Program-made: the position numbers and the translations under genes
Origin: Verrucomicrobiota bacterium
GTDB taxonomy: Bacteria; Verrucomicrobiota; Verrucomicrobiia; Opitutales; Seribacteraceae
Assembly (NCBI GenBank): GCA_028343845.1
Contig: JAOLZO010000005.1
Span: forward strand, 1 to 64,000
DNA length: 64,000 nt
Direction of reading: 5' to 3'
Notes under the pieces: generated by a model
Seen by the model: the letters and a program-made list of their open reading frames with translations, nothing else
Databases searched by the model: none
Told to the model about the DNA's origin: nothing
In this document: positions 1 through 64,000 of the stretch, piece by piece
Layout: each line of letters starts with the position of its first letter
Position numbering within the stretch: the stretch's first letter is position 1

Positions 1-335
1 AGGAAAGCCAAGACAAAACCGACAGGCAAAAGCCACCAGGGCTTGTAATCCAAGAGAAAGGGAAGGCGGATAGTGGCGGAAAAGAACAAGACAAACCAAA
101 AAACCCCGGAGATTATGAGTAGGCAGGAGAGCAAGGCGGCTTCTATATGAAAAGGGCGATCCTGATTAGGGGTCGTGAGCAGTGAGGTTATCAGTTTGGA
201 AAATCTATTTTCCTCCTGAGGGGAAGGAGATAAACCTGCCCGAACCCGGTCAACATGGGTTCGGTAAAGACCGATGTAAAGGCTCCAGATGGTAAGAACG
301 CCCCAGATGGTCAAAGGGTAAAGATAGTCGTTCAC
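1..335 (-). CDS. Hypothetical membrane protein, cut by the window edge
   Basis: An open frame starts at GTG (335-333) and overlaps the hisC stop as GTGA. It stays open to base 1, giving 111 codons of an incomplete protein. The visible part has hydrophobic segments near residues 6-23 and 68-90, the start of a third at about 103, and a polar stretch between the first two, so it is probably an inner-membrane protein. I do not recognise the family. The overlap suggests translational coupling to hisC. The reading relies on an uninterrupted frame and membrane-like composition, not on homology. Confidence 0.6.
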   Translation of the reverse strand, partial: MNDYLYPLTIWGVLTIWSLYIGLYRTHVDRVRAGLSPSPQEENRFSKLITSLLTTPNQDRPFHIEAALLSCLLIISGVFWFVLFFSATIRLPFLLDYKPWWLLPVGFVLAF

Positions 336-1450
336 AAGTTGGCGCTTCCTTCCTGCATCACGATCCCGAGAGCCTTGAGCAATCGTTCGTTTTGTTCTTC
401 CGTGCCAATCGATATGCGGAGATATTCATTCAACGACTCTGACATGGGGCGGGTTATGAACCCTCTGGCTTGTAGTTGCTCAAAAAACGTCCTTCCGTTG
501 CCAACCTTGACCAGCAGGAAGTTTGCTTGACTGGGAACGACCTCCAGCCCGAGTCTTGCGCAACCCGCGCTGACTTGGTCGAGACCGGCCTGGTTCCTTC
601 TCCTGCAGAGGTCAACCCAATCCCTGTCCTCCAATGCGCCGATCGCCGAGGCTTGGGCAACCGAGTTGGCATTAAAGGGCTGGCGAGCTTGCTGGAGAAG
701 CCCGATCATTTCAGGTGAGCCGTAACCATAGCCGATCCTTAGACCAGCCAGTCCGTGAATCTTGGAGAAGGTGCGCAGCCCCAAGACTTTTCTTCCTTCC
801 GCGATGAAAGGCCTTAGGTCGAAGGGATCGTCGAGGTATTCGGCGTAGGCCTCGTCCAGACAAAAGAGGACATGCTCCGGTAGGGAGCGAACGAATGCAC
901 TGATTTCTTCAGTCGAATTAGCCGTTCCCGTCGGGTTGTTGGGGCTTGGAAGAAAAATCAATTTCGTACGATCCGTGATGGCCTTCTTCATCGCATCCAA
1001 ATCGTGGGTGAGGCGAGGCATCTCCGTTTCGATCACGTCAGCCCCCATGAGCAGAGCCACGAGTTTGTAGACAACGAACGCATGCTCTCCGACCAGGACT
1101 TCATCTTCCGGATTCAAAAAAACATGACCCAAAAGCTCGATGATTTCGTTTGATCCGTTTCCGAGAATAAACTGAGAGCCATCTAGTGTGTGGTATTGGC
1201 CAAGCTTTTCCCGAAGGGCCTGACCGCTGCCTTCGGGATAGAGATAAACGGATTCAAGGGCGACTTTCCCGGCTTCTATTGCGGTAGTGGAGGAACCCCA
1301 AGGGTTTTCGTTCGATGCGAGCTTGCATACGTCTTCGGGGGTAAAGCCGTGCTCTCGAGCAACTTGCTCGATAGGCTTGCCTGGTTGGTACACCGGTTGG
1401 TCCAGTATGCGAGGGTTCGCAAGTTGGGATAGATTCATGTAAGTACCCAA
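332..1450 (-). CDS. hisC: Histidinol-phosphate aminotransferase
   Basis: PLP enzyme of the class I/II aminotransferase fold that transfers the amino group from glutamate to imidazole-acetol phosphate in histidine synthesis. At 372 residues it has the usual length. Visible marks are the SNENPWG segment near residues 46-52, the PNNPTG motif at 170-175, the DEAYAEY segment at 199-205 and the Schiff-base lysine K230 in TFSKIHGLAG. Some HisC-like enzymes also transaminate aromatic keto acids, so that role is possible. Met5 is an alternative start. The downstream membrane gene overlaps its stop; no other his gene is adjacent. Confidence 0.93.
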   Translation of the reverse strand: MGTYMNLSQLANPRILDQPVYQPGKPIEQVAREHGFTPEDVCKLASNENPWGSSTTAIEAGKVALESVYLYPEGSGQALREKLGQYHTLDGSQFILGNGSNEIIELLGHVFLNPEDEVLVGEHAFVVYKLVALLMGADVIETEMPRLTHDLDAMKKAITDRTKLIFLPSPNNPTGTANSTEEISAFVRSLPEHVLFCLDEAYAEYLDDPFDLRPFIAEGRKVLGLRTFSKIHGLAGLRIGYGYGSPEMIGLLQQARQPFNANSVAQASAIGALEDRDWVDLCRRRNQAGLDQVSAGCARLGLEVVPSQANFLLVKVGNGRTFFEQLQARGFITRPMSESLNEYLRISIGTEEQNERLLKALGIVMQEGSANL

Positions 1451-1525
1451 AACCTAGCGACAGAAAAGAGCGCTCGCAAGGAATAACGTATTCAAACTTG
1501 TGAAAACCCGATTCCTAGGCTTTAC

Positions 1526-2488
1526 ATGAGGGTTGTGAAAGTTGCGCTTTTTGGAGCTACGGGTCTGTTGGGCTGGTCGGTCGGTCAAGCTGTTCTTCGC
1601 AGAAGGCATGAATTGCTTTCCTTCTCTGCGAGCGGTTCGGATGACTTGACGGGGGTTGGGTTGGTTCGCAGCCTTTCTTTGGCCGATGACGAAAGTCTGA
1701 CCAGAACCCTGCTGGATGAATGGCCCGATGCAATAATCAATTGCTCGGCGATCTCTTCGCCCGATACCGTCAATCGCTCCCCCAAAGAATCCCATTTGAT
1801 CAATGTGGAGGCAACGACCAGACTTGCCGAAATTGCGGCGCACCTGGGAGCCCGTTTCATTCACGTTTCCACGGATATGGTGTTTGATGGGACTCAATCA
1901 CCTTATCGCTCGACGGATATGCCTAATCCCTTGACTGAATATGGGCGGCAAAAACTGGAGGGAGAAAAAAGAATTCTCGCGACGGCGGACGAAAACCTGG
2001 TCGTTCTTAGGGTGACCCTCCTGAACGGAAACAGCCCGAGCGGAATGCGAAGCCCGCATGAACGAATCCTGGGCGGATTGGCCGCAGGCTCTCCACCCAC
2101 CTTGTTTGAGGACGAGATCCGTCAACCTGCCTGCGCCGAGAACGTTGCGGATGCGATGGTCGAGCTCATGGAGAGACCGAATCTGAACGGTTTGTTTCAT
2201 TGGGCAGGAAGTGAGGAAATAAGCAGGTATGAATTAGGGCTTCGGATTCTCGACAGGTTCGGCTTCTCTCATGGGCGAATCGTTCGGGGTAGCTTCGCAG
2301 AAGCGTCCAAGGAACTGGGCCCCCGTCCAACCCACCTGTCTTTTGAGCTGAGTCCGTTGGCTGGCAAGCTCAAGACTGCACCGGCGAGCATCGAGGAACA
2401 GCTTGGCAATTTGGTTGTGCCGGCGCACCTGTACGAGTGGTATCGGGAGAATGCGGACGACCCAACTCGATACGTTCATAGATTTTGA
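1526..2488 (+). CDS. RmlD-like NAD(P)-dependent sugar-nucleotide reductase (extended SDR)
   Basis: Cytoplasmic extended short-chain dehydrogenase resembling dTDP-4-dehydrorhamnose reductase (RmlD). The nucleotide-binding glycine motif GATGLLG lies at residues 10-16. STDMVFDG at 115-122 is the usual RmlD substrate-binding segment, and the catalytic YxxxK pair is Y139/K143. The 320-residue length is near the family norm. No other rhamnose genes (rmlA, B, C) are nearby, so the substrate is unknown; it might serve methylthioribose or sugar metabolism as other RmlD-like proteins do. The stop overlaps the TTG start of the next gene as TTGA. Confidence 0.82.
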   Translation: MRVVKVALFGATGLLGWSVGQAVLRRRHELLSFSASGSDDLTGVGLVRSLSLADDESLTRTLLDEWPDAIINCSAISSPDTVNRSPKESHLINVEATTRLAEIAAHLGARFIHVSTDMVFDGTQSPYRSTDMPNPLTEYGRQKLEGEKRILATADENLVVLRVTLLNGNSPSGMRSPHERILGGLAAGSPPTLFEDEIRQPACAENVADAMVELMERPNLNGLFHWAGSEEISRYELGLRILDRFGFSHGRIVRGSFAEASKELGPRPTHLSFELSPLAGKLKTAPASIEEQLGNLVVPAHLYEWYRENADDPTRYVHRF

Positions 2489-3195
2489 GCCTGGACCTTC
2501 TACCCAAACGGATCGAATCCGGCTTCGAAAACATGGCCTCGGACTGGTGGCTTTTTTCAGAGCAGGGAAAGTCCGGGATTCCTGTATTCAGGCATTACGG
2601 TTGGCTGGATCAAGAGATCAGTTTTGGGTACGGGCAGGATTGGGAATGGGTTCGAAAAAGAACGAAGGGTTATTCGGACAAGATAGTGAGAAGGCCAACC
2701 GGGGGCGGCATCGTCAGGCATGGCCAGGACTGGACCTACAGCCTTGTTTTGCCAAAAGGGCATGACTCGTCATCCATCCCTGCTCTCGATCTATACGAGA
2801 GCATTCACCACGCAATGGCCCAGGCCTTGAAGGAACAGCATCTGTCTGTTTCCCTAAAACCTTGCCCGCAATCAAGGCAGAGAGGAATACCGGGAGATTG
2901 CTTCCTCGAACCCGTAGCTAGGGATCTCATGAGTGAGGACGGTAGGGAAAAGATGGCAGGTGCCGCAATGAAGAGAGCGCGGGCGGGCGTGCTTGTTCAG
3001 GGTACGATGGACCTAACCCGTCTGCCCCCTTTTTCTCTTGAGGAATTTTACCCGAGTTTTGTCGGAGGGCTTGCCGAAATCTTGAGTGAAAAACCGAGGA
3101 CAATCGATTGGCCGGATGGTTTCGAAAAGGGTCGCCGGCCTTTCGTCCGCCAATACTCTTCCCTCCCTTGGCTTCGGGATCGATCAGCAGGTTAA
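2485..3195 (+). CDS. Lipoate-protein ligase / octanoyltransferase-like protein (BPL_LplA_LipB fold)
   Basis: Belongs to the biotin/lipoate ligase fold that attaches lipoyl or octanoyl groups to carrier domains of 2-oxoacid dehydrogenases and the glycine cleavage H protein. The family motif RRPTGGGIVRHG is at residues 69-80, followed by the YSLVLP strand. A cysteine at 139 (GDCF) sits where LipM/LipL transferases carry a conserved CF pair, and K156 in REKMAGAAMKR matches the substrate lysine. At 236 residues it lacks the accessory C-terminal domain of LplA. Start is TTG at 2485, overlapping the upstream stop; ATG at 2533 is the alternative. Ligase and amidotransferase roles cannot be separated from sequence alone. 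Confidence 0.78.
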   Translation: MSLDLLPKRIESGFENMASDWWLFSEQGKSGIPVFRHYGWLDQEISFGYGQDWEWVRKRTKGYSDKIVRRPTGGGIVRHGQDWTYSLVLPKGHDSSSIPALDLYESIHHAMAQALKEQHLSVSLKPCPQSRQRGIPGDCFLEPVARDLMSEDGREKMAGAAMKRARAGVLVQGTMDLTRLPPFSLEEFYPSFVGGLAEILSEKPRTIDWPDGFEKGRRPFVRQYSSLPWLRDRSAG

Positions 3196-4403
3196 GCCTC
3201 CAGCGTCACGACGTTTTCAACGTGTCGGGTCTGTGGAAAAAGGTCAAATGGTTTGGCTTGAAGGATGCGATACCCGCCCTCGACCAATGTTTGAACGTCT
3301 CGGGCTTGGGTGGCCGGGTCGCATGAAACGTATATGATTCGTTCCGGATGAAAATCCAACGTTTGCGTGAGAAAATCAGAATCACAGCCTTTTCTCGGAG
3401 GGTCGATTATAAGTGAGCAGGTCTGCTTGCAGTTTTCCAGTTCCTGAAAAATCGAGGAGGCGTCTCCAAGAAAGAACTCCGCATTTTCAATCTTATTCAA
3501 CAAGGCGTTCGTCCTAGCCCATTCGAATCCTTCGCGACTGATTTCTATCCCGACGACCCGCTCGAAATAAGCTGCCGCTGACAGGCTGAACAGCCCTCCC
3601 CCACAGTAGGCGTCAACGAGCAATGCTGAGTTTTTTTCCTTAGCTTGCCCGACGACGTGTTCGACCATTTTAGGCAAAATGAACGGATTGTTTTGAAAGA
3701 ATTCTCCGGCCCGAAATTGAAAGATTAAATCGCCGACTTTTTCGCTGGCCGTTTTTTTCGGGTCGGTTACCACCCCCTCGAGCGTGTCCCTGAAAAGGAG
3801 GGTTCCCCCTTTTTTCCTGCCCTGCATCTGGTGGAGTTCCTCGCGGCCCGTAGGCAAGGCTTCGTTAATGGCATCGGTGGCAATGGGGCACTGCGCCACG
3901 TCGACCAACACCTTCCGTGACCCATGTCTTAAAAAGCCGACCTTCCTTTTTTCTGAATCTCTTGCCCTTCCGTAGTGGGGCGTGAGCTTCGAGCGATAAC
4001 CAAAAGTCCTGGGCGAGGGTTCGACCGGTTCGACCGGAATCTCAAGTCCTCCTATCCGCGAAAAGCTTTCTTCCACCTGTTTGCGTTTCCATAAAAGTTG
4101 AGTCTCATATCGAACGGCTTGGTATTGGCATCCACCGCAAACTCCGAAAAGCTCGCACTTTGGATCCACGCGGTCGGCTGATGCGCTCAGAACTTCCAAG
4201 CAGTCCGCCTCGGAGTAGTTTTTGTGATTACGAAAGATTCTGACCCGTACCCGTTCTCCCGGAAGGACAAAGGCTACCTGTACGACCCATCCATCGTCCC
4301 GGGCAATACCATATCCCAAGTTCGTGACGTTCTCTATCTCAAGAACGAGCTCGTGATGATAGGGATAAGGTTGGTCTAAAAAGCCTTTTGGAGAAGCGTG
4401 CAT
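3192..4403 (-). CDS. TrmA/RlmC/RlmD-family RNA (uracil-5-)-methyltransferase
   Basis: SAM-dependent enzyme that methylates carbon 5 of a uridine in rRNA or tRNA. An N-terminal TRAM-like beta domain (about residues 15-75) precedes an iron-sulfur cysteine cluster: C83, C89 and C92 in CELFGVCGGC, with a later cysteine in VDVAQCPI as probable fourth ligand. The SAM domain shows VDAYCGGGLFSL, then IDPPRKGC and the catalytic VSCDPATQARD near the C-terminus. Cluster and TRAM domain favour the RlmD/RumA branch over TrmA, but the exact target is not assignable. It converges on the lipoate-ligase gene with a 4-base overlap and is divergent from the SpoU methyltransferase. Confidence 0.9.
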   Translation of the reverse strand: MHASPKGFLDQPYPYHHELVLEIENVTNLGYGIARDDGWVVQVAFVLPGERVRVRIFRNHKNYSEADCLEVLSASADRVDPKCELFGVCGGCQYQAVRYETQLLWKRKQVEESFSRIGGLEIPVEPVEPSPRTFGYRSKLTPHYGRARDSEKRKVGFLRHGSRKVLVDVAQCPIATDAINEALPTGREELHQMQGRKKGGTLLFRDTLEGVVTDPKKTASEKVGDLIFQFRAGEFFQNNPFILPKMVEHVVGQAKEKNSALLVDAYCGGGLFSLSAAAYFERVVGIEISREGFEWARTNALLNKIENAEFFLGDASSIFQELENCKQTCSLIIDPPRKGCDSDFLTQTLDFHPERIIYVSCDPATQARDVQTLVEGGYRILQAKPFDLFPQTRHVENVVTLEA

Positions 4404-4460
4404 GAAACATCGTTCGTAACGAGCTCGCCCTTTTCAGGCAAAACCCTTTTTTTGTTTCAA

Positions 4461-5258
4461 GTGAATGAAGTCATTTTGAGTACGGGCAACCCAAAGGTTA
4501 AGGAATTGGTCAAATTACGGCAATCTTCGCGAAGAAGAAGAGAGTTGGGCCTTTTTGTCGTGGAGGGCGTTCTTGAGACAAGCGTTCTTTTAAAAGCGGG
4601 AAAAAAAATTCACGAAATATATTATTCCGAGGGGCTTGCAGACACTGGCCAAACCCAGGAGCTGCTCGAGGGCTGTCGTGAAGACGGTTGCCTGTTGCGG
4701 GAATTGGGAGAGGAAGCCTTTGCAAAGGCTTCCTACAAAAGTAGCCAGACGGGAGTGCTTTCGGTTTTCGAAACTTGGGACTTGGATTGTTCAAAGTTAC
4801 GCCAATCTCCCCGAGTGGCGCTGGTAATTGACGAAATCGAGAAACCGGGGAACATAGGAGCCATTCTCAGAACCGCAGAAGCTTTTGGGGTTTCGAGCGT
4901 ACTCTTGTCCGACCCCGTTCTTGATTTCTTTAACCCGAACGTAGTGCGATCTTCTCGTGGCCTTATGGCTTGTCTGGATATTGCGGCAGGGACGAAGGAA
5001 GAGGTTTATTCCTGGTTACAAAAGGAAAACCTTAGCCTTTTCGGAACAAGTGCAAAGGCATCACATTCTTATTGGGAGCAAGAATTCACAACTGGAATGG
5101 CATTCGCGCTAGGAAGCGAAAAAGAAGGCTTGGGGGATTTTTGGCGGGAACGAATTGATGACTGGATAACCATTCCCATGAAAGGAGAAGCAAGTTCATT
5201 AAACTTGAACGTCAGCGCCGCATGCCTGCTTGCCGAGTTCAACCGTTCGGTGGCCTGA
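4461..5258 (+). CDS. SpoU/TrmH-family RNA 2'-O-methyltransferase
   Basis: SPOUT-class SAM-dependent methyltransferase, probably acting on rRNA or tRNA ribose. The N-terminal substrate-binding domain begins with STGNPKVKELVKL, the usual opening of this family. The three SpoU motifs follow: IEKPGNIGAILRTAEAFG, ALGSEKEGL and IPMKGEASSLNLNVSAA. I chose the GTG at 4461 because homology-like sequence starts there. An in-frame GTG at 4398, with GGAG four bases upstream, would add 21 residues and overlap the divergent methyltransferase start; it cannot be excluded. The target nucleotide is unknown. Confidence 0.87.
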   Translation: MNEVILSTGNPKVKELVKLRQSSRRRRELGLFVVEGVLETSVLLKAGKKIHEIYYSEGLADTGQTQELLEGCREDGCLLRELGEEAFAKASYKSSQTGVLSVFETWDLDCSKLRQSPRVALVIDEIEKPGNIGAILRTAEAFGVSSVLLSDPVLDFFNPNVVRSSRGLMACLDIAAGTKEEVYSWLQKENLSLFGTSAKASHSYWEQEFTTGMAFALGSEKEGLGDFWRERIDDWITIPMKGEASSLNLNVSAACLLAEFNRSVA

Positions 5259-5260
5259 GC

Positions 5261-6259
5261 CTAAATGGCTCTTAACCAGTCCAGAGATTTTTCCAAGCTT
5301 TCCGCCATGGATTGTATCGGTTCGTAACCGAGGTCTTTCTTGGCCGCCTCGAGTGAGAACCAATGATCGTGGGCGAGCTGGCAGGCGACGAATCGTGTCA
5401 TCGGAGGATCACCCCGCAATCTAAGCAATGGCCATGACTTCTCCAGAATTAGTCCGGCAAGGTATGCCTTGCCGAAAGAAACCTTTCTTTTTAAGGGCGG
5501 CAGATTAAGCTGTTCGAACAAGTCGTTTAACCAAGCCCATAAGCGAACTGGTTCGTTCTGCCCGATGAAGTAAGCCTTCCCTCCGGTGGTTTTGTTTTCG
5601 AGCAAGGTTTGCATCCCGCAGAGGTGGGCATGGCAAACATTGTCAATATGGGTAAGGTCAACGTGATTTTCACCAGTCCCCACTATTCTTAATTTGCCGG
5701 CCCTGTGTCGTTGGATGACCTTCGGGAGAAGATGTGGGTCTCCTTCCCCCCAGACCAAATGCGGTCGCAGGGCGAGGGTCTGAAAAGTTCCGGGAGCATG
5801 TGCTTCTAGAACAGCTCTTTCGGCGAGCGCTTTGGTGGTCGCGTAAGAAGAGAGATTGGATTTTACATAGGCAAGCGATTCGTTCCCGTCCCGGATGGAA
5901 CTTTCTGAAAATACCACACTGGGGGAACTGGTGAAAACCATGCGGGGAACCTGGCAGGCCACGCAACTTTTCAGCAAGTTGACCGTTGCCTGGTAATTTG
6001 CCCGATAATAACTTGAGTAAGGCCCGCCGATGCCCGCTTTGGCCGCGATGTGGAAAACAAAGTCCGTTCTGGAAATAATGGAGGGCGGAATTTCCTGAAT
6101 GGATAAATCATGCGGGTGATAGACAATCCCAGCGAAATTTTTCGAACCGGGAGGACTCGCCGAGCGTCCAACCACATGAACTTCATGGCCGACGGCAAGC
6201 AAGCGCTTTGCCAAAGAATGGCCGATAAAGCCAGTTCCGCCTGTGACCAGTATCTTCAT
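5261..6259 (-). CDS. oleD: OleD, 2-alkyl-3-oxoalkanoate reductase of olefin biosynthesis
   Basis: NADPH-dependent extended SDR that reduces the 2-alkyl-3-keto acid made by OleA to a 2-alkyl-3-hydroxy acid in head-to-head long-chain olefin synthesis. It has TGGTGFIG at residues 6-13, a catalytic Y139/K143 pair in YATTK, and segments I recognise from OleD proteins: AAKAG at 72-76, the LRPHLVWG stretch and the WPLLRLRG segment with a PMTRF tail. It follows oleC by about 20 bases on the same strand, which supports the assignment. A generic 3-beta-hydroxysteroid dehydrogenase-like role is the fallback. No oleA or oleB is in the window. Confidence 0.85.
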   Translation of the reverse strand: MKILVTGGTGFIGHSLAKRLLAVGHEVHVVGRSASPPGSKNFAGIVYHPHDLSIQEIPPSIISRTDFVFHIAAKAGIGGPYSSYYRANYQATVNLLKSCVACQVPRMVFTSSPSVVFSESSIRDGNESLAYVKSNLSSYATTKALAERAVLEAHAPGTFQTLALRPHLVWGEGDPHLLPKVIQRHRAGKLRIVGTGENHVDLTHIDNVCHAHLCGMQTLLENKTTGGKAYFIGQNEPVRLWAWLNDLFEQLNLPPLKRKVSFGKAYLAGLILEKSWPLLRLRGDPPMTRFVACQLAHDHWFSLEAAKKDLGYEPIQSMAESLEKSLDWLRAI

Positions 6260-6278
6260 CCGTTCCGTAAACGAGTGA

Positions 6279-7883
6279 TCATGAAGCGAACCGTTTCGTC
6301 CATTTTTTGGCTAAGGCCAAGCGGTGGATCTTAGCATTGTGCCTTGGATCCACGGGCAAAGAGCTTTCAATGCGCGTTTGCGTGATCTCAAAACGGGGCA
6401 AGTAGGCCTTCAACTTGCTTAGCACTTCTCCTTCGATTTCATTTCTGGTCTTTTGGTCTCTAAACCGCTCCTCCGGTTCAATTACCACGCATGGTTCCAC
6501 GGGGTCTTTGGTCCCGAGCCCAATGAGGGCGGATCTTCGAACGCCATGCACCGAGTTTACGATGGCTTCGCACCTTTCCGTTTCCAAAAAACCTTGCGGC
6601 GTGTTGAGTCTTTCCGCCTTTCGACCAAGAAAACGCAGGGTTCGTTTGGCATCAAAATAGCCCAAATCTCCCATCCTGTGATAGGTTTTCGATTCATAAC
6701 GAAATTTCGAATCAAAGGTTGCTCCTGGCATCCGATAGTATTCCTCAGTTACGGTCGGGCCTGCTACGCAAATCTCGCCAACCTCCCCGTCTTTCACCTC
6801 CTGGATTTCTTTGCCAAATGGGGAAGAGGAAACCGGGAACAGTTTGACGGACATCCCAGGCAAAGGTTGGCCTAAGCAAGAACCTTCTCCACGCTCTATG
6901 CCCTCTCTTGTGTTCGCGACCTCGGTATGGGAACAATAGGATACGGGCAGGGCTTCCGTTGCGCCGTAAGGAACGAACACATTTCCGTTATCCATGAACG
7001 ATGCGAGTTTCTCGATCAAGGCGGGAGGGGAGGGCGCTCCGGCCAAAAAGAACCGTTTCATGACAGGTAGCCTCAAATTGCGCTGTTCGCACCAATTTGC
7101 AATCTTACGGCCTATAACCGGTGACGCGAAGGTCGTGGTGACCTCAAAATCCAGCAAAGTTTCGACGAGGCTCCGGGCAGAGGCTTTTGCGGGCGTGCTT
7201 GGGTTTATCTCGGGCATTACGGTGGTGATGCCCAAGGCCGGGTTGAACAGGGCGAAAATGGGAAGAGTAGTCATATCGACCTCCCCCTCCTGCATACCAA
7301 AAGTTTCCTTAAGCGCTCTGATTTGACCGTCAAAAGTTTTATGCATGTAACACACACCCTTAGGGGGACCTGTTGAGCCGGAGGTAAAAACGATCGCGGC
7401 AAGATCGTTTGGCGAAACGTCAATCGGGTTGGAGTCGTGATCCGGGATGGCAAGAGCCTGCGCGGAAAATTGACTGGACCGGATGAGAATACGACCCCTT
7501 ATTGACTTGAATGATCTGTAAAAGAACCGGCTAACCCAATGAGTCAGGGGAATGCCGATCAGGTGGTCTGGCTGCGTTCTTTTGATGCAGCGAAGGACGG
7601 ACCGCAAACCCATTCCCGGATCGATGATAACCGGAACCGCTCCGATGAAGAACAAAGAAAAGGCCAGCACGATCAATTCGTAACCCGATCGTACGAACAA
7701 AAGAACTTTGTCCCCCCGCTCAATCCCCTTGTCTTTCAAAAAAGCCGAACAGGCACGGACGTCCTGGTATAGCTCGGAAAATGATTTCTCTGGGAATTTT
7801 CCGTTGGCGCAAAGAATAGCCCTTCCGTTGGGCAGCCGGACGGAAGTTTCCTTCAGGCGGGATGCTATGTTAGGTGCCGTCAT
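6279..7883 (-). CDS. oleC: OleC, AMP-dependent beta-lactone synthetase of olefin biosynthesis
   Basis: ANL-superfamily enzyme. Characterised OleC proteins adenylate the 2-alkyl-3-hydroxy acid and close it to a beta-lactone, which OleB then decarboxylates to an internal alkene. Marks are the phosphate loop TSGSTGPPKGV at 167-177 and the IDPGMG segment at 87-92, which is characteristic of OleC rather than ordinary fatty acyl-CoA ligases. Later come a YGATEALPVSY motif and a MGDLGYFD core motif, ending in a lid domain with FLGRKAERL. At 534 residues it is a typical length. It sits between trxB and oleD on one strand with gaps of about 20 bases, suggesting one transcript. Confidence 0.85.
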   Translation of the reverse strand: MTAPNIASRLKETSVRLPNGRAILCANGKFPEKSFSELYQDVRACSAFLKDKGIERGDKVLLFVRSGYELIVLAFSLFFIGAVPVIIDPGMGLRSVLRCIKRTQPDHLIGIPLTHWVSRFFYRSFKSIRGRILIRSSQFSAQALAIPDHDSNPIDVSPNDLAAIVFTSGSTGPPKGVCYMHKTFDGQIRALKETFGMQEGEVDMTTLPIFALFNPALGITTVMPEINPSTPAKASARSLVETLLDFEVTTTFASPVIGRKIANWCEQRNLRLPVMKRFFLAGAPSPPALIEKLASFMDNGNVFVPYGATEALPVSYCSHTEVANTREGIERGEGSCLGQPLPGMSVKLFPVSSSPFGKEIQEVKDGEVGEICVAGPTVTEEYYRMPGATFDSKFRYESKTYHRMGDLGYFDAKRTLRFLGRKAERLNTPQGFLETERCEAIVNSVHGVRRSALIGLGTKDPVEPCVVIEPEERFRDQKTRNEIEGEVLSKLKAYLPRFEITQTRIESSLPVDPRHNAKIHRLALAKKWTKRFAS

Positions 7884-7905
7884 AAAAATCCGGCAATGTC
7901 ATCCG

Positions 7906-8835
7906 TTATTTATTTTCTGCCAACCAGCGTTCCGCCTCGATTGCAGATTGGCATCCCATCCCTGCCGCAGTAATCGCCTGCCTGTAAACATGGTCGGCGC
8001 AGTCTCCGGCGACGAAGACTCCCGGAACGGCCGTTTTGACCATGCTGCCGGGTTCGGGCAGGAAGTAACCGTTTTCGTCAAGGGGGATAAGTCCTTCGAA
8101 AGCACTCGTATTGGGTACGTGTCCGATCGCGATGAATATTCCTTTGCATGGAATTTCGGATTTCTCGCCAGACAGGAGGTTTTCAACGGAAATTGCCCGC
8201 GCTTTCCCTTCATCATCCGGCAAGACCTCTTGAACGGCCGAATTCCAAAGAGGGGTGATCTTTTCATGAGCCAAGGTTCTTTCCGCCATGATTTTCGACG
8301 CGCGAAGCTCGTCCCTGCGGTGGACCAAGGTTACCTTGGAGCAAAACCGGGTAAGAAACAACGCCTCTTCGCATGCCGAGTCTCCCCCCCCTACGACCAC
8401 CACGTCCATATCCCGATAAAACGCTCCGTCGCAAGTTGCGCAGGTCGTCACTCCCTTGCCCCCGAACATCTCCTTTTCCCCGGGAATACCGAGAAGCCGA
8501 GGTGCTGCCCCCGTGGCAATGATGACTGTTTTTGATTCGAACGCCCTTTCTCCCGCAAACAAGGTTTTGACGGAGTCGCCCAGTTCGACTCTGTCAATAT
8601 ATGCATTTTCTACCCTGGCGCCGAACTTCAGGGCCTGTTTACGCAAATGATCCATTAGCATAAACCCGTCGATCCCTTCGGGGAAACCTGGAAAATTTTC
8701 CACTTCGGAGGTGGTAGTAAGTTGGCCCCCCGGTTGCTTGCCTTCCAAAATCAAAGGCCTGAGGTTTGCTCGAGCGGTGTATATTCCTGCTGTGAATCCA
8801 GCGCATCCGGTTCCGAGGATAATGACGTCTTCCAT
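7906..8835 (-). CDS. trxB: Thioredoxin reductase
   Basis: FAD- and NADPH-dependent flavoenzyme that reduces thioredoxin in the cytoplasm. The N-terminal FAD motif is [10 protein letters not shown] (residues 8-17; the third position holds Cys rather than the usual Pro). Redox-active cysteines C132 and C135 form CATC, the NADPH motif is [12 protein letters not shown], and the C-terminal FAD motif is GVFVAGDC. The 309-residue length is standard. It stands 22 bases upstream of oleC on the same strand, so olefin genes may be read with it; I know of no functional reason for this link. The upstream region to tatD is AT-rich and could hold divergent promoters. Confidence 0.95.
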
Positions 8836-8896
8836 GGATAAATTATTTGTTTAAAATTTTAATAAAGGAAATTGAAAAGTTTTTAGGATCGCGATC

Positions 8897-9721
8897 ATGG
8901 CAATTTTTTTCGTATTGGTCGAGGAGATGTCGTGGTTTGATAGTCATTGTCATTTGCAAGGCTTTTGGGAAAAGGGCGATCTGGACGAAACCCTGGATCG
9001 CGCCAAGGAGATGGGCGTGCGCAAAATGACTACAGTTGGCACCTCCAGAGAGGACTGGAATCTCTACAGGACTTTGGCTGCCGAATATTCCGGACGGGTT
9101 TTTTTTTCCGCAGGGTTGCACCCAAGTTACGTTGAGAGCAATTGGAAAGCCCAATTGGAGGGGTTGGCTGATTTTTGGGTGACCGAGCCCAAGCCTGTCG
9201 CCCTGGGTGAAATCGGACTCGATTACTTTCGACTGCCAAAGGATGAGGGCGAAGCGCGGGAAACAAGAGATTTTCAAAGACTGGCCTTCAAAGAACAATT
9301 GGATTTGGCTCGGAAGTTAAATATTTGCGTGATCGTGCATTCAAGAAATGCCTTCTCTGACTGTGTTCGTCTGATAGACGAATCCGGGGTCAATTGGAAA
9401 AAGGTAGTCTTCCATTGCTTTTCCGAAGGCGTTTCTGAAATTGAACAACTTGTCGAGCGAGGGGGCCTGGCGTCGTTTACGGGCATTTTGACTTTCAAAA
9501 AGAATGAACGGCTAAGAGAGGCCGCCCTTCGCCAGGGCATGGAGAATTTGATGATTGAAACGGACAGTCCCTATCTTGCTCCGGAACCAAGAAGAGGAAA
9601 AATGAACGAACCCGGCTTCCTTCATCACATTGGGAAATATGCGGCAAACTTATTTAATGTCTCGGAAGAATTCCTTGCCAAGAAAACCTTTGCCACAACC
9701 GAAGAATTTTATGGCCTCTGA
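8897..9721 (+). CDS. TatD-family metal-dependent hydrolase (DNase)
   Basis: TIM-barrel metallohydrolase; family members act as 3'-5' exonucleases on DNA or RNA. Metal-binding and family motifs are DSHCHL near the N-terminus, GLHPSYVES, ALGEIGLDYFR, VIVHSRNAF, FHCFSE and ETDSPYLAPEP. The start at 8897 is preceded by AGGA eight bases upstream. An ATG at 8927 would start directly at MSWFDSHCH, as many homologues do, but its purine stretch abuts the codon. The physiological substrate is not known from sequence. Confidence 0.9.
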   Translation: MAIFFVLVEEMSWFDSHCHLQGFWEKGDLDETLDRAKEMGVRKMTTVGTSREDWNLYRTLAAEYSGRVFFSAGLHPSYVESNWKAQLEGLADFWVTEPKPVALGEIGLDYFRLPKDEGEARETRDFQRLAFKEQLDLARKLNICVIVHSRNAFSDCVRLIDESGVNWKKVVFHCFSEGVSEIEQLVERGGLASFTGILTFKKNERLREAALRQGMENLMIETDSPYLAPEPRRGKMNEPGFLHHIGKYAANLFNVSEEFLAKKTFATTEEFYGL

Positions 9722-9756
9722 ATCTGCCAATCGACAAATCAGAAGAAGACCGGACC

Positions 9757-11565
9757 CTAGGACTGGTTCCTTTCTGCATAAATCGTAACCTTTGCTTGTT
9801 CCCCGGAAATAAGTTGCTTGGACCTCTTGATTGCCTTGGCCGTCGAAAGGGTCGGATTGCTTGCAGTGTGCGGAAATACGTTTTTACGATTAATGCGGGA
9901 AAGCACACCTGAATCCCGCAAGATTTTCAAAGCATCCCTGCGAACTTCACAAAGCAGGACGTGACAGTTCTTCTCCTTCAAATAATCCAGCAACTCTTCC
10001 AGCGCCAAAACGGAAGTCGCGTCCAAGTGGTGGGCGTGAAGAAGCTTAAGGACGAGGACCCGCAGGTTTTCGTCTTCACCAACTCTTCTGATCTGCTCGT
10101 AAAAGAGATCTGCCGCGGCAAAGAAAAGCTCGCCCTCGACATGCACGATGGAAACTTCTGGCTCGGCCCGTTTGGTTTTCTCGGAAAACTCCGTCAACTC
10201 ACCGTCTTCATTGTAGCCATGTTCGACCATTTCCGGTTCCGCGACTTTTTTCAGGAACAGAAGGATGGAGGTGATGACTCCCACAAAAATTGCCATTTGC
10301 AGGGAAAGCAACAAGCCCACGCCGAGGGTGACGGCAAAAGTTATCGCATCGGATCGGGTCGCCTTGGAAACCGTTTTGATCTGCCGAGCTTTGACGAGTG
10401 AGGCTCCGATGAAAATAACAAGGGTGGCCAGCGCGGGCAGGGGGACGTAGGCCACCAGATCTCCGAGTAAAAAGTATCCGGCCAGAATCAGTATGCCGGC
10501 AAGTAGGTTTGAAACACCGGTCTTGGCCCCTGATTGAACATTCAGGGATGACCTGGTGAGCGACCCCGATGCGGGCATGCCGGAAAGGACTGAGCAACCA
10601 ATGTTGCTGATGCCTATCGAAAAAGTTTCCTGGTTGCTGTCAATGCGCGCCCCGGCTCTGGCTGCCAATGACTTCCCAATCGACAAACCCTCAAGCAAAC
10701 ACAAAAGAGAAACAGCGGAGGCCGACCATAGGATGGTTTCCCAATGGGAACCAAAGGCTTGGATGGAAGGGGTAACCAGAAAGGAACGAGTTGATGCAAA
10801 GGAATCCAAATAAGCGACTTTCAAATGGAAGTGCTCGAAGAGAATGCCTGCCAGAGATGCAATAATCAGGGTTAAGGCAACGTTCGGCAATGCCCGTAAC
10901 CTCAACTGCAAGATTAGGAATACAATTGCGGTGATTAAACCGAGCCAAATTGACGGCGCAGAGGCGTGGCCGAGATTTTCAACTGTTTGGGATAGTATTC
11001 CCCAGAAAGTTGAGGGGGCTCCATCCCCTTTCCCGGTTAGACCAAGCACGTGCTTGGATTGATTGACAATGATAAGAAATGCGGCGGCAGTTACGTAGGC
11101 AGTTATGACAGTGCGCGAGACAAACTGAACCATAAAGGATATCCTCAAAAAAGATGCAAAGAGAAGGAGGATACCCGAGCAGGCCAAAATCCAGGGAAGC
11201 AACATCAGGGCGGATTCATTGCCCATGCCGTTTGCCTTGATCATTCCCAAACCGGCAAAGACCCCGAAAAGCAAGACCGCGGTCGCGTTTGTGGGACCAA
11301 GTGTAATGAAGCGGCCTTTCCCAAAAAGGCCTCCGAGTAAGGCGGCAAAAGCAGAACCAAGCAACCCATACTGTATTGGCAACCCGGCTACGAGCGCATA
11401 GGCCATGCCTTGGGGAATGGCTAAAAGGGCAACGTTGAGGGAAGCACGGCAATCCCCTGACCAGTTTGCGCGGTTGTACCCCTTGAGGACGTGATAAACC
11501 GAAAAAGCCGGACAGAAGAAAGAACCGAGACTGAAGGTGCCTTTCACTTTCGAATTTATGTTCAT
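9757..11565 (-). CDS. SulP-family anion transporter with C-terminal STAS domain
   Basis: Inner-membrane SLC26/SulP permease, a family that carries sulfate, bicarbonate or other anions, usually with proton or sodium coupling. The membrane domain starts with the sulfate-transporter motif VALLAIPQGMAYALVAGLP and the QYGLLGSAFAALLGGLFG segment, continues with GPTNATAV and about 10-12 helices, and carries MPASGSLTRSSLN. The last 120 or so residues are a cytoplasmic STAS domain with HLDATSVLALEEL. I placed the start at ATG 11565 because the 53 codons upstream (from 11724) do not look like SulP sequence. A CO2/bicarbonate or sulfate role cannot be decided. Confidence 0.88.
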   Translation of the reverse strand: MNINSKVKGTFSLGSFFCPAFSVYHVLKGYNRANWSGDCRASLNVALLAIPQGMAYALVAGLPIQYGLLGSAFAALLGGLFGKGRFITLGPTNATAVLLFGVFAGLGMIKANGMGNESALMLLPWILACSGILLLFASFLRISFMVQFVSRTVITAYVTAAAFLIIVNQSKHVLGLTGKGDGAPSTFWGILSQTVENLGHASAPSIWLGLITAIVFLILQLRLRALPNVALTLIIASLAGILFEHFHLKVAYLDSFASTRSFLVTPSIQAFGSHWETILWSASAVSLLCLLEGLSIGKSLAARAGARIDSNQETFSIGISNIGCSVLSGMPASGSLTRSSLNVQSGAKTGVSNLLAGILILAGYFLLGDLVAYVPLPALATLVIFIGASLVKARQIKTVSKATRSDAITFAVTLGVGLLLSLQMAIFVGVITSILLFLKKVAEPEMVEHGYNEDGELTEFSEKTKRAEPEVSIVHVEGELFFAAADLFYEQIRRVGEDENLRVLVLKLLHAHHLDATSVLALEELLDYLKEKNCHVLLCEVRRDALKILRDSGVLSRINRKNVFPHTASNPTLSTAKAIKRSKQLISGEQAKVTIYAERNQS

Positions 11566-12401
11566 TGAAGTAGTTTGTAAAACTAAGGGAGACTGAAAAT
11601 TCTCCAAGTAGATTCGCAAAAAACCTGATTTTATTCTAAAAAATGATCTAAATCGGACGATAGTATAGTTGTCGCAGGGACGCGACCATCTGTATTTACA
11701 TAAGTTAGGATGCAAGGAGTGCATCGATAGCTGCCCGATGGAAGTGATTGAATCGCCCCCTGCCTAACCAATTGAATCAAGGCGCAAATTCGTCGATCTT
11801 TTGGTTTTCTTGTATCTCGCAATCATTCTGTTTGCTGATGTCTTGTGGGTGATTCCTTTGCGGTGAACTATATTTACCCAATGGGTCAGTACCCATTCCC
11901 CACTTTTTATTAACGATATAATACTCGATACCATGTAAACCCAAATTTTAAAGCGCAATGGTCAGGAAGGACCTTTGCCCATTGATCCTGGATCAAAACA
12001 ACGACACGGAAGTCATTATCTGTACGGAATATTTTCTGTACCCTCACTAGTTGGTGAACTTTGACGACCATTCGTTGCACTGTTTGCAAAGCTTTGCTTA
12101 TCAGTGGTGAGTTCCGGGAAACTATAACCATATTAATATATAAACCATACAACCCATTCGTTATGACTGAAGTCGATGCAGACTCTCGTGCATCCGTCCG
12201 GTTACGCCTGCAGAAAGGTGAAATCGGATGTAGTCATGCGTACATACGGAAACCAGTGCGGGGAAAGCCCCGGTAATGAACTGAAAAAAAGAATAACACA
12301 ATTACTTTTATGTAAATATATTGCACGCACAATAGTCTAATAATGTGCATGCATATATATGGATTCTGCACACTTTAACAAACCACAAGAAAGAAGAAAT
12401 C
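11566..12401. other. Long AT-rich non-coding region upstream of the flagellin-lectin gene
   Basis: This 836-base gap separates the SulP start from the start of the flagellin-lectin gene. Small open frames here on both strands have no recognisable protein character. The right half is clearly AT-rich. It contains TGTGCA at 12344-12349 and its inverted copy TGCACA at 12367-12372, separated by 17 bases, just upstream of the start codon. It also holds pairing elements described in the next entry. A purine-rich AAGAAAGAAG sequence precedes ATG 12402 and can serve as ribosome binding site. I see no clear sigma-70, sigma-28 or sigma-54 promoter. Confidence 0.6.
12191..12283 (+). promoter_or_regulatory. 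Possible structured 5' leader of the flagellin-lectin gene
   Basis: Two potential helices lie in tandem. CATCCG (12191-12196) can pair with CGGATG (12225-12230) across a 28-base loop. CGGGG (12259-12263) can pair with CCCCG (12268-12272) around AAAG, enclosed by CAGT (12254-12257) and ACTG (12280-12283). A run of A follows. The element is about 120 bases before the start codon. It matches no riboswitch class I can name. It could be an RNA regulator or chance pairing. Confidence 0.3.
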
Positions 12402-13676
12402 ATGATCGCTTCAGATACAAATTACTTTGCATCCAAGGTTGCTCGCGAAATGGAGAGCATCATGCGTAGCAAGCAAAAACACATGAGCAAGCTCTCTTCC
12501 GGCAAAAGAGTTGAGAAATCAACCGATGACGCCGGTGCCTTGGGAGCGAAACTCAAGCAGGCCAGTGCTATTCGCCGAATGAGAGGTGTAAACCAGAACC
12601 TGCAAAATGCGCTTTCTTATACCCAGATGCAGGAATCCGCACTAAAGACTGTCGATAAAATATATGGCCGAATGGCCCAACTGGCCACCATGGCCCTTGA
12701 CGTTATCAAGTCAGATTCCGACCGGGAGAATTATGACAAGGAATTTCAAGAACTCAGGCAACAAGTTCTCGAAATCGATCTACAGGAATTTAACGGAAAC
12801 GCCCTTTTTAGGAATACAAAGTATGGAATTATAATTACCCCAACTAGACTTTCCTGGTTAGATTCACAGCAACATGCAGCTGATGCCAGTGTATCTGATT
12901 CGGAATACACCCATTACATGGCCACAATAACTTCTCAGGAAGAACAAGATGAAATTGACCGCCAGCTTCAGGGTGCAGGAACGGGAATTGCTTTATGGCT
13001 TGGTGGAAGTGATGCGAATACCGAAGGAGACTGGCGATGGGTTGAAGGACCCGAGGGTGACGAAAACGGAGGTTTAGGCCGACAATTCTGGCAAGGTCAA
13101 GGGGTAGGCAGCGGTGGCTCAGCCATCAATGGCTCTTATGAAAATTGGAATGATCCGAATGAGCCAAATGATTCAGGGTCATCTGAAGATGCCTTGCAAA
13201 TATTGTCTACCGACGGAGAATGGAACGATTTAAGAAATTCTGCTCCAGGAACACCTACAGGCTATTTGAGGGAGAGCGATCCGAATAACTTGAAGGTCAA
13301 TGATGCGGCGGACGGAGGCGAATTCGAACTCCAGAAAATCAGCTTTAAGAGGTTTTTGGAGAGCACGACCATCGACTTGACGACGATGGCGAATTCGAAG
13401 GATGCCCTCGAACGGGTTATGGAGGCGCAGGAAGACGTGATTGATAAAATTGCCCTGGCCGGATCGAACTCCGCCCGATTAACCTCGGAAATTAACGCTC
13501 TCGACGTTGATTTTGTCCATAAGGAAACCTCGCTCGGTCGGATCGAAGACGTCGATATGGCATTGACGGCAAGCCGGTTGGCCAAGGCAGAGATAAAGAT
13601 GCAGGCCGCCGCATCCATATTTGCCCAGGCAAATGCCCTTTTCAGCCAAAGAAACTACGTTGACGAGCTATTGTAG
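12402..13676 (+). CDS. Flagellin with an inserted C-type lectin-like domain
   Basis: 424-residue flagellin-like filament protein. The N-terminal D0/D1 region spans about residues 1-140: LSSGKRVEKSTDDAGALG at 31-48, a glutamine-rich helix, then FNGNALF at 130-136. The C-terminal D1/D0 region (about 310-424) has IEDVDMALTASRLAKAEI and ends in QANALFSQRNYVDELL, as flagellins do. Between them, about 145-292, lies a C-type lectin-like fold: HYMATITSQEEQDEI, LWLGGSD, WRWVEGPEG, YENWNDPNEPND and GEWNDL. The EPN (254-256) and WND (274-276) motifs are those that bind calcium and mannose-type sugars in classical lectins. The whole protein has no cysteine, so the lectin disulfides are absent, fitting type III export. 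Start ATG 12402 has a purine-rich ribosome site; no other flagellar gene is nearby. Confidence 0.85.
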   Translation: MIASDTNYFASKVAREMESIMRSKQKHMSKLSSGKRVEKSTDDAGALGAKLKQASAIRRMRGVNQNLQNALSYTQMQESALKTVDKIYGRMAQLATMALDVIKSDSDRENYDKEFQELRQQVLEIDLQEFNGNALFRNTKYGIIITPTRLSWLDSQQHAADASVSDSEYTHYMATITSQEEQDEIDRQLQGAGTGIALWLGGSDANTEGDWRWVEGPEGDENGGLGRQFWQGQGVGSGGSAINGSYENWNDPNEPNDSGSSEDALQILSTDGEWNDLRNSAPGTPTGYLRESDPNNLKVNDAADGGEFELQKISFKRFLESTTIDLTTMANSKDALERVMEAQEDVIDKIALAGSNSARLTSEINALDVDFVHKETSLGRIEDVDMALTASRLAKAEIKMQAAASIFAQANALFSQRNYVDELL

Positions 13677-13713
13677 CCAAAAAGCTAGCTGCCCTCCCAT
13701 CGCTACCCCTCAA

Positions 13714-14916
13714 TCAGAATTCCAATTCCTGGACCTTTATTTCTTCGAATCGGAAATTCTCCTTGGCCTTTTTCCAATCGTCAAATTGTTCGCGGTAGTT
13801 CTCCTTGAGCGAAGATAGTTCTGCGTTGAGCCTTTTGAGTTTTTCGTATCCGGGATTTGAAAGAACGGCGTCCTCCTCTTTTGCCCTTAACTCCGCAAGT
13901 TTTCGTTCAAGACCTTTTTTTCTATCCAGAGTTTCTTTGGCAACCGATTTAATCCAGGCGATTGCATTTTTGATTTCCTTGTCAATGTTTTGCTTGGTCG
14001 AGTCGAGGTTTCTTAAAACCTCTTTTTTAACGAATGAATCAGGGTTGTCATTTGCCAGCATCGTTTCCAATTGAGCAGACATCCGAACGAGTTCGGGAAG
14101 GGACTTGTACTTGGCAATTTTTTCTACCTCCAATAGTGCCATGGGGTTTGGGTTGCTTTTGCTTAATGATTCAATTTGACGGAGGGGTTTGACCATGGAC
14201 GAAAGCTCTTTATTGGTCTGATCCAGCTCAGCCTGTAACGCAATTTCCTCAACATTGGCGCTATTCCCGTCTCTAGAGCTTTTTTGAATCTTTTCTACGA
14301 GAAGATTGATTTTCTGATCCAAATCAGCCATTTTTTTAAGATGTTTTTGGAATTTGGCAATAAGCGGATCGTCCATGGTTTCTCTGGAAATCGCTTCTTT
14401 GTAAGTTTGGGCGACAGCTTTTGCCAATAATCGGGCGGTTTTTATGGAATGCCCGCGGCAAACTAAAAAAAGACCGTTTGCATTAGGAGCGTCACGGATT
14501 GAAAAAAGAGCCCTCATAATTTGGCTTTCGTTTTGCTTAAAGGCACTACTCTGAAAAGGACTTAGAATCATTTTCTTAACCGTTGGGCTCTTGCTAATAA
14601 GAGCCATGACCTTTTCAAGAAAAAAGGGGCTCAGCAGCGCATCGGAATGCAGTGACGTATGGCGTCGTCCGCCATTTTCCACAAGCAACAAAGTTCGTAG
14701 CTCGGCCCAGCTATCGGATGAAAGGTTTTCTTGCGTTTCGAGCTCGGGGACACCCGGTGAACGAGAGGGCTTCGAGGGTTCCTTGACTGGCATGCTGACT
14801 AGGGGTTGATCAGCAAGAGGCGCCAAGCTCTCTTCCTTTATCTCTTCATAGTACACCCCGTAATAGAAAAGAGAAAGACTAAGTATGATCAGCAAAACGC
14901 TTTGCCACGGTTGCAT
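13714..14916 (-). CDS. Membrane-anchored coiled-coil protein of unknown function
   Basis: 400 residues with one N-terminal membrane segment (about 6-25) and then a long, charged, mostly helical exported part. A middle segment around residues 140-175 (LVCRGHSIKTARLLAKAVAQ) resembles the periplasmic part of polysaccharide chain-length regulators (Wzz/GumC). Residues 185-395 are predicted coiled coil by heptad-like Leu/Lys/Glu spacing. Unlike Wzz it shows no second membrane segment at the C-terminus and no kinase domain, so I do not assign that function. It converges with the flagellin-lectin gene and is divergent from the ECF sigma gene. Confidence 0.7.
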   Translation of the reverse strand: MQPWQSVLLIILSLSLFYYGVYYEEIKEESLAPLADQPLVSMPVKEPSKPSRSPGVPELETQENLSSDSWAELRTLLLVENGGRRHTSLHSDALLSPFFLEKVMALISKSPTVKKMILSPFQSSAFKQNESQIMRALFSIRDAPNANGLFLVCRGHSIKTARLLAKAVAQTYKEAISRETMDDPLIAKFQKHLKKMADLDQKINLLVEKIQKSSRDGNSANVEEIALQAELDQTNKELSSMVKPLRQIESLSKSNPNPMALLEVEKIAKYKSLPELVRMSAQLETMLANDNPDSFVKKEVLRNLDSTKQNIDKEIKNAIAWIKSVAKETLDRKKGLERKLAELRAKEEDAVLSNPGYEKLKRLNAELSSLKENYREQFDDWKKAKENFRFEEIKVQELEF

Positions 14917-15069
14917 AAAATTAGGGTGTCAGAAAATGAGCCAAAGGCAACTCTTAGCTTCGTGAGCCTCGGACTTGACTAAACCATTCTAGATGGTTGC
15001 ATTCGGCTTTGACGGTGAGCGAGGAAAGGTTGACAAGGATGGACGAACGACTTTGCATCGTTAACTACT

Positions 15070-15603
15070 GTGTCTGACGATTTGGTGCCATTCGACTTTT
15101 CTCGCAAGCTCACTGCATTGCAGCGCTCTCTGTACGCCTATATATTGACACTTCTGCCAAATCGCGCGGACGCAGAGGACGTTTTGCAGGAAACGAACTT
15201 GATTTTGTGCCGCAAGGCAAACGAGTACGACCCCAAAGGCCATTTTCAGGGATGGGCCTTCCAAATTGCCCGTTATCAGGTAATGGCCCAAATTACCAAG
15301 ACCAAGCGCAACCGTCTGCAGTTTAGCACTGAGATCGTGGAGACTCTGGCAGCTGAAGAGATTGATGCTAAAGATATGGCCCTTAGTCAAAAAGCGCTTC
15401 AACTGTGTTACGACTTGCTGCCTGACCATATGAAGAAAATCGCGCGCTTGCGATTTAGAGAAGATGCGCAGCTTAAGGATATTTCCGCGCGGGTGGGCAG
15501 ACCTCTTGGCTCGGTCTCCGCAACCCTCCACAGGATCCGGATCAACTTAACCGATTGCGTAAGAAAGAAACTGCCCGTGGTTGAAGCGGAAAGTGAGCGC
15601 TGA
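15070..15603 (+). CDS. ECF-type RNA polymerase sigma factor
   Basis: 177-residue sigma-70 family protein with only regions 2 and 4. Region 2 includes NRADAEDVLQETNLILCRK and the FQGWAFQIARYQV core-binding/-10 segment. Region 4 is a helix-turn-helix with LKDISARVGRPLGSVSATLHRIR. It resembles the sigma factors common in Rhodopirellula and Verrucomicrobium, which pair with FecR-like or anti-sigma membrane proteins. Start is GTG at 15070. The next gene, 77 bases downstream, encodes a membrane protein with a short cytoplasmic N-terminus, a probable anti-sigma factor. Its target promoters were not identified. Confidence 0.88.
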   Translation: MSDDLVPFDFSRKLTALQRSLYAYILTLLPNRADAEDVLQETNLILCRKANEYDPKGHFQGWAFQIARYQVMAQITKTKRNRLQFSTEIVETLAAEEIDAKDMALSQKALQLCYDLLPDHMKKIARLRFREDAQLKDISARVGRPLGSVSATLHRIRINLTDCVRKKLPVVEAESER

Positions 15604-15680
15604 GAGGTCTTTAACAAAAAAAGTTCAATTATTGGTAAGAAAAACTCAAATTGCGCTAATACCTTGCAAGAACATATCCC

Positions 15681-16778
15681 ATGAATGCCGCGAACGAACA
15701 CTTGAAGGATGTAGAAACCCTTACTGTGAGGGTTTTGGATAACCTTCATAATCAAGAAGATATGGATAGGCTGTCTGCTCTCCTCAGTGTAAGTGCAGAG
15801 GCACGATCCAGGTATTCCGAATTAGTGATTTTGGATTCCATGCTTCATTGGGAGACGAGCGAGGTCCTTGAATTCGAGCAACCTGCGCAAAAAACCCTTT
15901 CTTTTCCCCGCCTTCCTATGGTTGCTTCTTTTGCTGCGGCAATCATTGCTCTATGCAGTGTTTGGCTTTTGAAAGACGATTCTTCAATGGCAACGGTTCA
16001 GACAGCCATCAATCCAAATCAGCCTGCCGAAAACGCCCAACTTTCACTTGCGCCTCAATCTAACGCCCAGCCAGAGGAAGAGGGTGGTTCGCCTGCTTTT
16101 GTTCCGAATCCTCCTGCGCCGGCTCTCGAAGTTGGAGGAGACAGCCCGTTTGTACGATCCATTGCGACTAGAGACGAAGTGAGCCGAGGATTAATGATTC
16201 TTCAGGAAAACAAAAGTTTCGCCGAGGGGGGATTGGTTCAATTCCACGATGATGTCGTTGCCTGGAATCGCGAAGAGCACGTGAGCGTTCCAACTGAACA
16301 AGGCATTTTGCCTTTGCAGGGTGATCGAATGATTAAACTTTCCAAGCTCACCATAGACGTTCAGACACAGTCAGCCGAGTCTTCGGACGCGATAAGGATA
16401 CTTGATCTCAGAGAGGTGATTTGGGGCAAGGAAGATGCAGGGGTTTCGCTAAACACGAGCGTTTATTTCAATCAGGGTGTTGGAATTGCCCATGGGACAA
16501 CCGAATTTTCTCTGACCTTGCATGCCATTCAGACGACCGATGGCGCGAATCGTTCTATCGGACACAAGGAAAGCAAGCTTAGCAGCGATTTGAACCCTTC
16601 TACCTGGGAGGAATTAAACAGCGAATTCGAAATCCCCAAGGGTACGGATTATCTCGTCGTCGCCTTGAATGCCAGAAAAGAAGGAACCCACGCCTTGCTC
16701 CCGGATTTCGGAGGTCACTATGCGGATCAGCTTAGCCTGAATCTCGTTTTGGGTGACCGTAAGACAATACCTCTCTAA
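15681..16778 (+). CDS. Probable anti-sigma factor / FecR-like membrane protein
   Basis: 365 residues. The N-terminal 75 residues are acidic and helical and look like the cytoplasmic sigma-binding part of PVC anti-sigma proteins. A single membrane helix spans about 80-97. A Pro/Ala-rich linker (about 105-155) then leads to a beta-rich periplasmic domain. Position directly after the ECF sigma gene supports an anti-sigma role. No zinc-binding HxxxCxxC motif is seen in the N-terminus, so it is not a classical ZAS domain. The periplasmic domain's ligand is unknown; concanavalin-like or FecR-like folds are possible. Confidence 0.65.
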   Translation: MNAANEHLKDVETLTVRVLDNLHNQEDMDRLSALLSVSAEARSRYSELVILDSMLHWETSEVLEFEQPAQKTLSFPRLPMVASFAAAIIALCSVWLLKDDSSMATVQTAINPNQPAENAQLSLAPQSNAQPEEEGGSPAFVPNPPAPALEVGGDSPFVRSIATRDEVSRGLMILQENKSFAEGGLVQFHDDVVAWNREEHVSVPTEQGILPLQGDRMIKLSKLTIDVQTQSAESSDAIRILDLREVIWGKEDAGVSLNTSVYFNQGVGIAHGTTEFSLTLHAIQTTDGANRSIGHKESKLSSDLNPSTWEELNSEFEIPKGTDYLVVALNARKEGTHALLPDFGGHYADQLSLNLVLGDRKTIPL

Positions 16779-16844
16779 AACGCGTTTCCTGCTAACCCTT
16801 CCACCCCTCGGCTTTGCGTTGACAGGAAGTCGAGTGCGAGAAAG

Positions 16845-18116
16845 ATGGCTTGGATGCGCTTCAAAAGTTTTCTTGCTTTGTCTATCTTGCCAGCAGTCAA
16901 TATCAGTGCCATTGACTGGCCGACTTTCGGGGGTCCCGAGAGAAACCATGTCTCGCGCGAAAAAGGAATGCGTACCGACTGGAAGGATGAAGAGCCCCAA
17001 ATCCTTTGGTCCCTGGAGGTCGGATTGGGTTATTCCTCGGTAGTGGAGGTGCGCGGAAAGGCCTATACGCAAGGCTATTCGAATGGAAAGAACACCCTGA
17101 TTTGCGTTGATGCGGCCTCAGGAGAGGTTTTATGGAAACATCAGTACCCTTGTGAAAAGGCACCTAAATACTTCCAGGGCGGAAGCCGAGGAACGCCTTC
17201 TATCTCTGAGGGCGGACTGTACTTAAATAGCCATCAGGGAGATTTTTACGCCCTTGATGCGGAAAACGGAAAGATATTGTGGACCAAGAACCTGCTGAAA
17301 GACTTTGGGGGAAGAAGGCCGGATTGGGGCTTTTCCGGTTCCCCGCTTTGTGTTTCTGGCAAAGTGATTTTCGAAACAGGCGCTGAAAAGGGATCGCTCG
17401 TCGCTCTTGATGCAAAAAGTGGCAATCTATTATGGCGAGCAGGTAATGATGAAGCAGGTTATTCCTCTCCCATGCTGCGAGCTGGCGTGAAGGATGAAAT
17501 ATTGGTTTTCAACCAATATGGACTGATCGCCCATCATTTGTCCGACGGAAGGGAGCTAAAGCGATACCAGCACAAGACCCGTTTCGGAATAAATGCCACT
17601 CAACCAATGGACCTGGGTTCTTCCATCTTGATTTCCAGCGCATACGGGAAGGGCGCCGCGTTGGTTGACCTGGAGAGGTCGAGACCACGAGCATTGTGGG
17701 AATCCGCAAATTTTTCATGCCAAATGGCTAGCCTGGTTAGAAAAGGCGACTATGCCTTCGGAATACAAGGGCAGACAGGTGGTCGGGAGGATCAAGCAAA
17801 GTTATTTTGCCTGGAAATAGGAAAAGGCAAAAAGAAATGGGACAAGCAGGGTTTCGGCTTGGGAACTTTAATTCTCGTTGATGAAAACCTTGTAATATTG
17901 AGCGATCGCGGCGAAATCACCTTGGCCAAAGCCAATCATTTTGGTTTTCAGGAACTAGCTAGGTTTCAGGTTCTGGGGGGCAAGCAAAATTGGACGCCCC
18001 CCACCTATGCAAACGGACGTATGCACTGTCGAAGCAGCAAAGGGAAATGGATTTGCCTGCAAATGGGCCTCAGTGCTACGAGCGGGACTCGAGGGCCGGA
18101 TCAAAAAAGCGATTGA
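16845..18116 (+). CDS. Exported PQQ-like beta-propeller protein
   Basis: 423 residues with an N-terminal signal peptide (cleavage expected near residue 22, before IDWPTFGGP). Repeated blades follow with the pattern of an acidic-glycine turn and an LxW strand, for example VDAASGEVLWKH and LDAENGKILWTK. These are the PQQ-like repeats of quinoprotein dehydrogenases and of BamB. True PQQ binding cannot be shown, and many PVC proteins of this type have no known enzyme activity. ATG 16854 is an alternative start. The 3' end overlaps the convergent marR gene by 41 bases. Three further proteins of this kind occur within 13 kb. Confidence 0.83.
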   Translation: MAWMRFKSFLALSILPAVNISAIDWPTFGGPERNHVSREKGMRTDWKDEEPQILWSLEVGLGYSSVVEVRGKAYTQGYSNGKNTLICVDAASGEVLWKHQYPCEKAPKYFQGGSRGTPSISEGGLYLNSHQGDFYALDAENGKILWTKNLLKDFGGRRPDWGFSGSPLCVSGKVIFETGAEKGSLVALDAKSGNLLWRAGNDEAGYSSPMLRAGVKDEILVFNQYGLIAHHLSDGRELKRYQHKTRFGINATQPMDLGSSILISSAYGKGAALVDLERSRPRALWESANFSCQMASLVRKGDYAFGIQGQTGGREDQAKLFCLEIGKGKKKWDKQGFGLGTLILVDENLVILSDRGEITLAKANHFGFQELARFQVLGGKQNWTPPTYANGRMHCRSSKGKWICLQMGLSATSGTRGPDQKSD

Positions 18117-18534
18117 TTTGGCCAAGAAGCCCAAGAAACTCAGTTCTTTCCTCTTTTGTAAGGACTGACAAAACCTCCTCTTCCAATTGGTTTGCAATTA
18201 ACTTCGCCTTGCAAAAAAGGTCTTGCCCTTTTGCCGTGCAATAAAGCAGTTTTTTTCGGCGGTCGGAGGCATCCGGTCTTCTTTCGAGCAACCCCAATTT
18301 TTCCATCCGCCCCATCAAGCCGGTTATATTGTTCGGATCGGTAAACATCAATTTTTTCAGAGTCGCCTGGTTGACGCTCCCTTCGGGAAACTCGTTCAAC
18401 CATCTTAGGGCGATGTATTGGTCGGGAGTAAGGCCGACTTTGGCTACTCTTTTTTGAAAGATTGCATTTAGTCTCATCCAGCACTTTCTAAGCAGTGGGG
18501 GCAACTGGGGGTCTGGATCCTCTCGGGTCTTCAT
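18076..18534 (-). CDS. MarR-family transcriptional regulator
   Basis: Winged helix-turn-helix regulator of about 152 residues. Visible features are LTPDQYIALRWL at the end of the dimer helix, the recognition region LMFTDPNNITGLMGRMEKLGLLERRPD, and the wing DRRKKLLYCTAKG. MarR proteins usually repress neighbouring operons and release DNA on binding aromatic acids or other ligands. It is divergent from the PQQ lipoprotein that opens the 31-kb gene run, with an inverted repeat between them. I chose ATG 18534 although no ribosome site is clear; a TTG at 18570 would add 12 residues. Confidence 0.88.
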   Translation of the reverse strand: MKTREDPDPQLPPLLRKCWMRLNAIFQKRVAKVGLTPDQYIALRWLNEFPEGSVNQATLKKLMFTDPNNITGLMGRMEKLGLLERRPDASDRRKKLLYCTAKGQDLFCKAKLIANQLEEEVLSVLTKEERTEFLGLLGQINRFFDPALESRS

Positions 18535-18563
18535 AAAAAAAGAAGAAAATTTGATAATGACGT

Positions 18564-18593
18564 TTGACAAATAGTACGTACAAGTACTAATTC
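18564..18593 (+). promoter_or_regulatory. Candidate promoter with MarR operator
   Basis: TTGACA at 18564-18569 and TAATTC at 18588-18593, spaced 18 bases, form a plausible sigma-70 promoter for the gene at 18631. Between them lies a perfect inverted repeat: TAGTAC (18572-18577), six bases, then GTACTA (18584-18589). The repeat overlaps the -10 element and lies between marR and the operon, the usual place for a MarR binding site. No binding evidence exists; assignment is by position and symmetry. Confidence 0.5.
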
Positions 18594-18630
18594 ATTTCTA
18601 GACTTTTTCAACCCTTCACTTTTATCCGTC

Positions 18631-20928
18631 ATGCTTGATAAATTACCATGTCTACTCTTGTCCCTGCTTCCTTTTCTCTTTGGTTGCATACACCAGCCGG
18701 GATCCCCTTCGGCGTCCAATGCCTCCAAGGAAGTTCAGTCAGATTGGCTTTACTGGAGAGGGGAGGACGGTACGGGAGTCTCCCGGCAAACAAGCCTGCC
18801 GGCTGATTTGAATAAGTCCCTCCTGTGGACTTATGAAATTCAGGGAGGGGGAGTTCCCGTGGTTGCCGGTGGGAAAGCTTATCAATTCGGTTATTACGGT
18901 GTTGAGGGCGAATTGCAGGAAGCCCTGGTTTGCTTTGATGCAGCAACAGGAAAGGTTCTTTGGGAGCGCAGGCATAGTGATTTCGTGAGCGATATCGTCT
19001 ATAATCGATATGGCGTGGGGGCAGCCTGCGTAGATCCTGCAACTGGTAACGTTTACTTTCAGACAAGCCCGGGATTGCTCATGGGATACGACTCCGATGG
19101 GAACCAGTTGTGGGAAAGGTCCTTGATGGAGGAATTTGCCAGGCTTACTTTTCCAAACGGACGCACTGGCGGACCTTGTGTAGATGGCAACCTTGTCATT
19201 ATTCATGCAATCACGGCAAATTGGGGGAAGCAGGGGCCGGCTCGTGACCGGTTTTACGCTTTTGACAAGTCCACCGGTGATTTGGTCTGGTCGTCCACCC
19301 CGGGAGTTACGCCCAAAGACAGTTCGTTCTCCCCTTTGATGTTTGAAGATTTGCCTGACGGGCGAAGGGTTTTTTACAGTGGCACGGGTTGTGGTCATGT
19401 GGTGTGCATCGACGCTCGTACCGGTCAAGCGCTCTGGCGTTTTCAAATGTCGTACGGAGGCGTCAATGCAGGCGTGGTGATTCACAAAGACACGGTGGTT
19501 GCCATTCATGGCAAGGAAAACGTCGATTCCACAGTAATCGGTCGAATGGTCGCCATTAAAAAGCCAGCGAAATTACCCGAAGCAGGGGAAGAAATCCTTG
19601 TTCTCGGCAAGGAAGCCGAGGTTTGGAGGAACAACTCGATGGAGGCGTTCACAAGTACCCCTGTCTACAGGAACGGCCGCCTTTACTCGACGATCAAACG
19701 CGGTGAGCTGGTTTGCGTAGACGCCGACACGGGCGAGGATCATTGGGTTCTCAAACTTGCTCCGGATCAAGTGCATGCATCCCCTACCTGGGCGGACGGC
19801 AAGTTGTACGCGCCCATGTTCGACGGGAAGGTTTCGGTGGTTTCCGATCAAGGTGATTCGGGAAAACTTTTAAGCGTTATAGCCTTGGACGGAGCCTGCC
19901 TGGCGGCGCCTTCCGCCGCCCATGGCCGCATTTTTGTGCAGACGAAAAAAAGACTTTACTGCTTTGGTTCCGATTCACCTGCTCCACCCTTTGTCGCACG
20001 GGTAACGGATGTTAAGGGAGGGAAGGGCAAAGCTGTTTCCCTTCAGGTCGTCCCTGCCGAATTCGCCGTAAAATCCGGCACGAGCCAGGCGTTCAAGGTC
20101 TATGCTCTTGACCGGAGTGGTCGAAGAATTGAGGAAGTCAAAGATGGCCTTTCTTGGGAAAAATGGATTCCGCCGACCGCCAAGGTCAAGTCAAAGGTCG
20201 ATGCCGAAATCACGGAACAGGGGGTTCTTACTGCAGCGAAGGGAGCGAAACTCTCTGCGGGCGCAATCCGTGTTTCCAAAGATGGGCTTTTTGGGGTTAC
20301 CCGTGGTCGGGTGCTCCAGGATCTACCTTACGAAGAAAATTTCGAAACGGGTTTTGAACTTACCAACATGAGTACGGACGAGATATCTTTTTCATACCCG
20401 CCTTTAGCTTGGTTGGGAGCTAGAATGCGTTGGCAAGTTCAGAAGAACGGAGAAAATCATCTCGCGGGAAATACCTTGGATCGAGTTCTCTTTCAGCGGG
20501 CAATTAACTTCGTAGGGCACAAGGACATGAAAGCCTATACGATGGAGGCGGACGTTATGACCGACGGGGATCGCAGAACCAAGTCGAACGTAGGGTTGAT
20601 TAACCAAAGGTATGTTTTTGCGTTGATTGGAAATGGTCAGAAATTGGAAATCTTCTCCAATTATGACCGGTTTTGGCATTCGGTTTCCTTCCCGGTCAAG
20701 ACGAACGTCTGGTACCGGCTCAAAACCAGGGTGGATCTTTTGGAAGACGGTTCGGGCATCATACGGGCCAAGGCGTGGGAGAAGGGATCTCCTGAGCCAT
20801 CCGAATGGACCTTGGAGGTGCCGCATGCGGTTCCGCACCGGCATGGAGCCCCGGGCATTTACGCAATGTCTCCGCAAAGTAAAAAGAAGGTATACTTCGA
20901 CAACCTTTTGATCACCTACAACAAATAA
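18631..20928 (+). CDS. PQQ-like beta-propeller lipoprotein with a C-terminal sandwich domain
   Basis: 765 residues. The N-terminus is a lipoprotein signal with a lipobox ending LFGC near residue 18, so the protein is probably membrane-anchored and periplasmic. Residues 35-450 carry propeller blades such as FDAATGKVLWER and VDADTGEDHWVLK. About 470-560 is an Ig-like or bacterial-Ig segment (VKSGTSQAFKVYALD). The last 200 residues look like a concanavalin/LamG-like sandwich with WYRLKTRVDLL and KVYFDNLLI. It is the first gene of the long plus-strand run under the candidate MarR-controlled promoter and is followed after 7 bases by another propeller gene. Confidence 0.82.
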   Translation: MLDKLPCLLLSLLPFLFGCIHQPGSPSASNASKEVQSDWLYWRGEDGTGVSRQTSLPADLNKSLLWTYEIQGGGVPVVAGGKAYQFGYYGVEGELQEALVCFDAATGKVLWERRHSDFVSDIVYNRYGVGAACVDPATGNVYFQTSPGLLMGYDSDGNQLWERSLMEEFARLTFPNGRTGGPCVDGNLVIIHAITANWGKQGPARDRFYAFDKSTGDLVWSSTPGVTPKDSSFSPLMFEDLPDGRRVFYSGTGCGHVVCIDARTGQALWRFQMSYGGVNAGVVIHKDTVVAIHGKENVDSTVIGRMVAIKKPAKLPEAGEEILVLGKEAEVWRNNSMEAFTSTPVYRNGRLYSTIKRGELVCVDADTGEDHWVLKLAPDQVHASPTWADGKLYAPMFDGKVSVVSDQGDSGKLLSVIALDGACLAAPSAAHGRIFVQTKKRLYCFGSDSPAPPFVARVTDVKGGKGKAVSLQVVPAEFAVKSGTSQAFKVYALDRSGRRIEEVKDGLSWEKWIPPTAKVKSKVDAEITEQGVLTAAKGAKLSAGAIRVSKDGLFGVTRGRVLQDLPYEENFETGFELTNMSTDEISFSYPPLAWLGARMRWQVQKNGENHLAGNTLDRVLFQRAINFVGHKDMKAYTMEADVMTDGDRRTKSNVGLINQRYVFALIGNGQKLEIFSNYDRFWHSVSFPVKTNVWYRLKTRVDLLEDGSGIIRAKAWEKGSPEPSEWTLEVPHAVPHRHGAPGIYAMSPQSKKKVYFDNLLITYNK

Positions 20929-20935
20929 TTTTCCA

Positions 20936-22468
20936 ATGAAAAACTCAAAACATATCAAAGTAATATCCACAGTCTTTAGCCTAAACTTGTTTCTTTTCGG
21001 TCCCGCATCCTTCGGTGCGGATTGGCCCATCTGGGGGAGAGACGGTAGCCGTAACATGGTTTCCTCCGAGACCGGTCTGATCGTCGATTTTAAGCCGGGA
21101 GACGTTAATGATGACGAGGTCGTGGATATGAAAACCACGAAAAACGTGAAGTGGGTTGCCAAGTTGGGTTCGCAAGCCTACGGAAACGTGACCGTTGGAC
21201 AAGGAAAGGTATTTGTCGGCACAAACAACGAATCCCCAAGAGACCCTGGAAAAAAGGGTGATAGAGGAGTTGTTATGTGCCTGGATGAAAAGAGTGGCGA
21301 ACTTCTTTGGCAGCTTGTTATTCCAAAGCTTGGCGCGGGCAAGGTGAGCGACTGGGAATACATCGGCGTTTGCTCTTCGGCGGCAATAGACGGAAACAAA
21401 GTGTATGTAGTGACCAATCGTTGCGAAGTCGTTTGCCTGGACATCAATGGATTGGCGGATGGCAATGCCGGACCTTACAAGGACGAGGCAAAGTACGTCC
21501 GCCCCAAAGGAAAGCAGGACGAATTGAACGTTAAAACGGATGCGGACATCATTTGGATGTATGACATGAGGGATCAACTGGGTGTCTTTCCTCACAACGT
21601 CACCAGCTCCTCCGCAGTAATTGTCGGAGACGTGGTATACGTAGCCACCTCCAATGGGGTGGACTGGTCGCATACCAATATTCCCAGTCCCCTTTCTCCA
21701 AGCTGGATCGCCCTTGATAAGAATACCGGTGAGCTCTTGGGTGAAGATGGATCGGGCGCAAGCGCGAGTTCGCTTCATGCGGCATGGTCATCGCTCACTT
21801 ATGGAAAGGTCGGAGGCAAGGACATGCTCATTTGGGGAGGTACGGATGGCTTCTGTTATGGCTACTCAACGAAGACCGAAAAGGATGCTGATGGGTATGA
21901 TTTGTTTAACCCGCTGTGGAAGGTCGATTGCAACGAACCCCATTACCGAAAGGATAAGTCGGGAAAGAAAGTTCCTTATGCGACCCCGCCTGGCCCAAGC
22001 GAGTTAATCGGCACCCCCGTCCTTTATGATGGAAAGGTATATTGCGCCATAGGCCAAGACCCCGAACATGGAGACGGTGTGGGCCGCCTCTCTTGCATTG
22101 ATGCCAAGACAGGAAAAGTTCTATGGAAAAACACTGATATCGGGAGGACTATTTCCACCGTTTCGGTGGCCGATGACTTGGTTTACGTGGCGGAATATGC
22201 AGGCATCGTTCATTGTTTGGATGCGATAACGGGGAAGGTTTACTGGACGCACGATTCATTCAGCAGGATTTGGGGCTCGACCTTGGTGGTCGATGGCAAG
22301 CTCCTTTTGGGTAACGAAGACGGCGATCTACTGATCTTGGACCACGGAAAGAAAAAGCCAAAGGTTCAAATGGTAGGGATGGGAGCACCGGTATACAGTT
22401 CACCGGTCTTTGTGAACGGAACTCTTTACATCGCGACTCAAACCCACCTATACGCGATAGGAAAGTGA
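20936..22468 (+). CDS. Exported PQQ-like beta-propeller protein
   Basis: 510 residues with a signal peptide (about 1-29, ending FGA) and an opening DWPIWGRDGSRNM, the usual start of the outer propeller strand. Blades such as LDEKSGELLWQL, IDAKTGKVLWKN and LDAITGKVYWTH are spread over the length. The size suits a complete seven- or eight-bladed wheel. It may be a quinoprotein oxidoreductase or a binding protein; residues for PQQ or calcium are not clear by eye. It overlaps the small DUF3311 gene by 4 bases, so it is linked to the symporter downstream. Confidence 0.82.
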   Translation: MKNSKHIKVISTVFSLNLFLFGPASFGADWPIWGRDGSRNMVSSETGLIVDFKPGDVNDDEVVDMKTTKNVKWVAKLGSQAYGNVTVGQGKVFVGTNNESPRDPGKKGDRGVVMCLDEKSGELLWQLVIPKLGAGKVSDWEYIGVCSSAAIDGNKVYVVTNRCEVVCLDINGLADGNAGPYKDEAKYVRPKGKQDELNVKTDADIIWMYDMRDQLGVFPHNVTSSSAVIVGDVVYVATSNGVDWSHTNIPSPLSPSWIALDKNTGELLGEDGSGASASSLHAAWSSLTYGKVGGKDMLIWGGTDGFCYGYSTKTEKDADGYDLFNPLWKVDCNEPHYRKDKSGKKVPYATPPGPSELIGTPVLYDGKVYCAIGQDPEHGDGVGRLSCIDAKTGKVLWKNTDIGRTISTVSVADDLVYVAEYAGIVHCLDAITGKVYWTHDSFSRIWGSTLVVDGKLLLGNEDGDLLILDHGKKKPKVQMVGMGAPVYSSPVFVNGTLYIATQTHLYAIGK

Positions 22469-22722
22469 ACATGGATTCGCCCAAGCCCAACTCTGGCAGA
22501 AGCTTGGTATGGCTTCTTTTCGTGGCCATGTTTCTTGCTCATCAGGACTTTTGGTGGTGGGACGACTCTTCCTTGGTTTTTGGATTTTTGCCCATTGGCT
22601 TGGCCTACCATGCGCTTTTTTCGATCGGATGCACTCTGTTGGGATGGCTGGCTATTAGCAAGGCATGGCCTTCCGAACTGGAGGCTTTTGCGGACGAACA
22701 GGAAGAAGCAGAATCATCCTAG
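22465..22722 (+). CDS. DUF3311-like small membrane protein
   Basis: 85 residues with two hydrophobic segments (about 13-24 and 38-64) and a conserved-looking HQDFWWWDD/GFLPIGLAYHA centre. This matches small DUF3311 proteins that are encoded directly upstream of sodium/solute symporters. The family may be a helper subunit of the transporter, by analogy with small subunits such as YhdT for PanF. Start is GTG at 22465, overlapping the upstream stop as GTGA; ATG at 22471 is two codons later. The symporter gene follows after 21 bases. Confidence 0.75.
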   Translation: MNMDSPKPNSGRSLVWLLFVAMFLAHQDFWWWDDSSLVFGFLPIGLAYHALFSIGCTLLGWLAISKAWPSELEAFADEQEEAESS

Positions 22723-22743
22723 AATTAACCGGAACTGCGTATT

Positions 22744-24447
22744 ATGACCACATTGATTGTTATCATAGGCTATCTATGCCTGCTTCTTGCCCTTGGCTTT
22801 TTCAGTAACCGACTGTTCAGAGGGACGAGCAAGGACTATTTTGTGGCTAGCCACAGCATTGGTCCCTTTCTTCTTTTAATGAGCGTGTTCGGTACCACCA
22901 TGACGGCTTTTGCCCTTGTAGGTTCTACCGGTAAATCCTTCGAGCGCGGAATTGGGACTTATGGACTGATGGCCTCCATCAGCGGATTGGTTCATGCGGG
23001 CATTTTCTTTCTCATCGGCATCCGCCTTTGGGCTTTCGGTAAGAAGTACGGTTACATTACGCAGATCCAGTTTTTTCGAGCCCGTTTTGAATCGGATGGT
23101 CTCGGGTACTTGCTTTTTCCAATTCTTGTCCTCTTGGTCGTCCCCTATCTGCTCATTGGAATCATTGGCGCGGGCAAGGTCATAGAGCCCGTTACCGCAG
23201 GAGCGTTTCCGGAACTTTTCACAAACCCTTCTGCTCCCCCCTGGCTTGGAGGTGTGCCACCTTGGCTGACAGGCTTGATCGTATCCATAGTCGTCTTAAG
23301 TTACGTTTTTATGGGAGGCTCCAGAGGAGCTGCTTATGCCAACACCTTCCAAACAATCGTTTTCATGATCATGGGCCTTGTCGCCTTCGTTTTTATTATT
23401 AAAGGGCTCGGAGGCTTGGATCAGGCAGGGAGGGTGCCTGCCCGCATAACTGAGAAGGGAACCATCGTTCAGGATTTTCGCTATGACAAGAAGGAGTCTC
23501 AGCTGAAAGCGAATGACCCTCCCAAGGTCGTTGGCAAAGTCAAGCATTCCGAGAGCTCCGAGTTGACCGACCATCAGCCTCATTTTTCCCGGACCCCCGT
23601 TACCGCCGAGTTTAAGAAAAAAAACCCCAAGACAGGGGAACTGATTTCTTTCGAGCGAGAGCTGGGAATTCCTTTTTGGACATTCGTTACCTATCTATTC
23701 ATTCCGCTTAGCGTAGGGATGTTTCCTCACCTTTTTCAACATTGGCTGACAGCTAAGAGCGCAAAGGCTTTCCGCCTCACCGTTCTTGCTCATCCGCTTT
23801 GCATCATGATCGTGTGGGTTCCCTGCGTCTTGGTAGGGGCATGGGCATCTGGCGTTTTGCCTCCTGGCATTCCCCCTCCAGCCGTACTTTCAGCTATGCT
23901 TAATCTGTTGGTTGGAGATCCGGTTCTCACGGGCCTTCTGACGGCGGGGGTTTTGGCTGCCATCATGTCGTCTCTGGATTCTCAATTTCTCTGCTTGGGA
24001 ACGATTTTTACCAATGACATCGTCCTGCACCGCGCGGGGCCGAAAAAGTATTCAGATAAGCAAACCATAACCATCGCCAGAATATTTATCGTGGTCATAG
24101 TCTCCCTTACCTATGCCCTTGCCATGGTAGCGAAGGACGCCAACGTTTTTGATCTGGCCATTTGGTGCTTCAGCGGTTTTTCAGCTCTTTTCCCTGTTGT
24201 CTTTGCGGCTCTATATTGGAAAAGGGCAACCAAGCAAGGGGTGATCGCCAGCATTTTGGGAGCGTCCGTCACCTGGGTGTATTTCTTTTACCTCTCTGGT
24301 TATGGAGGAGAATACTTCGTAGGTCCAGGCATAGTCCCGGCGGCTATATGCTTTTTTGTAGCGAGCGTTGCGCTTGTAGTCGTGTCGCTTATGACAGACC
24401 CGCCTTCAAGGGAGACGTTAAAAAAGTTTTTCCCCAAACTCTCTTAA
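22744..24447 (+). CDS. Sodium:solute symporter family (SSS) transporter
   Basis: 567-residue inner-membrane transporter of the SSS/LeuT fold, importing an organic solute with sodium. About 13 membrane helices are visible. Early motifs are FFSNRLFRGTSKDYFVASH and GTTMTAFALVGSTGKSFERG; a later segment is LAAIMSSLDSQFLCLGTIFTNDIV, near the conserved sodium-site helix. A charged hydrophilic stretch of about 85 residues (about 225-310) interrupts the membrane core and is longer than usual loops. The substrate cannot be read. Pairing with DUF3311 and location beside CoA-ligase and reductase genes suggest a carboxylate, but this is inference. Confidence 0.88.
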   Translation: MTTLIVIIGYLCLLLALGFFSNRLFRGTSKDYFVASHSIGPFLLLMSVFGTTMTAFALVGSTGKSFERGIGTYGLMASISGLVHAGIFFLIGIRLWAFGKKYGYITQIQFFRARFESDGLGYLLFPILVLLVVPYLLIGIIGAGKVIEPVTAGAFPELFTNPSAPPWLGGVPPWLTGLIVSIVVLSYVFMGGSRGAAYANTFQTIVFMIMGLVAFVFIIKGLGGLDQAGRVPARITEKGTIVQDFRYDKKESQLKANDPPKVVGKVKHSESSELTDHQPHFSRTPVTAEFKKKNPKTGELISFERELGIPFWTFVTYLFIPLSVGMFPHLFQHWLTAKSAKAFRLTVLAHPLCIMIVWVPCVLVGAWASGVLPPGIPPPAVLSAMLNLLVGDPVLTGLLTAGVLAAIMSSLDSQFLCLGTIFTNDIVLHRAGPKKYSDKQTITIARIFIVVIVSLTYALAMVAKDANVFDLAIWCFSGFSALFPVVFAALYWKRATKQGVIASILGASVTWVYFFYLSGYGGEYFVGPGIVPAAICFFVASVALVVVSLMTDPPSRETLKKFFPKLS

Positions 24448-24482
24448 TTGAGAAATACTAACATCCTCTTTAACTGTAAATC

Positions 24483-25559
24483 ATGAGCATCGATGATCAG
24501 ATAAAACAGTCCGCGGAGTCGCTCGACGCCCACACGGCTGAAATAATAAAGTGGCATTTTTCGCCGGAAACCGGATCCCCTTTTTGGTTGGATTGGGCGA
24601 AAGAGCAGGATTGGAATCCCTTGGAGGAGGTTAACAACTTCTCTGATTTATGCGAAAAGTTTCCCAACTTTGAGGATGAATGGCTGCGTGATTTGCCCAA
24701 TGAAGTTTGGGTTCCTCAAGCATACAAGGGCAAGCCTTTCAATATCTTCGAGACAGGAGGTACGACGGGAATGCCCAAGCAGCGGATCGGGTGGGACGAT
24801 TTCCGTATTGATTACTCTGCCTTTTCGGAAACCTTAAGCGACGAACATTTCCCCCGCGATCATTATTGGATGATGGTCGGGCCGACGGGTCCCCGACGCT
24901 TGCGATTGGCAATTGAACATTTGGCGAATGTGCGTGGTTGCTCGTGTTACTTCGTTGATCTTGATCCCCGCTGGGTCAAACGACTCATTGCCTCTAAGCA
25001 ATTCGATCAAGCGAGGGCTTACATGGATCATGCGATAGATCAGGCTCTGACAATACTGAAGCACCGAAGCGTAAGCGCTTTGTTCACCACACCCAAGCTT
25101 CTCGAGGCCTTGGCTGAGCGCAAGGATTTGATCCGCGCGGGCATCAAGGGAGTTTTTTGCGGAGGCACCACAATGGATAAGCAGTACGCCCGCTTTCTGG
25201 TCGAGGAAGTATGCGAAGGTGGTAAGATTGGGTTCGTTCCGACCTACGGAAACACCCTGATGGGTCTTGCTCGCCACCACCCGATTGGACCGGAAAATGA
25301 TTATTCGATCGCCTATTATGCTCCGCAACCGCGGGCTGTTCTTAGGGTCATTGATCCTGAAACAAACAAGCCTGTCGAATATGACACTTGGGGCAGGGTC
25401 GAGCTTACCACCATGACCAAGGAGTTCTTCATGCCCAGGTTTCTCGAGCGGGATGAAGCCTTACGGCGAAAGCCATGGGCGGAGGCGCCCTGGGATGGTG
25501 TGGCGGAGGTGAGGCCATTTGGCGCTATGGAAAAAAACATCGTGGAAGGAGTTTATTAA
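24483..25559 (+). CDS. Short ANL-superfamily adenylating enzyme (PaaK/EhpF-like)
   Basis: 358 residues with the acyl-adenylate phosphate loop ETGGTTGMPKQR near residue 90, a later PTYGNTLMGLA motif, and the RVELTTMTKEF segment near the end. It resembles phenylacetate-CoA ligases but stops about 70-80 residues early and lacks the C-terminal lid domain. The length and form resemble EhpF, an atypical ANL enzyme that activates a phenazine carboxylate for reduction. Adjacent downstream are an aldehyde dehydrogenase-like and an alcohol dehydrogenase gene, so it may activate a carboxylic acid for two-step reduction. Substrate unknown; CoA ligation is doubtful without the lid. Confidence 0.75.
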   Translation: MSIDDQIKQSAESLDAHTAEIIKWHFSPETGSPFWLDWAKEQDWNPLEEVNNFSDLCEKFPNFEDEWLRDLPNEVWVPQAYKGKPFNIFETGGTTGMPKQRIGWDDFRIDYSAFSETLSDEHFPRDHYWMMVGPTGPRRLRLAIEHLANVRGCSCYFVDLDPRWVKRLIASKQFDQARAYMDHAIDQALTILKHRSVSALFTTPKLLEALAERKDLIRAGIKGVFCGGTTMDKQYARFLVEEVCEGGKIGFVPTYGNTLMGLARHHPIGPENDYSIAYYAPQPRAVLRVIDPETNKPVEYDTWGRVELTTMTKEFFMPRFLERDEALRRKPWAEAPWDGVAEVRPFGAMEKNIVEGVY

Positions 25560-25563
25560 ACCT

Positions 25564-26994
25564 ATGAACACACCACATATTCCGTGTCTCAGATTTGGTG
25601 AGCCCTACCGCAGTTTTAACGAGTCTGAGGTCAACGACTACCGGGATGGTTCCACTAAGGCTACCTTAAGTCAGGTCAATGCGGGGATCATTCGTCGTGA
25701 TCTTAAGCAAATTGCGAAAGCGCGAGAAGCTCTTGCAAAACTTTCGACGCGTGACTTGGTAGACATAAGTTCTAAGGCTGGTGATCTTTTTCTCAACGAA
25801 GATCTTCCCTTGGGAGAAGGTTCGATGCAAAGTGCCCAGGATTACCTGGAGACTCTTTCTTCGACTAGCGGATTACCGCATGTCATGGTAAAAAGAAACA
25901 TGGTTAAGATTCACTATGCTCTTACCCATGTGGAACTCATATTGAATGGTCTTACCCGGGGAATTAATTTTGATATCCTTGATCAAGGGCATGGCGAACA
26001 AGCCGGAGCACCCGTATGCTTTTATCCGACGACGGATGCTCTGGGTCTGGTCATGCCTAGTAATTCTCCGGCCGTCAATTCGCTCTGGCTTCCCTCCATT
26101 GCCCTTAAAATTCCCATCATAATGAAACCTGGACGTGAGGAGCCTTGGACGCCTTACCGTCTCATTCAGGCTTTTATTGCAGCTGGTTGTCCCAAAGAGG
26201 CATTTGGCTTTTACCCCACCGATCACGAAGGGGCCGGGGACATCCTCAGGCTTTGCGGAAGGGCGTTGATCTTCGGAGACAAGAGCACCACGGACCTGTA
26301 TGCGGGTGACCCTGGGGTCCAAGTGCATGGACCCGGGTTTAGTAAGATATTGATCGGGGATGACGAGATCGAGAATTGGCCTGATTACGTCGATGTAATG
26401 GCATCCTCCATTTCGGACAACGGTGGGCGCAGCTGTGTCAATGCATCAGCGATCATCGTACCAAAGTATTCGAAGGAGATTGCGGATGCTTTGGGAAAAA
26501 GACTTGGTCCGTTGAAACCGCTTCCGGTAGACGACCCCGATGCGGTGCTTTCCGGTTTCGCGAATCCCAAAATGGGGGAATGGATTGATGCCGCCCTCGA
26601 TGCAGATTTCGAAGGATGCGGGGCAAGTGATGCTACCGCTCCTTATCGTGACGGTTCGCGACTTATCAAAGCCGAAGGAGGCACTTACCTGCGTCCAACT
26701 ATTGCCCATTGCGAATCGATCGATCACCCTCTTGCGAACCGGGAGTTTCTTTGCCCTTACGCAAGCGTTGTCGAAGTACCGCAAGCAGAGATGCTCAGCT
26801 CCATTGGACCGACGCTAGTGGTTACTGCAATTACCCAAGACGAAGGTTTCAAAAAAGATTTGCTGCGAGCATCCAACGTCGAGCGGCTAAACATAGGTCC
26901 TCTCTCCACGATGAAGATTTCCTGGGATCAACCGCACGAAGGCAATATGTTTGAATTCCTCTACAAGCGCCGCTCGATTGGGGTGGCTGCTTGA
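25564..26994 (+). CDS. Aldehyde dehydrogenase-fold reductase, probable acyl-CoA or acyl-adenylate reductase
   Basis: 476 residues of the ALDH fold, with cofactor-binding segments GLVMPSNSPAVNSLW and IIMKPGREEPW and the catalytic cysteine C291 in NGGRSCVNASA. The usual ELGGK glutamate region reads VHGPGFSK, so the general base of aldehyde oxidation is missing. Loss of this glutamate is typical of acylating dehydrogenases and LuxC-type acyl-CoA reductases, which suggests conversion of an activated acid to an aldehyde. ATG 25564 starts 4 bases after the ANL gene's stop and gives the natural N-terminus. It overlaps the next gene as TTGA. NADPH or NADH preference is not clear. Confidence 0.78.
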   Translation: MNTPHIPCLRFGEPYRSFNESEVNDYRDGSTKATLSQVNAGIIRRDLKQIAKAREALAKLSTRDLVDISSKAGDLFLNEDLPLGEGSMQSAQDYLETLSSTSGLPHVMVKRNMVKIHYALTHVELILNGLTRGINFDILDQGHGEQAGAPVCFYPTTDALGLVMPSNSPAVNSLWLPSIALKIPIIMKPGREEPWTPYRLIQAFIAAGCPKEAFGFYPTDHEGAGDILRLCGRALIFGDKSTTDLYAGDPGVQVHGPGFSKILIGDDEIENWPDYVDVMASSISDNGGRSCVNASAIIVPKYSKEIADALGKRLGPLKPLPVDDPDAVLSGFANPKMGEWIDAALDADFEGCGASDATAPYRDGSRLIKAEGGTYLRPTIAHCESIDHPLANREFLCPYASVVEVPQAEMLSSIGPTLVVTAITQDEGFKKDLLRASNVERLNIGPLSTMKISWDQPHEGNMFEFLYKRRSIGVAA

Positions 26995-28247
26995 TAGATA
27001 CGTCCGGCACGAATAAAATGGATAATTCCGTTACGGTCGGGCAAGCAGAAGACTTTTTTGCCGGTGAGGCCGAAAACCGGCAAAAAATTCACTTTGGCCC
27101 GGGTTCCAGCAAAAGAGTCGGCGAATTAGCCAGAGAATTGGGTCAAAATGCCCTGCTCGTAACCGACCAAGGCCTGTCTGCAGTCGGTCATGCGCAAACG
27201 GTTGTGGAATCCCTGGAAGGCGCCGGTCTGCAGGTGACCCTGTTTGATCAATCAATCGAAAACCCCACGGAGTCCAGCGTGCAGACTTGCACAGAAGCTG
27301 CACAAGGCGCCAATGCCGATCTGATCATCGGTTTGGGTGGTGGAAGCTCCATGGATACGGCAAAAGGCTGCAATTTCATTCTTACAAATGGTGGACGAAT
27401 GGCTGATTATTGGGGGGTAGGCAAGGCTACGCGGGACATGCTTCCGATGATCGCGCTACCCACCACTGCGGGAACGGGAAGCGAATGTCAGTCCTTTGCC
27501 TTGATTTCCGAGGACCATTCACACCGGAAAATGGCATGCGGAGATAAGAAAGCGTTGCCCCTCGTAACGATTCTCGATCCCGAATTGACACTTTCACAAC
27601 CTAGAAAGGTTACCGCATGCACAGGAATAGATGCATTGACACATGCCTTGGAGTCTGCCGTGACAACCAAGCGTAATGACTTCTCGGACCGTCATTCCTT
27701 GCTGGCCTTTGGTCTCATACATGAGAACCTTCCAGAAGTTTTCTCGAACCCGGATGATTTGTCTGCTCGTGGATGCGTCCTCCTGGGAGCATCGCATGCC
27801 GGTGCCGCAATTGAGAGAAGCATGCTTGGAGCAGCTCATTCCATGGCTAATCCGCTGACCACCCGACGAGGGGTTGTTCATGGAATTGCGGTTGGGTTGG
27901 CTCTGCCAGTTGTTATGGAATTTAATTGCGGTGACCCTAAAACCTTTGCCCGTTATGCCGAGCTTTCACTTCGGACGGGAATAGTCACTGAGGGCAGCAC
28001 CGAAAAGTATGCAGTCGATGCCCTGATTGCCCGGGTTCGGGAATTGCTCAAACTAGCCGAATTTCCATCAACTTTGCAAGAACTCGGCTTTACGGAATCC
28101 GAGGTGGAGGGTTTGGCCGAGGAGGCTGCCGAACAATGGACAGCAGGGTTCAACCCCCGATCGGTATCAGCGGATGATTTCGCAAAACTTTATTCCTCAC
28201 TTTTTTCATCCCCCTCTTGTCAGGGAGAAACTCAGGGGTTAAGTTAG
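26991..28247 (+). CDS. Iron-containing (group III) alcohol dehydrogenase
   Basis: 418-residue NAD(P)-dependent alcohol dehydrogenase. The nucleotide motif is GLGGGSSMDTAK at 114-125. The metal ligands are all in place: D214 and H218 in GIDALTHAL, H283 in GAAHSMANP and H297 in VVHGIAVG. It probably interconverts an aldehyde and its alcohol. Placed directly after an ANL enzyme and an ALDH-type reductase, it would complete reduction of an acid to an alcohol, or run the oxidation in reverse. Start is TTG at 26991 by overlap with the upstream stop; ATG at 27018 is an alternative. Confidence 0.9.
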   Translation: MIDTSGTNKMDNSVTVGQAEDFFAGEAENRQKIHFGPGSSKRVGELARELGQNALLVTDQGLSAVGHAQTVVESLEGAGLQVTLFDQSIENPTESSVQTCTEAAQGANADLIIGLGGGSSMDTAKGCNFILTNGGRMADYWGVGKATRDMLPMIALPTTAGTGSECQSFALISEDHSHRKMACGDKKALPLVTILDPELTLSQPRKVTACTGIDALTHALESAVTTKRNDFSDRHSLLAFGLIHENLPEVFSNPDDLSARGCVLLGASHAGAAIERSMLGAAHSMANPLTTRRGVVHGIAVGLALPVVMEFNCGDPKTFARYAELSLRTGIVTEGSTEKYAVDALIARVRELLKLAEFPSTLQELGFTESEVEGLAEEAAEQWTAGFNPRSVSADDFAKLYSSLFSSPSCQGETQGLS

Positions 28248-28250
28248 GGA

Positions 28251-29402
28251 ATGAGAGCGCAAGCGATGAAACTAATCCTCAAGAACCTCCTTTGTTCTGT
28301 TTGCCTGGCTGTGGCCCCCATAGCCTTTTCTGCAGATGTAACCGATTGGCCTAGGCATCGCGGGGATTCCTCCTTGAAAGGGTTTTCATCCCAAAAGCTA
28401 GGCAAGGCGCTCAAATTGGATTGGGTTTTTGATGCGGGAGACTTTCTCAAGTCTTCGGTCGTTGTTTCCGGAGGGATTGCCTATGTCGGAGGGGATACGG
28501 GGATTATTCATGCTCTGGATATCAAATCGGGCAAAGAAAAGTGGAAATATAAAACGTCGCTCGGGATAGAAGCGCCACCTATGGTTCACGAGGGTAAGGT
28601 TTATATTGGGTCGACCGACGGCTTTCTTTACGCTTTGGATGCGGTGAATGGAAAATTGATTTGGAAATACGAAACTCAGGGGGAGATCATGGGTGCTGCA
28701 AACCAGGCAAATCGCCCAAAGACCAAGGACTCGGTGATTGTCGTGGGAAGCTACGATAATTTCGTACATTGCATTGATGCAAAGGCGGGCAAGATTCTAT
28801 GGAGGTTCGAAACGCAAAATTATATCAATGGAGTGCCCACCATCTATAATGACAAATACGTTGTTTTCGGGGGATGCGATTCCGTGCTTTACGTTGTTAA
28901 CCTTGAGGACGGGAAGCTCATCCGATCGGTTGAGGTCGAGGCCCCTATTGCGGCTTCGGTTGCGGTGGGCAATGGGGTCGGTTACGTTGGCAATATGGAT
29001 CGTGCGGTGATGGCGTTTGATTTGGAGTCAGGAGAGGTTGTCTGGAACTACCGTAGCAAGAACTTTCCCTACTTTTCCTCTCCTGCGATAACTGACAAGC
29101 ATGTCCTCATTGGAGGTCGCGACAAAGGGTTGCACTGCATAAAACGGGTTTCCGGTAAACTTGAGTGGCGCTTTGCCGCGCGAGGAAGAATTGACAGTTC
29201 GCCTGTTGTAGCTGTGGACAAAGTGATTTTCGGTTCTATGGATGGGAAGCTTTACTTGATCTCTCTGGAGGACGGTCGGGAAATTGCGTCCTATGAGATA
29301 GGGGAACCAATCTCATCCACGCCCGCGTTGACGGGCGGTCGCATAATCGTGGGCTGCGAAGACGGAAAAGTATATGCCTTCTCAACGATAAGCAAGAAAT
29401 GA
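28251..29402 (+). CDS. Exported PQQ-like beta-propeller protein (BamB-like)
   Basis: 383 residues with a signal peptide (about 1-26, ending AFS-AD) and DWPRHRGDSSLKG at the mature N-terminus. Regular blades follow: LDIKSGKEKWKY, LDAVNGKLIWKY, IDAKAGKILWRF, FDLESGEVVWNY. It is the smallest of the four propellers in this region and resembles BamB and other seven- to eight-bladed proteins. A scaffold or redox role is possible. Its place between the alcohol dehydrogenase (3-base gap) and the radical SAM gene (ATGA overlap) ties it to the same transcript. ATG 28266 is an alternative start. Confidence 0.83.
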   Translation: MRAQAMKLILKNLLCSVCLAVAPIAFSADVTDWPRHRGDSSLKGFSSQKLGKALKLDWVFDAGDFLKSSVVVSGGIAYVGGDTGIIHALDIKSGKEKWKYKTSLGIEAPPMVHEGKVYIGSTDGFLYALDAVNGKLIWKYETQGEIMGAANQANRPKTKDSVIVVGSYDNFVHCIDAKAGKILWRFETQNYINGVPTIYNDKYVVFGGCDSVLYVVNLEDGKLIRSVEVEAPIAASVAVGNGVGYVGNMDRAVMAFDLESGEVVWNYRSKNFPYFSSPAITDKHVLIGGRDKGLHCIKRVSGKLEWRFAARGRIDSSPVVAVDKVIFGSMDGKLYLISLEDGREIASYEIGEPISSTPALTGGRIIVGCEDGKVYAFSTISKK

Positions 29403-30730
29403 GCAAAGCACCCCGAATCAAGGCTGACCGCGAAACGAAGGACGAGACCAAAGCGGGTAACTATTTCGTTTCCAATTACCCTCCTTTTGCTTTTTGGAAC
29501 GACTCCGACATTCAATGTGTCGAGAGCATGGTTAACAGTCCGAAGCCTTCGGAACGCCCATTGGGTCTTTATTATCATGTTCCTTTTTGCCGCAAGCGTT
29601 GCCACTTTTGCTATTTCCGCGTCTATACCGACAAGAGCACGAAAGAGATTCGACGATACCTTGCGGCCACCCTGAAAGAGCTCCAGGCGTATGCCGATTC
29701 CCCGTACTTGCAGGGGCGCAAACCTGAATTCGTATATTTTGGTGGAGGTACACCCTCGTCCCTATCTGTCAAAGACCTGATTTCATTGACCGACGAGATG
29801 AAGCGCATTCTTCCCTGGGAAAAGGCGGAGGAAGTAACCTTTGAATGCGAGCCTGGTACTCTTACCGAGAAAAAACTTGAGGCAATCAAGAACCTTGGCG
29901 TGACCCGCCTAAGCCTTGGAATTGAGAATTTCAAGGATCATATTTTGGAAATCAATGGAAGAGCACACCGGTCCGAAGAGGTTTTTAAGGCTTACGAATT
30001 CGCCCGGGGGTTGGGTTTCGACAACATTAACGTAGATCTAATTGCGGGGATGCTCGAGGAAACCGATGAGAACTGGTCGGATTGCATCGACCGGGTGATC
30101 GATCTTTCGCCGGATTGCGTTACCATTTACCAGATGGAGGTGCCCTTCAATACGGGTATTTACAAGACGATGAAAGAACAGGGAAGCTTGACTGCTCCCA
30201 TAGCTGACTGGCAGACCAAAAGACGCTGGGTAAACGAGGCGTTTGAACGCTTGGAGAGTGAAGGCTACTCAGTGACCAGTGCATACACGGCGGTCAAAAA
30301 CCCAGAAGAAACAAAATTCGTTTACCGTGATTCGCTTTGGACCGGAGCAGACATGGTGGCCTTGGGCGTGGCTTCCTTTGGGCACCTCGGAGGCATTCAC
30401 TACCAAAACCTTACGCATCTCGATCAATATTGCGAATCGATCGAAACAGGAAAACCCGTAGTCAGGCGGGCATTGCTAACCAATGAAGAGGAGCTTTTCG
30501 TTCGGGAAATCATTCTGCAGTGGAAACTAGGACGTGTTTACCCAAGCTATTTTCAAGAGAAATTCGGAATAGACGTGCAGGAGCGATATGCCGAGGTTTT
30601 TGAAGCATGGGAAAGAGCGGGTGACCTAGAGAAAAGAGAAGATGAATTGCGGTTGAGCCGGGACGCGTTGTTGCGGGTCGATTCAATGCTTTACGACTTG
30701 TTTCTTCCGCGACACAAGGATTCTGCCTGA
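29399..30730 (+). CDS. HemN/HemW-like radical SAM protein
   Basis: 443 residues. The iron-sulfur motif CRKRCHFC (C64, C68, C71; CxxxCxxC) binds the 4Fe-4S cluster that cleaves SAM. PEFVYFGGGTPSSL and the LSLGIENF and DLIAGMLEET segments are typical of the coproporphyrinogen oxidase-like branch, and a HemN-type C-terminal domain is likely. True HemN, the heme chaperone HemW and methyltransferases of this branch are hard to separate. Its place in a cluster of CoA-ligase, chorismate-lyase-like and halogenase-like genes suggests a specialised role. It overlaps the upstream stop (ATGA) and is 16 bases from the next gene. Confidence 0.83.
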   Translation: MSKAPRIKADRETKDETKAGNYFVSNYPPFAFWNDSDIQCVESMVNSPKPSERPLGLYYHVPFCRKRCHFCYFRVYTDKSTKEIRRYLAATLKELQAYADSPYLQGRKPEFVYFGGGTPSSLSVKDLISLTDEMKRILPWEKAEEVTFECEPGTLTEKKLEAIKNLGVTRLSLGIENFKDHILEINGRAHRSEEVFKAYEFARGLGFDNINVDLIAGMLEETDENWSDCIDRVIDLSPDCVTIYQMEVPFNTGIYKTMKEQGSLTAPIADWQTKRRWVNEAFERLESEGYSVTSAYTAVKNPEETKFVYRDSLWTGADMVALGVASFGHLGGIHYQNLTHLDQYCESIETGKPVVRRALLTNEEELFVREIILQWKLGRVYPSYFQEKFGIDVQERYAEVFEAWERAGDLEKREDELRLSRDALLRVDSMLYDLFLPRHKDSA

Positions 30731-30746
30731 GCAGAAAGATTGGAAA

Positions 30747-31298
30747 ATGGCTATTACCACTCATGTTTCGCCGGATGTGCTTTACCCTCTTAGTTTCATG
30801 AGGGCTACGAGAAAATTGCCCAGTTTGAATTACGAAAAAATCGAGCCTTTGGATATGCCCGAACCCTATCAATCCCTGCTCGTTCACGAAGGAGACATGA
30901 CTTCCCGCCTAGAGGGGCATTTCGAATGTCCGATCAAGGTCCGCTGTTTACGTTCATCCAGCAACGGGCATTATTATTCCAGAGAGGTCCTTTTGCATAC
31001 CGAAGAGCAAGAGAAACCCACCGAGTACGGGGCTATTGAGGTAAGTCTGCATGCCTTGCCCGAAGAAACCAGAGCGTTGGTCCTGCAAGCCAGCAAACCG
31101 TTGGGCGGGATTCTGAACGATCACCGGATACCCTATTCCAGTGCGCCTCGGGCATTTATCAAAGCCATTCCCGATGGACCTATTGTGGAGGCGTTCGGGC
31201 AAATAGAAGCTGATTACCTTTACGGAAGGAGCAACGTCATTTCAGGATATAACGGAGACATTATAGCCCAGATCGTGGAAATTTTACCACCCCTTTAG
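30747..31298 (+). CDS. Chorismate lyase-like protein (UbiC/DUF98 type)
   Basis: 183 residues that resemble chorismate pyruvate-lyase, which makes 4-hydroxybenzoate and pyruvate from chorismate. The core strands match the UbiC pattern: SREVLL with R79, a PLGGIL turn at 118-123, and the tail LYGRSNVISGYNGDII followed by E178. R79 and E178 align by eye with the active-site arginine and glutamate of E. coli UbiC (R76, E155). Similar DUF98 proteins occur in cyanobacteria and archaea. No ubiquinone gene is near, so the product may feed the neighbouring ligase/reductase genes. Identification is by eye and moderate. Confidence 0.65.
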   Translation: MAITTHVSPDVLYPLSFMRATRKLPSLNYEKIEPLDMPEPYQSLLVHEGDMTSRLEGHFECPIKVRCLRSSSNGHYYSREVLLHTEEQEKPTEYGAIEVSLHALPEETRALVLQASKPLGGILNDHRIPYSSAPRAFIKAIPDGPIVEAFGQIEADYLYGRSNVISGYNGDIIAQIVEILPPL

Positions 31299-31352
31299 CT
31301 TCTCGTTTGCTTGCGATCAGATGGAATTGAACTTGAATGATTATTCGACACT

Positions 31353-32618
31353 ATGATTTCTAATAAAACTAATTATGATGCGATTGTCATAGGAGGAGGT
31401 CCTGCAGGGTCCACGACCGGGGCATTGCTTGCTGAAAAAGGACATGACGTATTGATCGTAGAAAAAGAAAAGTTTCCCCGTTATCACGTTGGGGAGTCTT
31501 TGATGCCCTTTTGTTATTTTCCTTTGAGAAGGTTGGGTTTGATCGACGAACTGATGAACTCTGCATCTCCTCGAAAATATTGCGTGCAATTTGTTCGGGA
31601 AGACGGTTTTCTCGCCCAGCCCTTTTATTTTTTCCAGCACTTCGATCATCCCTCCTCGACTACATGGCAGGTTTGGCGATCCGACTTTGATAAAATGATT
31701 CTCGACAAGGCGAGGGCAAACGGGGCCACCGTTTGGGAGGAAACGACGGCCACCGCTTTGATCAAATCCGGCGAGCGGGTGGAGGGTGTAAAAGTTGATT
31801 CCAAGGACATGGGCCCGTGCGAGCTTCGGGCTCCCATTGTCATTGATGCATCAGGAAGGGATTGCTTTGCCGCTCATCGAGAAAAATGGATCGAGCGCGA
31901 CCCAATGCTTAATAAGACGGCAATCTGGACCTATTACAAGGGTGCGAAGCGAGACCCCGGTTTGGACGAAGGCGCGACTACGGTTGCTTATTTGCCCAAC
32001 AAGGGGTGGTTTTGGTACATACCGCTTAGTGATGACGTCGTGAGTGTGGGCATTGTGGCTGAACACAAATATCTATTCAATGGAACGACCAAGGACTACC
32101 AAGAGATTTTCGAACGCGAGATTCTGAACAACAAATGGATTGAGGAGCATCTGGCCGATGGTGAACAGACTGGCGAATACCGGGCTACCGGCGAATATTC
32201 CTATCGAAACCGTTACTGTGCCATCGACGGCTTGGTCTTGGCAGGGGATGCCCTTGGTTTTCTTGACCCGGTCTTTTCTTCGGGAGTTTTTCTAGCTCTC
32301 AAGAGCGGGGTCATTTTGGCAGACGAAATCGATCAAGTCCTTGGTAAAGATAAGATCGTTACTTCGGATGCCTTTGAAAGCTATGGGAAACGCATGCAGT
32401 CATCCATTGAGACGATGCGGAAAATAGTCTACGCCTTTTACGATGAAAAGTTCAGCTTTGGCGATTTGGTCAAAAGAGGAGAGCATCTGCGAGCATCCCT
32501 AACGGATTGCCTGATCGGCAACGTGGATGATCAGGATTTCCAAGAACTCTTCGATGCAATGTCCGATTTGGCGGATCTTCCGAATCCGGTTGATTGTGGA
32601 TTAACTCACGGTTCCTAG
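31353..32618 (+). CDS. Flavin-dependent halogenase-like monooxygenase
   Basis: 421-residue FAD protein. The dinucleotide motif GGGPAG is at 14-19, followed by FPRYHVGESLMPF, which is common to halogenases and geranylgeranyl reductases. GWFWYIP at 218-224 matches the WxWxIP signature of flavin-dependent halogenases. K75 is a candidate for the catalytic lysine (K73 in PltA, K79 in PrnA). The FAD-binding LAGDALGFLDPVFSSG segment follows. It may chlorinate, brominate or hydroxylate an aromatic substrate, free or carrier-bound. Related non-halogenating enzymes share some motifs, so activity is not certain. The stop overlaps the GTG start of the next gene by one base. Confidence 0.75.
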   Translation: MISNKTNYDAIVIGGGPAGSTTGALLAEKGHDVLIVEKEKFPRYHVGESLMPFCYFPLRRLGLIDELMNSASPRKYCVQFVREDGFLAQPFYFFQHFDHPSSTTWQVWRSDFDKMILDKARANGATVWEETTATALIKSGERVEGVKVDSKDMGPCELRAPIVIDASGRDCFAAHREKWIERDPMLNKTAIWTYYKGAKRDPGLDEGATTVAYLPNKGWFWYIPLSDDVVSVGIVAEHKYLFNGTTKDYQEIFEREILNNKWIEEHLADGEQTGEYRATGEYSYRNRYCAIDGLVLAGDALGFLDPVFSSGVFLALKSGVILADEIDQVLGKDKIVTSDAFESYGKRMQSSIETMRKIVYAFYDEKFSFGDLVKRGEHLRASLTDCLIGNVDDQDFQELFDAMSDLADLPNPVDCGLTHGS

Positions 32619-33913
32619 TGAAAATCGCCTTTCTTACGCCCGGGACAGGCAATTATTATTGCGGAGTCTGCATGAGGGACAATTCCTTGGCCCGGCATTT
32701 GATTGCGGCGGGGCACGACGTTACGATGCTTCCGACCTATTTGCCTCATTTTTTGGACGAGAAACCTGCCTCGGATGATCAGCCGATTTTTTTTGGTGGT
32801 ATAAACGTTTATCTTCAGCACAAGTTTTCCTTATTCAGGCATACCCCCGGTTGGCTAGACAAGGCGTTCGATAACAAATGGCTTCTTCGCAAAGCTGCTG
32901 AAAAAAGCGGTATGACCTCCAGCAAGGATCTGGGGGAAATCACCCTTTCCACCTTTCGTGGCGAAGAAGGACCCTTGGTCAAGGAGGTTCGCAAGGTTTT
33001 GGATTGGTTCAAGAAGCACGGCTCCCCGGACGTACTTTTCCTTTCCACAGTGATGCTTGCCGGAATCGGCAAGGTGCTTAAGCGTGACCTTGGCATTCCC
33101 GTATTCGGTTTTCTTCAGGGTGAGGACTCCTTTTTGGATTCCTTGCTCCCCGAATATCGAAACGAGGCATGGAAACTGCTTTCCGCGGACGTTGCCCAGC
33201 TGGACGGATGTATTTCACCCAGTCGCTACTTTGGAGATTTTATGTCCGAGCGGCTCGGGCTGGAAAGCGAAAGCGTGAGATGTCATCCGAACGGGATTAC
33301 CATGGATGGGTTTGATCCTCTCGAAACGCCTCCTGCCAAATTGACACTCGGGTACTTGGCCAGGCTTTGTCCGCTGAAGGGACTGGACGTTTTGGTCGAT
33401 GCCTTTTTGCTGCTTAAGGATACGGGCAAATACCCTGACCTTTCCCTCGAGATGGCGGGAGGTATGACCGCAGACGACGAGCCTTTTGTCGATGAACAGA
33501 GAAGGAAGCTCATGCAAGCTGGATTAGACGGGTCCTTTACGTTTCATCCGAATGTAAACAGGGAACAGAAGATTGATTTTCTGCGCAAGCTAACTGTATT
33601 TTCAGTACCCGCCCGCTACCCCGAGGCCTTTGGCCTCTATGTAGTGGAAGCCTTGGCAGCCGGAGTTCCCGTGGTACTTCCTGATAGCGGAGCGTTTCCC
33701 GAACTTGTTGAACAAACCCAAGGCGGGCGCATTTATCGACCCAATGAACCGAACGCGCTAGTCGAGGCCCTGGAGCCTCTCTTGGATAACCCGGATCAGG
33801 CAAAGGGAATGGGTCTTGTCGGTCACCAATCCGTTTCCCGGGATTTTTCCAACGAGCAGTTAGCCAAGCGCTTGGTCGAAAATATCCTGGCCCCTCTTCA
33901 AGGACGCACCTAA
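32618..33913 (+). CDS. Glycosyltransferase family 4 (GT-B fold)
   Basis: About 431 residues. The N-terminus KIAFLTPGTGNYYCGVCMRDNSL is the donor-independent Rossmann part, with a second Rossmann domain carrying GYLARLCPLKGLDVLVDAF. The retaining EX7E motif is EAFGLYVVE in the YPEAFGLYVVEALAAG segment. It transfers a sugar from an activated donor; acceptor unknown. GTG at 32618 is the best start because it overlaps the upstream stop as TAGTG and begins the conserved N-terminus. It may glycosylate the product of the surrounding biosynthetic genes. The thioesterase gene follows after 11 bases. Confidence 0.87.
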   Translation: MKIAFLTPGTGNYYCGVCMRDNSLARHLIAAGHDVTMLPTYLPHFLDEKPASDDQPIFFGGINVYLQHKFSLFRHTPGWLDKAFDNKWLLRKAAEKSGMTSSKDLGEITLSTFRGEEGPLVKEVRKVLDWFKKHGSPDVLFLSTVMLAGIGKVLKRDLGIPVFGFLQGEDSFLDSLLPEYRNEAWKLLSADVAQLDGCISPSRYFGDFMSERLGLESESVRCHPNGITMDGFDPLETPPAKLTLGYLARLCPLKGLDVLVDAFLLLKDTGKYPDLSLEMAGGMTADDEPFVDEQRRKLMQAGLDGSFTFHPNVNREQKIDFLRKLTVFSVPARYPEAFGLYVVEALAAGVPVVLPDSGAFPELVEQTQGGRIYRPNEPNALVEALEPLLDNPDQAKGMGLVGHQSVSRDFSNEQLAKRLVENILAPLQGRT

Positions 33914-33924
33914 CCACAATTCTT

Positions 33925-34353
33925 ATGGCATCCGAATATTCCATTACCCGACGAGTCGAATTCAGTGAGACTGACCTAGCTGGTATCATGCATTTTACCA
34001 ACTACTATCGCTGGATGGAAATATGCGAACACGAGTTCTTAAGAAGCGTGGGGCTCTCCGTTGATATGGAGGATGACAAGGGTCGGTTTGGTTGGCCACG
34101 GGTCAAAGCGAGTTGCCGCTTTAAGCGACCTTTGCGTTTCGAAGACGAAGTGGAAATCAAACTGATCGTCACCGAAATGAGGGACCGCTCCATTTCCTAC
34201 GCCTTCCAGTTTTGGAAGGAGGAGAAGGGTGAGCGCGTCAAAGCGGCCGTGGGAGAAGCAGTAGCCGCATGCGTGAGCTTTGAGCAATCAACCGGGACGA
34301 TGACCCCAATCATGATACCAAAGGTTTTCCGGGCAAAGGTCGAGCAAGCGTAA
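33925..34353 (+). CDS. Hotdog-fold acyl-CoA thioesterase (4HBT family)
   Basis: 142 residues, the typical length of 4-hydroxybenzoyl-CoA thioesterase/YbgC proteins. The N-terminal motif ETDLAGIMHFTNYYRWMEICEHEF contains the conserved Asp, the G-I-x-x-F turn and the E on the long helix. The enzyme hydrolyses acyl-CoA or acyl-carrier thioesters in the cytoplasm. Its family includes 4-hydroxybenzoyl-CoA thioesterase, which fits the chorismate-lyase-like gene and CoA-ligase-type genes nearby, but the family has broad substrates. It ends the tight block that begins at 24483; 83 bases separate it from the cytochrome module. Confidence 0.86.
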   Translation: MASEYSITRRVEFSETDLAGIMHFTNYYRWMEICEHEFLRSVGLSVDMEDDKGRFGWPRVKASCRFKRPLRFEDEVEIKLIVTEMRDRSISYAFQFWKEEKGERVKAAVGEAVAACVSFEQSTGTMTPIMIPKVFRAKVEQA

Positions 34354-34436
34354 TCCTCGTTTCCTTTACTTTTGCATTGCCATGGCTTAAATTCCGACCG
34401 TGCGATGATTCTTTGTTGCACCACCACTCCCATTCA

Positions 34437-37400
34437 ATGCAATTCCTCAAAGTAAGCCTCTCTTCCTGCTCTCTCCTATTATCGTTACTTGCATCGGGAG
34501 AGGTTAATTATAACCGAGAAGTCAGGCCCATTCTTTCCGAGAATTGCTTTGCCTGCCATGGTTTGGACAAAAAGCATCGGAAAGCGGATCTCCGGTTGGA
34601 TGTGAGAGAAGATGCCATTGCCGAGCGTGATGGCATTCGAGCCATCGTCCCGGGTGACTTGAGCCAGAGTGAGTTCTGGACTCGCATTATTTCTGAAGAT
34701 GAGGACGAACTCATGCCTCCTCCTAAGTCGCATAAGAAATTGACCGCAGCCGACAAGGAAGTGCTCGGTCGATGGATCAAACAGGGAGCAAAGTACGAAG
34801 GCCACTGGTCTTTCGTTGCCGCTCGAGATCAGGCTGTGCCCCAAATCGCCGGAAACGTCCGTCCCATCGATGCCTTTTTGCAGGACCGTTTGCGCAAGGA
34901 AGGACTGAAACCCGCGAAAACAGCCAAACCGGAAACCTTGGTGAGGAGGGTGTATCTTGACCTGACCGGGTTGCCGCCGACGCCCGCCGAGGTGGATGCT
35001 TTTCTTGACGATCCATCGTCGCAGTCATGGAGCAAGCTGATAGACGGGCTCATGGCACGAGAAACCTATGGCGAGCATATGGCCCGCTATTGGCTGGATC
35101 TGGCTCGCTATGCAGACACCCATGGGCTTCACCTGGACAACGAGCGTTCGATGTGGCCCTACCGGGACTGGGTCGTGCGGGCTTTCAATGAAAACCTGCC
35201 ATTCGATGAATTTACCCGCTGGCAACTGGCGGGCGACCTTCTGTCGGAACCGACCCTCGATCAGCGCATCGCATCCGGATTCAACCGGTGCAACGTCACT
35301 ACCGGGGAGGGAGGGAGCATCAAGGAAGAGTGGATTTATCGATATGCCGTCGACCGGACTTCCACCGCGGTGGAGGTATGGATGGGGTTGACGGCCGGTT
35401 GCGCCGTTTGCCACGACCATAAATTCGATCCTCTTTCGACCAAGGAATACTATTCGCTCTACGCGTTCTTTCATAGCGCCGCTGACCCTGCGATGGACGG
35501 AAACAAAAAAGACACCCCTCCAATCCTTCGCGTTCCGCATCCGGGTGACAAGGAAAAGCTCGCGGTGTTGGAGAAACAAATCAAGTCAGTCGAAAAACGT
35601 ATTGGCGAGGCCGCGGCCAAGGTGGCCTATGTTGATCCCGCAGAACTCGACGCGCCTTCCAAGCCAACCTCGAAGGAAACAGTTTGGATCGAGGACGGTT
35701 TTCCTGCCAAGGCTTTGCGTCAGGCTAACAAGGAATGGAAAACCGTGACGAAGCCCGAGCCGGTATTCAGCGGTGAGAACGCGTTTGTGCTGGACGCAAA
35801 AGGTCTGGAACAGCTCGTCATCGGCGGAGCCAACCCACCGTTGGTTGTTGAGAAAGGCATGAAACTGTTCGCATATGTGTATCTCGATACGATCAATCCG
35901 CCTAAGCAGATCATGCTGCAGTTTCACTCCGGCAATTGGAATCAGCGGGCTTACTGGGGCCAAAGCAAAATTACTTGGGGGAAGGAAGGTACGGCAACTC
36001 GTCGCCGTATGGGCAAGCTACCCGAGACCGGCAAATGGGTGCGATTGGAGGTTGATGTCGAGCAAGTAGGATTTAAGCCGGGCGCTAATATCAACGGCTG
36101 GGCCTACACCCATTTTGACGGCAAGGCGTACTGGGATAAATCTGGAGCAGTGGTGACCAGCAACCCGAGCACGGACCCAGCGCTCTCATGGGTGGTGTGG
36201 AAAGCGCAACCGGAGAATGTGCGCAAGAAGGATTTGCCTGATGCCATTTGGCGTCGTCTGCGTGGCAAGACGCCAGACAAATGGACGGACGCCGAGCAAA
36301 GTGAGGTTTTCCGGTTGTGGATCGAACGCGTTTACGCCAAGGCGCCTAAGGCGCTGGCAGATCTCAAGGCACAAAAGGCTAAGCTGGCCAGCGAGTTGGA
36401 CGCTATCAGCAAGAACACAGCGATTACCTTTGTGATGGCTGACCTTCCCAATCCAAGAGAGAGTTTCGTTATGGTTAGGGGTCAATACGACAACCCGGGC
36501 GAAAAGGTTTCGCGAGGCACACCGGCTTTTCTCCCGGCTCTTCCCCCCAAGCCAAAGGACAGGGACTACAACCGGCTGGATCTGGCGAACTGGTTGGTGA
36601 GCCCGGATCATCCCTTGACCTCTCGGGTTGCAGTCAACCGCATTTGGCAACAGTTTTTCGGGATGGGCTTGGTCGCAACGAGCGCCGATTTTGGAACCCA
36701 AGGCGAATTGCCAAGTCATCCGGAACTTCTTGATTGGCTCGCCCGGCGCTTCATTGAGGACGATTGGAACGTCCAGCGATTCATCAAGCGTATCCTTACG
36801 AGCCATGCCTATCGACAAAGCTCTATAATTTCCCCTGCTTTGCTTGAGAGGGATCCTCAAAACCGACTTTTGGCCCGCGGTTCGCGACATCGTTTGGATG
36901 CGGAAATGATTCGAGATCAAGCCTTGCATCTTAGTGGTTTGCTCGTCCCGACCCTAGGCGGCAGAGGCGTGATGCCTTATCAGCCCCCCAATATTTGGGA
37001 ACCGGTAGGCTTTGGCCGCAGCAACACCCGCTACTATAAACAAGGCAAGGGGGATGATCTGTATCGGCGCAGCCTCTATACTTTTCTCAAGCGCACGGCC
37101 CCTGCTCCTTTCATGGCGAGCTTTGACGCTCCGAATCGCGAACAGACCTGCACTGCCAGAGGGCGCAGCAATACCCCGATGCAGGCCCTCCAGTTGATGA
37201 ACGACGTTCAGCACGTCGAAGCCGCCCGTAACCTGGCCCAAAGAATAATCAAGGAAGGCGGAGCGAAAAACGAGGCGCGCATAGAGTGGGCCTGGCGGAC
37301 CGTTACCTCCCGACGCCCGGAGGCATCGGAAACGCAAGTGGTGGTCGACCTGCTGCACCTGCATGAAGCGCGCTTCTCCGATGATCTTGAGTCCGCCCAA

Positions 37401-37520
37401 AAACTAATTGCCTACGGGGAAAGCTCCTCGGACAAAACAATTCTTCCTCGAGAACTAGCCGCTTGGACCCTCGTGGCAAACCTGTTTTTGAACCTTGATG
37501 AGGTAGTGAACAAAAACTGA
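34437..37520 (+). CDS. Planctomycete-type cytochrome c protein with DUF1549 and DUF1553 domains
   Basis: About 1027 residues, exported. After a signal peptide the PSCyt1 domain carries the heme site CFACH (C37, C40, H41). DUF1549 follows ([51 protein letters not shown]), and DUF1553 at the C-terminus ([43 protein letters not shown]). Between about 430 and 610 lies an inserted, sandwich-like segment. Such genes are nearly always paired with a DUF1501 gene, as here. The pair is abundant in PVC bacteria and thought to act in polymer degradation or electron transfer, but the function is unproven. ATG 34437 gives a clean signal; TTG 34377 is earlier. Confidence 0.88.
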
Positions 37521-37527
37521 TTTCGTA

Positions 37528-38997
37528 ATGAATCCCGCACTTGAATATCACAACCTTCAAACACGAAGACGTTTCTTTGAGGGAGCAGGTCTTCAAGTCG
37601 GGGGAATAGCCCTTGCCCAACTTCTGGGCCATCGGTCGCTTGCCGCGAAACCTTTGGGGCAAGAGGGTGTTCATCCTGCTTTGCCAGGCCTTCCGCATTT
37701 TGCCCCTAAGGCAAAAAACCTGATTTATCTCCATATGAATGGAGCCCCTTCGCAAATGGATCTTTTTGATCACAAACCGGAGATGGAAAAATACTTCGAT
37801 AAGGACTTGCCCGATTCGGTTCGTAACAATCAACGCATTACCGGAATGACCAGCGGGCAAGCCCGCTTCCCCGTGGCCCCAAGCAAGTTCAAGTTCGAGA
37901 AGTGCGGAAAGTCCGGCATCCTGATGAGCGAACTGGTGCCCCACATGCAGGGCATCGCCGACGATATTTCCATGATCAAGTCGGTGCATACGGATGCGAT
38001 CAACCACGACCCGGCTTGTACCTTCGTTATGAGCGGAAGCGAGGTTCCGGGAAAACCCAGTTTGGGCTCCTGGTTGAGTTACGGATTGGGGAGTGAGAGT
38101 CAGGATCTTCCGGCATTCGTCGTATTTACACCTACTTTCCCCAAAGCCAGTCAAGCGCAAGCGCTCTTTACCCGTATGTGGAGCAGTGGATTTCTGCCCT
38201 CAAAGTACGATGGGGTGGCACTGCGCGGGTCTGGGGATCCTGTTCTTTTTGTAAAGAACCCGCCAGGGGTGGTTCCGAGTGATCGCCGGGCCATGCTCGA
38301 TGCCCTTGGTAAGCTCAACCGCAAGACTTTCGACCGCTTTGGCGACCCGGAGACCCAGACCCGGATTTCGCAATATGAAATGGCTTTCCGAATGCAATCC
38401 AGCGTTCCCGAGTTGACTGACCTAGGAAAGGAAAGCAAGGCAACCCTGGAAACGTACGGTCCCAACGTCCAGAAACCAGGCACCTATGCCCATTCGGCAA
38501 TTCTCACGCGCCGATTGATCGAGCGCGGCGTGCGCACGGTTCAAATTCTTCATCGCGGATGGGATCAGCACGGTAATTTGCCCAAGCTGATCAAGGGGCA
38601 ATGCATGGACGTTGATCAACCGACGGCCGCCTTGATCAAGGACCTTAAGCAAAGAGGGCTTCTGCAGGATACGCTCGTCGTTTTTGGCGGGGAATTCGGA
38701 AGGACGGTCTATTGCCAAGGCAAGCTTTCCAGGGAAAATTATGGGAGAGATCATCATCCCAGAAACTTTTGCATGTGGATGGCTGGCGGAGGCATAAAAG
38801 CAGGAACGACTTACGGGGAGACCGACGACTTTAGTTACAACATCACCAAGGACCCCGTTCACTTGAATGAGTTGAATTCAACTATCCTGCATTGCATGGG
38901 GATTGATAACCATCAATTTACCTTTCCCTTCCAAGGTTTGCAGCAACGCTTGACCGGAGTGGAGGATGCGTATCCGATCAAAGGTATTTTGGCTTAG
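37528..38997 (+). CDS. DUF1501 protein with twin-arginine leader
   Basis: 489 residues of the alkaline-phosphatase/sulfatase-like DUF1501 family. The N-terminus carries [10 protein letters not shown] (about 12-21), a twin-arginine signal, so it is folded before export. Typical segments are [48 protein letters not shown] and VFGGEFGRT near the C-terminus. It stands 7 bases after the DUF1549/DUF1553 gene, the standard PVC pair. No enzyme activity is established for the family; metal-dependent ester hydrolysis is a structural guess. A 105-base gap to the next gene follows. Confidence 0.9.
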
Positions 38998-39102
38998 TAG
39001 AGAATCATAATGGATCGAGCGGACCTTTTATTCGCAGACGTTGTTTCGGCGTCGACATATGAACTGATTTGTAAAATGATCTAAAACACAAAAAATAAAG
39101 AC

Positions 39103-39618
39103 ATGAATTATTTATATTTTGCCTTACTTACGGTGGTGTGCTGGGGGACCTATGGGGTTTGCATGCACATTGGATCAACCAATATGGGAGACAAGGAAAA
39201 CGGTCGGATCATGGCCTTCCTTTGGGTTGGGTTGGCTTATTTTCTGACAGCAGTCGTAGCTCCCTTGATCATTTTAAAGCTAAAAGGAGGCAACGTTGCC
39301 TTTTGGGCATACCCGACCAAAGGTTGGCAATGGTCTCTGATCGCGGGTACCCTCGGAGCAATCGGCGCCCTTGGGGTACTCTTGGCTTTTGGCAAGATGC
39401 CGTCTCCGGCTTTCGTACCGGTGGTTATGTCCATTATCTTTGCCGGCGCCCCGATGGTTAATGCGATCGTCAGTACTACGAAGGAAGGTAACTGGGCCTT
39501 TGTCCGGTGGCCTTTCGTTCTTGGAATTGCCATGGCTGCGGTTGGCGGATACCTTATTACCAAGCACGCTCCCAAGCCTCCGAAAAGCCCACCAGTGGCC
39601 GGCTCCTCGAAGGTCTGA
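39103..39618 (+). CDS. Small EamA/DMT-like membrane protein
   Basis: 171 residues with about five hydrophobic helices (near 2-20, 38-58, 77-95, 103-122, 133-151), the size of half a drug/metabolite transporter. The opening FALLTVVCWGTYGVCM and the glycine-rich GTLGAIGALGVLLAF resemble EamA-type repeats. It may work as a dimer, as small multidrug proteins do, or may be related to L-rhamnose/sugar permease fragments. The C-terminus ends in a Pro/Lys tail. The CoA ligase gene follows after 12 bases, so it may move the same compound; this is inference. Confidence 0.7.
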   Translation: MNYLYFALLTVVCWGTYGVCMHIGSTNMGDKENGRIMAFLWVGLAYFLTAVVAPLIILKLKGGNVAFWAYPTKGWQWSLIAGTLGAIGALGVLLAFGKMPSPAFVPVVMSIIFAGAPMVNAIVSTTKEGNWAFVRWPFVLGIAMAAVGGYLITKHAPKPPKSPPVAGSSKV

Positions 39619-39630
39619 AGCCCATTTTTA

Positions 39631-40908
39631 ATGACGAACCCGTCCCGAGAGGGAGTATCGCCAGAGGAGTGGTCGATCCAGCGCTGGAAAAAGTTCCAAG
39701 CTCTTTTGCAAAGAGTTCGGGAGACAAACGCTTTCCAAATAGATCATTTCCCGGGCCTTGCCGATTGCGACCAATGGTCGGGTTTTGATGAGTTTGCCGA
39801 GAATTGTCCTTTCACCGAGAAGAACGAACTTGCTTTGGACAGGCAGCAAACCCAGCCCTACGGAACCAACCTGACTTTTCCCGTCGCAGAATATTCCTAT
39901 TTCCATCAAACGAGCGGTACGATGGGCGAGCCCATGGCTTGGCTGGATACGGAGGATGACTGGAGCTGGATGCTCGGTAATTGGGATAGAGTCCTGGCGG
40001 GCGCCGGCGTTCAGTCGGGAAACCGATGCTTCTTTGCCTTTTCATTCGGTCCGTTCCTGGGCTTTTGGACTGCCTACGATGCGGCCAGAAAACGCGGGTG
40101 TCTCTGCATCCCGGGAGGCGGGCAGGGGAGCGAACAGCGCCTGCATTCGATCCTCGGGCATAAAGTTGAGTATTTGTTCTGTACCCCGACCTATGCTCTG
40201 CGTTTGCCCGAAGTGGCCAAGCAAGCTGGCATCGATTTGGGCGGGCACTCCTTGCGGGCAATTGTCGTGGCTGGTGAAACCGGAGGGAGCGAGCCATCTT
40301 TCCGAAGAAGGGTTTCAGAAGCATGGGGTAGGGATCTCCGGTTGTACGATCATTACGGGATGACCGAAGTTGGGCCTGTTGCCTTTGAGACGCCGGGTGG
40401 TCAGGGAGGCCTTCGTGTTATCCTCGAAAGTTATTTTGCCGAGGTCATTGACCTTGAAACGAAAAAGCCTTCTTCAACAGGGGAAGGCGAGTTGGTGCTA
40501 ACGACCTTAGGCCGGACAGGTTGCCCGCTTTTGCGATACCGAACCGGAGACCTGGTCCGTGCCAAAAGCACGACCGGGCCGGAAGGTTTTCCAACGCTTG
40601 ACCTCGAGGCTGGAATCCTCGGCCGTTCGGATGACATGGTGGTGATCCGGGGGGTGAACGTCTATCCCTCCTCGGTTGATGCGATCGTCAGAGGGTTTGA
40701 GGAAGTTGCGGAATACCAAGTGATTCACGAAAAAAAAGGAGAGATGTCCGAGATTCGTTTACAGGTGGAAGCGCCCGAAAACATTACCCAAGCTTTGGAG
40801 GTGTCCCTGAAGGACGCTTTTTCTTTGCGCATACCGGTCGGCCGGGCCCAACCCAATAGCTTGCCTAGGTTCGAAATGAAGGCAAAGAGATGGCGGACCG
40901 AACAATAA
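39631..40908 (+). CDS. PaaK-like phenylacetate-CoA ligase family protein (full length)
   Basis: 425 residues. It has the phosphate loop HQTSGTMGEP near residue 92, the YDHYGMTEVGPVAFE motif, YRTGDL, and a complete lid domain with GRSDDMVVIRGVNVYPS. The family forms aryl-CoA thioesters through acyl-adenylates, with phenylacetate as the known example. Unlike the 358-residue ANL protein at 24483, this one keeps the lid and could make a CoA ester. It is followed by ABC transporter genes. The substrate may be an aromatic acid; no phenylacetate catabolic genes are in the window. Confidence 0.86.
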   Translation: MTNPSREGVSPEEWSIQRWKKFQALLQRVRETNAFQIDHFPGLADCDQWSGFDEFAENCPFTEKNELALDRQQTQPYGTNLTFPVAEYSYFHQTSGTMGEPMAWLDTEDDWSWMLGNWDRVLAGAGVQSGNRCFFAFSFGPFLGFWTAYDAARKRGCLCIPGGGQGSEQRLHSILGHKVEYLFCTPTYALRLPEVAKQAGIDLGGHSLRAIVVAGETGGSEPSFRRRVSEAWGRDLRLYDHYGMTEVGPVAFETPGGQGGLRVILESYFAEVIDLETKKPSSTGEGELVLTTLGRTGCPLLRYRTGDLVRAKSTTGPEGFPTLDLEAGILGRSDDMVVIRGVNVYPSSVDAIVRGFEEVAEYQVIHEKKGEMSEIRLQVEAPENITQALEVSLKDAFSLRIPVGRAQPNSLPRFEMKAKRWRTEQ

Positions 40909-40927
40909 TCTTATCATTATAAGCAAA

Positions 40928-41617
40928 ATGGAAAAATTCGTTGAACTCGATGAAATCACCAAGACTTATCCCTCCCCCGAGGGCTCGGAAACGGTGGAAG
41001 TGTTCGGAGGCATCAACCTGACCTTGCCTGCGGGAAGCTCGAATGTGATCGTTGGGCCATCCGGTTCAGGCAAAAGCACCTTGCTGAACTTAATTGGGGC
41101 TTTGGATAAACCTACGAGTGGAGAAATCCGCGTAGACGGAAAAGCTCTGGCCGGCATGTCCCCGGAAGAGTCGGCTCGCTTTCGAAACCAGACGGTGGGC
41201 TTTGTCTTTCAGTCCCACCACTTGCTTCCTTCCTGTACCGTGTTGGAGAACGTCATGGTGCCCGCCTTGGCTGGTAGTGGAGGCTTGACGGGAAAGAATT
41301 TGGAGGCTCGTGCCAAGGGTTTGCTTGAAGAAGTCGGTCTTGGCCATCGAACGGGTCACAGGCCGGGAGAAATTTCAGGGGGCGAGCGGCAGCGCGTGGC
41401 GGTTGCCCGGGCGCTGATCAACGAACCAAGTCTTCTACTCGCAGATGAGCCCACAGGCGCCTTGGACAAAAGCAACTCCGAAAAACTCGTCGACTTGATT
41501 GTTCGCTTGAACGAGTCGCGAACCTTGACCCTGATTCTCGTTACTCATTCTCAAGAGACTGCGCAGAGAATGGATACCGGCTTTTTGCTGGACGAGGGAG
41601 AATTGAAAAAACTTTGA
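40928..41617 (+). CDS. ABC transporter ATP-binding protein (LolD/MacB type)
   Basis: 229-residue ATPase. Walker A is GPSGSGKST near residue 43, the Q-loop region is VGFVFQSHH, the signature is ISGGERQRVAVARAL, Walker B is LLLADEP with the D-loop GALDK, and the switch histidine is in VTHS. It belongs to the FtsE/LolD/MacB group that drives FtsX-fold permeases in lipoprotein release, efflux or mechanotransmission. Its stop overlaps the permease start by 4 bases, so the two form one complex. The cargo is unknown; the lipoprotein gene after the permease could be a partner. Confidence 0.92.
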   Translation: MEKFVELDEITKTYPSPEGSETVEVFGGINLTLPAGSSNVIVGPSGSGKSTLLNLIGALDKPTSGEIRVDGKALAGMSPEESARFRNQTVGFVFQSHHLLPSCTVLENVMVPALAGSGGLTGKNLEARAKGLLEEVGLGHRTGHRPGEISGGERQRVAVARALINEPSLLLADEPTGALDKSNSEKLVDLIVRLNESRTLTLILVTHSQETAQRMDTGFLLDEGELKKL

Positions 41618-44600
41618 TCATGAGTTCTTGGGGAATTCTTTTCCGAAACCTCCTGTATTTCCGTAAGCAACATGCGGGTGCTTGCCTTGGCGCCGCCCTG
41701 TGCTCGATGGTGTTGGTCGGGGCTCTTACGGTGGGCGATTCGGTTCGGGCAACCCTCGCATCCATCGCCGGCGAAAGAATTGGCCAGGCCGACTTGGCCT
41801 TGCTGGCAACCGATGGCTTCTTTCGTGATGAATTAGCTCAAGAGGTCGCCGAGGAGCTAGGCGGCCAGGGCATAGCGGCTCCCGTTGTTATCACCCGGGG
41901 AACCGTATCGGTGCCCGATGGTTCGGTCCGGGTCAATAATGTGCAGATTCTCGGGGTGGACGAACGCTTCTGGAGTCTTGCTCCTGACCCGACCAAGGTA
42001 CCGGCTCACGAGGGGAAAGGCTTTCTTGCCAACCCGAGGCTCTATAAGCACCTCAAGGTGGCCAATGGAGAAAGGATCATTCTGCGGGTTGAGGAACCTG
42101 GGCTTTTTTCTCGAGATGCGCCGCTTTCCGGAGAACGGGATGACAAGTTCGTTTCTTTTAACGAAACGCTTTTGGGGGAGGTTCCTGCGGAAGGTTTCGG
42201 GAGCTTTGGCCTACAGGGAAACCAAAGGGAGCCCTTGACCCTTTTCGTTCCGATCCGGATCCTGCAAAAAAAGATGTTTCGGTCCTTTGACGAGGAAGAG
42301 CCGAGAACCGGATTCGCAAACTTTATCCTACTCGGAAACCCCAAAGGGGCGCGGGTGGATTTAAAAATTGCTAAAAAGGCTCTGGATAAGAAATGGACCT
42401 TGGGCGATGCAGGTATTTCACTCAAGAGCTTGAGGGATTCCCCTCAGTGGAGTGTTCGTAGCCGGCAGGTTTTCCTGCCCAAGTCTCTTGAGGACGCAGT
42501 ACGAAAGATCGAACCACGAGCAGAGGGTGTTCTTACCTATCTCGTGAATGCGATTGAAAAGCCATCTGCAGATGGAAATGGGACTCGTTTGATTCCCTAT
42601 TCCATGGTTTCGGGCGTGCGCCCAGGTTCAAGGCCCTTTGTCCCTAATGATTTCAAGAGCGATGAGGTCATTCTCAATGAATGGGCGGCCCGAGATTTGA
42701 ACGCAACCGTTGGGGACCAGTTGTCCTTGCATTATTTTTCCGTTGGAGAGAGGCGAAAGCTTGTGGAAAACAATGCAACCTTTCGATTGAGGGGAATTGC
42801 GCCGATGCCCGTGGCCGTTCCCGAGGGTGAAGAAAGCGATTGGACACCACGTTTCCCAGGGTTGTCAGATGCGGAGTCGTGTGGCGAATGGGATACTGGT
42901 ATTCCCATCACTCATAAAATCCGTCCTCGGGACGAAAACTATTGGGATGAATATCGTGGTTCTCCCAAAGCCTTCGTCTCCCTGGATGCCGCGCAAGGCA
43001 TGTGGAACAACCGGTGGGGTTCCTTAACTGGTATCCGGTTTGATCGGGAGGGAACATCCGAGGAAGCTCTGAAAGTTGACCTGCAGGGACTGCTTTCCTC
43101 TGAAGAGGCTGGGCTTATTTTCACCGCGCTCCGGCAAGATGCCGAAGCAGGCGTGGAATCTCCGGTTGATTTTGGACAACTGTTTCTTGCCTTTAGCTTC
43201 TTCGTTATCGTTGCCGCTCTGGCTTTGACGGGCATGCTCTTTTCCTTTTCCATGCAACAGAGGAACCGCCAGGCAGGATTGCTTCTTGCTTTGGGTTTTT
43301 CCGCCCGGAAGGTACGTTGGCTGTTTCTCGGTGAAGGAGCATGCGTATCTCTGGTTGGGGTGTCGTTGGGGTTGGTTGGGGCTTGGGTTTATGGCAAAAC
43401 GATTATCGCCTTGCTTGCGGGAGAATGGAGTGGCGCGGTGACCGGAGCCCAGTTCGAGTACTCTCCGAGTCCCAACTCTTTGATTTTCGGAGGCCTGGGG
43501 GCCCTGGCAATGTCCCTTTTGGCAATGGCATGGGCGAGCAGAAAGCAGTTGAAACGTGAGCCCACCGAGCTTTTGAGCAAAGGGGAGCAAGCGGAGGAGA
43601 TAGGTTTTTGCCCAGGTAGGAGGAAGTGGATGGATTCGATCATTCCCGGTGTCTTGGTATTGATCGCCGCCATGAGCCTGGCTTGGACAATAGACTTTTC
43701 CGGCGCAGGAGCCTCGATGGGCTTTTTTGGCGTTGGGGCGCTACTCTTGACCAGTGGCATTCTTTTCTTCCGAAGTCGTTTGGCGACTTATGCCGCAAGC
43801 GTCGAGAGGTGGAGGAACGCAACGGACCTGAACCGCAGGAATGCCGGCCGTCGCGTGGGAAGGAGCATGGTCACGGTCGGTGTCATGGCAGCCGGTTCCT
43901 TTCTAGTGGTAAGCACGGGGGCCTTCCGCAAGGGCTTGCCAACCTCGGTGCACGAAGTTACTTCCGGTACGGGGGGCTTTTCCTATTTGGGAGAATCCGC
44001 GCTACCGGTCTATGACGATTTGAATACAATTGGAGGTAAGGATGAAGACCCTTATGATTTGAACGAAAGCCTAATGGCCTTGTCTAAGGTCGTTCCCCTT
44101 CGGGTTCGCCCCGGGGATGACGCCAGTTGCCTCAATTTGAACAAGGCCATTCGTCCTACCCTTTACGGAGTAAACCCGGATGAAATCAAGGGGCGCTTTT
44201 CCTTTGCCGATGGGGATTGGCCGGTTTTGGATCAAGATGCAAAAGAAGGAGTGATTCCCGCCGTGGTGGACCAAAATACCATGACGTGGGCCTTGAAGAT
44301 GAAGACAGGAGACCGCATCGAATTTTTCGACGGTGAAGGACAGCCTTTCCTTGTGGAACTGGTTGGAGTGGTCAAAGGGTCGATGCTTCAGGGAGCTCTT
44401 TACATATCCGAAAAAAACTTTCTTAGGAAGTTTCCCAAGCAGGGAGGATATAGAGCCTTCCTTTTGCAGGAGAATCAGGATATCGAGGGAGAGGTTGCCG
44501 CTCATCTCGAGAATAGGCTTCAAAATTACGGCATGGAATTCGTTTCTTCGGGCGAACGCCTGGCATCACTCCAAAAAGTAGAGAACACCTACCTGTCGAT

Positions 44601-44967
44601 TTTTCAGGGCTTGGGAGGCTTGGGGCTACTTCTGGGGACTGCGGGGTTGGCAGTTGTGATCGCCCGAAACCTAGTCGAGAGAGGAAAGGAATTCGCCCTG
44701 ATGGAAGCTGTCGGGTATCGCCTGAGTTTACTGCGCAAGCTGGCTTTTCGGGAACACCTGGTTCTTGGATTGTGGGGTTTGTGGATTGGCGCCATTTCGG
44801 CCGTCGCGGGAATCGCTCCTGCTCTTTTTGGTGATCTGGGGGAACTACCGGGAATGGGCTTTCTTTGGTTTTTTCTCGCGTTGCTTTTACTTTGCTTGTT
44901 TTGGACTTGGCTTGCGGTAAGAGTAAGCCTCCCTACTAGTCGGATTGAACAATTAAGAGATGAATGA
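41614..44967 (+). CDS. Large FtsX-type ABC transporter permease
   Basis: 1117-residue permease. One N-terminal helix (about 10-35) is followed by a large periplasmic domain (about 40-515). A helix cluster begins FLAFSFFVIVAALALTGMLFSF (about 523-544), with two more at about 570-650, then helices near 675-720. A second periplasmic domain precedes the last FtsX block (about 990-1110, with GLGGLGLLLGTAGLAVVIARN). This two-FtsX architecture resembles permeases such as YbbP that work with a LolD-like ATPase. It overlaps both neighbours by 4-8 bases. Export of a lipid, peptide or secondary metabolite is possible. Confidence 0.85.
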   Translation: MIMSSWGILFRNLLYFRKQHAGACLGAALCSMVLVGALTVGDSVRATLASIAGERIGQADLALLATDGFFRDELAQEVAEELGGQGIAAPVVITRGTVSVPDGSVRVNNVQILGVDERFWSLAPDPTKVPAHEGKGFLANPRLYKHLKVANGERIILRVEEPGLFSRDAPLSGERDDKFVSFNETLLGEVPAEGFGSFGLQGNQREPLTLFVPIRILQKKMFRSFDEEEPRTGFANFILLGNPKGARVDLKIAKKALDKKWTLGDAGISLKSLRDSPQWSVRSRQVFLPKSLEDAVRKIEPRAEGVLTYLVNAIEKPSADGNGTRLIPYSMVSGVRPGSRPFVPNDFKSDEVILNEWAARDLNATVGDQLSLHYFSVGERRKLVENNATFRLRGIAPMPVAVPEGEESDWTPRFPGLSDAESCGEWDTGIPITHKIRPRDENYWDEYRGSPKAFVSLDAAQGMWNNRWGSLTGIRFDREGTSEEALKVDLQGLLSSEEAGLIFTALRQDAEAGVESPVDFGQLFLAFSFFVIVAALALTGMLFSFSMQQRNRQAGLLLALGFSARKVRWLFLGEGACVSLVGVSLGLVGAWVYGKTIIALLAGEWSGAVTGAQFEYSPSPNSLIFGGLGALAMSLLAMAWASRKQLKREPTELLSKGEQAEEIGFCPGRRKWMDSIIPGVLVLIAAMSLAWTIDFSGAGASMGFFGVGALLLTSGILFFRSRLATYAASVERWRNATDLNRRNAGRRVGRSMVTVGVMAAGSFLVVSTGAFRKGLPTSVHEVTSGTGGFSYLGESALPVYDDLNTIGGKDEDPYDLNESLMALSKVVPLRVRPGDDASCLNLNKAIRPTLYGVNPDEIKGRFSFADGDWPVLDQDAKEGVIPAVVDQNTMTWALKMKTGDRIEFFDGEGQPFLVELVGVVKGSMLQGALYISEKNFLRKFPKQGGYRAFLLQENQDIEGEVAAHLENRLQNYGMEFVSSGERLASLQKVENTYLSIFQGLGGLGLLLGTAGLAVVIARNLVERGKEFALMEAVGYRLSLLRKLAFREHLVLGLWGLWIGAISAVAGIAPALFGDLGELPGMGFLWFFLALLLLCLFWTWLAVRVSLPTSRIEQLRDE

Positions 44968-45697
44968 ACTTACCGAAACCCCAATGAAGAGGCCACCCCT
45001 CCGGTTGGCCTTTCTCGCCCTTTCATGCCTTTTCCTTCATGGATGCTGTACCAAGGCCGTTCCCCTGGAGCTTTCTTCGGAAACCCATTCGAAAGAGGAA
45101 CAAGCCACAGGGAAGTGGTCGGTCGAGTTCGAGGAAAACTTTTCCAGCTTGGAGCTAGGAAGCGAGCCGGAAAATCTTTTTATTCTGGATGGAAACTATG
45201 CGGTGAGCCAAGAAGAGAATGACAAGAGGCTTACTTTGCCGGGCAGTCCGGTGGGTGACTTCGGTTTGCTCTTTGGTCCCCGGGTTCGCGAGAAAAGCCT
45301 GAGCCTATCGTTTTCTTTTCTTGCGAGCAAGAAGGGTAGAAGAGTGCCGGCACTGGCTGCAGGTTTGGGGGGAGTGCGCTCCTATCGTTTCCGTTTGAAT
45401 GCCGCTACGGGGGAAATACTTCTTTTTCGACAAGACGTTGAAATTGGGAAGGTTGCCTATCAGTGGGAAAGCGGTGCCTGGACTCGAGTTCGATTCCAAG
45501 CTCTTCCTGGCGAGGGTGAGAAAACCCGCATTAGGCTGAAACTCTGGAAGCGCGGTGAAGGCGAGCCGGATGAATGGCTATTGGATCAGGTCGATCCAAA
45601 TGGGTTTGCGGGCGGGAAATGCGCGCTTTGGGCATATCCGTATGCCGGCACTCCGATCCATTTTGATGATTTGAAAATAGAATCCAAGGCTTTGTAG
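44960..45697 (+). CDS. Putative lipoprotein with a concanavalin-like domain
   Basis: 245 residues. A lipobox ending LHGC near residue 28 indicates a lipoprotein; ATG 44984 would give a shorter signal. The rest is beta-rich, with WTRVRFQALPGEGEKTRIRL and IHFDDLKIE near the end. These resemble the C-terminal sandwich domain of the propeller lipoprotein at 18631 (WYRLKTRVDLL, KVYFDNLLI) and DUF1080/LamG-like folds. It overlaps the permease stop by 8 bases and may be a substrate-binding or envelope partner of that transporter. Function unknown. Confidence 0.7.
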   Translation: MNELTETPMKRPPLRLAFLALSCLFLHGCCTKAVPLELSSETHSKEEQATGKWSVEFEENFSSLELGSEPENLFILDGNYAVSQEENDKRLTLPGSPVGDFGLLFGPRVREKSLSLSFSFLASKKGRRVPALAAGLGGVRSYRFRLNAATGEILLFRQDVEIGKVAYQWESGAWTRVRFQALPGEGEKTRIRLKLWKRGEGEPDEWLLDQVDPNGFAGGKCALWAYPYAGTPIHFDDLKIESKAL

Positions 45698-45767
45698 AAA
45701 GGCCGGGCTTGCAAATGTTTTTTTGCCGCGTGGCAGACTGCGGGTTGCTCGTTTTACGGATTTTTAT

Positions 45768-48101
45768 ATGCTGAATTCCATGGGAATTAATCCTAGAGTT
45801 TGGACGCTTGCTTTCTTTGCGCTGATTGCCTCCATGAGCGTGCCTGCTTGGTCTGAGGAATCGAATCGTTACGCGAGGGAGATCCTTCCCCTGTTGCAGG
45901 AGTATTGCTATGACTGCCATGGTGATGGTGCCAAGAAAGGAAAATTGGCACTCGATATTCATTCGGATTATGACGAGATCATGGGAGATCATGAGTTATG
46001 GAAAAGGGTGTGGGAAAACCTCCATAGACGAAATATGCCTCCCGCAGACAAGGATCAACCTGGAGACGAAAAAACCGATCAAATTCTGAGTTGGATAGAA
46101 AAAACCGTTTTCAAACACGACCCGGAAAAGACTGTTCCCGGGCACGTAGTCTTGAGGCGGTTGAACCGGGTGGAATACAAAAACACCATTCGTGATCTTT
46201 TTGGAGTGAAGATCGAAACCGAATCTTTATTTCCTGCTGATGATACGGGACATGGGTTTGATACGATCGGCGAGGTCCTGACAGTATCTCCGCTCCTTAT
46301 GGAAAAGTACATGGTGGCTGCGGATTTGGTTTTGGAGAAGGCATTCGGAGGGAGAGGGTCCAATGATGCCGAGCTTGTTTTTGCGACACCGATGATTCGC
46401 GGGGGCAAACCACTCGGAGAGGTTCGGGTTTTGCCTTCTACGGGGTCGTTTTCAGTGACCCCGGCGATTGCTGCATCGGGAAGCTACAAAGTGGAAATCG
46501 AGGCCTCCGCAAGTCGCGCGGGAAAGGGCTATGCCGAAATGGGGGTAAGGATCGGCAAGGAGTTTTCTCAAACGATCGAAGTGAAGGCTGAGTATCCATC
46601 CTTCAAGACTTACCGTTTCGAGCAAGTTCTTGAGAAAACGGCTGGTTTGGAAATACGGGCCTCTTTTCTAAATGATTTTTACGATCCGCGAAACCAGGAT
46701 CGCAAAAGAAGAGACCGTAACCTGTTTGTTCGCAAAATTTCCCTTATTCCTGATGACGTACTCTCTGAAGATTCTTCCCTCCGTAGAAAAAGCCTCTTGG
46801 GAGGTGTCAGAGACGAGGATTTCAATCAGGAAAGGGTACATGCTGTTCTCCGGAAACTTTTGCCCCGTATTTATCGAGTGGGGTTGAGTGAGCCGGAAAT
46901 TGCCAGACACCTCGATCTTTTCAACGTAACGAGGGAAGGCAAGGGAGGGAATTTCGGTGCGCTTCGGGTCGTGCTCAAGGCCGCTTTGGTTTCTCCGCGA
47001 TTTCTTTTTCGGGAAGAAACGAGAACTGACAAGAGAGATTCCGTCAAACCGTATCCCCTTGATGACTTCGCTCTGGCGAACAGATTGTCCTATTTTCTGT
47101 GGAGTTCACTGCCTGATGAAGCTCTTTGGCAAAGAGCCCTCGACGGAACATTGAGATCTAATTTGGGAAAGGAGGTTCGCCGTATGCTTGCGGATCCAAA
47201 GACCGATGCGTTCATTGCCAATTTTACCGGACAATGGCTGCAGCTTCGCGACTTGGAAATGTCCAATCCGGATAGGCGCCGGTTTCCGGTCTTTTCGGAT
47301 GAGCTGAGGGGTGTTATGCGTCAGGAAACAGAACTTTTTTTCTCCCATCTCCTTCGGGAGAACAGGCCCATTTCTGAGTTTTTGACAGCAAACTATACAT
47401 TCTCCAACAAAAAGTTGGCCGATTATTACAAGTTGGAAGGTAAGTTTGACAATGCATTCAAGAAAGTATCTCTAAGCGGGGCGAACCGTAAGCAAAGAGG
47501 CGGCCTCTTATCTCATTCCTCGATCCTTACCATTACCTCAAACCCAACCCGGACCTCCCCGGTCAAGCGAGGGAGATGGGTTTTGGACAATTTGCTAGGC
47601 GCCCCCCCCAAGGAACCGCCTCCGGGAATACCGGAACTGGAAGATCCATCATCAGGAACCGACCTTAAATTGACCCTTCGTGAACAACTAGCCAAACACA
47701 GTCGCAGTTCTGAATGTTCGTCCTGTCATGCAAGCATGGATGCAATGGGATTTGCCTTGGAAAATTATGATGCGATTGGAAAATGGCGTATGAGCGAGGG
47801 GGGAAATCCAATTGACGCAATGGGGAAATTGGCAACGGGAGCAAGTTTTTCCGGTCCTATGGAGCTACAGGAATTTATAGCAGAGAAAAAGCTAAGCGCT
47901 TTCATACGGTGCCTGACGGAAAAGCTTCTGACTTATGGAATCGGCCGGGGTATGGAGTACTATGATCGAGTGGCCATTGAAAAAATTGCCCGCAAAGTCT
48001 CCCAGGAAGGCAAAGGATTGGAGGATCTGATCATAGAGGTTGTAGGTAGTGCACCATTCACCTTTGTCGGCCAAAGATCGGCGTTAGTGCCGGACGACTA
48101 A
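45768..48101 (+). CDS. Planctomycete-type cytochrome c protein with DUF1592-group domains
   Basis: About 777 residues, exported (signal about 1-29). The heme motif CYDCH is at C47/C50/H51 in a PSCyt1-like domain. The body shows the DUF1587/1592/1588/1585 order typical of PVC proteins: RRLNRVEYKNTIRDLFGV, the sandwich-like middle, LANRLSYFLWSSLPDE, NRKQRGGLLSHSSILT, and a C-terminal CSSCHASMDAMGFALENYD with a second CxxCH heme site. The last domain is TEKLLTYGIGRGMEYYD. It is paired with a DUF1552 gene 41 bases downstream, as is usual. Electron transfer in polymer breakdown has been suggested but not shown. ATG 45780 is an alternative start. Confidence 0.9.
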   Translation: MLNSMGINPRVWTLAFFALIASMSVPAWSEESNRYAREILPLLQEYCYDCHGDGAKKGKLALDIHSDYDEIMGDHELWKRVWENLHRRNMPPADKDQPGDEKTDQILSWIEKTVFKHDPEKTVPGHVVLRRLNRVEYKNTIRDLFGVKIETESLFPADDTGHGFDTIGEVLTVSPLLMEKYMVAADLVLEKAFGGRGSNDAELVFATPMIRGGKPLGEVRVLPSTGSFSVTPAIAASGSYKVEIEASASRAGKGYAEMGVRIGKEFSQTIEVKAEYPSFKTYRFEQVLEKTAGLEIRASFLNDFYDPRNQDRKRRDRNLFVRKISLIPDDVLSEDSSLRRKSLLGGVRDEDFNQERVHAVLRKLLPRIYRVGLSEPEIARHLDLFNVTREGKGGNFGALRVVLKAALVSPRFLFREETRTDKRDSVKPYPLDDFALANRLSYFLWSSLPDEALWQRALDGTLRSNLGKEVRRMLADPKTDAFIANFTGQWLQLRDLEMSNPDRRRFPVFSDELRGVMRQETELFFSHLLRENRPISEFLTANYTFSNKKLADYYKLEGKFDNAFKKVSLSGANRKQRGGLLSHSSILTITSNPTRTSPVKRGRWVLDNLLGAPPKEPPPGIPELEDPSSGTDLKLTLREQLAKHSRSSECSSCHASMDAMGFALENYDAIGKWRMSEGGNPIDAMGKLATGASFSGPMELQEFIAEKKLSAFIRCLTEKLLTYGIGRGMEYYDRVAIEKIARKVSQEGKGLEDLIIEVVGSAPFTFVGQRSALVPDD

Positions 48102-48142
48102 TTTTATTGTCTCTAAATGTAATTTTAGAGATATTATCTTAC

Positions 48143-49525
48143 ATGATTGCGGCTGATTTGTCTCGGAGATGCTTCTTAAGGGGCCTCGGTGTATCCTTGG
48201 CTTTACCTGGTTTTGAATCACTGGCCAAGGGACCAGTAAAGCCCATTCCTCTGCGCATGGGATTCGCTTATGTTCCAAACGGTGTCATCATGGAGAATTG
48301 GCGACCCAAGCAGCTGGGGAATGGAACCGCCTTTCCATCAGCCCTCAAGCCCTTGGAAAAAATGAAGAGGGACTTTCAAATACTCAGTGGCCTTGACCAT
48401 ACCAAGGCCAACGCAAATGGGGATGGCGGAGGAGATCATGCGCGGGCTAGCGCGACCTTTTTAACCGGATGCCAAGCCCGCAAAACTGCTGGGAAGGACA
48501 TTAAACTCGGGGTCTCGGTCGATCAAGTGGCAGCCGAATCGATCGGAAAGCGCACAAAACTACCGTCCCTGGAATTAAGCTGTGACGCAGCCCGCGGATC
48601 AGGGAAATGCGATTCCGGATATAGCTGCGCATACCAGTATAACCTCTCTTGGAAGAATGAATCGGTCCCTGTGCCCGCAGAATCAAACCCCCGTTTAGCT
48701 TTCGAACGGTTGTTTGGGCAATCTCAGTTCGGGGGGGACAGAAAGGCAGTCCAACGAAGGGTGGGGCAGGACAAAAGCGTGCTGGATTTCGTTTTGGAAG
48801 ATGCGAAAAGGATGAAGGGGCGGCTAGGCTATGATGACAGGCAGAAACTCGAAGAATATTTCGAGAGCGTTCGAGAGATCGAGTCAAGAATAAGTGGAAG
48901 CCTTCGTAAGCAGGAGGACTTTTCCGCCCTGAAACGCCCGGAAGGAATCCCTGGAAATTATCGAGATCATATTCGTGCTATGTTTGACTTGATGGCTTTG
49001 GCCTACCGGTCGGATCTTACGCGAATTTCGACCTTTCTGCTTGCCCACGACGGAAGCAATCGCAGTTTTCGCGACATAGGAGTGCCCGAGGGGCACCACA
49101 GTTTGTCTCATCACCGGGATGATCTTGTCAAAATGCGGAAACTCTCGAGCATTGACCGCTTTTATTGCGAGCAATTTGGGTATTTCATTTCAAAACTAGC
49201 CGGATTTAAGGAGAGTGACGGCAGTCGCTTGCTGGATCATTGCATGATTGTTTACGGGAGTGGTATAAGTGATGGCAATCGTCACCGACACGTTGATCTT
49301 CCTATTTTGTTGGCGGGAGGAAAGGCCCATGGCCTGAAAACCGGACGGCACCATGATTTTTCAGGTAAAATGGCGACGCTTACCCCTGGCGAAAAAGAAG
49401 AGATTGACCGAAGCAAGGAAGGAATAGGAATCCCTATGTCCAACCTTCACCTTGGGCTTTTGGCGAAAATGGGAGTGCGGGCTGATCGATTGGGTGACAG
49501 TACGGGAATCGCAACTGGTTTTTGA
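48143..49525 (+). CDS. DUF1552 protein with twin-arginine leader
   Basis: 460 residues. The N-terminus has a twin-arginine signal (SRRCFLRGLGVSLALPG), followed by FAYVPNGVIMENWRP, FQILSGLDHTKANANG and DHARASATFLTG, typical of DUF1552. Near the C-terminus come MIVYGSGISDGNRHRHVDLPILLAGG and the LHLGLLAKMG segment. This family is the usual partner of DUF1592-type cytochrome proteins and belongs to the alkaline-phosphatase-like group with DUF1501. No activity is known. I chose ATG 48143 because the arginine signal follows it directly; the open frame extends to a TTG at 48107. It ends the long plus-strand run. Confidence 0.87.
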   Translation: MIAADLSRRCFLRGLGVSLALPGFESLAKGPVKPIPLRMGFAYVPNGVIMENWRPKQLGNGTAFPSALKPLEKMKRDFQILSGLDHTKANANGDGGGDHARASATFLTGCQARKTAGKDIKLGVSVDQVAAESIGKRTKLPSLELSCDAARGSGKCDSGYSCAYQYNLSWKNESVPVPAESNPRLAFERLFGQSQFGGDRKAVQRRVGQDKSVLDFVLEDAKRMKGRLGYDDRQKLEEYFESVREIESRISGSLRKQEDFSALKRPEGIPGNYRDHIRAMFDLMALAYRSDLTRISTFLLAHDGSNRSFRDIGVPEGHHSLSHHRDDLVKMRKLSSIDRFYCEQFGYFISKLAGFKESDGSRLLDHCMIVYGSGISDGNRHRHVDLPILLAGGKAHGLKTGRHHDFSGKMATLTPGEKEEIDRSKEGIGIPMSNLHLGLLAKMGVRADRLGDSTGIATGF

Positions 49526-49690
49526 TTCCTTACGATCCTAATCCAAAGAATGCTTGCTTTTTGGGAAGCTGACTAGGGACGAGTTACAAACCCTTTTTTC
49601 GGGCCCCTGACTGACCGCTTCCAAAGGAAACACTTGCCAGTATCAGTTTTTTCCTTTGTGAATTAGTACTAGAAACGAAGTTTTTTTCCC

Positions 49691-50899
49691 GTGTATAGTA
49701 TAAATCGCTTGTTTTTCCTCTCTTTGGGAAGTGTTTGCTTTCTGATCGTGCCTTTCTTTTGGTTGGCATTGGCATTGGACTTTAGTGCTTTGGAGAACTT
49801 TGTCGTGAAGCTGTCCACGACTGAATTCGTCGGTTATCCAATACCGGAATTGCTCGGAGCGCAAAAGGATGCATCGGTTATAGATCAGGTTTTGAGAATA
49901 AAAATTTTCTTTACCGTCCTCGTTGTCGCCTACTCACTTTTTTTCGTGGCATTGTCGCGCGTGGAGGGGTCGAGAAAAAGAAACAATTACTGCGCTCGCG
50001 GGCTAGCGGTTCCCCTGTTCATATTAATACTTGGGTTTTGGTTCAAATTTATCGGGGACGACCATATTATTTCCAAAGAGGAGAAAACCGAACTATTTCA
50101 GTATACCACTGGTTGCTTCATAATCTCCGTCATGATGTTAACCTATTCCTTTCGTTCAGTTAAAAAAGTTAAACCGCAAAAAGAGGAAGTAACCGAGACG
50201 CCAAAAACTTCCTCTACCGAAAAGAAGGAAACCGAAAGCGGCCAAGATTTGGTAGCCAAAGAGGACAACGAAAAGGCATCTCCAGAGGAAGAATCTGTCG
50301 ATGGCGAGTCTGAGGCAAGCGGTTCCGAGAGCGAAGCGCTGCCCCCGCCCGATGCCCTTGGTCCTGCGGACGATTTGGCATCTCCGGAGTTAGAACCTGC
50401 CGGGGCCGAGCCTGATGCAAGTGTTGCCGAGAGCGAAGCGCTGCCACCGCCCGATGCCTTTGATCCCGCGGACGATTTGGCATCTCCGGAGGTAGAACCT
50501 GCCGTTGCCGAGCCTGATGCAAGAGTTGCCGAGAGCGAAGCGCTGCCACCGCCCGATGCCATTGATCCAGCGGAAGATTTGGCATCTCCGGAGTTAGAGC
50601 CTGCCGGAGCCGAGCCTGATGCAAGTGTTGCCGAGAGCGAAGCTCTGCCACCGCCCGATGCCCTTGCTCCTGTGGAAGATTTGGCATCTCCGGAGGTAGA
50701 CCCTGCCGGAGCCGAGCCTGATGCAAGTGTTGCCGAGAGCGAAGCGCTGCCACCGCCAGATGCCCTTGACCCTGCGGAAGATTTGGCATCTCCGGAAGTA
50801 GAGCCTGCCGGAGCCGAGCCTGATGCAAGTGTTGCCGAGAGCGAATCGCTGCCACCGCCCGATGCCCTTGACCCTGTGGACGAACCCCCTTCATCTTGA
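49691..50899 (+). CDS. Four-helix membrane protein with a 34-residue repeat tail
   Basis: 402 residues. The N-terminal half has hydrophobic helices at about 6-30, 70-90, 103-120 and 138-155. From about 160 the protein is a very acidic, Ala/Pro-rich tail. Residues 210-400 hold about 5.6 copies of a 34-residue unit with ESEALPPPDA and DLASPE as its core. I do not recognise the family; the tail may be a flexible or surface linker. Start is GTG 49691 after a T-run. The stop overlaps the next gene (TGATG), so the pair is co-translated. Confidence 0.75.
   Translation: MYSINRLFFLSLGSVCFLIVPFFWLALALDFSALENFVVKLSTTEFVGYPIPELLGAQKDASVIDQVLRIKIFFTVLVVAYSLFFVALSRVEGSRKRNNYCARGLAVPLFILILGFWFKFIGDDHIISKEEKTELFQYTTGCFIISVMMLTYSFRSVKKVKPQKEEVTETPKTSSTEKKETESGQDLVAKEDNEKASPEEESVDGESEASGSESEALPPPDALGPADDLASPELEPAGAEPDASVAESEALPPPDAFDPADDLASPEVEPAVAEPDARVAESEALPPPDAIDPAEDLASPELEPAGAEPDASVAESEALPPPDALAPVEDLASPEVDPAGAEPDASVAESEALPPPDALDPAEDLASPEVEPAGAEPDASVAESESLPPPDALDPVDEPPSS
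50321..50880 (+). repeat. In-frame 102-base tandem repeat
   Basis: The core GAGAGCGAAGCG occurs at 50327, 50429, 50531, 50633 and 50735, and as GAGAGCGAATCG at 50837, always 102 bases apart. The copies are nearly identical, keep the reading frame and code for the Ala/Pro/Glu-rich tail of the membrane protein. Near-identity indicates recent expansion or gene conversion. Such repeats are prone to copy-number change and can be collapsed in assembly. Confidence 0.95.
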
Positions 50900-52311
50900 T
50901 GAAAGTTGCAAAGTTTTTATTGGTTTTCATTCTCGGCGTTTTTATCCTTTATGTTTTGGAAGGAGCTTGTTTTCGATTAGTTGAAAAATATGCCGAGAAT
51001 AGGCTCACAATCGCTTGGGGGTATTCGGGAGCAGGTACCTTCAATAGCATCCTAAAACATTTACCAATCAATCATTTTAAGGAGCGTCCTGAGGACGAAG
51101 TGCTCGATGCTGATCAATCTTCTTTGCAGAAAGCGATGGTGGAAGGAGAGTATGCAGCCGCAGTCATGAGCTTCGCTCGTCCGATGCGAGATCGTTATGA
51201 AGAATATGTAAAAAGTAAGCTGGAACCACTTTCGAAATTCGAAATTCGGGATTACGGGGAAGTTCGCGGCTTGGTTTTGCCAGGCTTGAAAAAGCCGGCT
51301 AGTTTGGAGGACGTAAACAACAAGGATGCCAGAAGAGTAGGGGATGACTTGGAATATTCAGAGGGAATGCTAGTGCGCGTTCTTGCTTCTACAAAACCCG
51401 AAGACTATGAGAATGAATTTGCCGAACTGGAATCGACCTTCGGTTTTCTTTTGGAAAACGGAATAGCGTGTCTAGTCCTCCCAGTTAGTTCTGGAGAGGA
51501 GATTCTCGATAGGATTGCCTACTTGCAAGCGGAGCATAAGTTGCTCAGCCAGAATATTTTTGCATGGGGTGATCAAAAAGGGGCAGGTTATTTACTCGAA
51601 GCTTGTCGGGAAAGTCCCGAAAAATTCAAGGGTGTTTACGTGGGCGATCCGATTGGAACGCCGCGTTCGCCAAATGTGACAGGCTTACCTTGGCTGACCG
51701 TGCGAATTTCCCCCCCGAAGGAAGGTTCTGTCTTGAATAAAGAGGAAGAAGAGACCATCAAGAATGTTTTGAGTTGGGTGCGGGCGGGCCGTATGATTAA
51801 TTCCGTTTATCCTTCCCGCTTGGGAGGATTGCTCCATTTGGAGGATTCCCCAAAGAGCGGCCAAATGCCCTCTTTCTTCGTTGCCTGCCTTCTCCAGTGT
51901 TCGAGGTATATCGAGAGGGTGGGTGGTAAATGGCCCACTCCCCAACCCCTTCCTGCGGAGGATTCTTTGGAGGGAATTACGGTTGCACCCGATTCCCCAA
52001 GCATGAAAGAAGAAAAACCCTTTGATTTGGAAAGAATTGAAAAGACCATCCAGAAACTCTCTAAAGAGGAAGAAGAGACCGTTAAGCTTGTGGATGCAAC
52101 TTTTGACTGTGAAATCGTGAAGGGTTATCGCCAGTTGCACAGCAACAACCCAAACCTTAAGCAAGTAAGCAACAGGGATCTGGTCTTGATGCTAGGTGCG
52201 GAGTTTGAAAAAATGGGCGTGGAAGTTATAGATCAGATTAAAGTAAAGGATCCCCTTTTTTACAGGTTTTATCTTTCCCTCAGGGCATTGGAGGATTCTC
52301 CTTTGCACTAG
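50899..52311 (+). CDS. Membrane-anchored protein of unknown function
   Basis: 470 residues with one N-terminal helix (about 5-24), then a soluble extracytoplasmic part. The N-terminal part contains AWGYSGAGTFNSILKHLP and FARPMRDRYEEYV. The middle (about 175-285) has an alpha/beta character: GIACLVLPVSSGEEIL, IFAWGDQKGAGYLLEA and FKGVYVGDPIG, like a hydrolase fold, though no nucleophile of the GxSxG type is clear. The C-terminal third is helical and charged. I do not recognise a family. It overlaps the repeat-tail gene by one base (TGATG), so the two probably work together. Confidence 0.7.
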   Translation: MKVAKFLLVFILGVFILYVLEGACFRLVEKYAENRLTIAWGYSGAGTFNSILKHLPINHFKERPEDEVLDADQSSLQKAMVEGEYAAAVMSFARPMRDRYEEYVKSKLEPLSKFEIRDYGEVRGLVLPGLKKPASLEDVNNKDARRVGDDLEYSEGMLVRVLASTKPEDYENEFAELESTFGFLLENGIACLVLPVSSGEEILDRIAYLQAEHKLLSQNIFAWGDQKGAGYLLEACRESPEKFKGVYVGDPIGTPRSPNVTGLPWLTVRISPPKEGSVLNKEEEETIKNVLSWVRAGRMINSVYPSRLGGLLHLEDSPKSGQMPSFFVACLLQCSRYIERVGGKWPTPQPLPAEDSLEGITVAPDSPSMKEEKPFDLERIEKTIQKLSKEEEETVKLVDATFDCEIVKGYRQLHSNNPNLKQVSNRDLVLMLGAEFEKMGVEVIDQIKVKDPLFYRFYLSLRALEDSPLH

Positions 52312-52353
52312 GTTTGCCTGAAAGTAACACTTTTGCCAAACTAGTTTGCGTTG

Positions 52354-52372
52354 AGGTTGCAGGGAGCAACCT
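52354..52372. terminator. Hairpin between convergent genes
   Basis: AGGTTGC (52354-52360), loop AGGGA, then GCAACCT (52366-52372) forms a perfect 7-base stem. It lies in the 90-base gap between two convergent genes ending at 52311 and 52402, where a bidirectional terminator is expected. No T-run follows on either strand, so factor-independent termination would be weak. Confidence 0.45.
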
Positions 52373-52401
52373 AACTGCCAGGAACCGGTTTTATCAGGGC
52401 G

Positions 52402-53811
52402 CTAAACTCCCTTGACCTTGGCCTCGAAGGAAATTTTGATTTCCTTGTCCGTTTTCCTGTGCGGAGAATTGGGTACGAGGATGAAGTTGTCAGTGATAAC
52501 GGGGTCATGCTCCAGGCCTGATACAATCCGAATGTCTTCCAAGCGTTGGCCAAAGAATGCAACAAATGGCCTATGGCCCCGCTGGACACCATTCTTGTTA
52601 ACGGGCATAAAGCTGCCGAGGCCGGCGGTGGGTTTTATTACGAAACTGTATTCATTGCCTTTTGCCGATAGCGTTTGATTCCAGTTTCTTTTGCCGTTTG
52701 CCATTTTCGCCTCCCAAGCCGGGTCTCCGTAAAAAGCAACGATGTCGCGATCAAAGAGCAGTCCTCTCAGGTCTTGCTTTCCAAGCCCAAGTTGTCGGGC
52801 AAGCGGAGATTGCCGGATCGTTGGCTTTGCTCCTGCTGCGTTCGCTCCGTTTGATCCCGGAAAGCAACTTTCAAGGCGATGAATGAGGGCATGATGATTT
52901 GCGAAGAATGCCTCGGTGAACGAATAGCGACCAGGTTGTTCAATGAAGTAATCAAGGCACCCCCATCCCATATAGCCATACCAGGTAACCTCTACGTATC
53001 CCATCATTTGGCGAACACCAGCACTTTTCAAGAATGCCGCTGCCATGGACTTCGGGCCCTGCAGGTGACCCATCAGGCAGTTTCCTATGGGCATATAGAT
53101 CTTTGGGTTGGGGGAGCTTACGGAATGATGCTTGCCGGATAGGTCCAAGCCATAAAGGGTTCCTTCATTCTTGCTTCGAAAAATACCGTTTTTATATCGA
53201 TAGCCAAGTTGAAGATCGTTTTCGGTGGCATGGCCCGAGGTCACGAAAAGATCGGGCTTTCCGTCATTTAATTCTTTGACGAAAAGCGAAGTCGTGTCTT
53301 GAGGCAATTGAATGGACTTAGCTTTCTCCAGAGCTTTTTTTTCGACGCCATGCCCTTTGCGAAGTTCGCAAAACCACTTTCCACGCTCACAACGATCCAA
53401 TGCGATCTCGGTGCATGCAAGAGAGTTTCGAATGACCAAGGGTTTTTCCGTCTTTGCAATGGCAAGGGCGTTGTCTGCATCATGGCCCGAAAGGATTCCC
53501 CAGAACAGGTCAGTATACGGGTCCTCGTCCAATTTTCTGGTGAGAACGTGAATAGCCCTGACGAAATCCTTGGTCGTTTCATTGGGGGTGGCGACGAAAC
53601 AGGCATGGCGAGGAAATGATTTCTTGAGAGAAGGGAGGGCTTCCTTGACCGAATGCTTGTACTGAATGATTTTGGCAGAGTGTTTCTCTTGAAGAGCGGC
53701 AACCACTTTTGCCCAATTTTTCTCCTTGGCGGTTTTATGGGAGACTACGATGGCATAGTCTGCGCCAAAGACCAGATGTGCGGACAGCAAGAGAAAAAGA
53801 AGACTTTTCAT
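52402..53811 (-). CDS. Exported clan-CD cysteine peptidase-like protein (C25/gingipain type)
   Basis: 469 residues with a signal peptide (about 1-17, ending VFG-AD). The centre carries a His-Cys pair in the order seen in clan CD peptidases: H194 in LFVTSGHATEN and C245 in MPIGNCLMGHLQG, each after a hydrophobic strand, then a segment like AAAFLKSAGVRQMMGY. This matches gingipain-like (C25) domains, where a caspase-like fold cleaves after Arg or Lys. A CFPGSNGANAAG loop and a beta-sandwich-like C-terminus follow. I chose ATG 53811 because the signal peptide begins there; ATG 53832 is upstream. Substrate unknown. Confidence 0.7.
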   Translation of the reverse strand: MKSLLFLLLSAHLVFGADYAIVVSHKTAKEKNWAKVVAALQEKHSAKIIQYKHSVKEALPSLKKSFPRHACFVATPNETTKDFVRAIHVLTRKLDEDPYTDLFWGILSGHDADNALAIAKTEKPLVIRNSLACTEIALDRCERGKWFCELRKGHGVEKKALEKAKSIQLPQDTTSLFVKELNDGKPDLFVTSGHATENDLQLGYRYKNGIFRSKNEGTLYGLDLSGKHHSVSSPNPKIYMPIGNCLMGHLQGPKSMAAAFLKSAGVRQMMGYVEVTWYGYMGWGCLDYFIEQPGRYSFTEAFFANHHALIHRLESCFPGSNGANAAGAKPTIRQSPLARQLGLGKQDLRGLLFDRDIVAFYGDPAWEAKMANGKRNWNQTLSAKGNEYSFVIKPTAGLGSFMPVNKNGVQRGHRPFVAFFGQRLEDIRIVSGLEHDPVITDNFILVPNSPHRKTDKEIKISFEAKVKGV

Positions 53812-53845
53812 GAGAGCCTTCGGCGGAATCACAAACGAAATTTGT

Positions 53846-55126
53846 TCAAATAAATTTCGTTACCCCGGGAACCGGAGGTTTTGGTGTCTCGAGGTCTTGT
53901 TTCCAATCGAGATGAGGCGGAGTCAGGTCTTCCTTTGAATTCAGGGCGTCCTCGTAGGTGATCTTTTGTCCGGTATAGGCAACCATCCTACCGAGAATCG
54001 CTACCATAGTACTGTGGGCGGCGCGCTCTCCATCATTAAAGGTTTTCCCTCCCTCGCGAATTGCTTTGAACAAGGTGTCGTGCTCGGTTTGGTACATGTC
54101 GTTATTCTCTCCTCGGAAGCGCCAAGCTTCGTCACCAGACAAAATGGCATGCCTGTTTTTTGCCGAGCAAAACCCCTTCTGCCCATAGAGTTCAACTTCG
54201 TAACTGCCGGCAGTTCCGTTTTGCTGCCTGGAAAAGTGGTAACCTCGTGCTCCGTTTTCCCATTGGTAGGCTATCGCAAAATGATCATAGATGTTTCCAT
54301 ACTTATCCATGTCGTCATATACCTGACGGCCGCCGGATCCCTCGGCATGGGTGGGACGTTCCTCGCCCATTGCCCATTGCATCATGTCTATGCAGTGAAC
54401 GGCTTGCTCGACTATGGAGTCACCGGAAAGCCATAGGTGGGCATTCCAATTGCGTGATTGGGCTTCCAAATCAGCCCATCCGTCCTCCCGCTTTTTCTTC
54501 CATACCTCACCACCATTGTAAGTGCTGTACATGGCATTTACTTCTCCAATTCCTCCATCAAGGATTCTGCTGAAAATTTCCTGTTTGGGTTTGTGGTGTC
54601 TCCAGCAAAAACCGGACATGAAGTTAAGATTTTTCTCCTTCGCCTTCTTTGCCAACTCAATGACCTTTCTTACTCCGGGAGCATCGACTGCAACAGGCTT
54701 TTCAAAGAAACAATGGACCCCTTTTTCAATTGCGTAGGCCAAATGCTGAGGGCGGAAGAAAGGGGGGGTTGTCAGAATCACGACGTCTACCCCCGAGTCA
54801 ATCACCTTCTTATAGGCGTCAAAACCGGTAAAGGTGGTTTCGGGGGTAACTTGAAACTTGTCTCTTCCGCGGGCCTTGAGAATGCGACTGCGCAGCTTGA
54901 TCCGATCTTCAAACAGATCCCCGATGGCAGTCAGCGCAACGTTATCGTCCGCACCCATCGCCTGAGCGGCGGCTCCGCTTCCCCGGCCACCGATTCCAAC
55001 CAAGCCAACTTTAATGACCTTGTCGTTTTTGGCTGCCCGGGCTACGTGAGGGGCGGCCAAAAGAGCTCCTGCTGTAAGAGAGGAACCGGCTTTAACGAAA
55101 TCGCGACGTGAGGTAAATGGATTCAT
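53846..55126 (-). CDS. Gfo/Idh/MocA-family oxidoreductase with twin-arginine leader
   Basis: 426 residues. The leader SRRDFVKAGSSLTAG marks export by the Tat pathway as a folded protein with its cofactor. The NAD(P)-binding motif is GLVGIGGRGSGAAAQAM. The family segment ILTTPPFFRPQHLAYAIEKGVHCFFEKPVAVD contains the conserved EKP lysine, and the C-terminal domain has EVELYGQKGF. Such exported proteins are common in PVC and Bacteroidota and act on sugars, some as glycoside hydrolases (GH109-like). The substrate is unknown. It is divergent from the ThuA gene, with 236 bases between them. Confidence 0.9.
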   Translation of the reverse strand: MNPFTSRRDFVKAGSSLTAGALLAAPHVARAAKNDKVIKVGLVGIGGRGSGAAAQAMGADDNVALTAIGDLFEDRIKLRSRILKARGRDKFQVTPETTFTGFDAYKKVIDSGVDVVILTTPPFFRPQHLAYAIEKGVHCFFEKPVAVDAPGVRKVIELAKKAKEKNLNFMSGFCWRHHKPKQEIFSRILDGGIGEVNAMYSTYNGGEVWKKKREDGWADLEAQSRNWNAHLWLSGDSIVEQAVHCIDMMQWAMGEERPTHAEGSGGRQVYDDMDKYGNIYDHFAIAYQWENGARGYHFSRQQNGTAGSYEVELYGQKGFCSAKNRHAILSGDEAWRFRGENNDMYQTEHDTLFKAIREGGKTFNDGERAAHSTMVAILGRMVAYTGQKITYEDALNSKEDLTPPHLDWKQDLETPKPPVPGVTKFI

Positions 55127-55362
55127 GTGTTTTACTTTGAAGGGATTTTATCCGTATGTGAAGAGATTAATTCGCCAAAAGAGAAATTTGTTTCTTTGCA
55201 TGCCATGGTCAAATTTGTCATTTCTATTTGTCTTCACCCCTGAAATTAGGAGTAAGAACGTTTAATCTGCTAAAAAAAAACGCCGTAGCGTACCTTTTTA
55301 TGATTGATGCATAGCCCGCTTCCATGAATCTAGATATTTTCCTTAATCCAACAAAAGTTCTC

Positions 55363-58300
55363 ATGATAATCAGACCCTCTTCCTTTCTTCTTTCGTTTTG
55401 TCTCGCTTTCCTGTTCACGGCTCTTGGCGCGGCGGACAAAAAAGTGGTTTTCGTGGCTGGTGCCAAAAGCCATGGGTACTTCTCCCACGAACACATTGCC
55501 GGTTGCAAGCTACTCGCCAAGTACTTGGACGAAGCGAAAATAGGCCTTAAGTCAGTTGTGGTGACCGACAACGGTTATCCTAAGGATCCTTCCGTTTTCG
55601 ATGATGCGGTTGCGGTCGTGGTTTATTGCGACGGCGGGGGCAGGCACTTGCTGAATGCTCACCTTAAGGAATTTGACAAAATCATGAAGCGTGGAGTGGG
55701 GTTGGCTTGCCTGCATTACGGGGTGGAGGTTCCCAAGGGCGCCCCCGGTGATCATTTCCTCAAATGGATAGGCGGGTACTTCGAAACCAATTGGTCAGTG
55801 AATCCTCATTGGACGGCGGAATTCAAGGTTTTCCCAAATCACCCTGTCAGCTCAGGGGTCAAGCCTTTTGCAATAAATGACGAGTGGTATTACCATATGC
55901 GCTTTAGGGAAAACATGAATGGGGTGACCCCAATCCTTTCCGCCATGCCCGGCCCGGAAACTCTCAAGCGAAGAGATGGGGCTCATAGCAACAACCCTCA
56001 TGTGAGAAAATCCGTTTTGGAGAGGAAGGAAGCCCAGCACGTTGCTTGGGCCTTTCAGCGGGGCAAGGACTACAAGGACGGACGCGGGTTTGGTTTCACG
56101 GGCGGACATAACCACGTCAATTGGGGCTCCGACAATTTTCGTCGACTAGCCTTAAACGCCATTGCTTGGATTGCCAAGGTGGACATACCCAAAGGGGGGT
56201 TGCAAACGGGTGAAGTTTCGGTAGGTGATCTGCAGGCTAATCAGGATTATTCCCCCCGAGGCTGGGCACCAGAGCAAATTGAGGCAAAACTGAAGGAATT
56301 CAATGGCAAAGCACCGAAAAAAGGAGCAACTCTTAGTCCTAAGAAAGATACTGCCAAGCCTCTTTTCGCAAGCAAGGTGGTAACCGCGCAAACCCCCGGG
56401 CAGGGGCACGACGTGTCCGCTGAAATCAAGGGCATAAAGGAATTGCACCTCTACGTAAGTGATACAGGAAATGGCTATGCCTGCGATTGGGCAGGTTGGG
56501 TGAACCCCAGACTGGTCGATGCCTCCGGTAAGGAAACCAAGCTTACTTCCATGAAATGGAAACATGCATCTTCCGGGTGGGGACAGGTCAACCTTAACAA
56601 AAATGCACAAGGAGGTTCGATGAAGGTAGCGGGTAAAGAGGTGCAAGGCATAGGGTGCCATGCGAACTCACTGATCAGTTACCAATTGCCGGCCAACCAT
56701 AAATTTACGCGCTTTTTAGCCAAAGGCGCGTTGGATGATGGTGGAGCCCGTCAGGGTGCCTGTGGGAACCAGTCCAGCATACAATTCTACGTCTATGCTG
56801 AAAAACCCAAGACCCTCGGGGGTGTAAGGGTATCATCCGGACCCAAAGGTTCAGGCAAACGCATTGGAGATCAAGGCGATCCTTCCCATGCGGTTGACAA
56901 CCTCGACGTTCACGATGAGGTCAAGGCCACTCTTTTCGCCAGTGAACCGATGATTTTGAGCCCTTCCGCGATTGACGTTGACCACCGCGGTCGGGTTTGG
57001 GTTTGCGAAGTTACCAATTACCGCAGACACAAGAACAAACGCGAAGAAGGAGACCGCATCCTAATACTGGAGGATACCAATGGAGACAACAAGGCAGACA
57101 AGGTAAAGACCTTTTATCAAGGGCGGGACGTCGATTCGGCTCATGGCGTCAGTGTGTTCGGAAACAAGGTGATTGTCGCGGTGGCTGACCGGATCATGGT
57201 CTTCACTGACAAGAACGGTGATGACAAACCAGATTCCAAGGAGAATTTGTTCACTGGAATTTCGGGCACTCAGCACGATCACGGCATCCATGCCGTACAC
57301 TTCGGTCCCGATGGCAAGTTCTACTTCAACTTTGGCAACAGTGGTCGTCAAATAAAGGATAAGGATGGCAAGCCCATCATTGATCTGGCGGGTAACGAAG
57401 TGAATGACAAACGCAAACCATACCAACAAGGCATGGTATTTCGTTGCAACGAGGATGGTTCCGACTTCGAGACTCTCGGCTGGAATTTCCGCAACAATTG
57501 GGAAGCGGCCGTGGACAGTTTCGGTAGCGTCTGGCAATCCGATAATGACGACGATGGGAACAGAGGCGTACGAATCAATTACGTCATGGAATTTGGAAAC
57601 TACGGCTACCGGGGTGAATTTTCGGGCAAGGGATGGAGAGATAAGCGCACCAACATTGAAACGGAAATACCTCTTCGCCATTGGCATCTCAATGATCCTG
57701 GCGTGATGCCAAACTTGCTTCAAACCGGAGCCGGTTCACCCACCGGCATAATGGTCTACGAAGGCACTCTCCTGCCAAAGGTTTTTCAAGGGCAGGTCAT
57801 CCATTGCGATGCCGGTCCCAGTGTCGTCCGGGCGTATCCCGTAACGAGGAGCGGGGCGGGCTATGATGCCGAGGTTGTGGACATTCTTAACGGAGCGAGT
57901 CGTGACAAATGGTTTCGACCCTCCGACGTGGTCGCGGCTCCTGATGGCTCGCTCATGGTGTCGGACTGGTATGATCCCGGTGTGGGCGGACATAATATGC
58001 GTGATCTCGATAGAGGACGTCTTTTCCTCGTTGCTCCCGAGGGTCATCAATACAAATCGCCCAAGGTCGACGTTTCCAGTATCGATGGAGCTATTGCCGC
58101 CCTGAAGAGCCCTAATCAAGCAACGCGATACCTTGCTTGGCATGCTCTTCGCAAGCAGGGCAAGAAGGCAGAAGCTGCCTTGCAAAAATTGTGGTCCGAT
58201 TCCAACCCTCGACTTCGAGCTCGAGCGCTTTGGCTTTTAGGCAAGATCAAGGGCAGGGGACAGCGTTACGTAGAACTCGCCATCAAGGACAAGGATCCGG

Positions 58301-58764
58301 ATATTCGCATAGTCGGTCTTCGACTCGCCCGACAATTGGCGGACGTCAAGGAGATCGAGGTTGTCCAAAAACTGGTCTCGGACGATTCATCCGCAGTTCG
58401 GCGAGAATGCGCCATTGCCTTGCGTCATCAGAAAACGGATCAATCGTCCAAACTCTGGGCTGAACTGGCACTTCGTCATGATGGAAAATGCCGATGGTAT
58501 TTGGAGGCGCTAGGACTTGCCTCTGATCTTAATGCTGACGCCTGTTTTGATGCTTGGCTGAGCAAAGTTGGGGACAAATGGAATTCCCCTGCGGGTCGTG
58601 ACGTCATTTGGCGGATGAGGGCAAAGTCCGCGCCAGGCTATCTGGTCAGAATTCTTAAAGACGATAAGATACCAGCCGAAACTCATCCCCGTTACGTGAG
58701 GGCGCTTGATTTTCACTCCGGACCCGAAAAAGACAAGGCGCTCGAATCCCTACTGGACATTTGA
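55363..58764 (+). CDS. ThuA-NPCBM-membrane-bound dehydrogenase protein with HEAT repeats
   Basis: About 1133 residues, exported (signal about 1-24). Domains in order: ThuA-like (about 28-270, with FVAGAKSHGYFSHEH and FTGGHNHVNWG), an NPCBM carbohydrate-binding module (about 350-480, LHLYVSDTGNGYACDWAGW), then the PVC membrane-bound-dehydrogenase propeller (about 520-880, AIDVDHRGRVWVCEVTNYRRH, QHDHGIHAVHFGPDG). HEAT-like helices follow to the end. Related PVC proteins commonly continue into a heme-binding cytochrome c domain; here that domain is in the next gene. Role: probably a periplasmic sugar-linked oxidation system. ATG 55363 begins the signal; the open frame extends to ATG 55324. Confidence 0.87.
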   Translation: MIIRPSSFLLSFCLAFLFTALGAADKKVVFVAGAKSHGYFSHEHIAGCKLLAKYLDEAKIGLKSVVVTDNGYPKDPSVFDDAVAVVVYCDGGGRHLLNAHLKEFDKIMKRGVGLACLHYGVEVPKGAPGDHFLKWIGGYFETNWSVNPHWTAEFKVFPNHPVSSGVKPFAINDEWYYHMRFRENMNGVTPILSAMPGPETLKRRDGAHSNNPHVRKSVLERKEAQHVAWAFQRGKDYKDGRGFGFTGGHNHVNWGSDNFRRLALNAIAWIAKVDIPKGGLQTGEVSVGDLQANQDYSPRGWAPEQIEAKLKEFNGKAPKKGATLSPKKDTAKPLFASKVVTAQTPGQGHDVSAEIKGIKELHLYVSDTGNGYACDWAGWVNPRLVDASGKETKLTSMKWKHASSGWGQVNLNKNAQGGSMKVAGKEVQGIGCHANSLISYQLPANHKFTRFLAKGALDDGGARQGACGNQSSIQFYVYAEKPKTLGGVRVSSGPKGSGKRIGDQGDPSHAVDNLDVHDEVKATLFASEPMILSPSAIDVDHRGRVWVCEVTNYRRHKNKREEGDRILILEDTNGDNKADKVKTFYQGRDVDSAHGVSVFGNKVIVAVADRIMVFTDKNGDDKPDSKENLFTGISGTQHDHGIHAVHFGPDGKFYFNFGNSGRQIKDKDGKPIIDLAGNEVNDKRKPYQQGMVFRCNEDGSDFETLGWNFRNNWEAAVDSFGSVWQSDNDDDGNRGVRINYVMEFGNYGYRGEFSGKGWRDKRTNIETEIPLRHWHLNDPGVMPNLLQTGAGSPTGIMVYEGTLLPKVFQGQVIHCDAGPSVVRAYPVTRSGAGYDAEVVDILNGASRDKWFRPSDVVAAPDGSLMVSDWYDPGVGGHNMRDLDRGRLFLVAPEGHQYKSPKVDVSSIDGAIAALKSPNQATRYLAWHALRKQGKKAEAALQKLWSDSNPRLRARALWLLGKIKGRGQRYVELAIKDKDPDIRIVGLRLARQLADVKEIEVVQKLVSDDSSAVRRECAIALRHQKTDQSSKLWAELALRHDGKCRWYLEALGLASDLNADACFDAWLSKVGDKWNSPAGRDVIWRMRAKSAPGYLVRILKDDKIPAETHPRYVRALDFHSGPEKDKALESLLDI

Positions 58765-58823
58765 AAACCTGAGGGCTCTCAGCCTGATTTTGCCGAAGGC
58801 GTAAAGAGAACCCTTTTCGATCA

Positions 58824-59774
58824 ATGCAATCTTTCTTCAAGACTAATTGGATCCACTCGCTTTGGCTTATACTGCTTTTCGCCGGGAGCCTCGTTGGGGA
58901 AACGGTTACTCCGAAGGATCGATTGATTGTCGAAACCCTCATTCGTCTTAATCGGTTTGACGTATCAGGGAATGAAAAATGGAAGGGTGCCGTGCAAAGG
59001 TATGCTCGGTCGCAAAGGGGCGAAGAGGGTTATTTCGAACTTGTCGAACAATTTTCGGTTGAAGCCGAATTGCCCGAGTTGCTTCGTCTTGTGGAAGAGG
59101 ATCCGACATCCGCACTTTCTGCCAAATCGGTCCAGTTAATCTTCCGGTTGGGGGAGCAAAAGAAACTGTCACGACTGCTTTCAGGCAGTCCCAAGAAAAA
59201 GGCCAATGCAATCATAACCCTCATTGGTTTTGTCAAAACCCCGGAGGCGCAAAAACTCCTTGATGAACACAAAGCCTTGAGCGCGCCTGCGACATCTGTC
59301 GCAAAGGGTGCTCCTGCCCTTATTTCAACTGCTGATGACATCAAGGCTCTGGCCGCCCGGACTGGAAATGTCAAGCAAGGCAAAGTGGTCTTTCAAAAAT
59401 TTTGCTTTGCCTGCCACAAGGCGGGAGATCTCGGGCTCGACTTTGGTCCCGGCTTGTCCGAGATCGGAAGCAAGTTGCCCAAAAGTGAACTTCTTTTGGC
59501 CATAGTAAAACCAAATGCGGGCATTAGTTTCGATTATGAGGGTTGGACCGTTGAAACCAAGCAGGGATCCTTTCTTGCCGGAATAGTAAGTGAGAGCGAT
59601 GAAGAGTTAACGGTTCGAATGGTGGGAGGAGTTAGCCAAAAAGTCAAAAAGGCCGACATTGCAAAACGTACCAAGATGAAGGCATCGCTTATGCCCGAAG
59701 GACTGCACCTTGCCATGTCTGAAATGGAGTTGGTTGACTTGGTCGAGTTTTTATCAAGCCTAAGAACCAGATAA
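58824..59774 (+). CDS. Exported cytochrome c protein (PVC heme-binding domain)
   Basis: 316 residues with a signal peptide (about 1-25). A helical first half resembles HEAT repeats (ELLRLVEEDPTSALSAKSVQLIF). The C-terminal half is the PVC heme-binding domain: GNVKQGKVVFQKFCFACHKAG with the CFACH site near residue 193, the LGLDFGPGLSEIG segment, and a GWTVETKQGSFLAGIVSES domain that often follows it. It starts 59 bases after the ThuA/propeller gene, in a different frame. It appears to supply the cytochrome module usually fused to that protein. It probably accepts electrons in the periplasm. Confidence 0.87.
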   Translation: MQSFFKTNWIHSLWLILLFAGSLVGETVTPKDRLIVETLIRLNRFDVSGNEKWKGAVQRYARSQRGEEGYFELVEQFSVEAELPELLRLVEEDPTSALSAKSVQLIFRLGEQKKLSRLLSGSPKKKANAIITLIGFVKTPEAQKLLDEHKALSAPATSVAKGAPALISTADDIKALAARTGNVKQGKVVFQKFCFACHKAGDLGLDFGPGLSEIGSKLPKSELLLAIVKPNAGISFDYEGWTVETKQGSFLAGIVSESDEELTVRMVGGVSQKVKKADIAKRTKMKASLMPEGLHLAMSEMELVDLVEFLSSLRTR

Positions 59775-59906
59775 TCCTTTTTTTGTGGATTACGAGCCCT
59801 GCGGTCAGACCCATTGAAATGCCGATTTGACTTCCCCCAAATTACGGAGTACCTTCAATCATGAGCAGCGAAGGAAAATTTCGTTACGGGCAAAACGCGA
59901 CTTAAG

Positions 59907-60395
59907 ATGAGGAGAGCCCAAACACAACTAAGGTCATTAAGTGCGTTTCTCATGCCATTGACACTCCTTTGCGTAGCGACCTTCATACTATCCGGCAAGA
60001 ACGGACCAAATGGCCGAGATCAACTCGTGCTGAAGATGAAGACGATCATTATCCCAAAAATCGAATTTAAGGAAGTTCCCTTGCCCGAGGCGCTCAATTT
60101 TCTAAGGGCTGAGGCCCGCAAGCATGATCCTCAGAAAGCGGGAGTAAACATAGTGCTTCTTACGAGGGAAGAGTCGCCCCCGAAGATTACACTCAAGCTT
60201 AACAACCTTTCGCTGAGTTCCTCCCTAGGGTTTATCACTGAGTTGACGGGTTATGTTTATGAGGTTCGTCAAGAGGCTGTCGTCATTAGCAAACCAAGCC
60301 CTCAAGGAAAGAAACAGGCATTTAATCCGCACCTGCAAACCGAAATCTACGAATTGAACGAAGGATTGAAGAACAGGCTTTTGAGGAATCCCTGA
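59907..60395 (+). CDS. Exported STN/secretin-like domain protein
   Basis: 162 residues. An N-terminal hydrophobic segment (about 10-28) is a signal or anchor. The remainder, KMKTIIIPKIEFKEVPLPEALNFLRAEA, then ITLKLNNLSLSSSLGFITELTGYVYEVRQEAVVIS, matches the short N-terminal (STN) fold of TonB receptors and secretins. Free-standing proteins of this kind are frequent in Verrucomicrobiota and of unknown function; a periplasmic protein-interaction role is plausible. It is convergent with the CDP-alcohol phosphatidyltransferase gene. Confidence 0.75.
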   Translation: MRRAQTQLRSLSAFLMPLTLLCVATFILSGKNGPNGRDQLVLKMKTIIIPKIEFKEVPLPEALNFLRAEARKHDPQKAGVNIVLLTREESPPKITLKLNNLSLSSSLGFITELTGYVYEVRQEAVVISKPSPQGKKQAFNPHLQTEIYELNEGLKNRLLRNP

Positions 60396-60409
60396 ACCAA
60401 GAAACGCAT

Positions 60410-61189
60410 TCATTCATCCGGGTCCGCCGCTTCCCTTTTTTTCTTCATGTCGATGACCCAAAGCTTGGCATGAGATTGCCAAACTAAAAAAAGGAGGCCT
60501 AAGGAAAGAACTCCTGTATAGATAGGAACGCCTAAGGAAAAGTACTCACGGTGAGAATCGAAAAAGATGATGAAAGAGTTGAGGAGGATGAAATAGATTC
60601 TTATCTCCGTGGGACCGATGCCGAGGAAGTATATTTCAAACTCGTTTGTTGCGGCGAAGCAAAGAAAGGAATTTACCATGTAGCCACTGGTGATCGCCAG
60701 AATTGCGAAGAACCACCATTCGAGATTTTGTTGGGGTTGGGCAATCAGGGCATAGGCAATGATCAAGCCGCACTGGAAAACATAGTCTAGAAAGTGATCC
60801 ATATAGAAACCCCATTTGACTAAACCTGTGTCTCGGGCTCGACCGACGGCTCCATCGAAAAGGTCGGTTATGTATTGGAGAAAGATAGCAACCGATACAC
60901 CCCAAAACCAGCTGATTTCTCCGGTGTTGCGAACTTGCCAGGCAGAGGCAATGACAAGACCCGTCCACGGAATGGTTAGAAGAGTGAGGTGATAAGTTTC
61001 CAGCCAATTGGGTATACGGTCCACCCATCTTGCAACGAACCTTTTCTCCAGGGGTCCTAGAATCGATTCCCCTTTCTTTTTTGCCCCCCCGAATTGTTGT
61101 TGTTGGCTGTTTTTCACGGCTTTCGGGTGTGTATAATCAAAAGGTAAGATATCTTGGAGAATATTGATTGCGAGGAGAGTCCAATTCAA
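60410..61189 (-). CDS. CDP-alcohol phosphatidyltransferase family protein
   Basis: 259-residue inner-membrane enzyme with several hydrophobic helices. The active-site motif reads DLFDGAVGRARDTG and continues to GFYMDHFLD. It fits the family pattern DxxDGxxAR-x(8-9)-GxxxDxxxD except that Gly replaces the Ala before Arg. It transfers a phosphoalcohol head group to form a phospholipid or related lipid. An Asp/Glu-rich tail follows. It could be a phosphatidylglycerophosphate- or phosphatidylserine-type enzyme, or an ethanolaminephosphotransferase-like protein; the acceptor is unclear. Confidence 0.82.
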   Translation of the reverse strand: MNWTLLAINILQDILPFDYTHPKAVKNSQQQQFGGAKKKGESILGPLEKRFVARWVDRIPNWLETYHLTLLTIPWTGLVIASAWQVRNTGEISWFWGVSVAIFLQYITDLFDGAVGRARDTGLVKWGFYMDHFLDYVFQCGLIIAYALIAQPQQNLEWWFFAILAITSGYMVNSFLCFAATNEFEIYFLGIGPTEIRIYFILLNSFIIFFDSHREYFSLGVPIYTGVLSLGLLFLVWQSHAKLWVIDMKKKREAADPDE

Positions 61190-61333
61190 TGGCTCTGGAA
61201 AACCAAAGCAAGCATGATCAGTTCACAAAATGTCCAATTGCAATTATCAGAAATATCTTTACCGTAACGCTATATAAGAATTGGCAATCGTTGCCAGAAT
61301 TCTTCCCTCTACCTCTAAATCTCGACTCAAATC

Positions 61334-62473
61334 ATGAACAACAAAATTCTTTGCGTTGATGACGAAGAATCCATCCTTCGTGGTTTTCAGTTGAATTTGA
61401 GAAAAGATTTTGAACTCCATCTTGCCTCGAATGGGGTGGAAGGACTCGAAGTTTTCGATAGGGAAGGGGGATTTGCTTTGGTGTTGTCCGACATGCGGAT
61501 GCCGCAGATGAACGGTGCAACCATGCTTTCCGAGATCAAGGGAAGAGACCCTGAGGTGGTGACGGTTCTTCTTACCGGTCACACGGATTTTGAATCTGCA
61601 ATGGCTGCCGTTAATGAGGGTAGTATATTCCGGATGCTCTCCAAGCCTTGTCCTCCTGAAATGTTGATTCGTGTTCTAAATGACGGTTTGGCCCAGCATG
61701 ACTTGATTACAAGCAAGAGAATTCTTCTTGATCAAACCTTGCGGGGAGCAGTGGATGCGCTGGCCCAATCCCTTTCAACGGCAAAACCTCTTTTTTTCGG
61801 TCGAGCCCAAAGGGTTCGAAGGATTGCCAACGAATTGGCCGAAACGCTGAAGATTCCGGATGCCTGGCGGGTGGATATTGCTAGCACCTTTTCCCAGTTA
61901 GCTTATATTTCAATTCCAGAGGCCTTAGTGGAGGATGTTTATCATAAGCGTGAGTTGGCTCTTGAGGTACGGCAGATGGTCAAGCAATTGCCCGATGATA
62001 CGCAACTTTTGATAGAGAAGATTCCGGGACTCGAAGATGTTGGCGAGATCTTGGGAAAACTGACAGTTCAACATAGATTCGAAGAAGATGATGATACTGG
62101 CTTGCGAAAGGCAGCCTCCATATTGCGCGTTGCGCTTGATTTTGATTACTATGAAGAGCAGGGTCATGACAGAAGCTTGATTGTACAGACCCTTAAGAGT
62201 AAAAAAGATCTTTATGACCCCGAGGTCACGGATTGCTTGTCCCAGTTGCTCGTAGTTGCGCAACAACAATTCAAACTTGAGGAAATCCCGATCCGCAAAC
62301 TTGACATTGGGATGCGCTTGGCTCAAGAGCTTCGCTTGGAGGATGGTTTTTTAGTCGCCTCATGCGGGGCAGATGTCGACCGTCAACTTCTCCGGGTCAT
62401 TCGAAATTACGTATCCTGCTATAACGAGATCCCTTTTCCAAAAAAGGTACAGGTTACCGTTCCCGTAATTTAA
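61334..62473 (+). CDS. Response regulator with a degenerate HD-GYP-like output domain
   Basis: 379 residues. The receiver domain (1-120) has the acidic pair D9/D10, phosphorylation site D53 in LVLSDMRMPQMNG, VTVLLTGHTD and the conserved Lys in MLSKPCPP. The output region (about 140-375) begins with a helix pattern like RpfG-type HD-GYP proteins (RVRRIANELAETLKIPDAWRVDIASTFSQLAYISIPEALV). The HD dyad position reads SQ, and no HHE or GYP motif is seen, so phosphodiesterase activity is unlikely. It probably signals by protein contact. The kinase gene follows after 12 bases. Confidence 0.82.
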   Translation: MNNKILCVDDEESILRGFQLNLRKDFELHLASNGVEGLEVFDREGGFALVLSDMRMPQMNGATMLSEIKGRDPEVVTVLLTGHTDFESAMAAVNEGSIFRMLSKPCPPEMLIRVLNDGLAQHDLITSKRILLDQTLRGAVDALAQSLSTAKPLFFGRAQRVRRIANELAETLKIPDAWRVDIASTFSQLAYISIPEALVEDVYHKRELALEVRQMVKQLPDDTQLLIEKIPGLEDVGEILGKLTVQHRFEEDDDTGLRKAASILRVALDFDYYEEQGHDRSLIVQTLKSKKDLYDPEVTDCLSQLLVVAQQQFKLEEIPIRKLDIGMRLAQELRLEDGFLVASCGADVDRQLLRVIRNYVSCYNEIPFPKKVQVTVPVI

Positions 62474-62485
62474 ACCCTCATTGCT

Positions 62486-64000
62486 TTGAAGGTTCGGGCA
62501 TACAAGGTTAGGACGTATATTGCGCTCCTTTCGGTCGGTTCACTTGTCGGTGCAACTATGTTAATTGGATTAGGTTGGTGGGGTTTTGCGAGCTTGACCG
62601 ACGCTACGAGAGAGCTGGAAGAAGAAACCCGGCGGACTGGAGATCTGTCCGTTGAATACAAGGACGTTGGGGCCTTCTTGTCCACTGCGCGCAATATCAT
62701 GGTTTCGATGGAAGTTTATCCCGAAAACTACGAAGGACTTTTCGGTGTGACGAGGGACGAACTGAGTCTGGCGAAAAGACAAATGAATTTGATTGCCTCG
62801 CAATACGGCGACAACTACCCCGAGGAGGTGCTTGAGCCTCTTGTCTCCGATCTCGGACAGGTGAAGGATGCCATTCTCGAGTTGGAGAAATTCGCACTGC
62901 AGCTAGGGAAGCTGAAGGACAACCAGAAACCGCCAGCCGATTTTTTTGGAAAAAGAAACAAGGCCAAATCTGAGTATGAGGACTTTCGGGAAAACTTGAA
63001 AAGGAGCGTGAACAACCTAGAGGCTTTGTCCGAGCAATTCCGCCAGAAATCTGAGCAGGAGGTAGTGGCTAAGTGGGAGGATCTGAAGGCAAGAGAAGAA
63101 ACGAATGGATTTTTCCTGCTTCTGGGAGTGATCCTGTACCTTGTCTTGATCTCTTTTCTGGGCTTTGGTACCTATAGGAGTTTTGCCAGTCCGATCAGGA
63201 GACTGGAGAAGGCGGCCGCGGACTCAATTGATCACAACAAGCCTTTTTTGATGTCGGAAACCGGCCCATATGAAATCCGGTCCCTTACCCGCAGGCTTCA
63301 GGGATTGGTTATTGGTCTCGAGGAATCGGTGGAGCTTAGGACAAGAGAGCTAAGGGAGAGAACCATTCAGCTTCAGGAAGAGATTACGCAAAGGATGGAG
63401 CTCGAGACTCAGCTCGTCCATGCTCAAAAAATGGAAGCGGTCGGACAATTGGCTTCGGGGATTGCCCACGAGATTAATTCGCCTTCCCAGTTTGCCAATG
63501 ACAACATTCTTTTCCTCAAGGATGCGGTGGAGGGATTTATCGCGCAGATCGATCAGACCGAAAACACACCTGATGAAAAGGAGATGGATTTTCTGAAGGA
63601 GAATGCACCCCAAGCTGTGGAGCAGGCCAAGGAAGGAATCGACAGGATTACCACGATCGTAAAGTCGATGAAGAACTTCGCCTACCGGGATGCCACCTCC
63701 GAAAAGAAGCCCAATGACCTGAATCAGGCCATTCGCTCTACCTCAGTAGTGGCCACCAATGAATGGAAGTATCACGCGGAAATGCAACTGAACCTGGACG
63801 AAACTCTGCCCATGGTTCCATGCAATATTGGTGAAATCAATCAAGTCGTTCTTAACCTGATCGTAAACGGAGCGCATGCGATAAGGGACCGGTTTGAGGA
63901 TGGGCAGAAGGGGACCTTGCTTGTCACGACCAGGCACTATCCCGAGAAAAACTGCGTCATTGTTTCAATTACCGATAATGGGGGTGGTATTCCGCAGGAC
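62486..64000 (+). CDS. Sensor histidine kinase, cut by the window edge
   Basis: The frame from TTG 62486 is open for 505 codons to the window end. It has membrane helices at about 12-34 and 209-230, a helical periplasmic sensor domain between them, and a HAMP-like segment. The phosphoacceptor region is QLASGIAHEIN with H328. The ATPase N-box is EINQVVLNLIVNGAHAI, and the G1 box ITDNGGGIP ends the visible part. It phosphorylates a response regulator, very likely the upstream neighbour. No ATG precedes the first helix, so TTG is the best start. The ligand sensed is unknown. Confidence 0.85.
   Translation, partial: MKVRAYKVRTYIALLSVGSLVGATMLIGLGWWGFASLTDATRELEEETRRTGDLSVEYKDVGAFLSTARNIMVSMEVYPENYEGLFGVTRDELSLAKRQMNLIASQYGDNYPEEVLEPLVSDLGQVKDAILELEKFALQLGKLKDNQKPPADFFGKRNKAKSEYEDFRENLKRSVNNLEALSEQFRQKSEQEVVAKWEDLKAREETNGFFLLLGVILYLVLISFLGFGTYRSFASPIRRLEKAAADSIDHNKPFLMSETGPYEIRSLTRRLQGLVIGLEESVELRTRELRERTIQLQEEITQRMELETQLVHAQKMEAVGQLASGIAHEINSPSQFANDNILFLKDAVEGFIAQIDQTENTPDEKEMDFLKENAPQAVEQAKEGIDRITTIVKSMKNFAYRDATSEKKPNDLNQAIRSTSVVATNEWKYHAEMQLNLDETLPMVPCNIGEINQVVLNLIVNGAHAIRDRFEDGQKGTLLVTTRHYPEKNCVIVSITDNGGGIPQD

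Follow-up and report, generated by a model that had tools for sequence, protein, structure and literature searches.

A flagellin with an inserted cysteine-free C-type lectin domain in Opitutales: a candidate glycan-binding subunit of the flagellar filament

The window, by which is meant the whole 64,000-nucleotide stretch of Opitutales DNA analysed here, carries an intact open reading frame on its forward strand that begins with an ATG at 12402, ends with a stop codon at 13674-13676 and encodes a protein of 424 amino acids with no cysteine. Neighbouring genes lie on both sides, and no Pfam family was found above cut-off in the product of the one at 13714-14916; a reading of that product as a Wzz protein receives no support from Pfam. 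The features of the locus are the following.

9757-11724, minus strand: SulP-type sulfate permease (Sulfate_transp and STAS domains), a neighbour conserved by synteny
11960-12014, plus strand: two small hairpins with GGA loops (11960-11973 and 12003-12014), weak candidates, degenerate counterparts of the CsrA-site-like hairpins of relatives
12402-13676, plus strand: lectin flagellin gene, 424 amino acids (open reading frame, Pfam, relatives, Foldseek)
12402-12821, plus strand: N-terminal D0/D1 flagellin half, residues 1-140 (Flagellin_N at 6-139; helical in the AlphaFold2 model)
12822-13301, plus strand: inserted C-type lectin domain, residues about 141-300 (Lectin_C at 172-277; fold match to CEL-I and DC-SIGN)
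13161-13169, plus strand: EPN codons, residues 254-256, putative Ca-2 and mannose-type sugar motif (15 of 15 relatives; aligned with the EPN of DC-SIGNR)
13185-13187, plus strand: codon of E262, putative third Ca-2 ligand (invariant in 15 of 15 relatives)
13221-13229, plus strand: WND codons, residues 274-276, with N275 and D276 as the putative last two Ca-2 ligands (invariant in 15 of 15 relatives)
13344-13673, plus strand: C-terminal D1/D0 flagellin half, residues 315-424 (Flagellin_C at 338-413)
13714-14916, minus strand: protein of unknown function, the conserved neighbour on the other side (synteny)

Three Pfam domains are recognised in the 424-residue protein, all above their curated cut-offs. 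These are Flagellin_N at residues 6-139 (E=1.5e-18; 67.6 bits against a cut-off of 26.6), Lectin_C (PF00059) at residues 172-277 (E=1.4e-6; 29.5 bits against 22.6) and Flagellin_C at residues 338-413 (E=1.7e-10; 41.5 bits against 23). A sequence search of the PDB likewise retrieves flagellins with the ends of the protein and DC-SIGN with its middle. A sequence-only reading of this DNA had proposed a flagellin complete at both ends with a lectin-like domain between them, and had suggested a profile search of each part; the search bears it out, with LSSGKRVEKSTDDAGALG running from residue 31, IEDVDMALTASRLAKAE from residue 381, and EPN and WND at 254-256 and 274-276 as that reading had placed them. 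It had also proposed that the lectin replaces the D2/D3 region. The lectin domain stands and the replacement does not, because many flagellins of the same genus, of about 300-345 amino acids, have no such domain; the lectin is more aptly described as inserted between the two D1 halves.

An AlphaFold2 model of the protein, built with 15 homologues, has a mean pLDDT of 78.5, with values mostly of 72-91 in the insert except for one weaker loop. Compared with the PDB by Foldseek, the model matches flagellins (8jmv at 5.2e-10), while the insert matches CEL-I (9.8e-7, target TM 0.68) and DC-SIGN (4.2e-6, TM 0.71). Profile and predicted structure thus agree on a C-type lectin fold for the middle segment, and the non-lectin fold that the earlier reading had held out as its undoing did not appear. 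All five canonical Ca-2 ligands of mannose-type lectins are found (E254, N256, E262, N275 and D276), and in the profile of the insert the EPN, the next E and the WND line up with those of DC-SIGNR and CEL-I. The early identification of EPN and WND as classical calcium- and mannose-type motifs therefore appears sound, the site being aligned with that of DC-SIGNR and conserved in relatives. With mannose-binding protein A, DC-SIGN/DC-SIGNR and CEL-I the insert shares the fold, the WLG..D/EG.W.W core and the Ca-2 site composed of EPN, E and WND; unlike these mannose-type lectins, it has neither cysteines nor disulfides and lies within a flagellin, and its sugar binding is a prediction. A canonical animal CRD has two conserved disulfides. 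With no cysteine in the protein, the insert has neither and is classed as a cysteine-less bacterial type; cysteine is likewise missing from 26 of the 32 other bacterial lectin domains in the comparison. The presumed sugar class (mannose, fucose or GlcNAc) is read from EPN by analogy to the lectins of animals and may not hold in detail.

The central region of flagellins is usually extremely diverse (PMC7018530). In the present alignment 40 of the lectin domain's 147 columns are invariant, whereas the N-terminal core has 14 invariant columns among 135 and the C-terminal core 8 among 113, a count open to some bias through the gathering of relatives by whole-protein similarity; by this measure conservation is highest in the lectin domain, the reverse of the usual flagellin pattern. 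The five ligands are invariant in all 15 aligned relatives, and the Ca-2 motif is retained in every one of 20 full-length Opitutales lectin flagellins (19 EPN, one QPD). The QPD, a galactose-type motif, belongs to the second tandem copy in one genome (G014; L008:2807-4105, minus strand). A flagellin of 856 amino acids (L054:441-3008) has its lectin domain split by a long insert and has lost the EPN site. The site might nevertheless serve a structural outer domain, in which the lectin fold is a scaffold, calcium gives stability and packing stiffens or shapes the filament with no external sugar involved; sea water is rich in calcium, which counts in favour of this, and the fold can gain stability from Ca-2 residues. 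In some flagella, outer domains are also known to play structural roles (PMC8931119; PMC10256154). Packing alone, however, fails to explain why this particular loop is invariant in two phyla, and the retention of the EPN sugar-contact motif together with an alternative sugar motif, QPD, in one paralogue is the pattern expected of ligand choice, so that a purely structural role seems unlikely.

In a tree of the D0/D1 regions the lectin proteins group with E. coli FliC and with many ordinary flagellins of the genus, and both E. coli FlgL and the FlgL of the same genome fall outside (splits of 0.81-0.92). That genome (2.5 Mb, about 64% complete) has on contig C64 a flagellar cluster in the order FlhB, FlhA, FlhF, FliA-type sigma factor, MotA/B, FlgF, FlgG, FlgA, FlgH, FlgI, FlgJ, FlgN, FlgK, FlgL, FliW and CsrA, named by Pfam for FlhA (FHIPEP match, 9.6e-240), FlgK, FliW and CsrA, by Flagellin_N for FlgL and by inspection for the remainder. 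The FlgL encoded there, beside flgK, is a separate protein of 1486 amino acids. NCBIfam models do not separate the two identities, the lectin protein scoring 73.5 bits with the FlgL model TIGR02550 and 76.2 bits with the best flagellin model, both under their cut-offs. The nearness of these scores is what a hook-associated or junction protein of the FlgL kind, as opposed to a filament subunit, has in its favour; against it stand the separate FlgL adjoining FlgK and the grouping of the lectin proteins with FliC and multi-copy flagellins, on which grounds the FlgL identity was rejected and is considered very improbable. The ends group, as the sequence-only reading had held, with flagellins, and by tree and gene content the lectin protein is classed as a FliC-type flagellin. 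Both this FlgL (G000:C64) and the FlgK of the genome (about 1140 amino acids, L081:13032-16451) are greatly enlarged and have repeated segments that resemble carbohydrate-binding module 5/12, with a weak Pfam match for FlgL; the same weak match is seen in a 975-amino-acid flagellin of a genus-mate (G008).

Just past flgL, fliW and csrA lie one gene of MptE-like (Maf-like) type and others read as nonulosonate synthesis genes of the pseudaminate type. These favour the idea that the lectin recognises the cell's own surface, binding O-glycans of its flagellin, its capsule or its exopolysaccharide and thereby bundling flagella or tethering cells to one another. EPN sites of the mannose type are not known to bind nonulosonic acid, however, and the lectin gene lies outside the glycosylation cluster; self-recognition is accordingly judged quite unlikely.

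The homologues of like domain order that the earlier reading had called for exist: the family has at least 18 genomes that encode a full-length lectin flagellin, of which 12 belong to one genus and six are all the genomes sampled from two other genera. The named records among the carriers are Opitutales or Opitutia metagenome-assembled genomes and single cells, which we take, from the record names and general knowledge, to be of marine origin. Beyond the family, 388 genomes sampled across the phylum yielded no lectin flagellin. Where the contig is long enough, the usual slot is in most cases flanked by the sulfate permease on one side and, on the other, by the gene without assigned function, which is itself followed by a gene for an ECF sigma factor; one of the 12 carriers in the first genus has its gene in a different slot, and the lectin flagellin sometimes belongs to a tandem group of two or three flagellins. 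Recurrence of the same domain order and slot in many independent assemblies led to the rejection of a chance or artefactual fusion or a misassembly. Empty sites, in which both neighbours are present with no flagellin between them, occur in eight genus-mates and in two genomes of another genus (in one further genome the contig ends too soon). Judged by gene order, the lectin flagellin is vertically inherited in a fixed slot, a conserved and family-wide one at which the gene is cleanly lost or gained. Because several near-complete genus-mates do without it, the gene is dispensable. The flagellin repertoire of genus-mates is unusually large: a single genome can have as many as 34 flagellin-family matches, in long tandem arrays and of very different sizes, from about 300 to 1274 amino acids (G004, G007, G008; L091, L092). 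For this reason the lectin flagellin may be a minor subunit, and the thousands of displayed lectin sites envisaged by the sequence-only reading are, like sugar binding itself, hypothetical.

Flagellins with Lectin_C were also found in four records of Alphaproteobacteria, and in two of these proteins tested the C-terminal parts match alphaproteobacterial-type flagellin models (1e-44). Within one alphaproteobacterial family 8 of 104 genomes have a lectin flagellin, interrupted in one (G059) by an in-frame stop. The Ca-2 ligands are retained in all seven aligned alphaproteobacterial proteins; an AlphaFold2 model of one member has low confidence in the lectin part and was left out of the evidence. 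In a tree of the lectin domains the Opitutales inserts form one clade (0.90), whose nearest relatives (0.93) are cysteine-poor lectin domains from the same genus, carried by large secreted-type proteins (L061, L063, L136); these proteins differ from the lectin flagellins in being frames of about 880 to 2270 amino acids without flagellin ends. The alphaproteobacterial inserts form a separate clade (0.999), and because of this separation two separate domain captures are likely, to judge from the tree, with transfer of a domain as a less likely alternative. A further alphaproteobacterial flagellin (L163:466-1992) has a concanavalin A-like domain (Laminin_G_3, 1e-14) between its flagellin ends and is possibly another lectin-like flagellin. 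Patchy presence, the degenerate L054 and the stop codon in G059 are what a functionless relic or drifting fusion would leave, but the site is conserved strongly and specifically throughout the family, and the design recurs in a second phylum, which makes such a relic extremely improbable.

Among 17 lectin flagellins, 7 have leader hairpins with the CsrA-consensus loop (ACAAGGATGT); the corresponding counts are 12 among 67 other flagellins and one among 136 other genes, an enrichment (p=4e-7 for the lectin set) calculated over related sequences that are not independent. One or two such hairpins are present in the 5' leaders of the lectin flagellins in L104, L105 and L107-L110. The counterparts in the window are degenerate and lie about 390-440 bases upstream of the start codon. 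Translation of flagellin is controlled by FliW-CsrA in B. subtilis (PMC8306008), and in agreement with that case the hairpins suggest a similar control of the relatives' lectin flagellins. Upstream of the lectin flagellins no convincing sigma-28 promoter match is shared, and no known RNA family reaches its gathering score in the window.

Functional domains in the central region of flagellin are best illustrated by flagellinolysin, which occurs in several phyla and whose flagellin ends build the filament (PMC5595980; PMC7643111). This precedent, which the sequence-only reading had invoked for the plausibility of the insertion, holds: both proteins have a domain inserted centrally, a zinc protease in flagellinolysin and a lectin of the Ca2+/sugar type here. 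The lectin flagellin is not itself a flagellinolysin, as neither Peptidase_M9 (by Pfam) nor HExxH was found in its 424 residues. Flagellinolysin-type Peptidase_M9 frames are present in 16 of 42 genomes of the family, nearly all of them of flagellin size; the one frame scanned has both flagellin ends. Among nine related flagellins checked, not all of which matched Peptidase_M9, HExxH is intact in eight. Six flagellinolysin-type proteins (L086:527-2251, L087, L088, L089, L099 and L028) all have HExxH, with Peptidase_M9 matched by Pfam in L086. An M9 frame accompanies the lectin flagellin in 11 of 18 genomes and is present in 5 of 24 without it (p=0.011), an association that is suggestive and is confounded by kinship and incomplete genomes. 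A 2017 survey counted 61 flagellin-inserted domains, and its Table 1 lists von Willebrand A, sialidase and others, to which the same general principle of an inserted domain applies (PMC5595980). No description of a lectin flagellin was found in the literature, and the text and top-10 table of that survey, the supplement's list of 61 aside, name none. As far as these parts of the literature extend, domain-bearing flagellins are thus already known and the lectin version is a new variant among them.

Flagellar adhesion to glycans has often been reported and its molecular basis is debated. The gene at 12402-13676 probably encodes a filament flagellin with a cysteine-free, calcium-binding C-type lectin domain at its surface, through which the filament would adhere to glycans in a Ca2+-dependent manner, a proposal drawn from homology and modelling. 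The subunit would leave the cell unfolded by way of the flagellar export channel, fold outside and co-assemble with other flagellins, perhaps as a minor component, so that weak Ca2+-dependent sites for sugars of the mannose, fucose or GlcNAc type would stand in arrays on the filament surface. Through multivalent and reversible binding at such arrays the flagellum could keep hold of particles of polysaccharide, of algal mucilage or of other cells, and the protease-bearing flagellins of relatives would extend the same repertoire. More tentatively, and with slightly less than even confidence, lectin-array filaments may be an undescribed adhesive class of flagellin that evolved at least twice, in Opitutales and in Alphaproteobacteria, and that in Opitutales forms part of a modular repertoire with protease flagellins, making the flagellum an organelle for gripping and digesting glycans on marine particles. 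If true, this would add a second functional class of domain-bearing flagellins, with binding beside proteolysis, and the presence of a recognisable sugar site on the filament subunit itself makes the proposal directly testable. The occurrence of these proteins in Opitutales and some Alphaproteobacteria suggests that flagella can in some cases act as fibres that grip sugar in addition to propelling the cell, which would bear on the means by which free-living marine Opitutales locate polysaccharide and keep hold of it.
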